41,605 bases of DNA from Oerskovia douganii. Lineage in GTDB: Bacteria; Actinomycetota; Actinomycetes; Actinomycetales; Cellulomonadaceae. The first letter of the stretch is position 1. Every line of letters begins with the position of its first letter. The translations under genes were made by a program, and so were the position numbers. The notes beneath the pieces were generated by a model, which saw nothing but the letters and a program-made list of their open reading frames with translations, searched no databases and was not told the DNA's origin. Positions 1 through 41,605 of the stretch are shown piece by piece. The DNA lies in assembly GCF_015142735.1 (NCBI RefSeq), contig NZ_JACSPN010000023.1, positions 23,341-64,945 on the forward strand, read 5' to 3'.

Positions 1-264
1 CGCTCGCCCCAGGGCGGCGGAGCGCGGGGCCCTCGGTCGCACCCCGGGCACGTGATATGACGTCGATCACACGTGCTGTCAGAAACCGGACACGGTCGGA
101 CAATCGACCCGAGCTGCTCTCGGCGCGTCTTTACCTAATACGAGCGTCTCACTATGGTATGGGCGTACCAAGAGGCATCGACCAACGACGCTTTACTTGG
201 AGGGACCGCAAGGAAGCTTCAGGGTGGCGCCGACCCCGCTCGCTGCGCGCACCCTGACCGAGAG
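1..264. other. leader region with no recognisable gene
   Basis: I see no convincing gene here. The first 50-60 bases are GC-rich and may be the tail of something outside the window. After about base 55 the DNA becomes less GC-rich, as expected of a promoter region for the surface-protein operon that starts at 265. Short open frames in this stretch show no family features and lack good ribosome binding sites. Confidence 0.5.
130..158 (+). promoter_or_regulatory. candidate promoter of the SipW-type operon
   Basis: TTTACC at 130-135 and TATGGT at 153-158 are separated by 17 bases, a plausible sigma-70-type arrangement about 105 bases before the first gene. Another AT-rich word, TAATAC at 136-141, lies between them. 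This is pattern matching only, and other start points are possible. Confidence 0.35.
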
Positions 265-819
265 ATGGGTGTTTTCCAACGCATGCACGAAACCCGTAGC
301 CGCAAGATCAAGGCCGGGCTCGCAGGACTGGTCGTCCTCGGGGTCGGCGTCGCCGCGACCAGCGCGCTCTGGAGCGACAACGTCTGGTTCGCGGGAGACG
401 TGAGCACCTCGTCGTTCAACCTGCAGGGATCGGTGACCAGCGCCAGCGAGGGCTTCGAGGAAGGGAACGAGCAGGGGGTCGCACTCACGATCCCCGTCGT
501 CGAGGACCTCGCCCCCGGTGACACCGTGACGCGCACCGTCTGGGTCAAGAACGCCGACTCGACGCACGCCGCAGACCTCGTCGACACCCCCGACGTCCAG
601 GTCACGGGCGACGCTGCTGCCTTCCTCACCGTGACGGCCGCCTACGACACGTCGGGTGGGAAGAACCCCGACGAGCTCGCGAGCGGCGACGTCGTCCCGG
701 TCGACGTCACGTACTCGTTCACGGACCCGGACACCAGCGCCACGGGCGCGAACGCCGCAGCCCAGGGCAAGAGCGCCAAGATCACGGTCCAGGTCACCGG
801 CACCGAGGTGGCCTCCTGA
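265..819 (+). CDS. SipW-type alternate signal-mediated exported protein
   Basis: A 184-aa exported protein of the TasA/camelysin-like group whose signals are cut by SipW-type signal peptidases. Residues 1-14 are basic (RSRKIK), about 17-34 are a hydrophobic helix, and the segment ATSALWSDN then FAGDVSTSSFNLQG matches the usual alanine-tryptophan-acid signal end followed by a beta-strand-rich mature part. The remainder is Asp/Thr/Val-rich beta protein with DxxPGDTVTRTVWVKN, like other family members. The ATG at 265 is preferred because the basic-hydrophobic signal follows it directly. An in-frame ATG at 283 and an upstream one at 154 are less likely. It is the first gene of a set ending in a SipW-like peptidase at 3152, its probable processing enzyme. 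Export type is well supported; the biological role (fibre or matrix protein) is inference. Confidence 0.78.
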   Translation: MGVFQRMHETRSRKIKAGLAGLVVLGVGVAATSALWSDNVWFAGDVSTSSFNLQGSVTSASEGFEEGNEQGVALTIPVVEDLAPGDTVTRTVWVKNADSTHAADLVDTPDVQVTGDAAAFLTVTAAYDTSGGKNPDELASGDVVPVDVTYSFTDPDTSATGANAAAQGKSAKITVQVTGTEVAS

Positions 820-820
820 C

Positions 821-1588
821 ATGACCTGGACCCCACGCACGGCACGGGCCGTCGTGGGGGTGGCGACCCTCTGCGTGCTCGGCAGCGTCGGACCCCTCGG
901 GGCCGGCGCTGCCGCCGCAGCGGGGACGCCCACCGCGGAGCGGACCACGACGACCCGGAACCTGACCTCCCTGCCCCGGTCGTTCTCCTTCGACGGCATG
1001 TCGCCGGGCCAGACCCGGTCGACGATCGTCGACCTGTCCTCGGTCTGGGAGACGGACGGCACGGTCGTGGACGTCGCGGTGACGGCCACGGGTGAGCTGG
1101 GTACCTCGCTCGCCACCACGATCGAGGCGTGCGGCACCGCCTGGGTCGACGACGAGTGCCCGACCGGGGCCGTCGTCCTCGTCGACGGGTGGCGGACCGG
1201 GCGCTCGGGGAGCTCGCACGAGGAGCTCGTCCTGCCCGCCGGCGAGACGGCCTCGCTCCGCGTCTCCGTGACGCTCGACGAGGACGTGCGCGCCGGGGCG
1301 ACCGGCAAGGTCCGCTACGACCTCTCGTTCGAGGGCGCGCGCCCCGGCGGCGAGGAGACCGGAGACGGCTCGGAGGGCGGGGCGACGGGGACCACGGGTC
1401 CCAGCGCGCCCGACGACGCCGCAGGGTCGGGCGCGTCCCCCGGGCCGGGCAGCGGCTCGCTCGCGGCGACCGGGACGGGCGTCCTGACGTTCGCCGGGCT
1501 GGCCGGCGCGCTGCTCGGGATCGGCGCGGCGCTCGTGCGCCGCAGGCGACGGGACACGGACGACGAGGGGGCGACCGCGCGCCGCTAG
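821..1588 (+). CDS. LAxTG-anchored cell-surface protein, hypothetical
   Basis: A 255-aa protein with an ordinary Sec signal (helix about 9-34, ending in an alanine run) and a C-terminal sorting signal: Gly/Ser/Pro-rich linker 176-213, LAATG at 214-218, a hydrophobic helix 220-239 and an RRRRR tail. LAxTG is the motif preferred by class E sortases of actinobacteria, so attachment to peptidoglycan is the likely fate. The central part (40-175) is beta-rich with two cysteines (about 104 and 113) that could form a disulfide. I do not recognise a named domain there. It begins one base after the previous stop, so the two are surely co-transcribed. No sortase gene is in the window, so the enzyme must be encoded elsewhere. 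Confidence 0.7.
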   Translation: MTWTPRTARAVVGVATLCVLGSVGPLGAGAAAAAGTPTAERTTTTRNLTSLPRSFSFDGMSPGQTRSTIVDLSSVWETDGTVVDVAVTATGELGTSLATTIEACGTAWVDDECPTGAVVLVDGWRTGRSGSSHEELVLPAGETASLRVSVTLDEDVRAGATGKVRYDLSFEGARPGGEETGDGSEGGATGTTGPSAPDDAAGSGASPGPGSGSLAATGTGVLTFAGLAGALLGIGAALVRRRRRDTDDEGATARR

Positions 1589-1705
1589 GCGGGAACAGCG
1601 GCAGGGCGTCCTGGGGACGCGAGTCACAGGACCAGGCACAGCACGACGCGACCCGCGCGAGCACGCAGGCAGGACGCGCGGACGACACGACGAGAGGAGA
1701 GCAGC

Positions 1706-3061
1706 ATGACCGACCCCACGACGGTCCTTCACCACGGACCGGGACGGCTCCGCACCGCGGTCGCCGCAGCGCTGGTCCTCCTGCTCGCGGTCGCGACGAC
1801 GACCCTCTGGGCGGTCGGCCGCTCGCAGCCGACCGCGGCCGCGTGGACCGACGTGGTCCAGGCCCAGGGGCAGGTCAGCATCGCCTCCGTCGCGGGTGGC
1901 ACCGTGACCGACGTCGTGGCGGGCGACAGCTTCTCGTGCGCGCTCGTGGGCGGACAGGTCTGGTGCACGGGGGACAACTCGGTGGGCCAGCTCGGGACGG
2001 GGGACACCGCGTCCACCGACGTGTTCGTGGGCCCCGTGCGGGGCGAGCTCCAGGGGAAGACCGTGACCAAGGTCGACGCCGGCACCGCGCACGTGTGCGC
2101 GACCACGGACGACGCCGTGTACTGCTGGGGCCTCAACGACCGGGGGCAGCTCGGGGTCGAGGGCGTCCCGAGCTCGACGCTGCCGGTGCGCGTCCCCACG
2201 CACGGTCACGAGGCGTCGGTGACCGACCTCGAGGTGGGCGCCTCGAGCTCGTGCGTGGTGGCCGACGACAAGGCGTACTGCTGGGGCGGGACGCACACCC
2301 AGCTCGGCAGCACCGGGACACCGGTCCAGATCAACGGAGGGGCCTTGCCCGAGACCGCGACCGTGACGGACGTCGCGGTCGGGGACGACTCGGCCTGCCT
2401 CGTCGCGGACGGCGTCCCCTACTGCTGGGGGGCCAACGCGCGGGGACAGCTCGGGGACGGGACGACCAGCACGAGCCACCTCCCGGTCCAGGTCGTCACG
2501 ACCGGCGTCCTCGCGGGCTTCACGAGCCACGACGTGGCGGTCGGCAACCAGTTCGCGTGCGTGGTCGCCTCGGGAGCCAACAGCGCCGAACGGACCTTCT
2601 GCTGGGGGGACAACTCGAGCAAGCAGCTCGGTCAGTCCTCGAACGGCGCCCAGGTGGACCTGTCCACGACGCCCCTGCAGGTGCGCGGCGCGCTCTCCGA
2701 GCTCCGCTCCGGGCTCGTCGCGGTCGGCGGGAAGACCGCCTGCGTGCTGGCCTACGACGGAGCCGCCTACTGCTGGGGCGACAACTCGTCGGCCCAGACC
2801 GGGGCCAACCAGGACGAGTGGACCGTCCCGGCCGTCCGCGACCGGCCGGAGAGGGTGCTGACCCGGCAGATGAGCGCGGACAGCGTCCTGCAGAGGGTCG
2901 ACGTGTCCACGGACCACGGCTGCACCCTGACGACCGGGGGCAACGTCTACTGCTGGGGTGCGAACACCAAGGGCCAGCTCGGGATCCAGGGCACCGCAGG
3001 GACCGCAGGGCGCAAGGTCTTCCCCTGGCCCGTCACGCCGACCTGGTCGGCCTGGCGGTGA
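1706..3061 (+). CDS. exported RCC1-repeat beta-propeller protein
   Basis: A 451-aa protein with an N-terminal basic-hydrophobic signal (helix about 17-38) ending in TAAAWTDVVQAQG, similar to the SipW-type signal of the first gene. It then carries a chain of RCC1-like repeats. The repeat core is visible as YCWGLNDRGQLG, YCWGGTHTQLG, YCWGANARGQLGDG, FCWGDNSSKQLG, YCWGDNSSAQTG and YCWGANTKGQLG, spaced about 50-60 residues, enough for a six- or seven-bladed propeller. Cys-rich partner positions (SFSCALV, SSCVVADD, SACLVAD) suggest disulfides within blades. The ribosome site AGAGGAGAG lies just before the ATG at 1706. RCC1 propellers bind proteins or nucleotides; secreted bacterial versions are poorly understood, so I give no function. 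The neighbours suggest cell-surface display or matrix assembly. Confidence 0.8.
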   Translation: MTDPTTVLHHGPGRLRTAVAAALVLLLAVATTTLWAVGRSQPTAAAWTDVVQAQGQVSIASVAGGTVTDVVAGDSFSCALVGGQVWCTGDNSVGQLGTGDTASTDVFVGPVRGELQGKTVTKVDAGTAHVCATTDDAVYCWGLNDRGQLGVEGVPSSTLPVRVPTHGHEASVTDLEVGASSSCVVADDKAYCWGGTHTQLGSTGTPVQINGGALPETATVTDVAVGDDSACLVADGVPYCWGANARGQLGDGTTSTSHLPVQVVTTGVLAGFTSHDVAVGNQFACVVASGANSAERTFCWGDNSSKQLGQSSNGAQVDLSTTPLQVRGALSELRSGLVAVGGKTACVLAYDGAAYCWGDNSSAQTGANQDEWTVPAVRDRPERVLTRQMSADSVLQRVDVSTDHGCTLTTGGNVYCWGANTKGQLGIQGTAGTAGRKVFPWPVTPTWSAWR

Positions 3062-3151
3062 CCGGCGTGCACCGCCGGGTCTTCCGTGGCGCCCTGGTCT
3101 TCCGGGGCGCCCTGCCCCCGGCCGCCGTCGACCCGCCCGAGGAGGTGTCGC

Positions 3152-3703
3152 GTGAGGCTGCTCAAGCGCATCGGTGACGTGTTCCTCACGCTCGCGGCGG
3201 TCGTCGGCGTGCTCGGCCTGGGGCTGTTCGTCGGCATCCAGACGGGCCACCTGCAGTCCCTGGTCGTCGTCTCGGGGTCGATGATCCCCACGTTCGAGGT
3301 GGGGGACGGGGTCGTCTCCCGGCGGGTCCCGGCCTCGACGCTCGAGGTCGGCGACGTCGTGAGCGTGTTCACGAGCGACGGCGTCCTCGTCACGCACCGC
3401 GTCGTCGGGATCGAGGACGGCCCGGGGGAGGCGCGCACCCTGACGCTGCGCGGGGACAACAACCCGGTCGACGACCCCGAGCCCTACGTGGTCGAGGACG
3501 CCCTGGTGCCCCTGGTCCGCGTCCCGGGCGCTCGGGACGCGATCGAGGTGCTGCGCCGTCCCGCGGTCGGGATCCCGCTCGTGGTCGCGTCGTGCGCCCT
3601 CGTGGGGTTCGCCCTCATGCCCTCCCCGGCCAGGCGCCCCGGGCAGGACGGTCCGGGGAGCGGCGTCGTGGACGACCCCGGGCCCGCGGGGCGCGGTCGG
3701 TAG
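3152..3703 (+). CDS. SipW-like signal peptidase I (ER type)
   Basis: A 183-aa membrane peptidase of family S26B. The N-terminal helix is at about 8-29. The catalytic serine is S43 in SGSMIPTF, followed by the box EVGDVVSVF, then THRVVGI with H82 replacing the lysine general base of bacterial-type enzymes, and RGDNNPVDD with D102. A second hydrophobic helix lies near 130-148 and a Pro/Gly-rich tail follows. The Ser-His arrangement is that of SipW and archaeal/ER signal peptidases. The GTG at 3152 is chosen because GGAGG sits at 3141-3145 and the basic-hydrophobic start follows at once. It most likely removes the unusual signals of the products at 265 and 1706. The 90-base gap from the RCC1 gene shows no clear promoter. 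Confidence 0.85.
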   Translation: MRLLKRIGDVFLTLAAVVGVLGLGLFVGIQTGHLQSLVVVSGSMIPTFEVGDGVVSRRVPASTLEVGDVVSVFTSDGVLVTHRVVGIEDGPGEARTLTLRGDNNPVDDPEPYVVEDALVPLVRVPGARDAIEVLRRPAVGIPLVVASCALVGFALMPSPARRPGQDGPGSGVVDDPGPAGRGR

Positions 3704-3706
3704 ACT
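3701..3706 (+). promoter_or_regulatory. -10 box of a leaderless purD promoter
   Basis: TAGACT at 3701-3706 lies 8 bases before the GTG of purD, and no Shine-Dalgarno sequence precedes that GTG. The TAG of the box is also the stop codon of the signal peptidase gene. The layout fits transcription starting at or next to the purD start codon. Confidence 0.45.
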
Positions 3707-3714
3707 GCCGTCCC

Positions 3715-5022
3715 GTGAAGATCCTCGTCATCGGTTCGGGTGCCCGCGAGCACGCCATCGTCCACTCGTTCGCGCAGGAGACCGTGGTCACGGGTGCGGA
3801 GCCGCACGAGCTGCACGCCGCGCCCGGCAACCCGGGCATCGGTGAGCTCGCGACCCTGCACGCGGTCAGCGCGGTCGACGGCGAGGCCGTCGCGGCGCTC
3901 GCGACCCGGCTGGGCGCGGACCTGGTCGTGATCGGTCCCGAGGCCCCCCTCGTCGCGGGGGTCGCGGACGCGGTCCGCGCGGCGGGCATCGACTGCTTCG
4001 GCCCCAGCGCCGAGGCCGCGGCGCTCGAGGGGTCCAAGGCGTTCGCCAAGGACGTCATGGCGGCCGCATCGGTCCCGACGGCGCTCGCGCACGTGTGCAC
4101 CGACATCGACCAGGTGGCGGACGCGCTCGACGCGTTCGGCGCCCCGTACGTCGTCAAGGACGACGGGCTCGCGGCCGGCAAGGGCGTCGTCGTGACCGAC
4201 GACCGCCAGGAGGCGCTCGAGCACGCGCAGGCCTGCTTCGCGACGCCGCGTCCCGGCGCGGGCGACCCGGTCGTCGTGATCGAGGAGTACCTCGACGGCC
4301 CCGAGGTCTCGCTCTTCTGCCTGTCGGACGGCACGAGCGTCGTCCCGCTGGCGCCCGCGCAGGACTTCAAGCGCGCGTTCGACGCCGACGCGGGTCCCAA
4401 CACGGGCGGCATGGGCGCCTACAGCCCGCTGCCGTGGGCCCCCGACGGGCTGACCGAGGAGGTCGTGACCCGGGTCGCGCAGCCCACGATCGACGAGATG
4501 GCGCGCCGCGGCACGCCGTTCGCCGGGGTCCTGTACGTGGGCCTCGCGCTCACGAGCCGCGGCACGCGCGTCGTCGAGTTCAATGCGCGGTTCGGCGACC
4601 CGGAGACGCAGGTCGTCCTGGCCCGCCTCCGGACCCCCCTCTCCGCGGTGCTGCGGGCGGCGGCCCGGGGCGAGCTCGCGGACTTCCCGCGTCTGCGCTG
4701 GTCCGACGACGCCGCGGTCACCGTGGTCGTCGCGGCTCACGGCTACCCGTCCGCAGTCCGCAGTGGTGACCCGATCACGGGGGTCGAGGCGGCTGAGGGC
4801 GGCGAGGGCGTGCACGTCCTGCACGCGGGCACGACGCTCGACGACGAGGGCGTGCTGCGCAGCGCTGGGGGCCGGGTGCTGTCGGTCGTCGCACGCGGCG
4901 AGGACCTCGCCGAGGCGCGCCGACGGGTGTACGCGGGCGTGGACCAGGTGGTCCTGCCGGGTTCGCACCACCGCACGGACATCGCCGAGAAGGCTGCGGC
5001 CGGTCGGGCGGTGGCGCTGTGA
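3715..5022 (+). CDS. purD: phosphoribosylamine-glycine ligase
   Basis: GAR synthetase, which joins phosphoribosylamine and glycine with ATP in purine synthesis (cytosol). The 435-aa length is usual. The N-terminal domain begins KILVIGSGAREHAIVHSF. The ATP-grasp domain has DGLAAGKGVVV near 155-165, the conserved EEYLDGPEVSLF, and the signature GPNTGGMGAYSP. The later FNARFGDPETQ and HVLHAGT segments are also typical. The GTG start at 3715 is supported by the exact family N-terminus. The stop overlaps the start of purC by four bases, so the two are translationally coupled. The other purine genes here, purS and purQ, lie 2.7 kb downstream. Confidence 0.97.
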   Translation: MKILVIGSGAREHAIVHSFAQETVVTGAEPHELHAAPGNPGIGELATLHAVSAVDGEAVAALATRLGADLVVIGPEAPLVAGVADAVRAAGIDCFGPSAEAAALEGSKAFAKDVMAAASVPTALAHVCTDIDQVADALDAFGAPYVVKDDGLAAGKGVVVTDDRQEALEHAQACFATPRPGAGDPVVVIEEYLDGPEVSLFCLSDGTSVVPLAPAQDFKRAFDADAGPNTGGMGAYSPLPWAPDGLTEEVVTRVAQPTIDEMARRGTPFAGVLYVGLALTSRGTRVVEFNARFGDPETQVVLARLRTPLSAVLRAAARGELADFPRLRWSDDAAVTVVVAAHGYPSAVRSGDPITGVEAAEGGEGVHVLHAGTTLDDEGVLRSAGGRVLSVVARGEDLAEARRRVYAGVDQVVLPGSHHRTDIAEKAAAGRAVAL

Positions 5023-5978
5023 GCGCGCAGTCCCCGGGCGGTCTCGACACGGCCCACCTGGACCTGCCGGGGTGGCGGCACGTCTACTCGGGCAAGGTCC
5101 GCGACCTGTACGAGCCGGACCTCGCGCTGCTCGGTGGTGCGCACCCGCTCGGTGACGTGGTCCTCGTGGTCGCGAGCGACCGCGTCAGCGCGTTCGACCA
5201 CGTCCTGTCCCCGGGCATCCCGGACAAGGGTGTGATCCTGACGCAGCTCAGCCTGTGGTGGTTCGACAGGCTGGCCGACCTCGTCCCCCACCACGTGGTC
5301 AGCACCGAGGCCAGCGCGATGCCGGGCGACGGCCTGGTGCCCGACGTCGTCGCGGGCCGTGCCATGATCTGCCGCCGGCTCGAGATGTTCCCGGTCGAGT
5401 GCGTCGCCCGCGGGTACCTGACGGGCTCGGGACTGGTCGAGTACCGCGTCGACCGTACGGTGTGCGGCGTTCCGCTGCCCGAGGGGCTCGTCGACGGATC
5501 GCGCCTGCCCGAGGCGATCTTCACGCCCGCGACCAAGGCCGAGGTGGGCGAGCACGACGAGAACGTGTCGTTCGAGGTGGTCGCGCAGAGCATCGGGATC
5601 GAGGCGGCGACCCGGCTGCGCGACCTGACCCTCGCGGTGTACTCGCGCGCCGAGGAGATCGCGCGCGAGCGCGGCGTGATCCTCGCCGACACCAAGCTCG
5701 AGTTCGGCGTGGACCCCGTCACGGGCGCGACCGTCCTGGGCGACGAGGTGCTGACCCCCGACTCCTCGCGGTTCTGGCCCGCCGACGAGTGGCAGCCGGG
5801 GCGCGCGCAGCCCAGCTTCGACAAGCAGCACGTCCGCGACTGGCTCGCGTCCGGGGCCTCGGGCTGGGACCGCGCGTCCGACGCCCCGCCGCCCGAGCTG
5901 CCCGCCGGCGTCGTCGAGCGCACGCGCGAGCGCTACCTCGAGGCGTACGAGCGGATCACGGGCGAATCCCTGTTCTGA
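5019..5978 (+). CDS. purC: SAICAR synthetase
   Basis: Phosphoribosylaminoimidazole-succinocarboxamide synthase, adding aspartate to CAIR with ATP in purine biosynthesis. The 319-aa product is of the longer actinobacterial and fungal-like type. Visible family blocks are YSGKVRDLYEP, SDRVSAFDHVL, PGIPDKGVILTQLS, RGYLTGSG, the central ATKAEVGEHDENV, DTKLEFGVD and DSSRFWPAD. The GTG start lies in the GTGA overlap with purD. The 3' end runs 23 bases into the tail of the convergent HNH remnant on the minus strand. Confidence 0.97.
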   Translation: MSAQSPGGLDTAHLDLPGWRHVYSGKVRDLYEPDLALLGGAHPLGDVVLVVASDRVSAFDHVLSPGIPDKGVILTQLSLWWFDRLADLVPHHVVSTEASAMPGDGLVPDVVAGRAMICRRLEMFPVECVARGYLTGSGLVEYRVDRTVCGVPLPEGLVDGSRLPEAIFTPATKAEVGEHDENVSFEVVAQSIGIEAATRLRDLTLAVYSRAEEIARERGVILADTKLEFGVDPVTGATVLGDEVLTPDSSRFWPADEWQPGRAQPSFDKQHVRDWLASGASGWDRASDAPPPELPAGVVERTRERYLEAYERITGESLF

Positions 5979-6324
5979 GGCTCGACGGACCCGCCGCGTG
6001 GCCGCGACGCTCGCGCACATAGCGGTGCCCGGTCGGGGACGTCCAGCGCACCGTGCCGTCGGGTGTGAGCTCGGGCCGCCAGCCCTGCCGCACCCGGACC
6101 ACGTGATGGTGCCGGCACAGCGAGATGAGGTCCTGCGGGCCCACGTCGGCCTCCGTGGCGTGCGTGCCGGGGGCCCGGGGTGCCGACCGGACCACGCGGT
6201 CCAGGTCGCACCGGAACGCGGGCACGGCGCAGCCCGGGAACGTGCACGTGCGGTCCCGGGACAGGACGGCGGCGACCACCTGGACGACCGGCCCCGGACG
6301 GGTCTCGGACAGCGAATCGAACAT
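5956..6324 (-). pseudogene. internally deleted 13E12/DUF222-type HNH endonuclease remnant
   Basis: A 122-aa in-frame relic. It starts MFDSLSE, as many DUF222/13E12-repeat HNH proteins do with MF plus an acidic residue, but continues directly into the C-terminal HNH part: VVQVVAAVLSRDRTC, FPGCAVPAFRCDLD, LISLCRHHHVVR, GWRPELTPDGTVRWTSP. The large DUF222 domain of about 300 residues between the two is missing. The usual Asp-His pair of the HNH core (DxDHV) reads DLDRV, so a catalytic histidine is replaced, while CRHHH is kept. The ATG at 6324 lies inside a perfect SOS box, as in intact members. The reading frame remains open, so a small SOS-induced DNA-binding peptide is possible, but loss of nuclease function is more likely. 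Its stop overlaps the end of purC. Confidence 0.7.
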
Positions 6325-6332
6325 GTGTTCGA
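6317..6332. promoter_or_regulatory. LexA-binding SOS box
   Basis: TCGAACATGTGTTCGA matches the Gram-positive/actinobacterial SOS consensus TCGAAC-N4-GTTCGA in every fixed position. Read on the minus strand it contains the ATG of the HNH remnant (6324), so LexA would block both transcription and the start region. It lies about 85 bases from the divergent padR start. Confidence 0.85.
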
Positions 6333-6395
6333 TCATAGGTCGAACCGCTGACACGCGACTCGGCGAACGACCTCTTGCCCTGATGGGTCGTTGCA

Positions 6396-6407
6396 CGATA
6401 TATATCG
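6396..6407. promoter_or_regulatory. PadR operator over the -10 region
   Basis: CGATATATATCG is a perfect 12-base palindrome ending 3 bases before the padR start codon, and it contains the probable -10 TATATA (6399-6404). TTGCCC at 6375-6380 lies 18 bases upstream as a -35. PadR proteins commonly bind short AT-rich dyads of this kind, so autorepression is the natural reading. The transcript would be leaderless. Confidence 0.65.
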
Positions 6408-6410
6408 ACC

Positions 6411-6806
6411 ATGCCCACGTCGCGCGGCCTCCCCGGCGGGAAGCCCTTCCGCATGACCGAGCAGGCCTACCTGATCCTGCTGTCCCTGACCCCCGAGCCC
6501 CTGCACGGCTACGCCGTCATCCAGGCCGTCGCCGACCTGTCGGACGGTGCCACGGCCCTGGGCGCGGGCACCCTGTACGGCAACCTCGACCGCCTCGCGG
6601 GCGCTGGGCTCGTCGAACCCTCGGGAGAGGAGGTCGTCGACGGTCGCCTCCGCCGCTACTACCGGGTCACCGACGACGGCCGCCGCGCCGCCGAGCAGGA
6701 GACGGTCCGTCTCCGCGAGCTCGCCGCCCGGGCCCAGAGGGCCCTCGACGCTCGGGGGAAGCCCGCACGCCCGACGTCGGGCCGGCTCGCCGGGGGGCTG
6801 GCCTGA
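6411..6806 (+). CDS. PadR-family transcriptional regulator
   Basis: A 131-aa winged-helix repressor. The PadR fold is visible as TEQAYLILLSLTPEPLHGYA (helix 1-2), recognition segment AGTLYGNLDRLAGAGLVE and the wing GRLRRYYRVTDDGRRAAEQE, followed by a dimerising helix. The ATG at 6411 is taken as a leaderless start next to the palindrome; an internal ATG at 6453 is the alternative. The stop shares one base with the start of the following membrane protein gene. Such PadR/membrane-protein pairs usually form self-regulated modules responding to envelope stress or drugs; the signal here is unknown. Confidence 0.88.
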   Translation: MPTSRGLPGGKPFRMTEQAYLILLSLTPEPLHGYAVIQAVADLSDGATALGAGTLYGNLDRLAGAGLVEPSGEEVVDGRLRRYYRVTDDGRRAAEQETVRLRELAARAQRALDARGKPARPTSGRLAGGLA

Positions 6807-7429
6807 TGCGCCGCCGCGGTCTGGCCCCCGAGGAGCGCTTCGAGCGCTCGGCCCGCTTCTGGGCGCGCGCCTACCCGCGGCGGTGGCGTGAGATCCACGG
6901 CGAGGAGCTGCTCGCGGTCCAGCGGGACGTGGCGCTCGCGGCCGCGGAGGCGACCGGCAAGCCCGCCCCGGACCGCTTGCCCCCCGAGGAGATCCGCAGC
7001 CTCCTGCGGGCGGGCTGGGGGCTGCGCCTGCGCGAGCGACCGCCGCTGTGGCGGTGGGTGCTGTACCGGTTCGGCCTGCGGCTGCCCGCCCGGTACTGGT
7101 GGTGGGTCGCGGACGACATCCGGGGAGCGTTCTACTCCGTGCGGGACGCGCTGTGGGGGATGGTGCTGATCTACGGCGGGATGACTGCTGGGCTCGCGGT
7201 CTACGCGGTGGTCGTCGGCAGGCAGGTCACAGACGTCGTGCCGCCGATCTACGCGACGTGGTTCTTCTGGGGCGTCGTCGGTGCCGTCGTGATGATGGCG
7301 GCGACCTTCCAGCGCGAGTACCGCACGCGAACGGCCTGGTATCGGCACGTCGTCTACGGCAACGTGCCCGAGCAGATGCGGTCCGTGGCCGTTGCACCCG
7401 CCCCCCGGGGAGCGGGCCCCACCTCCTGA
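6806..7429 (+). CDS. PadR-linked membrane protein
   Basis: A 207-aa product. The N-terminal cytosolic part contains FWARAYPRRWREIHGEELLAV, a helical motif (YPRRWREHGEE type) shared by many PadR-linked permease-prefix proteins. A basic middle region is followed by two membrane helices at about 113-133 and 150-168, then FQREYRTRTAWYRHVVYG in the cytosol. It starts inside the last codon of padR (TGATG), so it is part of the same operon. No enzymatic motif is visible. It is likely the regulated partner of the PadR protein; a transport or signalling role is not shown. Confidence 0.65.
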   Translation: MRRRGLAPEERFERSARFWARAYPRRWREIHGEELLAVQRDVALAAAEATGKPAPDRLPPEEIRSLLRAGWGLRLRERPPLWRWVLYRFGLRLPARYWWWVADDIRGAFYSVRDALWGMVLIYGGMTAGLAVYAVVVGRQVTDVVPPIYATWFFWGVVGAVVMMAATFQREYRTRTAWYRHVVYGNVPEQMRSVAVAPAPRGAGPTS

Positions 7430-7461
7430 GCCGAGCTCCGCCGTCGGGCCCGGGTGCCCGC

Positions 7462-7522
7462 GGTCGAGAACGGGGTTGTGGTCGTCATGGCGTGCGGAAC
7501 GACCGCAACCACGTTCTCGACC
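7462..7522. repeat. 24-bp imperfect inverted repeat (palindromic element A1)
   Basis: The left arm 7462-7485 pairs with the right arm 7499-7522, with one G.U wobble, one mismatch and a 13-base loop. It lies after the membrane protein gene and before the purS promoter. A second element of the same design (same GGTCGT/ACGACC closing end, 13-base loop also starting CAT) is at 34589-34643. There is no T-tract, so it is either a terminator without a tail or a member of a dispersed palindromic repeat family. Confidence 0.75.
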
Positions 7523-7585
7523 ACCCCCCGGGAGGGCCGCCCGACCGACGCCTGAGACGCGGCCCGGCCCCCCGTGCGACGCGGG

Positions 7586-7591
7586 TAAACT
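7586..7591 (+). promoter_or_regulatory. candidate -10 box of the purSQ promoter
   Basis: TAAACT at 7586-7591 is a good actinobacterial -10 word in an otherwise GC-rich stretch. It lies about 120 bases before purS and just after the palindromic element. No convincing -35 was seen, and the leader it would produce has no recognised riboswitch. Confidence 0.35.
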
Positions 7592-7713
7592 GGCCGCGGA
7601 ATCCCCACCCACCGAGATCCGTGCGACCCGGTCGCCGCCCTCGCGGCGCGCCCCGAGCCTCGTGCGGACCTGTCCGAGCCGAGCAGGCCGGACCAACTTC
7701 CCGAGGAGCTCCC

Positions 7714-7986
7714 GTGGGACGCGTAGTCGTCGAGGTCATGCCCAAGCCCGAGATCCTGGACCCGCAGGGCAAGGCCGTCGTCGGGGCGCTCCCGCGCCTG
7801 GGCTTCACCCAGTTCACCGGCGTGCGCCAGGGCAAGCGGTTCGAGCTCGAGGTCGAGGGTGACGTCACCCCCGAGGTGCTCGCCGCGGCCCGCGAGGCCG
7901 GCGAGAAGGTCCTGTCGAACCCGGTCATCGAGGACGTCGTCCTCGTCGCCGAGCTGACGGCCGAGCTGGGCGGGGAGAGCGCCTGA
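7714..7986 (+). CDS. purS: FGAM synthase subunit PurS
   Basis: Small subunit of the three-part phosphoribosylformylglycinamidine synthase (PurS-PurQ-PurL), which bridges the glutaminase and the synthase subunit and helps ammonia transfer. The 90-aa length is normal. The family pattern is clear: [38 protein letters not shown] and a C-terminal [12 protein letters not shown] 7714 is preceded by GAGGAG at 7703-7708. The stop overlaps the purQ start by one base. purL is not directly downstream. Confidence 0.95.
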
Positions 7987-8714
7987 TGAGCGCCCCCGCA
8001 GCGACCGGCCTGGCCACGGCCCGGATCGGTGTCATCACGTTCCCCGGCACGCTCGACGACCGGGACGCGGCCCGTGCCGTGCGCCTGGCCGGCGGCGAGC
8101 CCGTGTCCCTGTGGCACGCGGACGCGGACCTGCACGGGGTCGACGCGGTGGTGCTCCCGGGCGGCTTCTCGTACGGCGACTACCTGCGCGCCGGGGCGAT
8201 CAGCCGCTTCGCGCCCGTCATGGACTCGCTCGTCGACGCGGCCAAGGGCGGCCTGCCCGTCCTGGGCATCTGCAATGGCTTCCAGATCCTCACCGAGGCG
8301 CACCTGCTGCCCGGCTCGATGATCAAGAACGACCACCTCGCGTTCATCTGCCGCGAGCAGACCATGGTCGTGGAGAACGCGGACACCGCCTGGACGCGCG
8401 ACTACACCGCGGGCCAGCGCATCACGGTGCCGCTCAAGAACCAGGACGGCCAGTTCGTCGCCGACGAGCGCACGCTCGACGAGCTCGAGGCCGAAGGCCG
8501 CGTCGTCTTCCGCTACGAGGGCTGGAACCCCAACGGGTCGCGCCGCAACATCGCGGGCATCTCGAACGCGGCGGGCAACGTCGTGGGCCTCATGCCGCAC
8601 CCCGAGCACGCGGTCGAGGCCGGGTTCGGCCCCGCGAACGAGTCCGGCCCGCGCGCGGGCACGGACGGGCTGGGCTTCTTCACCTCGGTGCTGAGCACGC
8701 TCGTCCAGGCCTGA
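7986..8714 (+). CDS. purQ: FGAM synthase glutaminase subunit PurQ
   Basis: Class I glutamine amidotransferase that releases ammonia for FGAM synthesis. The 242-aa product has the oxyanion-loop segment [15 protein letters not shown], the nucleophile C96 in LGICNGFQ, and the HPEH motif with H205 and E207 completing the triad. It is slightly longer than the about 225-aa norm because of an N-terminal extension (1-12) and a loop with a Gly-Pro-Arg-rich stretch near the C-terminus. It is translationally coupled to purS. Confidence 0.96.
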
Positions 8715-8749
8715 GAACTGTCGCCCCCGCGCGACGCTTCGCACTGCCC

Positions 8750-8787
8750 GACGGCGGCGCGCCCCGCCCGCGGGGGGCGCCGCCGTC
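8750..8787 (+). terminator. strong hairpin terminator after purQ
   Basis: An 11-bp perfect arm (8750-8760 against 8777-8787) is extended by a C4/G4 stretch, giving a GC-only stem of about 15 bp with a short loop. It stands about 35 bases after the purQ stop. It has no U-tract, as is common for terminators in high-GC actinobacteria. Confidence 0.65.
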
Positions 8788-8892
8788 GCGCACCGCGAGA
8801 CGGACGGGGAGCAGTGCCCATGTCGCACGCACGAGGCCACGGCTAGCCTGTGCCCCGGAATGCACGAGATCGTCAAGAACAGGGGGCGTGGC

Positions 8893-9165
8893 ATGTCAGT
8901 GTCCTTACGGGTCGACACGGTACGCATGGAGACGGCGGGTTCCAGTCTGCAGGCGGCAGCATCGCAGCTCCCGTGGACGGTGCCCGACCGTGCGGGCGGA
9001 TGCGGTAGCCAGGCGGTCGAGAACGCGGTGCAGGAGTTCGCGATGCGGATGGCGCTCGAGCTCCGCGGGGCCTCCGAGGAGATCGCGGCGCTCGGGCGTC
9101 ATGCCGGGGAGGCTGCCCGGGCCATCGAAGAGGCCGACCAGGAGCTTGCGCAGGCCGCCCCGTGA
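8893..9165 (+). CDS. EspC/WXG100-like type VII secretion target
   Basis: A 90-aa all-helical protein: MSVSLRVDTVRMETAGSSLQ opening helix, a turn with WTVPDRAGGCGS, then a second helix QAVENAVQEFAMRMALEL and a long amphipathic C-terminal helix GRHAGEAARAIEEADQELAQ. This helix-turn-helix layout with small residues and a helical C-terminus ending just after an E-x3-D-x2-L pattern resembles EspC/ESX-type secretion targets. The ATG at 8893 follows AGGGGG at 8881-8886. An in-frame ATG at 8860, 10 bases after a TAGCCT -10 box, could give 11 extra residues. Its stop overlaps the GTG of the next gene (GTGA), so it is likely a partner of that protein. The family assignment is by pattern only. Confidence 0.55.
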   Translation: MSVSLRVDTVRMETAGSSLQAAASQLPWTVPDRAGGCGSQAVENAVQEFAMRMALELRGASEEIAALGRHAGEAARAIEEADQELAQAAP

Positions 9166-11363
9166 GCTACTACACCACTCGACGCCCCGACGTGGGGGAC
9201 CTGACCGTCCTGACCAGCCTATCGGCCGGCTTCGGGGCCCATGCCGACCAGGCGAGGGCCGCGGCGGGCACGTTGACGAGCGCATCCGGCGACCTCGGTG
9301 TCGAAGCGTGGCAAGGAGTGTCCGGCGACGCCTGGCGAGCGCAGGTCCCGGTCCCCGCGACGCGGCTCGCACGGGTGCAGGCGGCCGCCGAGACGTTCTC
9401 CCGGGCCGTCGGCACCTATGTGACCGTCGTGGCATGGATCGCGAGCGACGCCGCCGTCCAGCGGACACGGCTCGACGAGGCGGAGCATGTCATCTCACGG
9501 CTCTACTGGGACTCCGAGTACACCGGCTCGGCGTTCTGCTACGACGAGGACGACCGCGCTCGTGCGCGTCAACGTGTCCGCGAGCAGGCCGAGCGGGACG
9601 TGCTCGACGCGTGGGCGGCACTGCGCACGCTCGAGGAACAGCGGGCAGCGGCCGACAGCACGTTCTGTGCTGCCCTCGCGGCCGATGCGCCCGACGGATG
9701 GTCGACGACGTACCGAGCGCTCCTGGCTGTCGGCATCGACTCGACGGCCGAGATGAGCAGCAGCGAGCTCGCGGCCGCCTTCGCCGGTCTCGCGGACCGC
9801 GTCGCGAGCGGAGACGCCTCCGAGCGCGAGCTGGAGCGGCTCCAGGCCTTCTTCGACACGTGGGGCGGGTCGAACGACGTGATGGCGCAGTACTTCCTGA
9901 AGGTCGGAGGTGAGACCACCGTCGCCATGGTCGACCGGCTCGGCGACGACGCGCTGGCGGGCCGCATCGACCCCGCGGTGGCGCTCCTGCTCGCCGCGGG
10001 CATCCGGGCCGCCCTCAGCACGGGTTCGGCGCGCTGGTCTCCCCGGACCGCGGACAGGTTCGCCGAGCAGATGCTCAGCACGGCGAGCGCGACGGGGGGA
10101 GGCGGGGTCGCCACGATCGGCTTCCTGTTCTCGAACCCGCTCCGCGCCCCCCTGGGGGAGACGCTCACGGTCGCGGTCTCGGACGCGCTCGACGACCAGG
10201 AACGCAACCCCCTCAACGCCTCGACGGGAGCCTGGTACGACACGTCCCCGAACGCCGGGGGCCGGTTCCTCGCGGGCCTCGAGAGCGGGACCAACGGCAA
10301 CGAGGTCGACGACCCCGCGGGTCGAGTTCTCGCGACGCTCGGCGTGTATCCGGCCGCTGCGATCGCCTGGCTCAGCGAGGACAAGGACGACTTCGCGACC
10401 GACGGAACCCTGGGCGACGCGCGGCTGACCTACTGGTTCGGCCAGCGGGACTGGTCCGTAGGGACCAGCGGGGACGGCTTCGAAGGCGTGAACGCGCTCT
10501 GGGCCGGCCTGCAGCGATCGGAAGGAGGTCTGGTGGCCGGAGCGGCCGACGGGGCGCCGATCGACGTCGCGGTGATGCAGGACGTCGCCTCCCTCTCGAC
10601 CAGGGTCTTCGAGCAGCTCAGCCGGAACGCAGCGCTGGAACCGGAGAACGTGAGCACCCACGGCGCGATGCTCCTGGCGACCGCGCTCGTGCAGCAGCTC
10701 GAACAGCTCGGGGAGTACCCGATCTCGGCACGGTCGGCGGACACCGCTGTCGTGGTGACAGGAATCCTGGGTGGCGAGCCCGTGCCGATCGTCAACGCGA
10801 AGCAGGACTGGGTCGCTGACCTCTTCGGCGTCGCGGGCTATGACCCGGCGGGCCGGAAGATCTTGGCCGATCATGTTGCCGACTACCAGCAGCACGTGAC
10901 GAGCATGGCCGCCGTGCCAGGCTCGACCTTGAACGCGGAGGGCGCCATCACGAGGATGCTGGGAGCGCAGGGAGCTCTCGAGGGTGCACCTGTCGGTGCT
11001 GGTCTCGCGGTCGCGCAACGGAGCGACGCGGCGGTCAAGGCGGGAATCGATGCCGTGGGGGGCCTCGTCGGCGCTGTCTCCGTCCCGGGCGGATATCTCG
11101 GAGGATGGGCGTTCGGAGAGGGAGTGGGTGCCGTCGGTGACCTGCTCGGTACGCAATGGGCCACTGCGTACAACGACGCTCTCCAGCTCGAGTACGGCGA
11201 CGAGGAGGTCCGCAGCGCGATCATGCGTGAGCGGCTCGAGACCCTGGTCGGGGACTATGCCGACCTGGGGCTGATGGAGCCCGATCCGCGCTATGTCGAC
11301 GAGCAGATCATGCACTACAACAATGGCTTCGACGCCTGGGCACGTGAGGGAGAACGTCAGTGA
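9162..11363 (+). CDS. large WXG-like putative type VII-exported protein
   Basis: A 733-aa protein. The N-terminal about 150 residues form a helical domain with a WxG-type turn (EAWQGVSGDAWRAQ) as in type VII secretion substrates. A coiled, Glu/Arg-rich stretch follows (DRARARQRVREQAERD). The middle 230-560 is helical and resembles the large DUF6571-like proteins of Cellulomonas relatives, with repeated L-DRLGDDALAGRID and TGSARWSPRTADRFAEQM elements. Near 625-665 there is a Gly-rich hydrophobic segment. The C-terminus is acidic and ends in WAREGERQ. There is no obvious toxin catalytic motif. It is coupled by GTGA overlaps both to the small helical gene before it and the lipoprotein after it. 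The three probably form one export or cell-surface unit; no secretion machinery genes are nearby. Confidence 0.6.
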   Translation: MSYYTTRRPDVGDLTVLTSLSAGFGAHADQARAAAGTLTSASGDLGVEAWQGVSGDAWRAQVPVPATRLARVQAAAETFSRAVGTYVTVVAWIASDAAVQRTRLDEAEHVISRLYWDSEYTGSAFCYDEDDRARARQRVREQAERDVLDAWAALRTLEEQRAAADSTFCAALAADAPDGWSTTYRALLAVGIDSTAEMSSSELAAAFAGLADRVASGDASERELERLQAFFDTWGGSNDVMAQYFLKVGGETTVAMVDRLGDDALAGRIDPAVALLLAAGIRAALSTGSARWSPRTADRFAEQMLSTASATGGGGVATIGFLFSNPLRAPLGETLTVAVSDALDDQERNPLNASTGAWYDTSPNAGGRFLAGLESGTNGNEVDDPAGRVLATLGVYPAAAIAWLSEDKDDFATDGTLGDARLTYWFGQRDWSVGTSGDGFEGVNALWAGLQRSEGGLVAGAADGAPIDVAVMQDVASLSTRVFEQLSRNAALEPENVSTHGAMLLATALVQQLEQLGEYPISARSADTAVVVTGILGGEPVPIVNAKQDWVADLFGVAGYDPAGRKILADHVADYQQHVTSMAAVPGSTLNAEGAITRMLGAQGALEGAPVGAGLAVAQRSDAAVKAGIDAVGGLVGAVSVPGGYLGGWAFGEGVGAVGDLLGTQWATAYNDALQLEYGDEEVRSAIMRERLETLVGDYADLGLMEPDPRYVDEQIMHYNNGFDAWAREGERQ

Positions 11364-11983
11364 GAATCATGGTGCGTCGGGGCTTGAGGGCGGGCTGGGG
11401 GCCAAGCGTCGTCGTGGCGGGCGCCCTGGTGCTCGCCGGGTGCTCGTCGGCGCCGGAGCCTGCGCCGTTCTCTGCCGACGTGGTGTGGCCGGACGGGGAG
11501 CCGGTGGGGGAGCTCGAGGAGTCGCCGTGGGTGCAGGCGGTGCGGGAGTACGAGCTCGTCGTGGCCGCAGGAACGAACGCCCTGGACTTCTCCTCGTCCC
11601 GTTTCGGGATCATGAAGGAGAGCGTCGCGCAGGGCTGGTACGAGGCCGCGGTGGACGGCATCGAGGACGGTGACCTAGAGCTGTGGGTGGGGCCGCGGTC
11701 GTTCGCGGTGACCTCGGTGGTGGAGACCGAGACGGGGGCCACGGTCGTGGTGTGCTTGGCGCCGCGCGAGCGGATCATGGTTGAGCCCCAGGAGACTCTG
11801 AGCACGGCGATCGAGTACTACCTCGTGGAGGTCGAAGGTCGCCGGGTCGTCGACGGGGCACGCGAGGAGCGTTTCGGTTCGTGCGACGCGACAGGCGCGG
11901 TGCAAGGGCTGTTCGTCACGCCGCCGGATCGTGAGCTGTTGACCATCGACGACCCGTCGGTCGTGGTCCCGCCCCGTCCCTGA
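11360..11983 (+). CDS. lipoprotein of the type VII-like operon
   Basis: A 207-aa product with a basic N-terminus (MVRRGLRAG), hydrophobic stretch VVVAGALVLAGC and lipobox LAGC, so a membrane-anchored lipoprotein after SPase II cleavage. The mature part is acidic with SPWVQAVREYELVVAAG and a beta-rich C-terminal half, reminiscent of small secreted cone-like or NTF2-like domains, but I do not recognise it. The GTG at 11360 overlaps the previous stop; an in-frame ATG follows at 11369. Being coupled to the 733-aa protein, it could be its surface partner or protective protein. That is inference from position only. Confidence 0.65.
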   Translation: MRIMVRRGLRAGWGPSVVVAGALVLAGCSSAPEPAPFSADVVWPDGEPVGELEESPWVQAVREYELVVAAGTNALDFSSSRFGIMKESVAQGWYEAAVDGIEDGDLELWVGPRSFAVTSVVETETGATVVVCLAPRERIMVEPQETLSTAIEYYLVEVEGRRVVDGAREERFGSCDATGAVQGLFVTPPDRELLTIDDPSVVVPPRP

Positions 11984-12043
11984 CGGTCCGTCCGTCCGCG
12001 ATATCACCCGCCACCAGGCGGCGCGACCCGTTACCCTGGTCCG

Positions 12044-12358
12044 GTGCTCACCCTCTTGTCCGGTTCCTCCGTGTTCGGTGCTCTCGCGGTCGACTGCTTC
12101 ACCTGGGTGGCCGGCGCGCTGGCCGCAGCCCCTGGCAGGCTGGGAGCCCTGGGGTCTCGCATCGAGGCCACCGTCGTGGAGTGGGGCTGGTTCGGTCCCG
12201 CGGGCGAGATGACCGAGCGCATCGCGTACACCCCGGCACGGGTCGCCCTCGCGCTCTTCCTGGTCATGTCGGTGGCCGCGGTCGCCGCGCTGGTGTCGAG
12301 CCTCGTGACCCGCAGGGCACGTGAGGACACCGAGGTCAGAGCCCCGCGACGAGGTTGA
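12044..12358 (+). CDS. small membrane protein, unrecognised
   Basis: A 104-aa product with a moderately hydrophobic N-terminal half and one clear membrane helix at about 69-90 (VALALFLVMSVAAVAALV) followed by a basic RRARED tail. TACCCT at 12032-12037 stands 6 bases before the GTG with no ribosome site, a leaderless layout that supports the start. The last 23 bases overlap the end of the convergent DUF1345 gene. There is no family match that I can name. Confidence 0.5.
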   Translation: MLTLLSGSSVFGALAVDCFTWVAGALAAAPGRLGALGSRIEATVVEWGWFGPAGEMTERIAYTPARVALALFLVMSVAAVAALVSSLVTRRAREDTEVRAPRRG

Positions 12359-13010
12359 CGACCGCACCGATGATCACGGTCCCGAACAGGTAGGACAGCA
12401 GCGCGTGCCACAGCGCTGTCCGACGGATGTCGCCCGACGTCACGTTGGTGTCGGAGATCGCGAAGCTCATCCCGATCGTGAACGCCACGTACAGGAAGTC
12501 GACGTAGCGGGGCGGCTCGTGCTGGTTGAAGTCGATGCCGCCATCCATGCCCGTGTAGTACTGCCGCGCGTAGGCGAGCCCGAAGAGCGTGTGGACGGCG
12601 GCCCACGAGATCGCGACGCTCCCCACGGCGAACACCGCGGTCAGCGCCTGCGCCCCCTTGTCGTCGGGCGAGGCGAGCAGCATGAGGCCCACCCCGACGA
12701 GACTCACGACCGACGCAGCCAGGATGAACAGGTGGGTCACGCGCCGCGACGGCTCCTCGCGTGTGGCGTGGCTCGCGGTCGTCTGCGCATCCATGGCGAT
12801 GACGACGATCCAGGTCCAGGCGACGAACACGAGCGCCGCGATCGACCACCCGGCGAGGAACGCGAACCGCGGGTACCCCTGCGACCCGATCCAGGCACCC
12901 GCGGCCACCCCGACCGCCGCGCCGACCGCCAGCCGCACCGCAGGTCCGGCCCCGAGGCGGTCGCGGGGCACGGGGGCGCTGGGAAGGTCCGGGTGGTGGG
13001 AGGGCGTCAC
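12336..13010 (-). CDS. DUF1345 membrane protein
   Basis: A 224-aa integral membrane protein. Hydrophobic helices are visible at about 18-36, 40-65, 85-107, 115-138 and 195-220. The DUF1345 hallmarks are the loop HEPPRYVDFLYVAFTIGMSF and SDTNVTSGDIRRTAL ahead of the last helix pair (HALLSYLFGTVIIGAVVN). The family is widespread and of unknown function. The GTG at 13010 is the likely start since it gives the usual family length of about 220 residues. It lies 43 bases after the MBL hydrolase stop on the same strand. Confidence 0.85.
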   Translation of the reverse strand: MTPSHHPDLPSAPVPRDRLGAGPAVRLAVGAAVGVAAGAWIGSQGYPRFAFLAGWSIAALVFVAWTWIVVIAMDAQTTASHATREEPSRRVTHLFILAASVVSLVGVGLMLLASPDDKGAQALTAVFAVGSVAISWAAVHTLFGLAYARQYYTGMDGGIDFNQHEPPRYVDFLYVAFTIGMSFAISDTNVTSGDIRRTALWHALLSYLFGTVIIGAVVNLVAGL

Positions 13011-13053
13011 GCGGTCAGTCAACCACCGGGCGTGCGGCCCGGCGCGTCGGCCG

Positions 13054-13905
13054 CTACGCGCCCTCGGCGAGGTACCGGAGCTGCGCTCGGACGCTCTGCC
13101 GGGCCGCGGGGAGCGCGCCGGGGTCGACCTCGCCGTAGACCGCAGCGGTGACCGTGTCCACGAGAGCCTCGGTCTGGGCGGCGCCCGCTCGGCTGCCGAG
13201 CACCTCGCGCACCTGCGCGAGCCGGGTCGCCCGGTGCTCGCGGTACGCGCGCGCGACGGCTGCGAGGTCGCCCTGGTGCGGGCCGTGCGCGGGCAGGACC
13301 GTCGCCGCGCCGAGCGACTCGAGCAGGTCGAGGCTCGTGAGGTAGTCCCGCAACGAGCCGTCGGGCTCGGAGATGACCGTGGTGCCCCGGCCCAGGATCG
13401 TGTCTCCCGTGAGCACGCTGCCGTGCGGTCCGTCGTCGGGGAGGTGGAAGCTCGTCGAGTCGCTCGTGTGCCCGGGGGTCGCGAGGACCTCGATCCGCAG
13501 CCCGGCCGCGTGGATCGTCTCGCCACCGCGGAGCGGCGCGGCCTCGCGGGAGCCTGCCGGGTGGCAGTGGGCCGGGTCCGCGGCGCGGACCGGGGCGCCC
13601 GTGAGCTCGGCGAAGCGCGCCGCCCCTGCGGTGTGGTCCGCGTGGCGGTGCGTGATCAGGACGACCTCGATGCGCTGGCCGGTGGCCAGGGCCGTGAGGT
13701 GAGCGACGTCGTCGGGCCCGGGGTCGACGACCACGCGGGTGCGCGCCCCCGGCGCGGCCAGGACGTAGGACCGGGTCCCGTCGAGGGTCATGGGCCCGGG
13801 GTTGGGTGCGAGGAGCACCGAGGCCTGGCTCGTGACGCGCACGGGCGTGCCCGACGGCGCCGCGTCGGCGGGCGGTCGGGTGCGGTCGTCGCTCGGGCGC
13901 GTCAC
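13054..13905 (-). CDS. metallo-beta-lactamase-fold hydrolase (LACTB2-like)
   Basis: A 283-aa cytosolic hydrolase. The zinc motif THRHADH is at 85-91, a further metal ligand His lies in ATPGHTSDSTSF, Asp in VLTGDTILGRG and His in LPAHGPH. The C-terminal 70 residues form the helical wing seen in LACTB2/glyoxalase-II-like members (AYREHRATRLAQVREVL). Substrates of this group range from thioesters to RNA, so the reaction is not assigned. GTG 13905 is used, and an 11-base gap separates it from the upstream monooxygenase gene, so co-transcription is likely. Confidence 0.88.
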   Translation of the reverse strand: MTRPSDDRTRPPADAAPSGTPVRVTSQASVLLAPNPGPMTLDGTRSYVLAAPGARTRVVVDPGPDDVAHLTALATGQRIEVVLITHRHADHTAGAARFAELTGAPVRAADPAHCHPAGSREAAPLRGGETIHAAGLRIEVLATPGHTSDSTSFHLPDDGPHGSVLTGDTILGRGTTVISEPDGSLRDYLTSLDLLESLGAATVLPAHGPHQGDLAAVARAYREHRATRLAQVREVLGSRAGAAQTEALVDTVTAAVYGEVDPGALPAARQSVRAQLRYLAEGA

Positions 13906-13915
13906 GTGGCAGGCG

Positions 13916-14965
13916 TCAGCCGGCGAGCTCGGCCGCGAGGAGCTGGATGGTCTGCGTGCGGCCGGGCGTCGCGTCGAGCGACTCGTCGGCCCGCGACCCC
14001 GCGACGGGCACGAGCATGACCTCGTCGACGCCGTGCCGGGCGGCGAGCTCGCGCACGCGCCGGGCTGCGGCCTGGGGCGCGTCGACGATCCAGCGGTCGA
14101 GCATCTCGTCGGCCATCTGGGACGTGAGCCCGTCGAGCGGTGTGGACGCCGCGTCCTCGACCGTCTCCTGCGCGCCGAGCGGCTTGCCCGAGCGCAGGCG
14201 GGCCATCATGCGGGCCTGCGGCAGCGCGCGGGCTCGGGCCTCGTCGACCGTCGGGGCGACCGACACGTTGACCGTCAGGAACGTCTCCGGGGTCGGGTGC
14301 TGGGCCGACGGGCGGTAGCCGTCGCGGTACAGCGCGAGGACCTCGTCGATGCCGTGGCCCGAGAAGTGGTTCGCGAACACGTACGGCAGGCCCAGCTCAG
14401 CGGCCAGGCGCGCCGAGTAGTCGCTCGACCCGAGCAGCCAGACCGTGGGGACGCTCTCAGCGGCCGGGGTCGCGTGCACGTCGTAGACCTGGCCGCTCGT
14501 CAGGCGTACCGAGGCGCCCTCGGCGCTCATGAGCGAGCGGATGTCCTGCACGTGCTGCGGGAAGCGGTCGACGTCGGACGTGGGGCCGCTGCTGCGCAGC
14601 AGGGCCGTGACGACGGGGTCGCTGCCGGGTGCCCGCCCGATCCCCAGGTCGATGCGGCCCGGCGCCATGGCCTCGAGCACCGCGAACTGCTCGGCCACGA
14701 CGAGGGGGGCGTGGTTGGGGAGCATGACGCCGCCCGACCCGACGCGGATGCGCTCGGTCGCCGCTGCTGCCGCCGAGATCATGACGGGCGGTGCGGACGC
14801 GGCGACCGCGGGCATGTTGTGGTGCTCGGCGAACCAGTAGCGCGTGAAGCCGAGCCGGTCGGCGAGGCGCACGAGGTCGAGGGACGCGGCGATGGCCTGG
14901 GCGGAGGACTGTCCCGAACGGACGGGGACGAGGTCGAGGACGGAGAGGCGCGGCGAGGTAGTCAT
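13916..14965 (-). CDS. LLM-class flavin-dependent oxidoreductase
   Basis: A 349-aa bacterial-luciferase-like monooxygenase of the MsnO8/YhbW subgroup. Family features are LSVLDLVPVRSGQSSAQAI, LADRLGFTRYWFAEHHNMP with the conserved AEHH, RIRVGSGGVMLPNHAPLVVAEQF, and LEAMAPGRIDLGIGRAPGSD. It uses reduced flavin and oxygen; the organic substrate cannot be read from sequence. The ATG at 14965 is preferred over an in-frame TTG four codons upstream. It may be in one operon with the MBL hydrolase and DUF1345 genes downstream. Confidence 0.92.
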   Translation of the reverse strand: MTTSPRLSVLDLVPVRSGQSSAQAIAASLDLVRLADRLGFTRYWFAEHHNMPAVAASAPPVMISAAAAATERIRVGSGGVMLPNHAPLVVAEQFAVLEAMAPGRIDLGIGRAPGSDPVVTALLRSSGPTSDVDRFPQHVQDIRSLMSAEGASVRLTSGQVYDVHATPAAESVPTVWLLGSSDYSARLAAELGLPYVFANHFSGHGIDEVLALYRDGYRPSAQHPTPETFLTVNVSVAPTVDEARARALPQARMMARLRSGKPLGAQETVEDAASTPLDGLTSQMADEMLDRWIVDAPQAAARRVRELAARHGVDEVMLVPVAGSRADESLDATPGRTQTIQLLAAELAG

Positions 14966-15014
14966 CGCCTGGTCCAACCCCGGGAAGCGGTCGGGGTATT
15001 CCTGCGCGCGACGG

Positions 15015-16298
15015 TCAGCGGCTCACGGCCTGTTCCACGTCCTCGATCAGGTCGAGCGGGTCCTCGAGGCCGATCGACAGGCGCACGGTCGTCTCCGCGA
15101 TCCCGACGGCGGCACGACCCTCCGGCCCCAGCTTGCGGTGCGTCGTGGTCGCGGGGTGCGTGATGAGGGACTTGGCGTCGCCCAGGTTGTTGGAGATGTC
15201 CACGATCCGCAGCGCGTCGAGGAACTGGAACGTGCGCTTCTTGAGGAGCTCGGGGTCCGTGCCCGGGTCGTCGGCGCCGGGCACGTCGAGGTTGAACGTG
15301 ACGACCGTCCCGCCGCCGCTCTGCTGGGCCTTGGCGAGCTCGACCTGCGGGTGCGAGGCGAGGAACGGGTAGCGCACGGCCGTGATGCCGGGCAGCTCCT
15401 CGAGCGCGGTCGCGACCTGGAGGGCCGCGGCGTTCTGGGCCTTGACGCGCACCGACAGGGTCTCGAGCCCCTTGACCAGGACCCACGCGTTGAACGCGCT
15501 GAGCGAGGGACCGGTGTTGCGGATGAACGTCTGGACCGGGCCCTTGACGTACTCCTCGGAGCCCAGGATCGCGCCGCCGAGCACGCGTCCCTGGCCGTCG
15601 ATGTGCTTGGTCGCCGAGTACACGACGACGTCCGCGCCGAGCTCGAGCGGCTTCTGGAGGACGGGCGTCGCGAACACGTTGTCGAGCACGACGACCGCGC
15701 CCGCCGCGTGCGCGAGGGCGCTCACGCGGCGCACGTCGATCACGTCCTGCATGGGGTTGGACGGGGTCTCGAAGAAGACGACGTCCGCAGGGGTCGACAG
15801 CGCCTCCTCCCACTGCGACAGCACGTGGCCGTCGACGTAGTCGGTGCGCACGCCCCACTTGGCGAAGATCTCGTCGAAGATCACGAGCGAGGATCCGAAC
15901 AGTGCGCGGGCCGCCACGATGCGCGACCCGGAACCGACGAGCGCCGCGAGCGAGGTGAAGACTGCGGACATGCCCGAGGCCGTGGCGTAGCAGGCCTCCG
16001 CCCCCTCGATGAGGCGCAGTCGCTCCTCGAACGTGTGCACGGTCGGGTTGCCGTAGCGCGAGTAGATGAAGCGGTCGACCTCGCCCGTGAACGCGGCCTC
16101 GGCCTCGGCCGCGCTCCCGTAGACGTAGCCCTGCGTGAGGAAGAGGGCCTCGCTCGTCTCCTCGAACTCGGAGCGGGCGTGGCCACCGCGCACCGCGAGG
16201 GTGTCGGGTCGCGCCGAGCGGGGGAGCGGACCGCGGCCCGAGCCTCCGGGGATCCCGGCGGGGATGCGCAGGACGCCGTCGCCCGTCGCGGCGCTCAC
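15015..16298 (-). CDS. metZ: O-succinylhomoserine sulfhydrylase
   Basis: A PLP enzyme that makes homocysteine from an activated homoserine and sulfide, in methionine synthesis. It has 427 aa. Cys/Met-metabolism family blocks are YSRYGNPTV near 79-87, EGAEACYATASGM, TPSNPMQDVID, and the PLP lysine K231 in YSATKHIDGQG, followed by LGGAILG. The extended C-terminus, LRIVDISNNLGDAKSLITHPATTTH, is typical of MetZ rather than cystathionine lyases. It starts at a GTG inside a GTGA overlap with the rhodanese gene and is thus under the same SAM riboswitch at 16769-16855. This fits end-product control by S-adenosylmethionine. Confidence 0.93.
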   Translation of the reverse strand: MSAATGDGVLRIPAGIPGGSGRGPLPRSARPDTLAVRGGHARSEFEETSEALFLTQGYVYGSAAEAEAAFTGEVDRFIYSRYGNPTVHTFEERLRLIEGAEACYATASGMSAVFTSLAALVGSGSRIVAARALFGSSLVIFDEIFAKWGVRTDYVDGHVLSQWEEALSTPADVVFFETPSNPMQDVIDVRRVSALAHAAGAVVVLDNVFATPVLQKPLELGADVVVYSATKHIDGQGRVLGGAILGSEEYVKGPVQTFIRNTGPSLSAFNAWVLVKGLETLSVRVKAQNAAALQVATALEELPGITAVRYPFLASHPQVELAKAQQSGGGTVVTFNLDVPGADDPGTDPELLKKRTFQFLDALRIVDISNNLGDAKSLITHPATTTHRKLGPEGRAAVGIAETTVRLSIGLEDPLDLIEDVEQAVSR

Positions 16299-16759
16299 GA
16301 CTGCGTCCAGGGGAGACCGGCGGCACGCCAGCCGTCGGCGCCGCGGTGCCCGGCGGTGTCGAGCGCTCCCTCGAATCCCTCGAGGACGTTGTACGCGGGG
16401 CCCAGGCCTGCGGCCGTCGCGGCCTTGGCCGCGCCGATCGACCGCGCTCCGGAGCGGCACAGGAACACGACGGGTCGCTCGGGCGTCACGCCAGCCGCGC
16501 GGAGGTCTGCGACGAACGACGGGTTGGGGCGGCCCGCGACGTCGACCCACTGGGTCAGGACCGGCTCCCGGCCCGTCGAGGACTGGTCGGGGACGCCGAC
16601 GAACCGCCACTCGGCGTCGGTGCGGACGTCGACGAGGACGGCGCTCGGGTCGTTCTGGAGCAGGGTCCACGCCTGCTCGGGCGTGAGGTCGCCCGCGTAG
16701 CCGTCGGCGGGCCGGGCGGGGGGGACCGGTGCAGCGGTCGCGCGGTCGGGGGAACTCAT
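16295..16759 (-). CDS. rhodanese-like sulfurtransferase upstream of metZ
   Basis: A 154-aa single rhodanese domain. Visible are LTPEQAWTLLQNDPSAVLVDVRTDAEW, a substrate-side VDVAGRPNPSF, and the active-site loop FLCRSGARS with cysteine C101, then AAGLGPAYNVLEGFEG. It is likely a persulfide carrier supplying sulfur to the sulfhydrylase encoded next to it. The ATG at 16759 follows GGAGGA (16770-16765 on this strand), which overlaps the 3' strand of the riboswitch P1 helix. The first 22 residues are a Pro/Ala-rich lead. Confidence 0.92.
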   Translation of the reverse strand: MSSPDRATAAPVPPARPADGYAGDLTPEQAWTLLQNDPSAVLVDVRTDAEWRFVGVPDQSSTGREPVLTQWVDVAGRPNPSFVADLRAAGVTPERPVVFLCRSGARSIGAAKAATAAGLGPAYNVLEGFEGALDTAGHRGADGWRAAGLPWTQS

Positions 16760-16768
16760 GGTGATCCT

Positions 16769-16855
16769 CCATCGGTCGTGGCGGTAGCACCCTCGCCCGT
16801 CACCGGGGGGTTGCTGCGGCGTCATCGTGCCAAGTCACTCAGCCGCTCTGGATGG
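16769..16855 (-). promoter_or_regulatory. SAM-I-type (S-box) riboswitch controlling rhodanese-metZ
   Basis: On the minus strand P1 is CCATC (16855-16851) with GATGG (16773-16769). The core reads CAGAGCGGCTGAGTGAC, TTGGCACGATGAC, GCCGCAGCAACC and, after a P3 hairpin, GGTGCTA. These are the S-box landmarks: kink-turn, GATGA, GCAACC and GGTGCTA. The P4 side is very short, so it may belong to the SAM-I/IV variant class. The GG at the end of P1 is also the start of the GGAGGA ribosome site of the downstream gene. SAM binding, by stabilising P1, would therefore hide the site. No terminator lies in the leader, so control is probably translational. Confidence 0.88.
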
Positions 16856-16919
16856 TTGCGTCGGATCGTACGTCACCGTGACCACGGAATGGAATGGACG
16901 TCTCGCAGGGTGGGCAGGC

Positions 16920-16925
16920 TAGGTT
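16920..16925 (+). promoter_or_regulatory. -10 box upstream of the phosphotransferase gene
   Basis: TAGGTT at 16920-16925 lies 7 bases before the ATG at 16933, and no ribosome site is present, which fits a leaderless start. If translation begins instead at the later TTG, the same box would give a transcript with a structured leader holding the 16953-17020 repeat. Confidence 0.45.
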
Positions 16926-16932
16926 GCGGTAC

Positions 16933-17910
16933 ATGTCGCACTCAGCAGGCCGCGAGGTAGAGGACTCCCGTCGAGGTAGAGGGCCAGAGGCCTCTATCTC
17001 GACGCCAGGCCTCTATCTCGCGGAGCACGAGCAGGCCTTGACCGGCGGGAACTCCACCAACGTCGTCCGGCGCGGCGACACCGTTCGCCGGACCGCCGGG
17101 CCCTGGACCCCGACCGTCCAGGCCCTGCTGGCCCACCTGCGCGCGCAGGGCGTCACCGAGGTCCCCGAGCCCCTGGGGCTCGACGAGCGCGGCCGGGAGG
17201 TGCTCTCCTTCGTGCCCGGCGAGGCCGCGCACTACCCGCTCCCCGACCGGCTCTGGGACGAGTCCTTGCTGCGCGGCGCGGGCGCGCTCCTACGGCGCGT
17301 GCACGACGCGAGCGTCGGGTTCCTCGTCGACGCAGGTGTCACCCGAACGGCCACCGCAGCCGCCAGACGCCACGCCGACGGGACCGTCGAGGCGCTCGAC
17401 GGTCCCGCGGGCGACACCCGGCCCGAGTATGTCGTGCCGGTGCCCGTGCCCGATCCGGGAGGTCGCGTGTGGCAGTCCCCGGCGCACGAGCCGGTCGAGG
17501 TCGTGTGCCACAACGACGTCGCCCCGTACAACCTGGTCTTCCGCGCCGGGACCCTGGTGGGCCTCATCGACTTCGACACCGCGAGCCCCGGCCCCCGGAT
17601 CCGGGACCTGGCGTACCTGGGATACCGGCTGGCGCCCTTCGTGGCGGACGCCGCGGGCGAGGACGGGAGCGGCGTCGTCGGGCGCCTGGATCCTCTTGCG
17701 CGGCTCGACGTGCTGGTCGAGGCCTACGGGCTGCCCTTCTCGCGGCGCGAGGTCCTGACCGCGATGGTCGTCCGCCTCGAGGAGATCGCGGACTTCACCG
17801 ACGGCCGCGCGGAGGAGACGGGCCGGTCCGACTTCCTCGACCACGCGGCCATGTACCGCGCCGACGCGCGCCGCGTCGCGGCCCTGGCAGAGGACGCTCC
17901 GCCCGCCTGA
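16933..17910 (+). CDS. aminoglycoside-phosphotransferase-fold kinase
   Basis: A 325-aa APH-family protein. The N-lobe starts LTGGNSTNVVRRGDTVRR (glycine-rich and lysine-side strands), VLSFVPGEAAHYP is the hinge region, the catalytic loop is CHNDVAPYNLVF (H193, N194, D195) and the metal site IDFDTASPG is at 212-220. Between 130 and 186 there is an unusual insertion of about 45 residues, rich in Pro, Val and Arg. The natural substrate is unknown; many chromosomal members do not give drug resistance. The start is uncertain: ATG 16933 is leaderless behind TAGGTT, but a TTG at 17038 would begin exactly at the family N-terminus and leave the nested repeat 16953-17020 untranslated. Confidence 0.8.
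   Translation: MSHSAGREVEDSRRGRGPEASISTPGLYLAEHEQALTGGNSTNVVRRGDTVRRTAGPWTPTVQALLAHLRAQGVTEVPEPLGLDERGREVLSFVPGEAAHYPLPDRLWDESLLRGAGALLRRVHDASVGFLVDAGVTRTATAAARRHADGTVEALDGPAGDTRPEYVVPVPVPDPGGRVWQSPAHEPVEVVCHNDVAPYNLVFRAGTLVGLIDFDTASPGPRIRDLAYLGYRLAPFVADAAGEDGSGVVGRLDPLARLDVLVEAYGLPFSRREVLTAMVVRLEEIADFTDGRAEETGRSDFLDHAAMYRADARRVAALAEDAPPA
16953..17020. repeat. symmetric double inverted repeat
   Basis: The unit CGAGGTAGAGG occurs at 16953-16963 and 16972-16982, and its near-complement CCTCTATCTCG at 16991-17001 and 17010-17020. All three spacers are 8 bases. The four 11-base units can form either one long hairpin or two nested ones. Each pairing contains one G.U. It lies in the 5' part of the phosphotransferase gene or in its leader, depending on the true start. 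Confidence 0.85.
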
Positions 17911-17952
17911 CAGGCTCCCGCTGCCCACCATCCGAGACGCCTTGCCCACCGG

Positions 17953-17982
17953 TTGACACGCTCCGTGGGCCTCGCCCATCCT
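17953..17982 (+). promoter_or_regulatory. candidate promoter before the SAM-IV riboswitch
   Basis: TTGACA at 17953-17958 and CATCCT at 17977-17982 are 18 bases apart. This predicts transcription starting close to 17989-17991, exactly where the SAM-IV aptamer begins. Confidence 0.5.
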
Positions 17983-17990
17983 GGACACCA

Positions 17991-18068
17991 GGTCATGAGT
18001 GCCAGCGCAAAACCCCGGTTTGCTGGCCGGCAACCCTCCTCCGCGGCGGGGTGCCCCGGGTGACGACC
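17991..18068 (+). promoter_or_regulatory. SAM-IV riboswitch
   Basis: The aptamer has the complete SAM-IV pattern: P1 opening GGTCATGAGTGCCAGCG, a P2 loop with CCCCGG, GCTGGCCGGCAACCC, a P3 closing into GGGGTGCCCCGGGTGA and the final GACC that closes P1. Behind it an 8-bp stem (18070-18077 with 18102-18109) precedes the ribosome site GGAGG of the next gene and may be part of the expression platform. The class is mainly actinobacterial and turns genes off when S-adenosylmethionine is plentiful. Confidence 0.92.
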
Positions 18069-18145
18069 GGGCCCCTCTCTACAAGGAAGGGGGCAAGCGC
18101 GGAGGGGCCGCAGGGCGAACTCCGACGACCACCGGAGGACGTGCC

Positions 18146-19546
18146 ATGAGCGCACACGCAGTCATCGAAGCCCCTACCTCGTGTGCCGTGCTGCCCGTCG
18201 TGGGCAGCGACACCCTGGTCCCGCTCGTCGACGGGCGCAGCGTCCCGTACGCGAACCTCGACGTCGCGGCGTCGGCCCCTGCGCTGCAGGTCGTGGCCGA
18301 CCGCGTCAACGAGGTCCTGCCGCTCTACGCGAGCGTGCACCGCGGCGCGGGCTACCTGTCCCAGGTGTCGACGGCTCTCTACGAGGCCGCGCGCCAGACC
18401 ATCGGTGCGTTCGTCGGCGCCCGCGAGGACGACGTCACGATCGTCACGCGCAACACCACCGACTCGCTCAACCTGCTCGCGGGCTGCGTCCCGGCGCAGG
18501 CCGACGGGACGCCCGGCCGGGTGCTCGTCCTGGACGTCGAGCACCACGCGAACCTCCTGCCCTGGCAGCGCACGGGAGGCGCCACGGTCCTGGTCGGCGG
18601 CGCGACGGTCGCCGAGACCCTGTCCGGGCTGCGCGCCGAGCTCTCGCGCTTCCCGTACGCGCTCGTCGCGATCACGGGGGCCTCGAACGTCACGGGCGAG
18701 TCGCTCCCTCTCGCCGAGGTCGTCGCCGCGGCGCACGACGCCGGGGCGCGCGTCCTGCTCGACGGTGCCCAGCTCGTCCCGCACCGCGGCGTCTCGCTCG
18801 CGGCGAGCGACGTGGACTACGTCGCGTTCTCGGGCCACAAGACCTACGCGCCGTTCGGCGCGGGCGCGCTCGTGGGGCGTCGTGACTGGCTCGACGCCGG
18901 CACGCCCTACCTCGCCGGGGGCGGCGCGGTGCGCAACGTGACGCTCGACGGCACCACGTGGCAGAGCGCCCCCGCGCGGCACGAGGCCGGGTCGCCCAAC
19001 GTGATCGGCGCGGTCGCGCTCGCCTCGGCGTGCGACGCGCTCGCAGCGCTTGAGCCCGGTCTGCTGGTCGCGCACGAGACCGAGCTCCGCGCCCGCCTGG
19101 TCGAGGGGCTCGAGGAGATCGACGGCGTGCGCGTCGTCCGCGCCTGGGCCGACGCCGTGGACCCCGTGGGCGTCGTGACGTTCTCGGTCGACGGCCACGA
19201 CGCGGGCCTCGTCGCGTCCTACCTGTCGGCCGAGCACGGGATCGGCGTGCGCGACGGCCGGTTCTGCGCGCACCCGCTCCTGGCCCGCCTGGGTCTCCCG
19301 GCGGGGGCCGTTCGCGCGTCGATCGGCGTGGGGACCACGGGGGAGGAGATCGAGCGTCTCCTCTCGGCGCTGCGCGCCTGGGCGAGCGAGGGGTCGAAGG
19401 CCCGGTACGAGGTCGTGGACGGCTGCTGGGTCGTGAGCGACGACCCGCGTCCGCTGCTCCAGGTCGCGGGGCTCTCCGGGCTCATCGCGACGGCTGCGGC
19501 AGGCGACATCACGGCGGCCGTGGGCTGCGGTCCCGCCCCCGCCTGA
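18146..19546 (+). CDS. class V aminotransferase (cysteine-desulfurase-like), SAM-IV regulated
   Basis: A PLP enzyme of 466 aa. Family blocks are LDVAASAPALQVVADRVNE, VHRGAGYLSQVSTALYE, VTRNTTDSLN, EHHANLLPW (H133, H134), DGAQLVPHRG (D206) and the PLP lysine K232 in FSGHKTYAPFG. A cysteine in GVRDGRFCAHPLL occupies the place of the persulfide cysteine of SufS-type enzymes. It ends with an extra domain of about 65 residues (EGSKARYEVVDGCW onward). The ATG at 18146 has GGAGG at 18134-18138. A SAM-IV riboswitch immediately upstream ties it to sulfur amino acid supply, probably sulfur mobilisation from cysteine or a related compound. It should not be equated with the housekeeping IscS/SufS without further evidence. 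Confidence 0.88.
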   Translation: MSAHAVIEAPTSCAVLPVVGSDTLVPLVDGRSVPYANLDVAASAPALQVVADRVNEVLPLYASVHRGAGYLSQVSTALYEAARQTIGAFVGAREDDVTIVTRNTTDSLNLLAGCVPAQADGTPGRVLVLDVEHHANLLPWQRTGGATVLVGGATVAETLSGLRAELSRFPYALVAITGASNVTGESLPLAEVVAAAHDAGARVLLDGAQLVPHRGVSLAASDVDYVAFSGHKTYAPFGAGALVGRRDWLDAGTPYLAGGGAVRNVTLDGTTWQSAPARHEAGSPNVIGAVALASACDALAALEPGLLVAHETELRARLVEGLEEIDGVRVVRAWADAVDPVGVVTFSVDGHDAGLVASYLSAEHGIGVRDGRFCAHPLLARLGLPAGAVRASIGVGTTGEEIERLLSALRAWASEGSKARYEVVDGCWVVSDDPRPLLQVAGLSGLIATAAAGDITAAVGCGPAPA

Positions 19547-19670
19547 CACCCCCTCTGACCTGCGGGGACGCTGCGAGCGTCGCGGTGTTCACCGGGTCGT
19601 CACCCCACCGTCCACGAAGGACCGCTCCGTGGTCTTGGCGGCGACGCCTGCGTGTGTTCTGATATGCGCT

Positions 19671-20405
19671 GTGCAGCACGATGTCCACCTTGAAGGCCAC
19701 GGGTTCCGCCTCGAACCCCTGGCCGTCGCGCACGCCGGTGCGCTGGCCCAGATCGTCGATCCGACGATGTGGGCAGGCATGAGTACGACCCTCCCCGAGG
19801 GGGAGGTCGGGATGGTGAACTTCATCGAGGACACCCGGGCCACGCGCGCCCTGACGGCGTTCGCCGTCGTCGACGCGGGCTCGGGCGTCGTGGTGGGGAG
19901 CACCGCTTTCCGTGACCTGTCGCTCGACGACAGGCGCGTGGAGATCGGGCGGACCTTCTACGCCCGCTCCACGTGGGGGAGCCTCGTCAACCCGGTCTCG
20001 AAGTGGCTGCTGCTCCGACATGCGTTCGAGTCGTGGGACGTGCACCGCGTGGGCTTCCGGGTGGACGCGCGCAACGCTCGCTCGCTCGCCGCGATGCGTC
20101 GCCTCGGCGCGTACGAGGAGGGTGTCATGCGAGGTCACCGCACGGCGCCCGACGGCACGCGCGCCGACTCGGTGTGCTTCTCGATCCTCGCGCACGAGTG
20201 GGCGGGCGTCGAGCTCGGCCTGCTCGCGCGGATCACGAGCCCGCGCATCGTCCCGGTGCTCGGCCCGGTCGAGATGTCCGCCGCCGGCGAGCCCGTGACC
20301 ACGCCGCTCCTGTCGGTCGTCCCGCCGGTCGCCGGTCACGTCGCCGACGTGCCCGGCCAGCCCGTCGGACCGGTCACGGCCCTGCCGCCCGCCGTCGCCC
20401 TCTGA
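19671..20405 (+). CDS. GNAT acetyltransferase (RimJ/RimL type), copy 1
   Basis: A 244-aa acetyltransferase. Strand-helix order is HGFRLEPLAVAHAGALAQI, then RRVEIGRTFYARSTWGSLVNPVSK (acetyl-CoA side), LLLRHAFESWDVHRVGFRVDARNARSLAAMRRLGAYEEG, and SVCFSILAHEW. The last 50 residues are a Pro/Val-rich extension absent from copy 2 at 20780. The two are clearly paralogous over the rest and flank csbD. The GTG at 19671 follows an AT-rich GATATG with no ribosome site, suggesting a leaderless start. RimJ/RimL-like proteins often acetylate small molecules or N-termini; the target is unknown. Confidence 0.88.
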   Translation: MQHDVHLEGHGFRLEPLAVAHAGALAQIVDPTMWAGMSTTLPEGEVGMVNFIEDTRATRALTAFAVVDAGSGVVVGSTAFRDLSLDDRRVEIGRTFYARSTWGSLVNPVSKWLLLRHAFESWDVHRVGFRVDARNARSLAAMRRLGAYEEGVMRGHRTAPDGTRADSVCFSILAHEWAGVELGLLARITSPRIVPVLGPVEMSAAGEPVTTPLLSVVPPVAGHVADVPGQPVGPVTALPPAVAL

Positions 20406-20424
20406 ACCTCCCCCGTCCACAGCG

Positions 20425-20456
20425 ACGCCCCGGGACCCGTACGGGTCCCGGGGCGT
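20425..20456. terminator. bidirectional terminator
   Basis: A perfect 32-base palindrome with 16-base arms centred between 20440 and 20441, followed on the plus strand by TTCTT. It sits between the ends of the convergent acetyltransferase (plus) and csbD (minus) genes, so it serves both. Confidence 0.85.
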
Positions 20457-20471
20457 TCTTCGTCTGGTGGG

Positions 20472-20648
20472 TCAGTCCTTCTTGAAGGCGTCCTTGACGT
20501 CGTCACCGGCCTGCTTGACGTTGGCCTTCGCCTGGTCGGCGTGGCCCTCGGCCTCGAGCTTCTCGTTGCCCGTGAGCTTGCCGGCGCCCTCCTTGACCTT
20601 GCCCTCGACCTCTTCGGCCGCGTGCTTGATCTTGTCTCCCAGTCCCAT
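20472..20648 (-). CDS. CsbD-family stress protein
   Basis: A 58-aa hydrophilic, helical protein starting MGLGDKIKHAAEEVEGKVKE and continuing GAGKLTGNEKLEAEGHADQA then VKQAGDDVKDAFKKD, which is the entire CsbD-like pattern (G-D-K-K repeats, GxLTxxxxLxxEGxxxQ). Such proteins are induced by general stress in many bacteria; the biochemical role is unknown. The ATG at 20648 follows GGGAGG on the minus strand. It lies between the two acetyltransferase paralogues and is terminated by the palindrome at 20425. Confidence 0.9.
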   Translation of the reverse strand: MGLGDKIKHAAEEVEGKVKEGAGKLTGNEKLEAEGHADQAKANVKQAGDDVKDAFKKD

Positions 20649-20779
20649 GGAGGTCCTCCCGTGGTGATCGTCGGATGGTGGTTGGTTCGCATCGACCGTA
20701 GGCAGGTCGGGAGAGGACTCGCATCTCGGGGGACGGGCGGTTCACAGGATCCTCACGTCCGGTCCGGCAGGATGACCGC

Positions 20780-21400
20780 ATGGAGAACGCCACGGTCCTG
20801 GAAGGGTTCGGGCTGCGCCTCGAGCCGCTCGGCGAGCAGCACGCGCAGGCGCTGGGGGCGTTCGTCGACGACGCCCTGTGGGCGGGCATGTCCTCGCCGA
20901 CGCCTCGCGGGACGCCGGCCATGTCCGTCTACGTGCGGGACGCGGTGGCGGCGCCGGGGCGCCTGGCGTGGGCCGTCGTCGGGCCGGCTGCTCCCGGCGA
21001 GGGGCCCGACGGCGCCACGTCCGTCCGCGGCAGCACCTCGCTCTACGAGTGGTCGCTCTCGCAGGGGAGGGTCGAGCTCGGCTCGACGTTCTACGACCGT
21101 CCCTGGTGGGGCGGCGTGACCAACCCGGCGTGCAAGTACCTGCTGCTGCGGCACGCGTTCGAGGTGCTCGACGTCGAGCGCGTCGCGCTGCGGGCCGACG
21201 CGCGCAACGCCCGCTCGATCGCGGCGATCCAGCGCCTCGGGGCCGTGCCCGAGGGGGTGCTGCGCAGCCACCGCGTCGCGCCCGACGGGTCGCGCGGCGA
21301 CACGGCCTACTTCTCGATCCTGGCGGACGAGTGGCCGGACGTGCGGGACGCCCTGCTCGACCGGCTCGCCCGCCTGGAGGGCCTCGACCGGGTCGTCTGA
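20780..21400 (+). CDS. GNAT acetyltransferase (RimJ/RimL type), copy 2
   Basis: A 206-aa paralogue of the gene at 19671. Shared blocks are GLRLEPLGEQHAQALGAFV, WAGMSS, RVELGSTFYDRPWWGGVTNP, KYLLLRHAFEVLDVERVAL, RADARNARSIAAIQRLGAVPEG and TAYFSILADEW. It lacks the C-terminal extension of copy 1. CAGGAT at 20768-20773 lies 6 bases before the ATG without a ribosome site, so a leaderless start is likely. The gene is separated from copy 1 only by csbD, which points to a local duplication. The acetyl acceptor cannot be read from sequence. Confidence 0.9.
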   Translation: MENATVLEGFGLRLEPLGEQHAQALGAFVDDALWAGMSSPTPRGTPAMSVYVRDAVAAPGRLAWAVVGPAAPGEGPDGATSVRGSTSLYEWSLSQGRVELGSTFYDRPWWGGVTNPACKYLLLRHAFEVLDVERVALRADARNARSIAAIQRLGAVPEGVLRSHRVAPDGSRGDTAYFSILADEWPDVRDALLDRLARLEGLDRVV

Positions 21401-21525
21401 CGGGCTGCGAGCCACGTTGCGGGCGACCAGGCCGAGCGTCCCTGTGGCCCCGGGCCCCGATCCTCCCTAGGTTGGAAGGATGCCTCCGGGAGCCTGCGGC
21501 GGGCGCACCGACCGCTGGAGGGCTG

Positions 21526-23019
21526 TTGACGACCGAGGACGCACGACCGGCAGACCCCGCGGTCGACCCGGACGACAGGGCCTTCTTCGGGCACCCGCGA
21601 GGTCTGTCGACCCTGTTCGGCCTCGAGGTCTGGGAGCGGTTCTCGTTCCTCGGGATGCAGGCCATCCTCGTCCTGTTCTTCACGGCGACCGTCGCGGACA
21701 ACGGGTTGGGGATGGAGGCCGGTCCTGCGGCCTCGATCGCGGCGGGCTACGGGACCATGGTCTACCTCGTCTCGGTCGGCGGCGGGTGGATCGCGGACCG
21801 GGTCCTGGGCTCGTACCGGGCCGTCCTGTGGGGCGGGATCCTCATCGCGTGCGGCCACTACACCATGGCGATCCCCGCCGAGCTCTCGACGTGGCTCGGG
21901 CTGGTGCTCATCAGCCTGGGCACGGGCCTGCTCAAGCCCAACGTGTCGACGCTCGTGGGCAAGCTCTACTCGACCACGGACGAGCGTCGGGACGCGGGGT
22001 TCGCGCTCTACTACATGGGCATCAACGTGGGTGCGTTCTTCGGGCCCCTCGTCACGGGGTGGCTCGGCGCCGACGTCGGGTGGCACTGGGGGTTCTCGGC
22101 CGCCGCGATCGGCATGACCGCGGGAGTGGTCCAGTACGTCGTGGGCCGCAGGCACGTCCCCGGGCACGGTCGCGGCCCCGAGGCGCCCCTGCCGCCTGAC
22201 GTGATGCGGCGGACCCTGTGGATCCTGGGAGGGGTCGCGGCCGGGGTGGTGATCCTCGCCGTCGGGCTCGCGCTCGCGGGGCGGCTCAGCATCGCGGGCG
22301 TCGTCGACGCGCTGACCGTGGTCGCGATGGCCGCGCCGATCGTCTACTTCACCGTCATGTTCCGCAGCCCCCGCGTGACGGGCGCCGAACGCGGCCGGCT
22401 CCGCCCCTTCCTCGTGCTGTGGTTCGCGTCGGTCGCGTTCAACTTCGTGCTGTTCCAGGCGTACAGCGTCCTGATCCTGCTGGCCGACCAGCACGTCGAA
22501 CGCACGATCTTCGGCTGGGAGGCGCCGGCGGCCTGGTTCAGCTCGTTCCTCGGCGGCGTCGAGGTGCTCGTCGCGCCCGTGGTCGCCGCCCTGTGGACCT
22601 GGCTCGGCCCCCGGCAGCCGCACGCGTCCAAGAAGATCGCGATCGGCGCGCTCCTCGGCGGGCTGTCCTACCTGATCCTCGTACCCGCCGTGACCGGGCA
22701 GAGCGGCGACTGGAAGATCGCCGTCTGGTGGCTCCTGGCCTCGCTCCTGCTGCTGGGCCTCGGCGACGTCCTGCTCCAGACGACGGGCCTGTCCGCGACC
22801 ACCAAGCTCGCCCCCGCCGCCTTCTCGAGCCAGTCCATGGCCGTGTGGTTCCTGTCGATCGCGCTCGCGAACGGCATCCAGGCGCAGACCGTCCGGTTCT
22901 ACGGCGAGATCCCCGACGGCCTCTACTTCACGCTCAACGGGGCCGTCGCGGTGCTCGTCGGGGTCGTCGTCCTGATCCTGTCGCCCTGGATGAAGCGGAC
23001 TATGGCTCCTGTCCACTGA
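21526..23019 (+). CDS. POT-family proton-coupled peptide transporter
   Basis: A 497-aa inner-membrane transporter of the PTR2/POT group importing di- and tripeptides with protons. Signatures are LFGLEVWERFSFLGMQAIL (the ExxER-like start of helix 1), GGGWIADRVLGSYRAVL, and the PTR2 motif FALYYMGINVGAFFGPLV. Later helices include FLVLWFASVAFNFVLFQAY and WWLLASLLLLGLGDVLL. The start is taken at TTG 21526, with GGAGGG at 21517-21522; upstream TAGGTT (21468-21473) is the probable -10. An ATG at 21480 is out of frame. It is followed by a peptidase-like hydrolase, a sensible pair for peptide use. Confidence 0.9.
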   Translation: MTTEDARPADPAVDPDDRAFFGHPRGLSTLFGLEVWERFSFLGMQAILVLFFTATVADNGLGMEAGPAASIAAGYGTMVYLVSVGGGWIADRVLGSYRAVLWGGILIACGHYTMAIPAELSTWLGLVLISLGTGLLKPNVSTLVGKLYSTTDERRDAGFALYYMGINVGAFFGPLVTGWLGADVGWHWGFSAAAIGMTAGVVQYVVGRRHVPGHGRGPEAPLPPDVMRRTLWILGGVAAGVVILAVGLALAGRLSIAGVVDALTVVAMAAPIVYFTVMFRSPRVTGAERGRLRPFLVLWFASVAFNFVLFQAYSVLILLADQHVERTIFGWEAPAAWFSSFLGGVEVLVAPVVAALWTWLGPRQPHASKKIAIGALLGGLSYLILVPAVTGQSGDWKIAVWWLLASLLLLGLGDVLLQTTGLSATTKLAPAAFSSQSMAVWFLSIALANGIQAQTVRFYGEIPDGLYFTLNGAVAVLVGVVVLILSPWMKRTMAPVH

Positions 23020-23127
23020 CCGGCGGGCACGCCCCGCGCGACCCGCGTGGCCCCGCGCCACCACCGCTGAACGAGCACCACCCGACCGACAGCACCACCC
23101 GCACCACCCAGCACCGGAGGAACGACC

Positions 23128-25329
23128 ATGCGGTACGTGACCGAGCTCCCGTCCGAGACCACGGTCGAGGACCACTGGATACCCCTCGCCGACGGCACGC
23201 GCCTCGCGGCGAGGGTCTGGCGACCGGTCGACCCCACGCCGGTCCCCGCGATCCTGGAGTACCTGCCCTACCGGCTGTCCGACTGGACCGCGCCGCGCGA
23301 CGCGCAGCGCCACCCGTACTACGCGGGCCACGGGTACGCGTCGGTGCGCGTCGACATCCGCGGCAGCGGGAACTCGGACGGGCACCAGGACGACGAGTAC
23401 TCCCCGACCGAGCTCGCCGACGGCGTCGCGGTCGTCGAGTGGCTCGCCGCGCAGGAGTGGTGCAGCGGCAAGGTCGGGATGTTCGGCATCTCGTGGGGAG
23501 GGTTCAACGCCCTGCAGGTCGCGGCCCTCGCACCCGAGGCGCTCGCGGCGATCGTCACGGTCTGCTCGACCGACGACCGCTACGACAACGACGTGCACTA
23601 CACGGGCGGGTCGGTCCTCGCGGTCGACATGCACGCGTGGGCGGCGACCATGCTCGCGTTCTGCTCCCGGCCACCGGACCCCGCCGTCGTGGGCGACCGG
23701 TGGAAGGAGCAGTGGCTCGACCGCCTCGAGCACACCGAGCCGTTCGTCCACACCTGGCTCGACCACCAGACGCGCGACGACTACTGGCGCCACGGCAGCG
23801 TCATCGAGGACTACTCGGCGATCAAGGCCGCGGTCCTGGCGGTCGGCGGGTGGAACGACCCCTACCGCGACACGGTCCTGCGGCTCGTCGCCGCGGGGGA
23901 GGACCCGGCGGACCAGGGATCGAGCGACGGCTCGGCGAACGCCCGCCGGACCCTGGGCGGCCCGGTCCGGGGCATCGTCGGGCCGTGGTCGCACCAGTAC
24001 CCCGACCGCGGCCTGCCGCCCGGCCCGTCGATCGGGTTCCTCCAGGAGACGCTGCGCTGGTGGGACCAGTTCCTCAAGGGCCAGGACACGGGCGCCCTCG
24101 ACGAGCCGGCGCTGCGCGCCTGGATCACGGAGTCCGTGCCACCCGCGACGGTCTACGACGAGCTGCCCGGACGCTGGGTCGGCGAGGAGCGCTGGCCCTC
24201 CCCGCACGTGCGCCCCACGGTCCTCCCGCTCGCGGGAGCGCCCGGCGGCACGGACGACGTCGACGACGCAGCGGTCGCGACCGTGCTGCGCACGACCGCC
24301 CCGCTCGTCAACCGCCTGCCCGCCCACCCGGGCCCGGCGGGCGGTGAGCCGACCGCCCCGGCCGACGTGCCGCCGTCGTGCCTCGTGGCCTCTCCCCAGC
24401 ACACCGGGATCGACGCGGGGCGCTTCTTCCCGTTCGGGAACGACGCGGACCTGCCGCCCGACCAGCGCGAGGAGGACGGGCGGTCCGTGTGCTTCGACTC
24501 GGCCGCGCTCACGCAGCGGCTCGAGATCCTGGGCCGCGCCCGGGTCCGTCTGCGCCTGACGTGCGCGGGCGAGAAGGGGCAGGTCGTGGCGCGGCTGTGC
24601 GACGTGGGCCCTGACGGCTCCTCGACGCTCGTGACCCGTGGCGTGCTCAACCTGTCCGCGCGCGAGGGGCGTGACCGCGTGGTGCCGTGGGAGCCCGGCG
24701 CGACGCACGACGTGACGTTCGAGCTCAGCGGGACCGGGTACGCGGTCGCGCCGGGGCACCGGCTCCGGCTCGCGGTCTCCTCGGCGTACTGGCCGTGGGT
24801 GTGGCCGCAGCCGGGAGGGGCGGCGCTCGCGGTCGCGCCCGCGGGCAGCTCGCTCGAGCTCCCGGTGCACGACGGCGCAGCGCCCGGTGGGCACCCCGTC
24901 GTCACCTTCGAGGAGCCCGAGCAGGCGCCCCCGCTCGGTGTCGTCTACCCGGAGGCCGCGGACCAGCGGCCCGAGCGGCGCGTGGTGCGCGACGTCGCGG
25001 CGGACGAGTGGCTCCTGGAGGTCGACCCGAGGTACGGCGGGACGCGCATCTACCCCGACGGCCTCGAGTTCACCGAGGACGCCCTCGAGCGTTACTGGAT
25101 AGGGCGCGACCCGCTCAGCGCGCGCACGCGCTCGGACTGGAGCGTGCGGTTGCGTCGGCCAGGGGCCACGCCGGCCGACCTCGCGTGGGACGCGAGCATC
25201 GTGACGCGCTCGGAGATCTCGTGCGACGCCGAGCACTTCCACACCGACGACGAGGTCGTGGCGCGTGACGGTGAGACCGTGGTGTTCGAGCGCAGGTGGC
25301 GGCGCAGCATCCGGCGCACGGCAGGCTGA
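23128..25329 (+). CDS. CocE/NonD hydrolase, X-Pro dipeptidyl-peptidase S15-like
   Basis: A 733-aa alpha/beta hydrolase with the S15 architecture. The N-terminal catalytic domain has VRVDIRGSGNSDG, the nucleophile S122 in GMFGISWGGFN, the acid D244 in VGGWNDPY and H289 in GPWSHQYPD. The C-terminal jelly-roll domain has HDVTFELSGTGYAVAPGHR and LAVSSAYWPWVWP. The protein is longer than typical CocE esterases by an additional C-terminal segment of about 120 residues (DVAADEWLLEVDPRYGG onward) often seen in actinobacterial members. There is no signal peptide, so it is cytosolic. The ATG follows GGAGGA. The 108-base gap from the peptide transporter suggests one operon; the enzyme may cleave proline-containing peptides or esters. 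Confidence 0.87.
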   Translation: MRYVTELPSETTVEDHWIPLADGTRLAARVWRPVDPTPVPAILEYLPYRLSDWTAPRDAQRHPYYAGHGYASVRVDIRGSGNSDGHQDDEYSPTELADGVAVVEWLAAQEWCSGKVGMFGISWGGFNALQVAALAPEALAAIVTVCSTDDRYDNDVHYTGGSVLAVDMHAWAATMLAFCSRPPDPAVVGDRWKEQWLDRLEHTEPFVHTWLDHQTRDDYWRHGSVIEDYSAIKAAVLAVGGWNDPYRDTVLRLVAAGEDPADQGSSDGSANARRTLGGPVRGIVGPWSHQYPDRGLPPGPSIGFLQETLRWWDQFLKGQDTGALDEPALRAWITESVPPATVYDELPGRWVGEERWPSPHVRPTVLPLAGAPGGTDDVDDAAVATVLRTTAPLVNRLPAHPGPAGGEPTAPADVPPSCLVASPQHTGIDAGRFFPFGNDADLPPDQREEDGRSVCFDSAALTQRLEILGRARVRLRLTCAGEKGQVVARLCDVGPDGSSTLVTRGVLNLSAREGRDRVVPWEPGATHDVTFELSGTGYAVAPGHRLRLAVSSAYWPWVWPQPGGAALAVAPAGSSLELPVHDGAAPGGHPVVTFEEPEQAPPLGVVYPEAADQRPERRVVRDVAADEWLLEVDPRYGGTRIYPDGLEFTEDALERYWIGRDPLSARTRSDWSVRLRRPGATPADLAWDASIVTRSEISCDAEHFHTDDEVVARDGETVVFERRWRRSIRRTAG

Positions 25330-25342
25330 CCTGCCGACCCGA

Positions 25343-25410
25343 GGGTGCCGAACCCGAGGTCGGTCAGGCAACCCGGAAGACGTGCCTGACCGACCTCGGG
25401 TTCGGCACCC
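25343..25410. repeat. 28-bp perfect inverted repeat (palindromic element B1)
   Basis: Arms 25343-25370 and 25383-25410 are perfectly complementary with a 12-base loop. A sister copy with the same arm sequence apart from a compensated base pair is at 27404-27469. The two copies bracket the GntR operon and its divergent neighbour. It stands between the convergent hydrolase and gntR genes and probably acts as a two-way terminator, though it has no T-tract. Confidence 0.9.
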
Positions 25411-25476
25411 CGGTGGCGAGGCGGATCCCCGTCCCGACGTGCCGCAGGCGCTGCTCCCGGTCCGTGGGGCGCCGGC

Positions 25477-25866
25477 TCACTCCTCGGCCGACGAACGGGC
25501 GCGGAGCCGTTCGAGGGCTGCGTCGAGGGCCGCACGGGTGGCTGCGCCGTCGAGCCCCGTCTGCTGCGCGACCAGGGCGAGGGCGTCGGCCGCGGACGTG
25601 ACGTCGTCGGGTCCGACGACGGCGCGCTCGGGACCCAGGACGATCGTGCCGTGCCGGCCCAGGGTCTCGACGAGGCCGTCGCGCGCGAGCGCGTCGTAGG
25701 CCTTGTTGACCGTCCCGCGGGCCAGGTCGAGGTCGGTCGCGAGATCACGGATCGTGGGGAGGCGCGTGCCCGGACGGAGCTGCCCCGACGCGATGAGCCG
25801 GCTCACCTGGGCGCGGATCTGCTCGAAGACCGGGACGGGGGACCGGGGGTCGACCTGGACGATCAT
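25477..25866 (-). CDS. GntR-family regulator, YtrA type
   Basis: A 129-aa regulator: wHTH FEQIRAQVSRLIASGQLRPG, LPTIRDLATDLDLARGTVNKAYDALARDGLVE with the wing GTIVL, followed by a short helical C-terminus, the YtrA layout without a large ligand domain. It is the second gene of its operon, its ATG overlapping the stop of the membrane protein gene (ATGA). The palindrome at 26746-26769 in the shared promoter region is its likely operator, with autoregulation. YtrA-type regulators usually control transporter or membrane-protein genes beside them. Confidence 0.9.
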   Translation of the reverse strand: MIVQVDPRSPVPVFEQIRAQVSRLIASGQLRPGTRLPTIRDLATDLDLARGTVNKAYDALARDGLVETLGRHGTIVLGPERAVVGPDDVTSAADALALVAQQTGLDGAATRAALDAALERLRARSSAEE

Positions 25867-26717
25867 CGAGCGCCGCCGGCCCCCGTGCCCGACGGGACCG
25901 CCCGGGCCGGGCGGAGGATCACGGACCAGGGCCGCTGGGGTGACGCCCGGTGCACCAGCACGAACGACGCGACGAGCAGGGCGAGCGAGCAGAGCGTCTG
26001 GGCGAGCGCGAGGGGTGGCGAGGACGCCGGGACCGAGGCGATCGCCTGGCTGACCGTGAGCGTCGCGACCCCCGCCTCGAGCCACGCGAGCGACCTGGCG
26101 GCGAAGGACCGGATGCGGTGGTCGACGGTCGCGGCCTCGGGGGACAGGACGGGCCGCCGCCGCGACCGGACGACCGACTGGGTCCACTCGGCGACCGCGG
26201 CGACGGCGGTCCCGGTGAGCGCGACGAGCAGCGGGGCGACGTGCCCGGCCCCTGCGGCGACCGCGCCGAGGAGCAGCGACCCGGCGAGGAGTGCGCGAGC
26301 GACGACGACGGTCCGTCCGCGCTCGAGCGACGGGCGCGGGGCGAGCGAGGCGGTGCGGAGCGAGGGTTCGCCGTCCGTGGCGCGGGGGCGCGCGAGCCGG
26401 TACGTCTCGGCCGACAGGGACCCCACGAGGACGCCGGCCAGGCCGCAGAAGAGCACGGTCGCGAGCGAGACCTCCATGTTCCAGCGGAGCCCGAGGAGGA
26501 TGCCGAGCGTCGTCCCGAGCAGCCCGCCGACCATCCGGTGCTGGCGGTGCCGGGTGAGATAGCGGCGGTAGACGTCGGCCTGGGCGGCGGGGACGTCGGG
26601 GGTCCCTGCGATCCATCGGACGTCGCCCGCGCTGACGCGGCGGTTCGCGTTGAGGGCCACGAGGAGCAGCACCACGAGGCCGGCGAGAAGGAGGGGAGGG
26701 ACGAGTCGCACGAGCAC
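25863..26717 (-). CDS. membrane protein of the GntR operon
   Basis: A 284-aa integral membrane protein. Helices appear at 5-24, a cytosolic part with DVPAAQADVYRRYLTRHRQHR, then helices at about 63-80, 86-104, 137-158, 162-180, 215-235 and 240-255. It has no recognised transport or enzyme motif and resembles DUF1648-lacking or SdpI-like GntR-linked proteins only in context. GTG 26717 follows AAAGG on the minus strand. It is transcribed divergently from the membrane-anchored protein at 26768 and shares the palindromic operator. Confidence 0.7.
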   Translation of the reverse strand: MLVRLVPPLLLAGLVVLLLVALNANRRVSAGDVRWIAGTPDVPAAQADVYRRYLTRHRQHRMVGGLLGTTLGILLGLRWNMEVSLATVLFCGLAGVLVGSLSAETYRLARPRATDGEPSLRTASLAPRPSLERGRTVVVARALLAGSLLLGAVAAGAGHVAPLLVALTGTAVAAVAEWTQSVVRSRRRPVLSPEAATVDHRIRSFAARSLAWLEAGVATLTVSQAIASVPASSPPLALAQTLCSLALLVASFVLVHRASPQRPWSVILRPARAVPSGTGAGGAR

Positions 26718-26745
26718 TACCTTTCTGGCTCTGGCCTATTGGCCC

Positions 26746-26769
26746 ATTGGCACAGTACATTGTGCCAAT
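26746..26769. promoter_or_regulatory. GntR operator overlapping a leaderless promoter
   Basis: Nine-base arms ATTGGCACA (26746-26754) and TGTGCCAAT (26761-26769) are separated by 6 bases. The plus-strand -10 TACATT (26756-26761) lies in the middle, and the right arm runs into the ATG of the gene at 26768. Bound repressor would block that promoter and also lies about 30 bases from the divergent GTG at 26717. Confidence 0.7.
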
Positions 26770-27397
26770 GTCGTCCACAAGCCTCCTGACGAGCGACCCG
26801 TCGCTCACGGCCCTCACCCCGCGCCCCACCCGCGGACGCAGCCTGCTCCTGGTGGTCGTCGCCGCCGTCCTCCTGGTCGGGGCCTGGTTCTCCTCCAGCC
26901 TGCTGCGACCCGGTCCGGACCTCGGGGCGGGCTCCGGCGGGACGGTGGCGGTCGTCCCGCAGGGCGAGGCCGTCCTGAGGATCGTCGACTTCTCGGTGGT
27001 CGCGCCGGTCGGGGGGACGGTGGTCGGGATCGGTGACGTCCCGGGGGCGACGGTCCTGGACGCATGGCTCTTCCAGCCACCGGTCGAGATGCCGGCGCTG
27101 CGCACGGAGACCCTCGCGCAGCAGTCCGTCGACGAGGTCCTCGCCGACGCCTACGCCCCCGGCGTGCTCGACGACGCCGCGCTCCCGCAACGGATCACGA
27201 GCGGCCCGGTGCAGGTCGTCGTGCTGTGGAAGATCACGGACTGCGGAGCGCTCGACGAGTGGGACGAACCGTCGATGACGGTGACGAACGTCCTCGGCAT
27301 GAGCTTCGAGCGGCCGTTCCCGGAGTTCACCGGACCGGCGCTGGACGTGGGGACGGGCTCGCTGGCGGACGGCATCTGCCCACCCCCCGAGGGGTGA
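26768..27397 (+). CDS. membrane-anchored extracytoplasmic protein, unrecognised
   Basis: A 209-aa product: short cytosolic lead with RPTRGRS, one membrane helix at about 22-42 (LLLVVVAAVLLVGAWF), then an exported Val/Gly/Asp-rich domain ending in DGICPPPEG. Two cysteines (in ITDCGAL and GICPPP) could pair outside the membrane. No family was recognised. The leaderless ATG at 26768, with its -10 six bases upstream, makes the start secure. It shares its control region with the GntR operon and is probably regulated with it. Confidence 0.65.
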   Translation: MSSTSLLTSDPSLTALTPRPTRGRSLLLVVVAAVLLVGAWFSSSLLRPGPDLGAGSGGTVAVVPQGEAVLRIVDFSVVAPVGGTVVGIGDVPGATVLDAWLFQPPVEMPALRTETLAQQSVDEVLADAYAPGVLDDAALPQRITSGPVQVVVLWKITDCGALDEWDEPSMTVTNVLGMSFERPFPEFTGPALDVGTGSLADGICPPPEG

Positions 27398-27403
27398 CGG
27401 AGA

Positions 27404-27469
27404 GGTGCCGAACCCGACGTCGGTCAGGCAACCCGGGTGAGTCGCCTGACCGACGTCGGGTTCGACACC
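27404..27469. repeat. 26-bp inverted repeat (palindromic element B2)
   Basis: Arms 27404-27429 and 27444-27469 pair with one mismatch around a 14-base loop. Compared with the copy at 25343-25410, the arm differs by a G-C to C-G swap on both sides, so the pairing is kept. It lies between the ends of convergent genes and follows the stop of the membrane-anchored protein by 6 bases, so termination is a plausible role. Confidence 0.88.
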
Positions 27470-27482
27470 CGGACGTGACCGC

Positions 27483-28448
27483 TCAGCGCGGCGTCACGGC
27501 ACCGCTGAAGTGACGCTTCCCGGAACGTCCGTGCCACCCCACGTACGCGAACCCGCCCGGGTGGGGTGCGCCGTCGGGCACGCGCGTGATGGCGACCTGG
27601 ACCGTGCCCGGCAGCAGCACGGGCTTCTCGAACTCGACCGTCCAGTCGTAGGCGTCGCCGCGCGCGGCACCGACCTCGGCCAGCGCGCGGGCGGCCGTGT
27701 ACATGCCGTGCGCGATGGTCCGCGGGAAGCCGAACGCCTTGGCTCCCAGGACCGAGGTGTGGATGGGGTTCCGGTCGCCCGAGATCGCGCCGTACGCGCG
27801 CCCGGTCCCGCTGCCGAGCTCCCAGCGCGCCGTCGGGAGCGGCGGCACGAACTCCTCGCGCGGCGCCTCCTCGATCCGCCGAGAGGGCGGCTCGTCCGGC
27901 GGCAGCCCGAACCCCTTGGCCAGGTACGTCGAGACGCCGCGGTACGCGAGCTCGCCGCCCGTGCTCACCTCGGTCACGAGGTCCACCTGGACCCCGCGCC
28001 GGTGCGCGCGCAGGTGCTCGGCGGACGCCCGCACCTCGAGCACGTCGCCCACCCCCACGGGCCGGTGCACCGAGACCGCGTTCGACACGTGCACCAGCCC
28101 CAGCAGGGGCAGCGGGAAGTCGCCGCGCACCATGAGCGCGGTCGCGAGCGGGAACGCGAGGACGTGCAGGTACCCCGCGGGCAGCGTGTCGCACACGCGC
28201 TCGCCGATGAGCCGCTGGTACGCGGTCAGGTGCTCGGTCACGCCCGACGTCGGGACGTCGTCGACGCGGTAGACGACGTCGGGCAGGACGAGGTCGCGCG
28301 GCCCGGGCAGGACGCGCCCCACGGGGGAGCGCGTCACGGCGATCCGGCCCGACGACGCCACGCCCTTCGCGTACAGGCCGCCGAGCCCCGGCAGCGAGGG
28401 CAGCGTGACGAGGCGGGGGTTGCGGGAGGCGTGCGAGGTGGCCGTCAC
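27483..28448 (-). CDS. MaoC-type 3-hydroxyacyl dehydratase (HtdX-like)
   Basis: A 321-aa double hot-dog dehydratase. The C-terminal half carries the MaoC/hydratase-2 motif AYGAISGDRNPIHTS with the D-x4-H catalytic pair, followed by GFPRTIAHGMYTAARAL. The N-terminal half (YQRLIGERVCDTLPAGYLHVLAFPLAT, VGDVLEVRASAEHLR) is the degenerate partner domain. It removes water from (R)-3-hydroxyacyl thioesters or adds it back. The GTGA overlap with the fabG4-like gene shows coupling. The gene order equals that of the mycobacterial htdX-fabG4-fadA2 set, which supports the assignment. Confidence 0.88.
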   Translation of the reverse strand: MTATSHASRNPRLVTLPSLPGLGGLYAKGVASSGRIAVTRSPVGRVLPGPRDLVLPDVVYRVDDVPTSGVTEHLTAYQRLIGERVCDTLPAGYLHVLAFPLATALMVRGDFPLPLLGLVHVSNAVSVHRPVGVGDVLEVRASAEHLRAHRRGVQVDLVTEVSTGGELAYRGVSTYLAKGFGLPPDEPPSRRIEEAPREEFVPPLPTARWELGSGTGRAYGAISGDRNPIHTSVLGAKAFGFPRTIAHGMYTAARALAEVGAARGDAYDWTVEFEKPVLLPGTVQVAITRVPDGAPHPGGFAYVGWHGRSGKRHFSGAVTPR

Positions 28449-29797
28449 GCGCCCACCAGGCTCTGGCCGCACACGCGCAGCACCTGACCGTTGACGCCCG
28501 ACGCGGCCGGGGACGCGAGGAACGCGACGGCCTCCGCGACGTCGATCGGCAGCCCGCCCTGCTGGAGCGAGGACACGCGCCGCGCCATCTCGCGCTGGAC
28601 GAGCGGGATCGAGGCCGTCATGTCGGTCTCGATGAACCCGGGCGCGACCGCGTTGGCTGAGCCGCCGAGCGGGGCCAGGAGGCGTGCCGTCGCACGCGTG
28701 TGGCCGATCACCCCGGCCTTGGAGGCGCCGTAGTTCGTCTGTCCGCGGTTTCCCGCGATGCCGCTCGTGGAGGCGAGCGAGACGATGTGCGGGGCCTCGG
28801 AGAATCCGTTCGCACCCAGCAGGTAGTCGTTGATCCGCAGCTGCGAGAGCAGGTTGACCGCGATGACGGCGTCCCACTTGTCGGGCGACATGTTGGCGAG
28901 CAGCTTGTCGCGCAGGATCCCGGCGTTGTGGACCAGGACGTGCAGGCCGCCGTGGCGGGTTCGTGCGTGCTCGAGGATGCGGGCGCCCGCGTCCTCGGCG
29001 GTCACGTCGAGCTGCAGGGCCGTGCCCTTGATCTCGTTCGCGACCTTCGCGAGGGACTCGCCCGCCGCGGGGACGTCGACCACGACGACCGTCGCGCCGT
29101 CGCGCGCCAGGGTCCGGGCGATGGCCGCCCCGATCCCGCGGGCCGCGCCCGTCACGACCGCGACCCGGCCCGCGAGGGGGCGGTCCCAGTCGGGCGTGAC
29201 GTCGTTGCTGGTCGGGCCCACGTGCAGGAGCTGTCCGTCGACGAACGCCGAGCTGCCCGACAGGAAGAACCGGAGCGTCGCCAGGGCCGACGTCGAGTCG
29301 GGCGCCGCACCGTCCGTGAGCTGGATGCCGTTGGCCGTGGCACCCGCGCGCAGCTCCTTCGCGAGCGAGCGCAGGAACCCGTCGACCCCCTGACGGGTCG
29401 CCGCGAGCAGGGGCGTGTCGTCGTCGGCCGGCGCACGCGAGACGGTCACGACGCGTCCACCCGGCGCGAGGCGGCGCAGGTTCGCGCCGAGCTCGAGCAC
29501 GGGGGCCGAGAAGTCCGCTGGGCTCGTGGCGCCGGTCAGGACCACGACGACGGCCCCCCAGCGGGTCTCCCCGGCGTCGGCGTTCTGCCGCACGTCGAGG
29601 TCCCACCCCAGCAGGGCCTGCGCGACGGCGTTCGTGTCGGCGGCGGAGCCGGGCTCGCCGATCACGAGGACCGGGCCGGGGGCGAGCGGGTCGCCCGGGC
29701 GGTAGCGGCGCAGGACCGCGGGCCGGGGCAGGCCGAGCTTCTTGGCGAGCGTCTTGGTGAAGCCGGAGTTCACGGCGGACAGGTACTTGTCGGTCAT
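28445..29797 (-). CDS. 3-oxoacyl-ACP/CoA reductase, high-molecular-weight FabG4 type
   Basis: A 450-aa SDR enzyme. The C-terminal domain has TGAARGIG (217-224), VHNAGILRD, SLASTSGIAGNRGQTN, and the catalytic YGASK (Y356, K360), then GFIETDMT. The N-terminal 200 residues are a second flavodoxin-like domain without an intact cofactor motif, the mark of FabG4-type reductases (about 450 residues against about 250 for ordinary FabG). It reduces 3-oxoacyl thioesters, NADH-linked in FabG4. The ATG 29797 follows GGGAG. It lies 11 bases after the thiolase gene on the same strand. Confidence 0.92.
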   Translation of the reverse strand: MTDKYLSAVNSGFTKTLAKKLGLPRPAVLRRYRPGDPLAPGPVLVIGEPGSAADTNAVAQALLGWDLDVRQNADAGETRWGAVVVVLTGATSPADFSAPVLELGANLRRLAPGGRVVTVSRAPADDDTPLLAATRQGVDGFLRSLAKELRAGATANGIQLTDGAAPDSTSALATLRFFLSGSSAFVDGQLLHVGPTSNDVTPDWDRPLAGRVAVVTGAARGIGAAIARTLARDGATVVVVDVPAAGESLAKVANEIKGTALQLDVTAEDAGARILEHARTRHGGLHVLVHNAGILRDKLLANMSPDKWDAVIAVNLLSQLRINDYLLGANGFSEAPHIVSLASTSGIAGNRGQTNYGASKAGVIGHTRATARLLAPLGGSANAVAPGFIETDMTASIPLVQREMARRVSSLQQGGLPIDVAEAVAFLASPAASGVNGQVLRVCGQSLVGA

Positions 29798-29808
29798 GGT
29801 GGGCTCCC

Positions 29809-31287
29809 TCAGCTCTCGGTGGTGGTCGCGGCGGTCGTCGCCGACGGTGCGGTCGGGACGTCTGCGCTCTCGAGGATCGCGGCGAGGCCCAGGCCACCGG
29901 CCGCGCAGATCGAGATGAGCGCCCGGGCAGGGCGACCGGTCTCGGAAGCCCTCTGCGCGACGAGCTTCGCGGCCGTGGCGACGATGCGCCCTCCCGTGGC
30001 GGCGAACGGGTGCCCTGCGGCGAGCGACGAGCCGTTGACGTTGAGGCGCGAGCGGTCGATCGAGCCGAACGCGCCGTCCAGGCCGAGCTCGGTGCGGCAG
30101 TAGTCGTCGTCCTCCCACGCGGCGAGCGTCGTCAGGACGGTCGACGCGAAGGCCTCGTGGATCTCGTAGAAGTCGAAGTCCTCGAGCGTCAGACCGTTGC
30201 GGGCCAGCAGGCGGGGGACCGCGTGGGCCGGGGCCATGAGCAGGCCCTCGTGGCCGTGCACGAAGTCGACCGCGGCGGACTCGGCGTCGACCACGCGGGC
30301 GAGGACGGGCAGGTCGTGCTCGGCGGCCCACTCGCGCGACCCGAGCAGGACCACGGAGGCGCCGTCGGTCAGGGGGGTCGAGTTGCCGGCGGTCATGGTG
30401 GGGCCGGGGGCCCCGCTGCCCGCGGCCGCCCCGTGCACGGGTGCGCTGGGCGTGAGGTGCGTGCCGAACACCGGCTTGAGGGACGCGAGCTTCTCGGCCG
30501 AGGAGTCGGCGCGCATGTTCTGGTCCTGCGTGAGGCCGCGGAACGGCGTGACCAGGTCGTCGAAGAACCCGGCCTTCCAGGCGGCGGAGAGATTGAGGTG
30601 GCTGTTCAGGGCGACCTCGTCCTGCGCCTCGCGGCCGACACCCCACTCGGCGGTCGTGATGGCCTGGTGCTCACCCATCGACAGGCCCGTGCGCGGCTCG
30701 CCCGTGCTCGGGGTGGACGGGGCCAGGTCGCCGGGGCGGATCGACGCGAGGGCCTTGAGCCGTGCACCCAGGCTCTTGGCGTGGCTCGCCTTGAGCAGCG
30801 CCTTGCGCAGCCCTTCGCTCACGGCGATGGGAGCGTCCGAGACGGTGTCGGATCCGCCCGCGACCCCCGACTCGATCTGCCCGAGGCGGATCTTGTTGGA
30901 CACCGTCACGACGGCCTCGAGGCCCGTGGCGCACGCCTGCTGGAGGTCGAACGCTGGGGTCTGCGGCGAGAGCGACGAGCCCAGGACGGACTCGCGGACC
31001 AGGTTGAAGTCGCGCGAGTGCTTGAGCACCGCGCCGCCGACGACCTCGCCGAGGCGTTCGCCCTGGAGGCCGTAGCGTGCGACGAGCCCCTCGAGGGCGG
31101 CCGTGAACATGTCCTGGTTGCTGGCCCCCGTGTACTTGCCGCCCGCGCGGGCGAACGGGATGCGGTTGCCGCCCAGGACGTACGCGTCACGGGGGGCGGG
31201 AGAGCTCGTCGGCGTGCGCTCCGGTCGCGTGACGGGCTGCTCGTCGGCCGTGGGAGTGGTGGTCTGGGGTGCCTTGGGGATGGCCAC
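29809..31287 (-). CDS. acetyl-CoA acetyltransferase, FadA2-like thiolase
   Basis: A 492-aa thiolase. The N-terminal Pro/Thr-rich lead of about 30 residues is followed by NRIPFARAGGKYTGASNQDM. The nucleophile is C119 in LQQACATGLEA, GNSTPLTDGASVV is the linker, EIHEAFAS holds the catalytic His, and the second cysteine is in ISICAAGGLG. It condenses or cleaves acyl-CoA in fatty-acid metabolism. It is the first gene of the minus-strand operon with the fabG4-like and htdX-like genes. GTG 31287 with AGG a few bases upstream is chosen as start. The divergent tetR/fadE5-like genes share its 235-base upstream region. Confidence 0.92.
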   Translation of the reverse strand: MAIPKAPQTTTPTADEQPVTRPERTPTSSPAPRDAYVLGGNRIPFARAGGKYTGASNQDMFTAALEGLVARYGLQGERLGEVVGGAVLKHSRDFNLVRESVLGSSLSPQTPAFDLQQACATGLEAVVTVSNKIRLGQIESGVAGGSDTVSDAPIAVSEGLRKALLKASHAKSLGARLKALASIRPGDLAPSTPSTGEPRTGLSMGEHQAITTAEWGVGREAQDEVALNSHLNLSAAWKAGFFDDLVTPFRGLTQDQNMRADSSAEKLASLKPVFGTHLTPSAPVHGAAAGSGAPGPTMTAGNSTPLTDGASVVLLGSREWAAEHDLPVLARVVDAESAAVDFVHGHEGLLMAPAHAVPRLLARNGLTLEDFDFYEIHEAFASTVLTTLAAWEDDDYCRTELGLDGAFGSIDRSRLNVNGSSLAAGHPFAATGGRIVATAAKLVAQRASETGRPARALISICAAGGLGLAAILESADVPTAPSATTAATTTES

Positions 31288-31522
31288 TTCGCCTGCTCTC
31301 TCTCGCTTCGTTGCTGAGGGTGGGGGACCGCGGGCGCGATCCGCGCGGTGTCCAAGACCCACAGTACCTGATACTCTCGGTACCGTGAGGTGGGTCACAT
31401 GCCTCACCTCGCTGCGCCCGACGGTTCCCGCCACGGGAGGGCGCCGCCCGCCGGGCCACTCGCGGCCCGCCGGACGGAAGACCGAGGGACGACACCGACG
31501 TCGGGCACCACTGGAGGACTGT
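31288..31522. promoter_or_regulatory. divergent promoter region of the fatty-acid cluster
   Basis: This shared region has an AT-richer core at about 31362-31386, with GTACC (31363-31367) and GGTAC (31379-31383) as inverted arms around GATACT, and a second inverted pair GTGAGG (31385-31390) with CCTCAC (31402-31407). GATACT or TACCGT could be plus-strand -10 words. The inverted pairs are candidate binding sites for the TetR protein encoded at 31523. None is conclusive without alignment to related genomes. Confidence 0.45.
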
Positions 31523-32356
31523 GTGATCAACGGCGACACGACCGGACGACCCGGACGACCCCGCACCACCGTGCTCCCGCGCGACACCGCACGCACCCCG
31601 CGCACCGCACCGCCCCCGCCCGTGACCGACGGCCGCTCCACGCGCTGGGACGACCACCGCGCGATCCGCCGCGCCGAGCTCGTGCACGCGGCCCGCAAGG
31701 CCGTCCACAAGGGCGGCCCCGGGGTGTCCATGGACGAGATCGCTGCCGCGTCGGGCACGTCGAAGTCGATCATCTACCGCTACTTCGAGGACAAGACCGG
31801 GCTGCAGATCGCGATCGGTGCCTCGGTCGTCGGACAGATGCACGACGCCCTGACCCAGGCCGCCGAGTCCGCGGAGACCCCCCGCCGGGCGCTGCGCGCC
31901 ATGGTCGGCGTCTACCTCGAGATGATCGCGAGCTCGCCCAACGTCTACTACTTCGTGACCCGGACGGGGGCGATCGCCGGGACCGACGGCACGTCCCGCA
32001 CCGCCTCCGCACCGCTCGCCGCGTTCCTCGACTCCGTGACCGAGCTCGTCGCCCAGCCCTTCACGCGTGCGACCGACGTGAGCCCCGCCGACGCCGCCGC
32101 GTGGGCCGCGGGCGCCGTCGGGTTCGTGCGCGGGGCCGGCGAGTGGTGGCTCGGGAACCACGACGCCCCCGACGCCCCCGACCGCGACGAGCTCACCGAG
32201 CGGGTCGCCGCCTGGCTGTGGGGCGGCCCGGTCGGCGTCATGGCCCGCACCCGCGCACCCGGGACGGCCGACACCGCGCCCTCGGCCGCCCCAGGCGACC
32301 CGGCCGCCCCAGGCGACCCGGTCGGTGCGACCGCCCCGCCTCCCGACGACCTCTGA
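31523..32356 (+). CDS. TetR-family regulator of the fatty-acid genes
   Basis: A 277-aa TetR-type protein. A 45-residue Pro/Arg/Thr-rich lead precedes the HTH domain, RAELVHAARKAVHKGGPGVS then MDEIAAASGTSKSIIYRYFE. The ligand domain follows, with a Trp-rich stretch GAGEWWLGNHDAPDAPDRDE and a Pro/Ala tail containing two GDP(V/A) repeats. GTG 31523 follows GGAGG at 31513-31517. Between the thiolase operon and fadE5 it is well placed to control both, probably releasing DNA in the presence of an acyl-CoA. This is inference from position. Confidence 0.88.
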   Translation: MINGDTTGRPGRPRTTVLPRDTARTPRTAPPPPVTDGRSTRWDDHRAIRRAELVHAARKAVHKGGPGVSMDEIAAASGTSKSIIYRYFEDKTGLQIAIGASVVGQMHDALTQAAESAETPRRALRAMVGVYLEMIASSPNVYYFVTRTGAIAGTDGTSRTASAPLAAFLDSVTELVAQPFTRATDVSPADAAAWAAGAVGFVRGAGEWWLGNHDAPDAPDRDELTERVAAWLWGGPVGVMARTRAPGTADTAPSAAPGDPAAPGDPVGATAPPPDDL

Positions 32357-32394
32357 ACCTCTCTCATGGCTACCACCGGCACACAGGAGTCCCG

Positions 32395-34563
32395 ATGACC
32401 ACCACCTCTGACCGCACCGCCGCCACCCCCACCCGGGGCGACGGCGCAGCCACCTCCACCTCGATCCCCGCCGCAGGCGTCACACCCTCGATGCCCGCGG
32501 GCGAGGTCCGGATCGACGTGGCCGACCTCTCGCACCAGCTCCTGGGCCGGTGGGCGGACCTGCGCGCCAAGGCGCGCGCGACCGCGGGCGAGGAGCGCTT
32601 CCACCGCATCGAGGGGCTCTCGCTCACCGAGCACCGCGAGCGGGTCATGGACCAGGTCAAGCAGCTCGTGGACATCGGGCAGGTGTGGCGCGGGTTCCCC
32701 ACGCGCCTCGGGGGGCAGGACGACGCCGGCGGCAACCTCGCCGGGTTCGAGGAGCTCGTCGCCGCCGACCCCTCGCTCCAGATCAAGGCCGGGGTCCAGT
32801 GGGGCCTGTTCGCGTCAGCGATCCTGCACCTCGGCACGCCCGAGCAGCAGGACCGCCTGCTCCCGGGCGCCATGGACGCCTCGGTGCCCGGCGCGTTCGC
32901 CATGACGGAGACTGGCCACGGCTCGGACGTCGCCTCGATCGCGACGACCGCGACCTACGACGCCGCGACGCAGGAGTTCGTCATCCACACCCCGTTCCGC
33001 GGGGCGTGGAAGGACTACCTCGGCAACGCGGCCGTCAACGGCACGGCCGCGGTCGTGTTCGCGCAGCTCGTGACCAACGGCGTCAACCACGGCGTCCACG
33101 CGTTCTACACGCCCATCCGCGAGACCACGCCCGACGGCGCCGCGGGGGCCTTCCTCCCCGGCGTCGGCGGGGAGGACGACGGGCTCAAGGGCGGGCTCAA
33201 CGGGATCGACAACGGTCGCCTCCACTTCACGGACGTCCGCGTCCCGCGCGAGAACCTCCTGGCCCGCTACGGCCAGGTCGCGGAGGACGGCACGTACACC
33301 TCGCCCATCGACAGCCCCGGACGCCGCTTCTTCACCATGCTCGGCTCCCTGGTCCAGGGCCGCGTCTCGCTCGACGGCGCCGCGATCACGGCGTCCAAGC
33401 TGGGGCTCGCGGCCGCGGTGACCTACGGCAACCAGCGGCGCCAGTTCAACGGCGCCTCGGCGGTCGACGAGGTCGTGATCCTCGACTACGGCACGCACCA
33501 GCGCCGCCTCATCCCCCGTATCGCGCAGACGTACGCCATGCACTTCGCGCACGACCGGCTGCTCGACCTGTTCGACTCGGTGTTCTCGGGCGCGAACGAC
33601 ACCCCCGCGTCGCGCGAGGACCTCGAGACCATGGCGGCCTCGCTCAAGCCCATGAGCACCTGGTTCGCGCTCGACACCCTCCAGGAGGCTCGGGAGGCGT
33701 GCGGCGGCGCCGGGTTCCTCACCGAGAACCGGCTCACGAGCCTGCGCGCCGACCTCGACGTCTACGTGACGTTCGAGGGCGACAACACGGTCCTGCTCCA
33801 GCTCGTCGCCAAGCGGCTCCTGGCCGACTACGGCAAGGAGTTCAAGGGCATCACGCCGGGGCAGATGGCCCGGTTCGTGGTCGAGCAGGCCGCCGACGCC
33901 GCACTGCACCGCACGCCTCTCAAGCGCGCCGCGCAGACCATCGCCGACGTGGGCGACCCGCGCCGCGCCGTCGGGCACCTCAAGGACGTCGGGAACCAGC
34001 GCGACCTGCTGACCGACCGCGTCGAGACCATGGTCGCCGAGGTCGCCTCGGCCCTGCGCCCGGCCCAGAAGGCCACGCCCGAGAAGGCTGCCGAGCTGTT
34101 CAACCAGCACCAGCACGAGCTCATCGAGATGGCGAAGGCGCACGCCGACCTGCTGCACTGGGAGGCGTTCACCCAGGCCCTCGACACGATCGAGGACGCG
34201 GGCACGCGGCAGGTCCTCACGTGGGTGCGCGACCTGTTCGGGCTCACGACCATCGAGCGCAACCTCGCCTGGTACCTGATCAACGGGCGCCTGTCGGCGC
34301 AGCGCGCACGCACCGTGACCGGGTACGTCGACCGTCTCGTCGCCCGCCTGCGCCCGCACGCCCAGGACCTCGTCGACGCCTTCGGCTACGGCCCCGAGCA
34401 CCTGCGCGTGAAGATCGCGTCGGGCGCCGAGCAGGAGCGTCAGGACGAGGCCCGCGAATACTACCGGCAGCTGCGGGCCAGCGGGGACGAGCCCGTGAGC
34501 GAGAAGGCGATCAAGGCCCGCGAGAAGGCCGCGGCCAAGGCGGCGTCCACGCCGAGGCGCTGA
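32395..34563 (+). CDS. acyl-CoA dehydrogenase/oxidase, FadE5-like
   Basis: A 722-aa flavoenzyme of the acyl-CoA dehydrogenase superfamily. Visible blocks are FAMTETGHGSDVASI (FAD/substrate side), RVSLDGAAITASKLGLAAAV, QRRQFNGASAVDEVVILDY and the C-terminal YVTFEGDNTVLLQLVAKRLL, a pattern shared with acyl-CoA oxidases. A helical C-terminal region of more than 200 residues makes it longer than mycobacterial FadE5. It carries out the first oxidation step on acyl-CoA. GGAG lies just before the ATG at 32395. It follows tetR after 38 bases and faces the fadA2-like operon, mirroring the mycobacterial neighbourhood. Confidence 0.9.
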   Translation: MTTTSDRTAATPTRGDGAATSTSIPAAGVTPSMPAGEVRIDVADLSHQLLGRWADLRAKARATAGEERFHRIEGLSLTEHRERVMDQVKQLVDIGQVWRGFPTRLGGQDDAGGNLAGFEELVAADPSLQIKAGVQWGLFASAILHLGTPEQQDRLLPGAMDASVPGAFAMTETGHGSDVASIATTATYDAATQEFVIHTPFRGAWKDYLGNAAVNGTAAVVFAQLVTNGVNHGVHAFYTPIRETTPDGAAGAFLPGVGGEDDGLKGGLNGIDNGRLHFTDVRVPRENLLARYGQVAEDGTYTSPIDSPGRRFFTMLGSLVQGRVSLDGAAITASKLGLAAAVTYGNQRRQFNGASAVDEVVILDYGTHQRRLIPRIAQTYAMHFAHDRLLDLFDSVFSGANDTPASREDLETMAASLKPMSTWFALDTLQEAREACGGAGFLTENRLTSLRADLDVYVTFEGDNTVLLQLVAKRLLADYGKEFKGITPGQMARFVVEQAADAALHRTPLKRAAQTIADVGDPRRAVGHLKDVGNQRDLLTDRVETMVAEVASALRPAQKATPEKAAELFNQHQHELIEMAKAHADLLHWEAFTQALDTIEDAGTRQVLTWVRDLFGLTTIERNLAWYLINGRLSAQRARTVTGYVDRLVARLRPHAQDLVDAFGYGPEHLRVKIASGAEQERQDEAREYYRQLRASGDEPVSEKAIKAREKAAAKAASTPRR

Positions 34564-34588
34564 CGCCCTGCGGTCCTCGTCCGGCTGC

Positions 34589-34643
34589 CGAGCACGAGGT
34601 TGAGGTCGTCATCCCACCTGCTACGACCTCAGTCCCGTGCTCG
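34589..34643. repeat. 21-bp imperfect inverted repeat (palindromic element A2)
   Basis: Arms 34589-34609 and 34623-34643 pair at 20 of 21 positions when two G.U pairs are counted, with a 13-base loop beginning CAT. The loop end of the stem, GGTCGT/ACGACC, and the loop length match the element at 7462-7522. It follows the fadE5-like gene by 25 bases and may end its transcript. Confidence 0.75.
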
Positions 34644-34735
34644 ACCGCACGGAACCCCGTGCTCGATCGGCACAGGGAGCCGCACGAACGACCTCGGACC
34701 GACGGCGGAGCGGTACCGCCACCGAGGGAACCCGC

Positions 34736-34786
34736 GACCCGCCGGCCGACCGAACGCCCACCCGCCGTCAGGTCGGCCGGCGGGTC
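34736..34786 (+). terminator. hairpin between fadE5-like and acetyltransferase genes
   Basis: Perfect 16-bp arms (34736-34751 and 34771-34786) enclose a 19-base loop. The stem is GC-only apart from its ends and has no T-tract. It may back up termination of the fadE5-like transcript before the promoter at 34830. Confidence 0.5.
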
Positions 34787-34865
34787 CCGGCGTCTGCCCG
34801 TGCCCGACGGCGGGTCCCCGCCATTCCTTTTGACCTGGCCTCGGGGAGTCCGTCAGGCTGCACCG

Positions 34866-35591
34866 ATGGCTCCCGATCCCTCTACGGCTCCCTCGACCGA
34901 CACCCCCCACCCGAACCTCCCCGGTACCGGCGCCCCGACGCGTGCCGAGCTCTGGCCGCCGTCCGGGCTGCGCGTCGTCTCGGGTGACCTGGAGCTGCGC
35001 CACCTCGACGAGGACCTCCTGTTCCAGCTCGCGGCGCTCGGCGGCGAGGGCATCCACGACGAGGACTTCATGCCCTTCACGTTCCCGTGGTCGCGCGGTT
35101 CGGCGGTCGAGGTCGGCCGCCGGATCCTGGCCTACCAGTGGGGCGCGGCCTCGCGCATCACCCCGGAGTCCTGGGCGATCGAGCTCGCGGTGGTCCGCGG
35201 CGGCGAGGTGCTGGGGGTGCAGAGCCTCACGGCGTCGGACTTCCCGGTGACGCGGACCGCGGAGTCGGGCTCGTGGCTGGGACGTCGCCACCAGGGGCGC
35301 GGTGTCGGCACGCTCGCGCGGCTCATGGTCCTCGACCTGCTCTTCGAGGGGTTCGGCGCCCGGACGGCCACGACGTCGGCGTGGGCGGACAACGGCCCGT
35401 CGATCGCAGTCACGCGCAAGATCGGGTACCGCCCCAACGGCACGGCGACGCTCGCGCGCGAGGGCAAGCCCGCGGGCGACGTCCGGTTCCGCCTCGACCG
35501 CGAGGACTGGGACGCCCGCGCGGAGGCGCTGCCGCCCGAGGTGACGCTCCACGGCGTCGGGCCGGTCCGGGAGATGCTGGGCCTCGACTGA
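34866..35591 (+). CDS. GNAT acetyltransferase, third copy type
   Basis: A 241-aa acetyltransferase with a Pro/Thr-rich lead of 25 residues. Features are GLRVVSGDLELRHLDEDLLFQLA, SWAIELAVVRGGEVLGVQSL, the acetyl-CoA motif SGSWLGRRHQGRGVGTLARL (Q/R-x-x-G-x-G), and ATTSAWADNGPSIAVTRKIGYRPNGT. It belongs to the RimJ/RimL-like group but is not a close relative of the pair at 19671/20780. A leaderless start is suggested by CAGGCT 6 bases before the ATG. Its substrate is unknown. It is the last gene before the damaged phosphotransferase and island. Confidence 0.9.
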   Translation: MAPDPSTAPSTDTPHPNLPGTGAPTRAELWPPSGLRVVSGDLELRHLDEDLLFQLAALGGEGIHDEDFMPFTFPWSRGSAVEVGRRILAYQWGAASRITPESWAIELAVVRGGEVLGVQSLTASDFPVTRTAESGSWLGRRHQGRGVGTLARLMVLDLLFEGFGARTATTSAWADNGPSIAVTRKIGYRPNGTATLAREGKPAGDVRFRLDREDWDARAEALPPEVTLHGVGPVREMLGLD

Positions 35592-35614
35592 GCGGCGGCG
35601 GGGCTCGCGGTGGG

Positions 35615-35655
35615 CGACGTCCCGGTCCCGGCACGCGGGAAGGCCCGGGACGTCG
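35615..35655. terminator. hairpin between convergent genes
   Basis: Arms CGACGTCCCGG (35615-35625) and CCGGGACGTCG (35645-35655) are perfectly complementary around a 19-base loop. It lies just after the acetyltransferase stop and before the end of the minus-strand phosphotransferase fragment, so it could serve both directions. Confidence 0.55.
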
Positions 35656-35671
35656 TCGGCCGCCCGCCGTG

Positions 35672-35962
35672 TCAGCGGGCGACCAGCCCCGCGAGGACCG
35701 AGCGCGCCTCGGCCTCGAACCCCGGGTCGTCGTGCGCGACCGACCACGCGATGATCGCGAGCGTCGAGAGCGCGACGTACGCGCGCAGCACGAGGCGATC
35801 CTCGTCGTCGGGCACGCGGCCGTAGCCCTCGAAGAACGCCGCCTCGAGGTCGGGGCGACCCCGCCACTCGCGCATCGTGAGCTTCTGCAGGTCCACGGCC
35901 CACGGTGACGGTTCCGCGTGCGCGAAGTCGATCACGCGCACGCGGCCCGCGGCCCACGTCGC
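35672..35962 (-). pseudogene. phosphotransferase (APH family), C-terminal fragment
   Basis: About 97 residues remain: GRVRVIDFAHAEPSPWAVDL, with the metal-site strand of APH kinases, then LTMREWRGRPDLEAAFFEGYGR and a helical end reaching SVLAGLVAR. The N-lobe and the catalytic HGD loop, which should precede VIDF by about 10-15 residues, are absent. Upstream of about 35962 (minus sense) the frame becomes unrelated, and the plus-strand island genes begin 90 bases away. The gene was cut by insertion or deletion at the island edge. The exact break is within about 10 bases of 35962. Confidence 0.8.
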
Positions 35963-36016
35963 CCAGGTTGGAGAGGTCGGATGAACGCCCGTGGTTGCGC
36001 CATGGTTCGCCGTCAT

Positions 36017-36033
36017 CCCGCTAGGTTTGCGGG
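36017..36033 (+). promoter_or_regulatory. small dyad over a -10 box of the Fic operon
   Basis: CCCGC (36017-36021) and GCGGG (36029-36033) enclose TAGGTT (36022-36027), a good -10 word about 26 bases before the antitoxin start. A regulator of the operon could bind here, as is common for toxin-antitoxin loci. No clear -35 was seen. Confidence 0.4.
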
Positions 36034-36052
36034 TGACGAGAGGGGGAACCAG

Positions 36053-36247
36053 ATGGCCATCAGCGACGAGGAACGTGCGCTGCGGGAGAACGACGTGCGC
36101 CAGGCCCGGGCGAGCACCGAGCTCGAGGGCGGGCGCACAAGTGACGAGGCACGCGCGATCCAGGACGCGTACGCGCGCGGCGAGATCGACCACGACGAGC
36201 TCATGAGGCGCACGCGCGCCTACCTCAACCTGCCCGAGAAGAGCTGA
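36053..36247 (+). CDS. VbhA-like antitoxin of the Fic toxin
   Basis: A 64-aa helical protein. Residues S21-T22-E23-L24-E25-G26 fit the class I Fic inhibitory motif (S/T)-x3-E-(G/N), where the glutamate inserts into the Fic ATP site. The rest, DEARAIQDAYARGEIDHDEL, is the helical pair found in VbhA-family antitoxins. ATG 36053 follows AGGGGGAA at 36041-36048. The Fic gene begins 2 bases after the stop, so inhibitor and toxin are made together. Confidence 0.87.
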   Translation: MAISDEERALRENDVRQARASTELEGGRTSDEARAIQDAYARGEIDHDELMRRTRAYLNLPEKS

Positions 36248-36249
36248 GC

Positions 36250-37080
36250 GTGGCGAACCCCTGGGAGACCGGCAGCGAGTTCGACCGGTTCCGCGGATAC
36301 CTCCAGGCCGACGGCCAGACCCTGCGCAACAAGCTGGGCGCGACCAACCCCCACGACCTGCGCCGAGCAGAGGACGCCTTCGTTGAGGCCCGCGCACTCT
36401 CCCTGCGCCAGGCCGGCATCCCCGCGACGTACGACCTCGCGGGACTCCAGGCCATCCACCGGCACCTGTTCCAGGACGTCTACGAGTGGGCCGGCCAGCT
36501 ACGCACGACCGAGATCCGCAAGGGCAGGGCTGGGCACGTGCTCGAGGGCAAGTCGGGTTTCTTCACCCCGCGGGCCCAGATCGCCGACAGCGTGCGCGAG
36601 GTCGCCGAGGTGCTGCGCGAGACCGACAACCTGCGCCGGATCCCGCAGGAGAAGGTGCCGACCGTCCTGGCAGGCGTGTATGACGTCGTGAACCAGGTGC
36701 ACCCCTTTCGGGAGGGCAACGGCCGCACGCAGCGCGAGTTCGTGCGGGCCCTGGCCCGCGAGTCCGGCCACGACATCGACTGGCACAGAGTCACCCGCGC
36801 GGCGCCCGGCATCGCCTCCGAGAACGACCGCGCCAGCGAAGCTGCCCGCGCCGGGGACCCGAAGGCGCTGCGCGAGATGTTCTCGCGCATCGTCACCCGC
36901 CCCACCGCGTTCGACCAGCACACCGGCGACGCCCTGCGCCTGGCCCAGACGATCCGCCTGGCCCAGGCCTCCCGCCCCACCCCCGGCCGCGTGAGCCCAC
37001 CAGGGCCCGCGCGCGGCCAAGGGGCCCGGCCCCGGCCGGCCTACGGCACCACGTACGGGACACCGGGCCACGAGCGGTGA
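36250..37080 (+). CDS. Fic-domain protein (probable AMP-transferase toxin)
   Basis: A 276-aa Fic protein. Helices LAGLQAIHRHLFQDVYEWAGQ then the flap region ATTEIRKG-like (LRTTEIRKGRAGH), SGFFTPRAQI, and the Fic core HPFREGNGRTQR at 151-162, with all signature residues present. The C-terminal 70 residues are Pro/Arg/Gly-rich and probably disordered. Such enzymes transfer AMP (or another nucleotide part) to targets such as gyrase subunits. The preceding gene supplies the inhibitor. GTG 36250 is used. Its stop overlaps the start of the DUF192 gene. Confidence 0.92.
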   Translation: MANPWETGSEFDRFRGYLQADGQTLRNKLGATNPHDLRRAEDAFVEARALSLRQAGIPATYDLAGLQAIHRHLFQDVYEWAGQLRTTEIRKGRAGHVLEGKSGFFTPRAQIADSVREVAEVLRETDNLRRIPQEKVPTVLAGVYDVVNQVHPFREGNGRTQREFVRALARESGHDIDWHRVTRAAPGIASENDRASEAARAGDPKALREMFSRIVTRPTAFDQHTGDALRLAQTIRLAQASRPTPGRVSPPGPARGQGARPRPAYGTTYGTPGHER

Positions 37081-37499
37081 GGCGCACTGCCAGCGTCCTG
37101 GCCGCGCTGGTGCTCTTGTCCGGGTGCGGGGCGCCGACCAGCACTGTGACCATCGGCGAGCAGACCTTCACCGTCGAGGTCGCGCGCACACCCGACGCCC
37201 AGCGCGCCGGGCTCAGTGACCGCGACGACGTGCCCGCCGGCACCGGGATGCTGTTCCCGTTCGACGAGCCCGGACCCCGCGAGGTCTGGATGGCCCGCAC
37301 CAGGGTCCCGCTCGACATCGCCTGGATCCTCGACAGCCAGCTCGTCGCGGTCGAGACCCTGCCGCCATGCGAGCTCGACGTCGTGACCGACTGCCCGACG
37401 TACGCCTCACCCGGCGACGTCGACACGTTGCTCGAGGTCCCGGCCGGTGCCCTTGGGAAGGTCGAGGTCGGCGAGACCGTGCAGGTACTGACCCAGTGA
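37077..37499 (+). CDS. DUF192 lipoprotein
   Basis: A 140-aa lipoprotein: signal MRRTASVLAALVLLSGC with lipobox LSGC, then a DUF192 domain with EVARTPDAQRAGLSDRDDVP, GTGMLFPFDEPGPREVWM, RVPLDIAWIL, and VVTDCPTYASPGDVDTLLEVPAG. DUF192 proteins are small beta-barrels of unknown role. Coupling by GTGA overlap to the Fic toxin gene is unusual. It may be an accidental island arrangement or an accessory envelope partner. The two cysteines in LPPCELDVVTDCPTY could pair. Confidence 0.87.
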   Translation: MRRTASVLAALVLLSGCGAPTSTVTIGEQTFTVEVARTPDAQRAGLSDRDDVPAGTGMLFPFDEPGPREVWMARTRVPLDIAWILDSQLVAVETLPPCELDVVTDCPTYASPGDVDTLLEVPAGALGKVEVGETVQVLTQ

Positions 37500-37536
37500 T
37501 ATAAGATGCCTAATATAGAAGAGGAGGTGGTGAGGG

Positions 37537-37995
37537 ATGTCGACTATCGACTCGCCCACCATGGAAGAGCTGCGGCGTCTGCGAAGCCGGCGATCGGTGA
37601 CGGACCTGTCCTACCAGCGGGTCTTGCGCGCGCTGGCGGGGGAGATGACGCAGAGCGAGATCGCGGCTCAGCTGCACGTCACCCAGTCCGCGGTGAGCCA
37701 GGCTCTGAAGACGGCCAGGAACGTGGAAGAGGTTCGGCCGGGGTTCTCGGGTGCGAGCCCGTATGAGATCGCTCAGCGGTACGCCGCGGGCGAGCTTGAC
37801 CGCGAGCGTGCGCTGGATGAGCTCGTGCGGTGGCCGTACGACGCGATCGCGCGCAGCGACGGGTACGACGCCCTGATTGTCGACGAGCCCGCGACACACA
37901 CGCTCGAGGAGGTTGTGCGCGCCTACCGCGAGGGCCTGATTGACCAGGACATGTATGTCGCAGTGGGACGGGCGCTCCGGAGCAGCTCGGCGTAG
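37537..37995 (+). CDS. HTH-domain protein of the island
   Basis: A 152-aa protein with an N-terminal helix-turn-helix (YQRVLRALAGEMTQSEIAAQ, LHVTQSAVSQALKTAR) and a helical C-terminal half with YEIAQRYAAGELDRERALDE, VRWPYDAIARSDGYDALIVD and VVRAYREGLIDQDMY. Similar solo HTH proteins sit beside mobile or toxin genes in actinobacteria. GAGGAGG at about 37521-37527 precedes the ATG by a usual distance. A strongly AT-rich stretch (37498-37517, with TAAGAT and TAATAT) supplies a promoter. It could regulate the Fic operon upstream or the RHS locus opposite; this is not decidable here. Confidence 0.78.
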   Translation: MSTIDSPTMEELRRLRSRRSVTDLSYQRVLRALAGEMTQSEIAAQLHVTQSAVSQALKTARNVEEVRPGFSGASPYEIAQRYAAGELDRERALDELVRWPYDAIARSDGYDALIVDEPATHTLEEVVRAYREGLIDQDMYVAVGRALRSSSA

Positions 37996-38129
37996 CCAAC
38001 AGGCTCGAGGTCCTGGCCCGGTGACGTCATGAGGACATCCTGCCCGAAGCCGCCTCGCCTCAGCGTTGACGGGGCGTCCGAACTTCGACGTCCGTGTAGG
38101 GAGCAGGGGCCGGCCCCGCCTCCCGTGGT

Positions 38130-38182
38130 GATGGGACCCCCTGACCCGCCCAAGATGCTGGTGTGAGATCAGGGGCCCCATC
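38130..38182. repeat. imperfect inverted repeat between convergent genes
   Basis: GATGGGACCCCCTGA (38130-38144) faces TCAGGGGCCCCATC (38169-38182) with one bulge and one mismatch around a 24-base loop. It is located between the HTH gene and the immunity-like gene, which converge. It could be a two-way terminator or the joined ends of a lost insertion element. I cannot tell which. Confidence 0.6.
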
Positions 38183-38213
38183 GTCGTCTGTGGCGAAAGA
38201 CGTTTTCCGACGA

Positions 38214-38663
38214 TCACGCAGACACTTGTAATATGTGACCACGGAGAAACTCTGCCGTCTTTTTAACCCGAACCCAACTGCCTACCGTGAATTGGAAGCG
38301 GGCGATCGTCGTGCCCGACTTTACCTCAAGCATTGCAAAGGTCGCACTCTCCATTCCCCAGTTCAGGTATCCATAATAGGGCACAGTGGAGATATCTACT
38401 TTGCATTCCGTGGCATCGAATGTGCGAGTGTGCCACCAGCCTCGAAATGCAACACCGCTGTCCGTCAGATAGATTCCAGTTCGCCATCCCGCCGCGAGCA
38501 CCACCCCGCCGAGTATGGCGAGTCCAATCCAGTACCCTTCGCTTGAATCTTCGAACAGGAATCCTCCCAATCCGAGAAGGATAGGCACCGTCCCGACGAG
38601 CGTTGCGAAGATATGGTTGAGAGTGCACGCGCCAGCGACGCGAGATTCTCGGCGATTCGTCAT
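38214..38663 (-). CDS. two-helix membrane protein, probable immunity to the RHS toxin
   Basis: A 149-aa protein starting MTNRRESRVAGACTLNH, with membrane helices at about 17-37 and 44-60, then a cytosolic beta-rich domain (TGIYLTDSGVAFRGWWHTR, TFAMLEVKSGTTIARFQF) resembling a bacterial PH-like fold. AGGAGG precedes the ATG at 38663, and the ATG overlaps the stop of the RHS gene (ATGA). Immediate position after an RHS C-terminal tip and lower GC with codons rare elsewhere (ATA, TTA) are the usual signs of an immunity gene in a polymorphic toxin locus. A membrane-located protector suggests that the tip acts at or in the inner membrane. No immunity family was recognised. Confidence 0.7.
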   Translation of the reverse strand: MTNRRESRVAGACTLNHIFATLVGTVPILLGLGGFLFEDSSEGYWIGLAILGGVVLAAGWRTGIYLTDSGVAFRGWWHTRTFDATECKVDISTVPYYGYLNWGMESATFAMLEVKSGTTIARFQFTVGSWVRVKKTAEFLRGHILQVSA

Positions 38664-41605
38664 CTGGAGAACCTCCTGTTTGTATAGTCGGAGGCGACGA
38701 CGCCACCGAAGTAGCTTCCAAAGCGGACGGTCCGATCGTAGCGTCGGCGGTCCGCGCGGTAGACAGTTCCGTGACGTGAAGCTCCTCGGACCCATCGTGC
38801 CCTATTGGCAACCCCTACCGCTCGAACCGCTTTTCCGGCGACACCTCCAGTCGCCGCGGAAAAGAGTTCAATCGCGGCTTCTCTGCCCCTGCCTTGCCTG
38901 GCATAAGCGGCCGCATATAAGCCTGAGCATGCCGACGCCACAAACCCCCATGTGAATCCACACGCGTCCTTTATCCTCTTGCCCCATTTGCTGTTCGTCA
39001 GCCACCTGGACGACTTGCCGGTTGCCTTCCATAGGCTTTTGCCAGCCTTTTTAATCTTCTTCCAGAATTTCCCGTCAAGGTCCTGCTTGTTAACTGGGTC
39101 TTGTGGGTAGGTGTAGGCAGTGGTGTTTCCGTCGGGGACGGGGTCAACGCTGGTGAAGAGGCCAGTGGTGGGGTTGTAGAGGCGGGCGCCCATGAGGGTG
39201 AGGCCGGTGGTGTCTTGGGCGCGTTCTTTGGCACCGAGCCAGCCGTAGGTGAGGGCGCCGGTTTGGGTGGGGGTGGTGATGGGGTTGCCGTACTCGTCCC
39301 ATGTGCCGAGAGCGCCGAGCTGCAGGGGCTGGTCGATCGCAGGCAGGGTGATGGTGGTGGCGATGGAGCCGATGGGGTCGATGAGGGACAGGGCGGCGGT
39401 GGTCCCGGTGATCTCGAGGCCGAGGTCGCCGGCGATGGAGGCCCCGTACCAGGTTGTGACGGGGTCGCCGGTGCCGGTGGTTTTGGTGGCGTATCCGGGG
39501 TTGTCGCTGGTGTCGGTGTAGTGACGGACCACGCTGGTCGTGTCGCTTCCGTTCACCGTGGTGACGGTGTGGCGGCGTCCTGTGGGGTCGAGAGCGTAGG
39601 TGGTGGTGGTGTCGTTCTGGGTGAGGGTGTGGGCGGCGTCGGTGTCGTAGTACCCGATCGTCAGGTCACCGGCCTCGGCCCCGGCGGGGGTGTCAACACC
39701 GGGCACGGTGGTTTGGCGTCCGAGGGGGTCGTAGGTGTAGGTCCCGGTGATATTCGTGCCAGTTTGGACGCGGTCGGCGCCGTCGTAGTTCCACGCCTTG
39801 TCGAGGTTCGTGACCGGGCCGCTGGTGCAGTCGGTGTCGTGGGTGGTCGCGTTCTGGGTGAGACGGTTGCCGCGCTGGTCGAACCCGTAGGTGCGGGTGG
39901 TGCACGTCTCGCCGGTGGTGTCCGCGACGGTGGTGAGGCGTTCGCCCTTGTCGTAGGTGAAGGTCTGGGTGCGGGTGATCCCGGTGTCCCCGGTCCCCGC
40001 GGTCGAGGTGAGGGTGGTGGTGCGGCCCAGGACGTCGGACTCGATGGACCAGGCGAGCAGGTCTTGCTCCGGGTCGCCGGGCAGGGGTGCGCCGGTGTAG
40101 GTGAGTTCGGTGAGCTCGCCGGCGCGGTCGTAGGTGATGTGCTGGGTGACGCGCCCGCCGAGCAGCGACTGGGTGGTCATGGCGCCGGTCGCGTCGTAGG
40201 TAGCGGTGAATTGCCCCGTGCCGGGGATCTTGACCGAGGTGGTGTACCCGCGGTGTTCGCCCTCGGCGTCGTACCCGTACTCAACGGTCCGGACTGGGTC
40301 TGTGACCTTCGCGACGCGCCCGGCGGTGTCGTATGCGGTTGTCGTGACGGCGCCGTCGGAGTCGGTGTAGCTGGTCGCCCGACCCCAGGCGTCATAGGCA
40401 GTGGAGGTGCGCCCGGTCTCCGCGCCCGCGGTGTTGAGGGTGACGGTCGCGGTGGCCTGTCCGGTGGTGGGGTCGTAGTCGGTGCGTGTGGCGGGCACGG
40501 GCGTGGACCCGGCTACACCTGTGGCCACGGTCGCGACATGGACGGTGCGCCCGGCCACGTCGTACGTCGTGGTCGTAGTCCGCGACGTTGCCCCGAGGGT
40601 CTCCACGGACTCGCGGGAGGCGAGGTAGTAGGAGTACTTCGTCGTGGTCTCGACCGGGAGTGTCGGGGTCGTCTCACCGGTGCGGGTGGAGCAAGCGAGC
40701 CCGGCCCATTCGGGCTTGTTCCCGCAAGTAGCGAAGACCCCGGTCTGGGCGGTGGCGGTGTAGTAGCCGTTGAGGGTGGTGGCCGCGTCGGTGCCGGTCG
40801 CCCCGGGCTTGCGGGTCTCGACGGCCTTGCCCTCGGCGTCGTACCGGGTGGTGGTGACGATGTTCTGGGCGGGGTCGTCCATCACCGTGGTCGACGTGGT
40901 GGCCTGCCCGAGGAACCAGCCCGAGGTCGGGTCGGTGTGCGCGAGCCCGGGCGTGTCGTACCCGGACAGGGCCTGGGACACGACGGGTTCACCGGTCGCG
41001 ACCGGAACAGTCGTCTCGCTGGAGCCGGTGAGAGCGTCGGCCTCGGTCACAGTGACCGTGGTGGGCAGACGGTAAGCGATCCCGGTCTTGGGGTTGACAC
41101 CCTGGTTGGGGGCGCCCTGGTCGTAGTCGGTGTGGGTGTGCTTGCGCACGAGCCCGTTGTTCGTCTCGCGGGCGGGTTCCCACACGTCGGTGACCAGGGT
41201 CCCGGCCGGGGTGAGGACGGTCCCGGCGGCGATGGTGCCGCCGTCGTGGGAGATCGCGGCCGTGGCCTTGATGTCGGGGTTATAGCGGGTGATGGTGGCG
41301 TAGGAGTCGATGACCTCGGTCGCCAGTTGACCTTGATCGGCGGTCAGCGCACGCAGCTGGACGGTGGCCTTCTGGTCGAGCTCGTGCACGGTGCGCCCGC
41401 CGGTGTCGTACCGGGTTGCGGTGACCTGCCAGTCCCCGGCGCCGAACGCGGCGGTGTTGACCACCCGGCCTTCGTTGTCGGTGTACTGCAGGTCCGCGTA
41501 CGGCCAGTCCCCGGCCCCCACATCGCCAGGGGCGGATCCACCTACCTGCTGTCGATCGGCGGAGAACACTGCCGCCCCATAGCTCGGGGGCACCTCTTGT
41601 CCCCA
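38660..41605 (-). CDS. RHS/YD-repeat polymorphic toxin, 5' end outside the window
   Basis: At least 981 codons on the minus strand; the frame is still open at the window edge. Most of it is YD-repeat shell: TTYDVAGRTVHVAT, TAYDAWGRATSYTD, TTAYDTAGRVAKVTD and many more, then the RHS core LTLMGARLYNPTTGLFTSVD followed by DPVNKQDLDGK. After this border (near 39070) a tip of about 135 residues starts FWKKIKKAGKSLWKATGKSS. It has a hydrophobic, small-residue centre (CGFTWGFVASACSGLYAAAY, GREAAIELFSAATGGVAGKA) and a Tyr/Arg-rich end GSYFGGVVASDYTNRRFSR. The tip has lower GC than the shell and no nuclease, deaminase or ADP-ribosyl motif that I can see. The shell encapsulates and delivers the tip to competing cells. 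The stop overlaps the immunity-like gene by four bases. Confidence 0.9.
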   Translation of the reverse strand, partial: WGQEVPPSYGAAVFSADRQQVGGSAPGDVGAGDWPYADLQYTDNEGRVVNTAAFGAGDWQVTATRYDTGGRTVHELDQKATVQLRALTADQGQLATEVIDSYATITRYNPDIKATAAISHDGGTIAAGTVLTPAGTLVTDVWEPARETNNGLVRKHTHTDYDQGAPNQGVNPKTGIAYRLPTTVTVTEADALTGSSETTVPVATGEPVVSQALSGYDTPGLAHTDPTSGWFLGQATTSTTVMDDPAQNIVTTTRYDAEGKAVETRKPGATGTDAATTLNGYYTATAQTGVFATCGNKPEWAGLACSTRTGETTPTLPVETTTKYSYYLASRESVETLGATSRTTTTTYDVAGRTVHVATVATGVAGSTPVPATRTDYDPTTGQATATVTLNTAGAETGRTSTAYDAWGRATSYTDSDGAVTTTAYDTAGRVAKVTDPVRTVEYGYDAEGEHRGYTTSVKIPGTGQFTATYDATGAMTTQSLLGGRVTQHITYDRAGELTELTYTGAPLPGDPEQDLLAWSIESDVLGRTTTLTSTAGTGDTGITRTQTFTYDKGERLTTVADTTGETCTTRTYGFDQRGNRLTQNATTHDTDCTSGPVTNLDKAWNYDGADRVQTGTNITGTYTYDPLGRQTTVPGVDTPAGAEAGDLTIGYYDTDAAHTLTQNDTTTTYALDPTGRRHTVTTVNGSDTTSVVRHYTDTSDNPGYATKTTGTGDPVTTWYGASIAGDLGLEITGTTAALSLIDPIGSIATTITLPAIDQPLQLGALGTWDEYGNPITTPTQTGALTYGWLGAKERAQDTTGLTLMGARLYNPTTGLFTSVDPVPDGNTTAYTYPQDPVNKQDLDGKFWKKIKKAGKSLWKATGKSSRWLTNSKWGKRIKDACGFTWGFVASACSGLYAAAYARQGRGREAAIELFSAATGGVAGKAVRAVGVANRARWVRGASRHGTVYRADRRRYDRTVRFGSYFGGVVASDYTNRRFSR

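Follow-up and report, generated by a model that had tools for sequence, protein, structure and literature searches.

A candidate membrane-acting RHS toxin tip and its predicted two-helix membrane partner in Oerskovia douganii

The RHS gene and its overlapping partner

The window, the whole stretch of 41,605 nucleotides of Oerskovia douganii DNA that was analysed, ends with an RHS gene on the reverse strand, whose frame runs from 41605, the end of contig C15, to the stop codon at 38660–38662; because the frame begins at the contig end, the N-terminus of the protein is missing. The RHS protein scores 40.8 bits against TIGR03696 (cut-off 32.5), and a border whose D, P, N, D and G are invariant across the ten rows of alignment A3 is followed by a tip of 135 residues with a conserved hairpin and a variable tail, as in RHS polymorphic toxins. 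The partner gene starts at 38663, in an ATGA overlap with the RHS frame, and just past it lies a remnant of the start of a DUF1016 gene. An earlier, sequence-only reading had described an RHS gene whose tip lacks known motifs and is followed by a partner gene, and this architecture was confirmed from the translation and family searches, as were the overlap and a local drop in GC content (windows covering tip and partner have 0.53–0.61, those over the RHS core 0.66–0.72). The features are as follows.

38660..41605, reverse strand: RHS protein, 3' part (981 residues seen); open frame matching RHS_repeat (PF05593) and Rhs_assc_core (TIGR03696)
39068..39100, reverse strand: RHS border DPVNKQDLDGK, from the translation
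38831..39067, reverse strand: pretoxin hairpin, tip residues 1–79; 49 of 79 identical to the Demequina tip
38906..38962, reverse strand: first small-residue hydrophobic stretch, tip residues 36–54; mean Kyte–Doolittle 1.15, zipper pattern GFTWGFVAS
38810..38866, reverse strand: second small-residue hydrophobic stretch, tip residues 68–86; mean Kyte–Doolittle 1.10, zipper pattern SAATGGVAG
38663..38830, reverse strand: variable cationic tail, tip residues 80–135, likely the toxin proper; 15 of 56 identical to the Demequina tail
38214..38663, reverse strand: predicted two-helix membrane protein of 149 residues with a PH-like domain, likely the immunity protein; ATGA overlap, relatives matching bPH_6 (PF10756)
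38556..38612, reverse strand: predicted membrane helix 1 of the partner, residues 18–36; Kyte–Doolittle 2.06
38472..38528, reverse strand: predicted membrane helix 2 of the partner, residues 46–64; Kyte–Doolittle 1.61
38229..38471, reverse strand: soluble domain of the partner, PH-like by its relatives

The two predicted helices of the partner agree with the sequence-only reading and with the two-helix membrane immunity protein of the Tse5 type. The PH-like domain that had also been claimed comes from relatives: bPH_6 was matched by three of the nine partner-family members scanned (best E 4e-4), and the window protein, itself among those scanned, gave no match.

The same tip and partner occur together in Demequina, where the hairpin is 62% identical to that of the window, the tail 27% and the partner 26–28%; tail and partner have diverged alike while the hairpin was kept, as expected of a toxin–immunity pair. 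Another genome, G307, holds two arrays of decayed tip and partner, in which both tip copies are broken and both partner frames are open; dN/dS, taken without a significance test, is 0.45 between the two partner copies and 0.17–0.19 against the G353 partner, with dS saturated. Tip and downstream gene thus travel together in the Demequina pair and the two G307 arrays, and partner relatives occur also without the tip. The partner probably protects its producer against the tip. It could be argued that the cassette has decayed, or that the partner is an unrelated neighbour, in which case there would be no working toxin–immunity pair; the contig end that cuts the RHS gene, the DUF1016 remnant and the decayed G307 copies would fit, but both window frames are open with the ATGA overlap and the pair recurs in Demequina, and we consider this explanation very improbable.

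Among the partner relatives found, the closest belong to the same genus and are encoded on their own in the chromosome (35–37% identity); the window partner is nearer to them than to the RHS-linked Demequina partner (26%). In three same-genus genomes the relative lies on another contig than the RHS cores, or more than 140 kb from them, and in five further genomes it is present with no RHS core match. Most of the partner relatives found stand away from RHS genes, which counts against reading the pair as a membrane-acting toxin with its immunity protein; a small gene common without RHS neighbours was named in the sequence-only reading as grounds for abandoning it, and at family level this is largely what we see. 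RHS-linked partners do not form one group on a tree of weak support, and a search of viral contigs with the partner alone found nothing. The close standalone relatives and the tree would suit an alternative in which the tail attacks a specific membrane protein or lipid without forming a pore, and in which a resident membrane protein with two helices and a PH domain gave rise to the immunity protein, which serves as decoy or shield. The tree still allows a single origin of the RHS-linked partners, however, and no target is indicated, so that we regard this alternative as distinctly unlikely.

Hairpin and tail of the tip

The hairpin/tail boundary, at tip residue 79/80, was placed by the analyst. 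Both hydrophobic stretches fall below our membrane-helix cut-off (mean Kyte–Doolittle 1.6), and the hairpin family is not separated by hydrophobicity from tips with soluble partners (p 0.26), two observations that count against membrane action. The ten-row tip profile also matches a PT-HINT RHS protein on contig C35 of the same genome (E 3.7e-6), and four hairpin homologues have PT-HINT; the hairpin elsewhere sits before Hint domains, themselves followed by other toxins. The window tip gave no Hint match between hairpin and toxin, and so falls outside the PT-HINT type. The window tip has two glycine-zipper patterns, scored as GxxxGxxx(G/S/T) or (G/A/S)xxxGxxxG, and so has the PT-HINT protein of this genome. 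We rejected the hydrophobic stretches as the toxin, since PT-HINT toxins share the hairpin and it is no more hydrophobic than tips with soluble partners; they are a pretoxin hairpin and not the warhead.

The tail of about 56 residues is the likely toxin proper. The last 60 residues of the window tip carry a net charge of +12, and in comparison with 31 tips that have soluble partners, the hairpin-plus-short-tail family shows higher amphipathicity (p 0.003) and basicity (p 0.03) of its tails, the p values being uncorrected for the three measures tried. A known enzyme toxin family, which would have contradicted the sequence-only reading, was sought and rejected: for tip and partner, nothing in Pfam or NCBIfam exceeded a curated cut-off, PADLOC gave no match of any kind, and a sequence search of the PDB reached chance level only (E 0.25 or worse). 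Searches of plasmids with the tip, and of viral contigs with the tip profile, found nothing. A single tail family for all tips was likewise rejected in general, because leave-one-out on nine tails recovered (E < 0.001) only those of G651 and G582.

The tail might instead be a small basic cytoplasmic enzyme, most likely a nuclease, which the hairpin carries across the membrane, the immunity protein being membrane-tethered by chance, its PH-like domain facing the cytoplasm. The partner has a positive N-terminus and an acidic loop, which by the positive-inside rule suggest just such an orientation; one of the toxins behind a hairpin–Hint pair matches GIY-YIG below threshold (E 0.002; 18.6 bits, cut-off 22.6), and one locus, L161, joins hairpin and basic tail to a soluble partner. 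No nuclease family was matched in the Pfam and NCBIfam searches, though, His (0–4) and Glu (0–1) are scarce and Cys is absent in the last 60 residues of the tips, as counted without a control, and the related tips counted below all have membrane partners. We hold the nuclease to be possible but fairly unlikely.

Membrane partners of related tips

The partners of eight independent hairpin-plus-short-tail tips (that of the window and those of G353, G750, G651, G582, G100, Kribbella and G523) were compared with those of other RHS tips, one automatic rule choosing the partner for family and base set alike. A membrane protein with at least one predicted helix follows 8/8 family tips and 23/83 others (Fisher 9e-5), and for two or more helices the counts are 7/8 and 13/83 (Fisher 7e-5). 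The membrane-partner excess persists at helix cut-offs of 1.4 and 1.6, and with one tip per genome (two or more helices, cut-off 1.6 only) the base rate is 8/49 and p 2e-4; at 1.8 the two-helix excess is weak (4/8 against 13/83, p 0.04), and at 2.0 it is gone (0/8 against 12/83). In the cut-off comparison, family partners had hand-set starts, which left the helix counts at 1.6 unchanged.

From the RHS-core table 104 matches were taken, the three of the window's own genome and G100 being handled separately and the weak fragments G180 and two of G192 being set aside. All of the 104 except G045, which lies at a contig edge, were fetched, and the resulting 103 became 95 on removal of four whose tips ran off the contig, three shorter than 30 residues and G142 (a family member with a fused frame), and these comprise 83 of at least 80 residues, L161 being kept among them, and 12 shorter ones. 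Omitted from the family were G142 (partner fused in frame), G307 (decayed tips), G408 (weak match, unclear partner) and G015 (contig end), while the near copies G713 and G523 were counted as one. For G408, the first-ranked partner frame under the rule has one helix and the second none. Samples of the order and of the class, together with the Kribbella contig, supplied the family, whereas the base set was drawn from the order alone.

The four PT-HINT hairpin homologues have predicted partners without helices, that of G746 being uncertain. L161 is a counterexample to the association, since its hairpin (E 7e-8) and basic tail go with a soluble partner; taken as a ninth short-tail tip, it leaves a contrast with the four PT-HINT cases of p 0.007. 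Outside the window's own genome, a phylum-wide search with the hairpin profile gave six marginal matches spread over five genomes (E 4e-5 to 9e-4), none of which was counted: L059 and L062 share little with the profile past the border, L063 seems to be no relative, and the status of L060, L061 and L065 is uncertain. Under the same partner rule, a membrane protein is the predicted partner of L061 and L062, but not of L059, L060 or L065. In the genome searches at most the best nine or ten candidates per genome were scored, so that their counts are lower bounds.

Treating the partners as one family was also rejected. The partner-family profile found its own members (the window partner and those of G353 and G307) and, weakly, a second G307 protein (E 0.005), and it missed the partners of G750, G100, G651, G582, Kribbella and G523. 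The soluble L161 partner, the want of one common partner profile and a tail homology not provable in general all weigh against membrane action. The sequence-only reading had asked whether homologous tips always carry this partner: all eight have a membrane protein, but of no common profile. Its membrane action gains from the same eight cases, whereas the hydrophobic stretches no longer serve as its sign.

Proposed action and known systems

We favour, at somewhat better than even confidence, a Tse5/Tsi5-like membrane-acting RHS toxin with an immunity protein of an undescribed type, no description of such a protector having been found; toxicity, depolarization and direct binding are what we would infer for the pair. 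In RHS relatives with a complete frame, the N-termini resemble, by eye, a Sec-type signal or anchor, and the window RHS protein would therefore be exported by Sec. After the border, a pretoxin hairpin common to other actinobacterial RHS toxins leads into the variable tail of about 56 residues, which is cationic and amphipathic. Aided by the hairpin, this tail may act on a competitor's cytoplasmic membrane, most likely by insertion and dissipation of the membrane potential. The partner, with its two helices and PH-like domain, would encounter the toxin within the membrane of the producer itself and block it there, presumably by binding it directly. A bolder version, which we think decidedly improbable, would make the warhead of about 56 residues an encoded cationic membrane-active peptide on a hairpin shared with PT-HINT toxins, and the PH-domain immunity protein a recruit from a resident chromosomal family and thereby a decoy of the attacked membrane component.

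Tse5 of Pseudomonas aeruginosa is a pore-forming Rhs effector and Tsi5 its membrane immunity protein (PMC9637101, PMC10684867). The likeness lies in an Rhs protein with a C-terminal toxin of about 150 residues and no predicted enzyme activity, and in an immunity protein with two predicted membrane regions; cytoplasmic-membrane action is shown for Tse5 and proposed for the window tip. Tse5 differs in its PAAR-like N-terminus and type VI system, where relatives of the window protein look Sec-exported by eye, and the window partner differs from Tsi5 in its added PH-like domain (PMC9637101, PMC10684867). An aspartyl protease motif, DPXGX19DPXG or DPXGX18DPXG, ends the Rhs core of the Tse5 type (PMC10684867); DPVPDGNTTAYTYPQDPVNKQDLDG has two DP pairs, without that exact motif or spacing. 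A search of the PDB set with the ten-row tip profile did not bring up any Tse5 chain.

CdiA ionophore toxins also have a polymorphic tip made of an entry and a membrane-acting domain, and their CdiI proteins are small, hydrophobic, very variable two-helix immunity proteins (PMC11630599). Their delivery and entry domains are unlike those considered here, the ionophore domains are predicted five-helix bundles, and the CdiI proteins have 72–100 residues, against 149 in the window partner, with no soluble domain mentioned in the part of that source used (PMC11630599). PH-domain proteins of the bPH_6 family are matched by relatives of the window partner; most relatives found lie apart from RHS genes, whereas the window partner is tied to an RHS tip and gave no Pfam match of its own. 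TspA reportedly has membrane-bound immunity, in which it would resemble the window pair. Like the window tip, the glycine-zipper toxins TspA, TelE and EsxX are described as having small-residue zipper patterns in the C-terminal region, but they are delivered by a T7SS (PMC12744356). The zipper pattern of the window, by contrast, sits in the shared pretoxin hairpin, and is present also in the PT-HINT toxin of the same genome.

If the proposal is right, a probably Sec-exported actinobacterial branch would join the known membrane-attacking Rhs toxins, and the findings suggest that one pretoxin hairpin may serve enzyme and membrane warheads alike. The parallel divergence seen in tail and partner points to a possible start of the toxin proper, which makes a peptide of about 56 residues directly testable, and the standalone relatives of the immunity protein would offer a route to the origin of membrane immunity proteins.

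The RHS cassette at the contig end

The source genome comprises 4.25 Mb in 69 contigs, and the window runs to the end of one of them (C15), where we read the following features.

Entering from the contig end, stop at 38660, minus strand: open frame with RHS repeats and RHS-associated core
The 135 residues after the border DPVNKQDLDGK, then the gene of a 149-aa partner, minus strand: RHS tip and partner, joined by an ATGA overlap
37537-37995, plus strand: 152-aa protein with a helix-turn-helix domain, adjoining the cassette (Sigma70_r4 above its cut-off, HTH_5 at cut-off)

The open frames and GC windows bear out the architecture, the ATGA overlap and the local drop in GC described in the sequence-only reading; GC is 0.66-0.72 in the RHS core and drops to 0.53-0.61 across the tip and partner genes, as expected of a swapped cassette. 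Just past the immunity gene, positions 38000-38141 share 86% identity with part of contig C67, namely the 5' region of a DUF1016/YhcG nuclease gene whose frame is open, and are probably a remnant of the start of such a gene.

Neither tip nor partner matched anything above the curated cut-offs of Pfam and NCBIfam, or anything in PADLOC, in agreement with the earlier statement that the tip carries no known toxin motif, and the best sequence match of either to PDB chains had an E value of 0.25. The PH-like domain ascribed to the partner comes from its relatives: of nine sequences scanned from the partner alignment, three matched the bacterial PH domain bPH_6 (best E 4e-4), and the window protein was among the six that gave no match.

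Tip matches were found in at least 4 of 396 genomes of the order sample and, using a three-row profile, in at least 10 of 394 genomes of the class sample, PT-HINT proteins among these; both counts include the source genome. A search of genome contigs gave matches in Demequina and Kribbella. The Demequina tip, from a genome placed in the same order by the kinship listing (G353), is 50% identical over 125 residues, and the gene after it encodes a relative of the window partner. In genome G307, both tip copies are broken by in-frame stops, one also having an altered middle, and both partner frames are open, with a dN/dS of 0.45 between copies (dS 0.10) and, at saturated dS, of 0.17-0.19 in the comparison with Demequina. 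These copies (L022 and L024) lie in two RHS cassette arrays, each open partner behind its broken tip; a further two-helix protein adjoins both, and the one scanned scored 20.9 bits for bPH_6 (cut-off 22). In G142 (L023 / L013), a single open frame spans tip and membrane protein, followed by another RHS core piece; this could be a cassette in decay or a fusion of toxin and immunity protein that arose naturally.

The hairpin and the probable start of the toxin

Between the window and Demequina tips, 49 of 79 residues are identical in the first part, a hydrophobic hairpin, and 15 of 56 in the last, the boundary having been placed by us after alignment. Because conservation falls past the hairpin, the polymorphic toxin probably lies in the last ~56 residues. 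The two partners are 26-28% identical. Over the last 60 residues, the eight family tips (hairpin plus short tail) carry a net charge of +7 to +12, with 0-4 His, 0-3 Asp, 0-1 Glu and no Cys, and exceed soluble-partner tips in both amphipathicity (p 0.003) and basic character (p 0.03), these p values being uncorrected.

The two hydrophobic stretches had been read as a hint of a membrane toxin, and we rejected them as such a sign. Profile matches place the same segment before PT-HINT in two G621 proteins, one from G746 and an RHS protein on contig C35 of the source genome; the eight family tips did not differ in peak hydrophobicity from a set of 31 tips with soluble partners (80-175 aa; p 0.26), and zipper patterns occur equally in the window tip and the C35 protein. 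By these results, the stretches are a pretoxin hairpin shared with PT-HINT toxins, and therefore cannot carry the membrane inference. The predicted partners of the four PT-HINT proteins have no membrane helix, that of G746 being uncertain, and one G621 toxin has a sub-threshold GIY-YIG match beyond (E 0.002). Two RHS proteins of the source genome other than that of the window, at G000:C35:11110-11520 (PT-HINT confirmed by Pfam) and G000:C66:75012-75245 (read by eye only), have predicted partners without a membrane helix.

A separate class of 12 tips of 50-73 residues (L098, L101, L106, L114, L115, L127, L129, L138, L150, L158, L166 and L168) is rich in hydrophobic small-residue stretches, with peak Kyte-Doolittle values of 1.5-2.26, each above the 1.15 of the window tip, and in 10 of the 12 the next protein has predicted membrane helices. 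As candidate pore-forming RHS toxins, they seem more promising than the window tip.

Membrane partners and a proposed mechanism

We read the tip and the next gene at 103 RHS cores in an order sample of 198 genomes, calling helices by a hydropathy window rather than a trained predictor. The partners of the eight independent family tips had at least one helix in 8/8 and at least two in 7/8, compared with 23/83 and 13/83 for the other usable tips of at least 80 aa (Fisher 9e-5 and 7e-5, respectively). The excess stands at helix cut-offs of 1.4 and 1.6; at 1.8 the values are 7/8 against 17/83 for one helix and 4/8 against 13/83 for two (p 0.04), whereas at 2.0 the one-helix excess holds (6/8 against 17/83) but that for two is gone (0/8 against 12/83). 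With one tip per genome, calculated for at least two helices at cut-off 1.6 only, the base rate is 8/49 (p 2e-4). The proposed link with a membrane-embedded protector thus finds support in these counts, although L161, with a hairpin and basic tail yet a soluble partner, speaks against it.

Tse5/Tsi5 (PMC9637101, PMC10684867) and the CDI ionophores (PMC11630599) offer analogues for how the cassette would most likely work. The RHS shell would accordingly shield the tip, which would be freed at the border; the tail would act at the target membrane, and the two-helix partner would neutralize it in the producer's membrane. We infer toxicity, depolarisation and binding. The N-termini of relatives resemble Sec signals by eye, which suggests export by Sec and not through a type VI system.

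In the part of the work of Zhang and co-workers drawn on here (PMC3482391), membrane-type entries are mainly Tox-WTIP among toxin domains and, among immunity families, the two-helix Imm-CdiI and Imm17. In literature that is mostly open-access and holds no bioRxiv preprints, a search linking bacterial PH domains to toxins and their immunity proteins gave one paper, an Exiguobacterium annotation, and of the 10 papers listed out of 142 for pleckstrin homology, none contains that term. We rate a membrane-acting RHS toxin as a kind already known, and a PH-type membrane immunity partner as not found described in that mostly open-access literature.

A possible origin of the immunity partner

Wide occurrence of the partner gene away from RHS genes had been named as a result that would count against the original reading, and at the level of the family it largely applies: relatives in three same-genus genomes lie on other contigs than the RHS cores, or more than 140 kb from them, and five genomes with relatives have no RHS core match. 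The neighbourhoods in four of these eight genomes (G001, G156, G164 and G128), viewed by eye, we take to be ordinary metabolic and regulatory regions. The four RHS-linked partners form no single group on a weakly supported tree, and they may still share one origin. From the standalone relatives, together with the failure of the RHS-linked members to group, we therefore suggest that the immunity gene may derive, perhaps repeatedly, from a resident family of membrane proteins.
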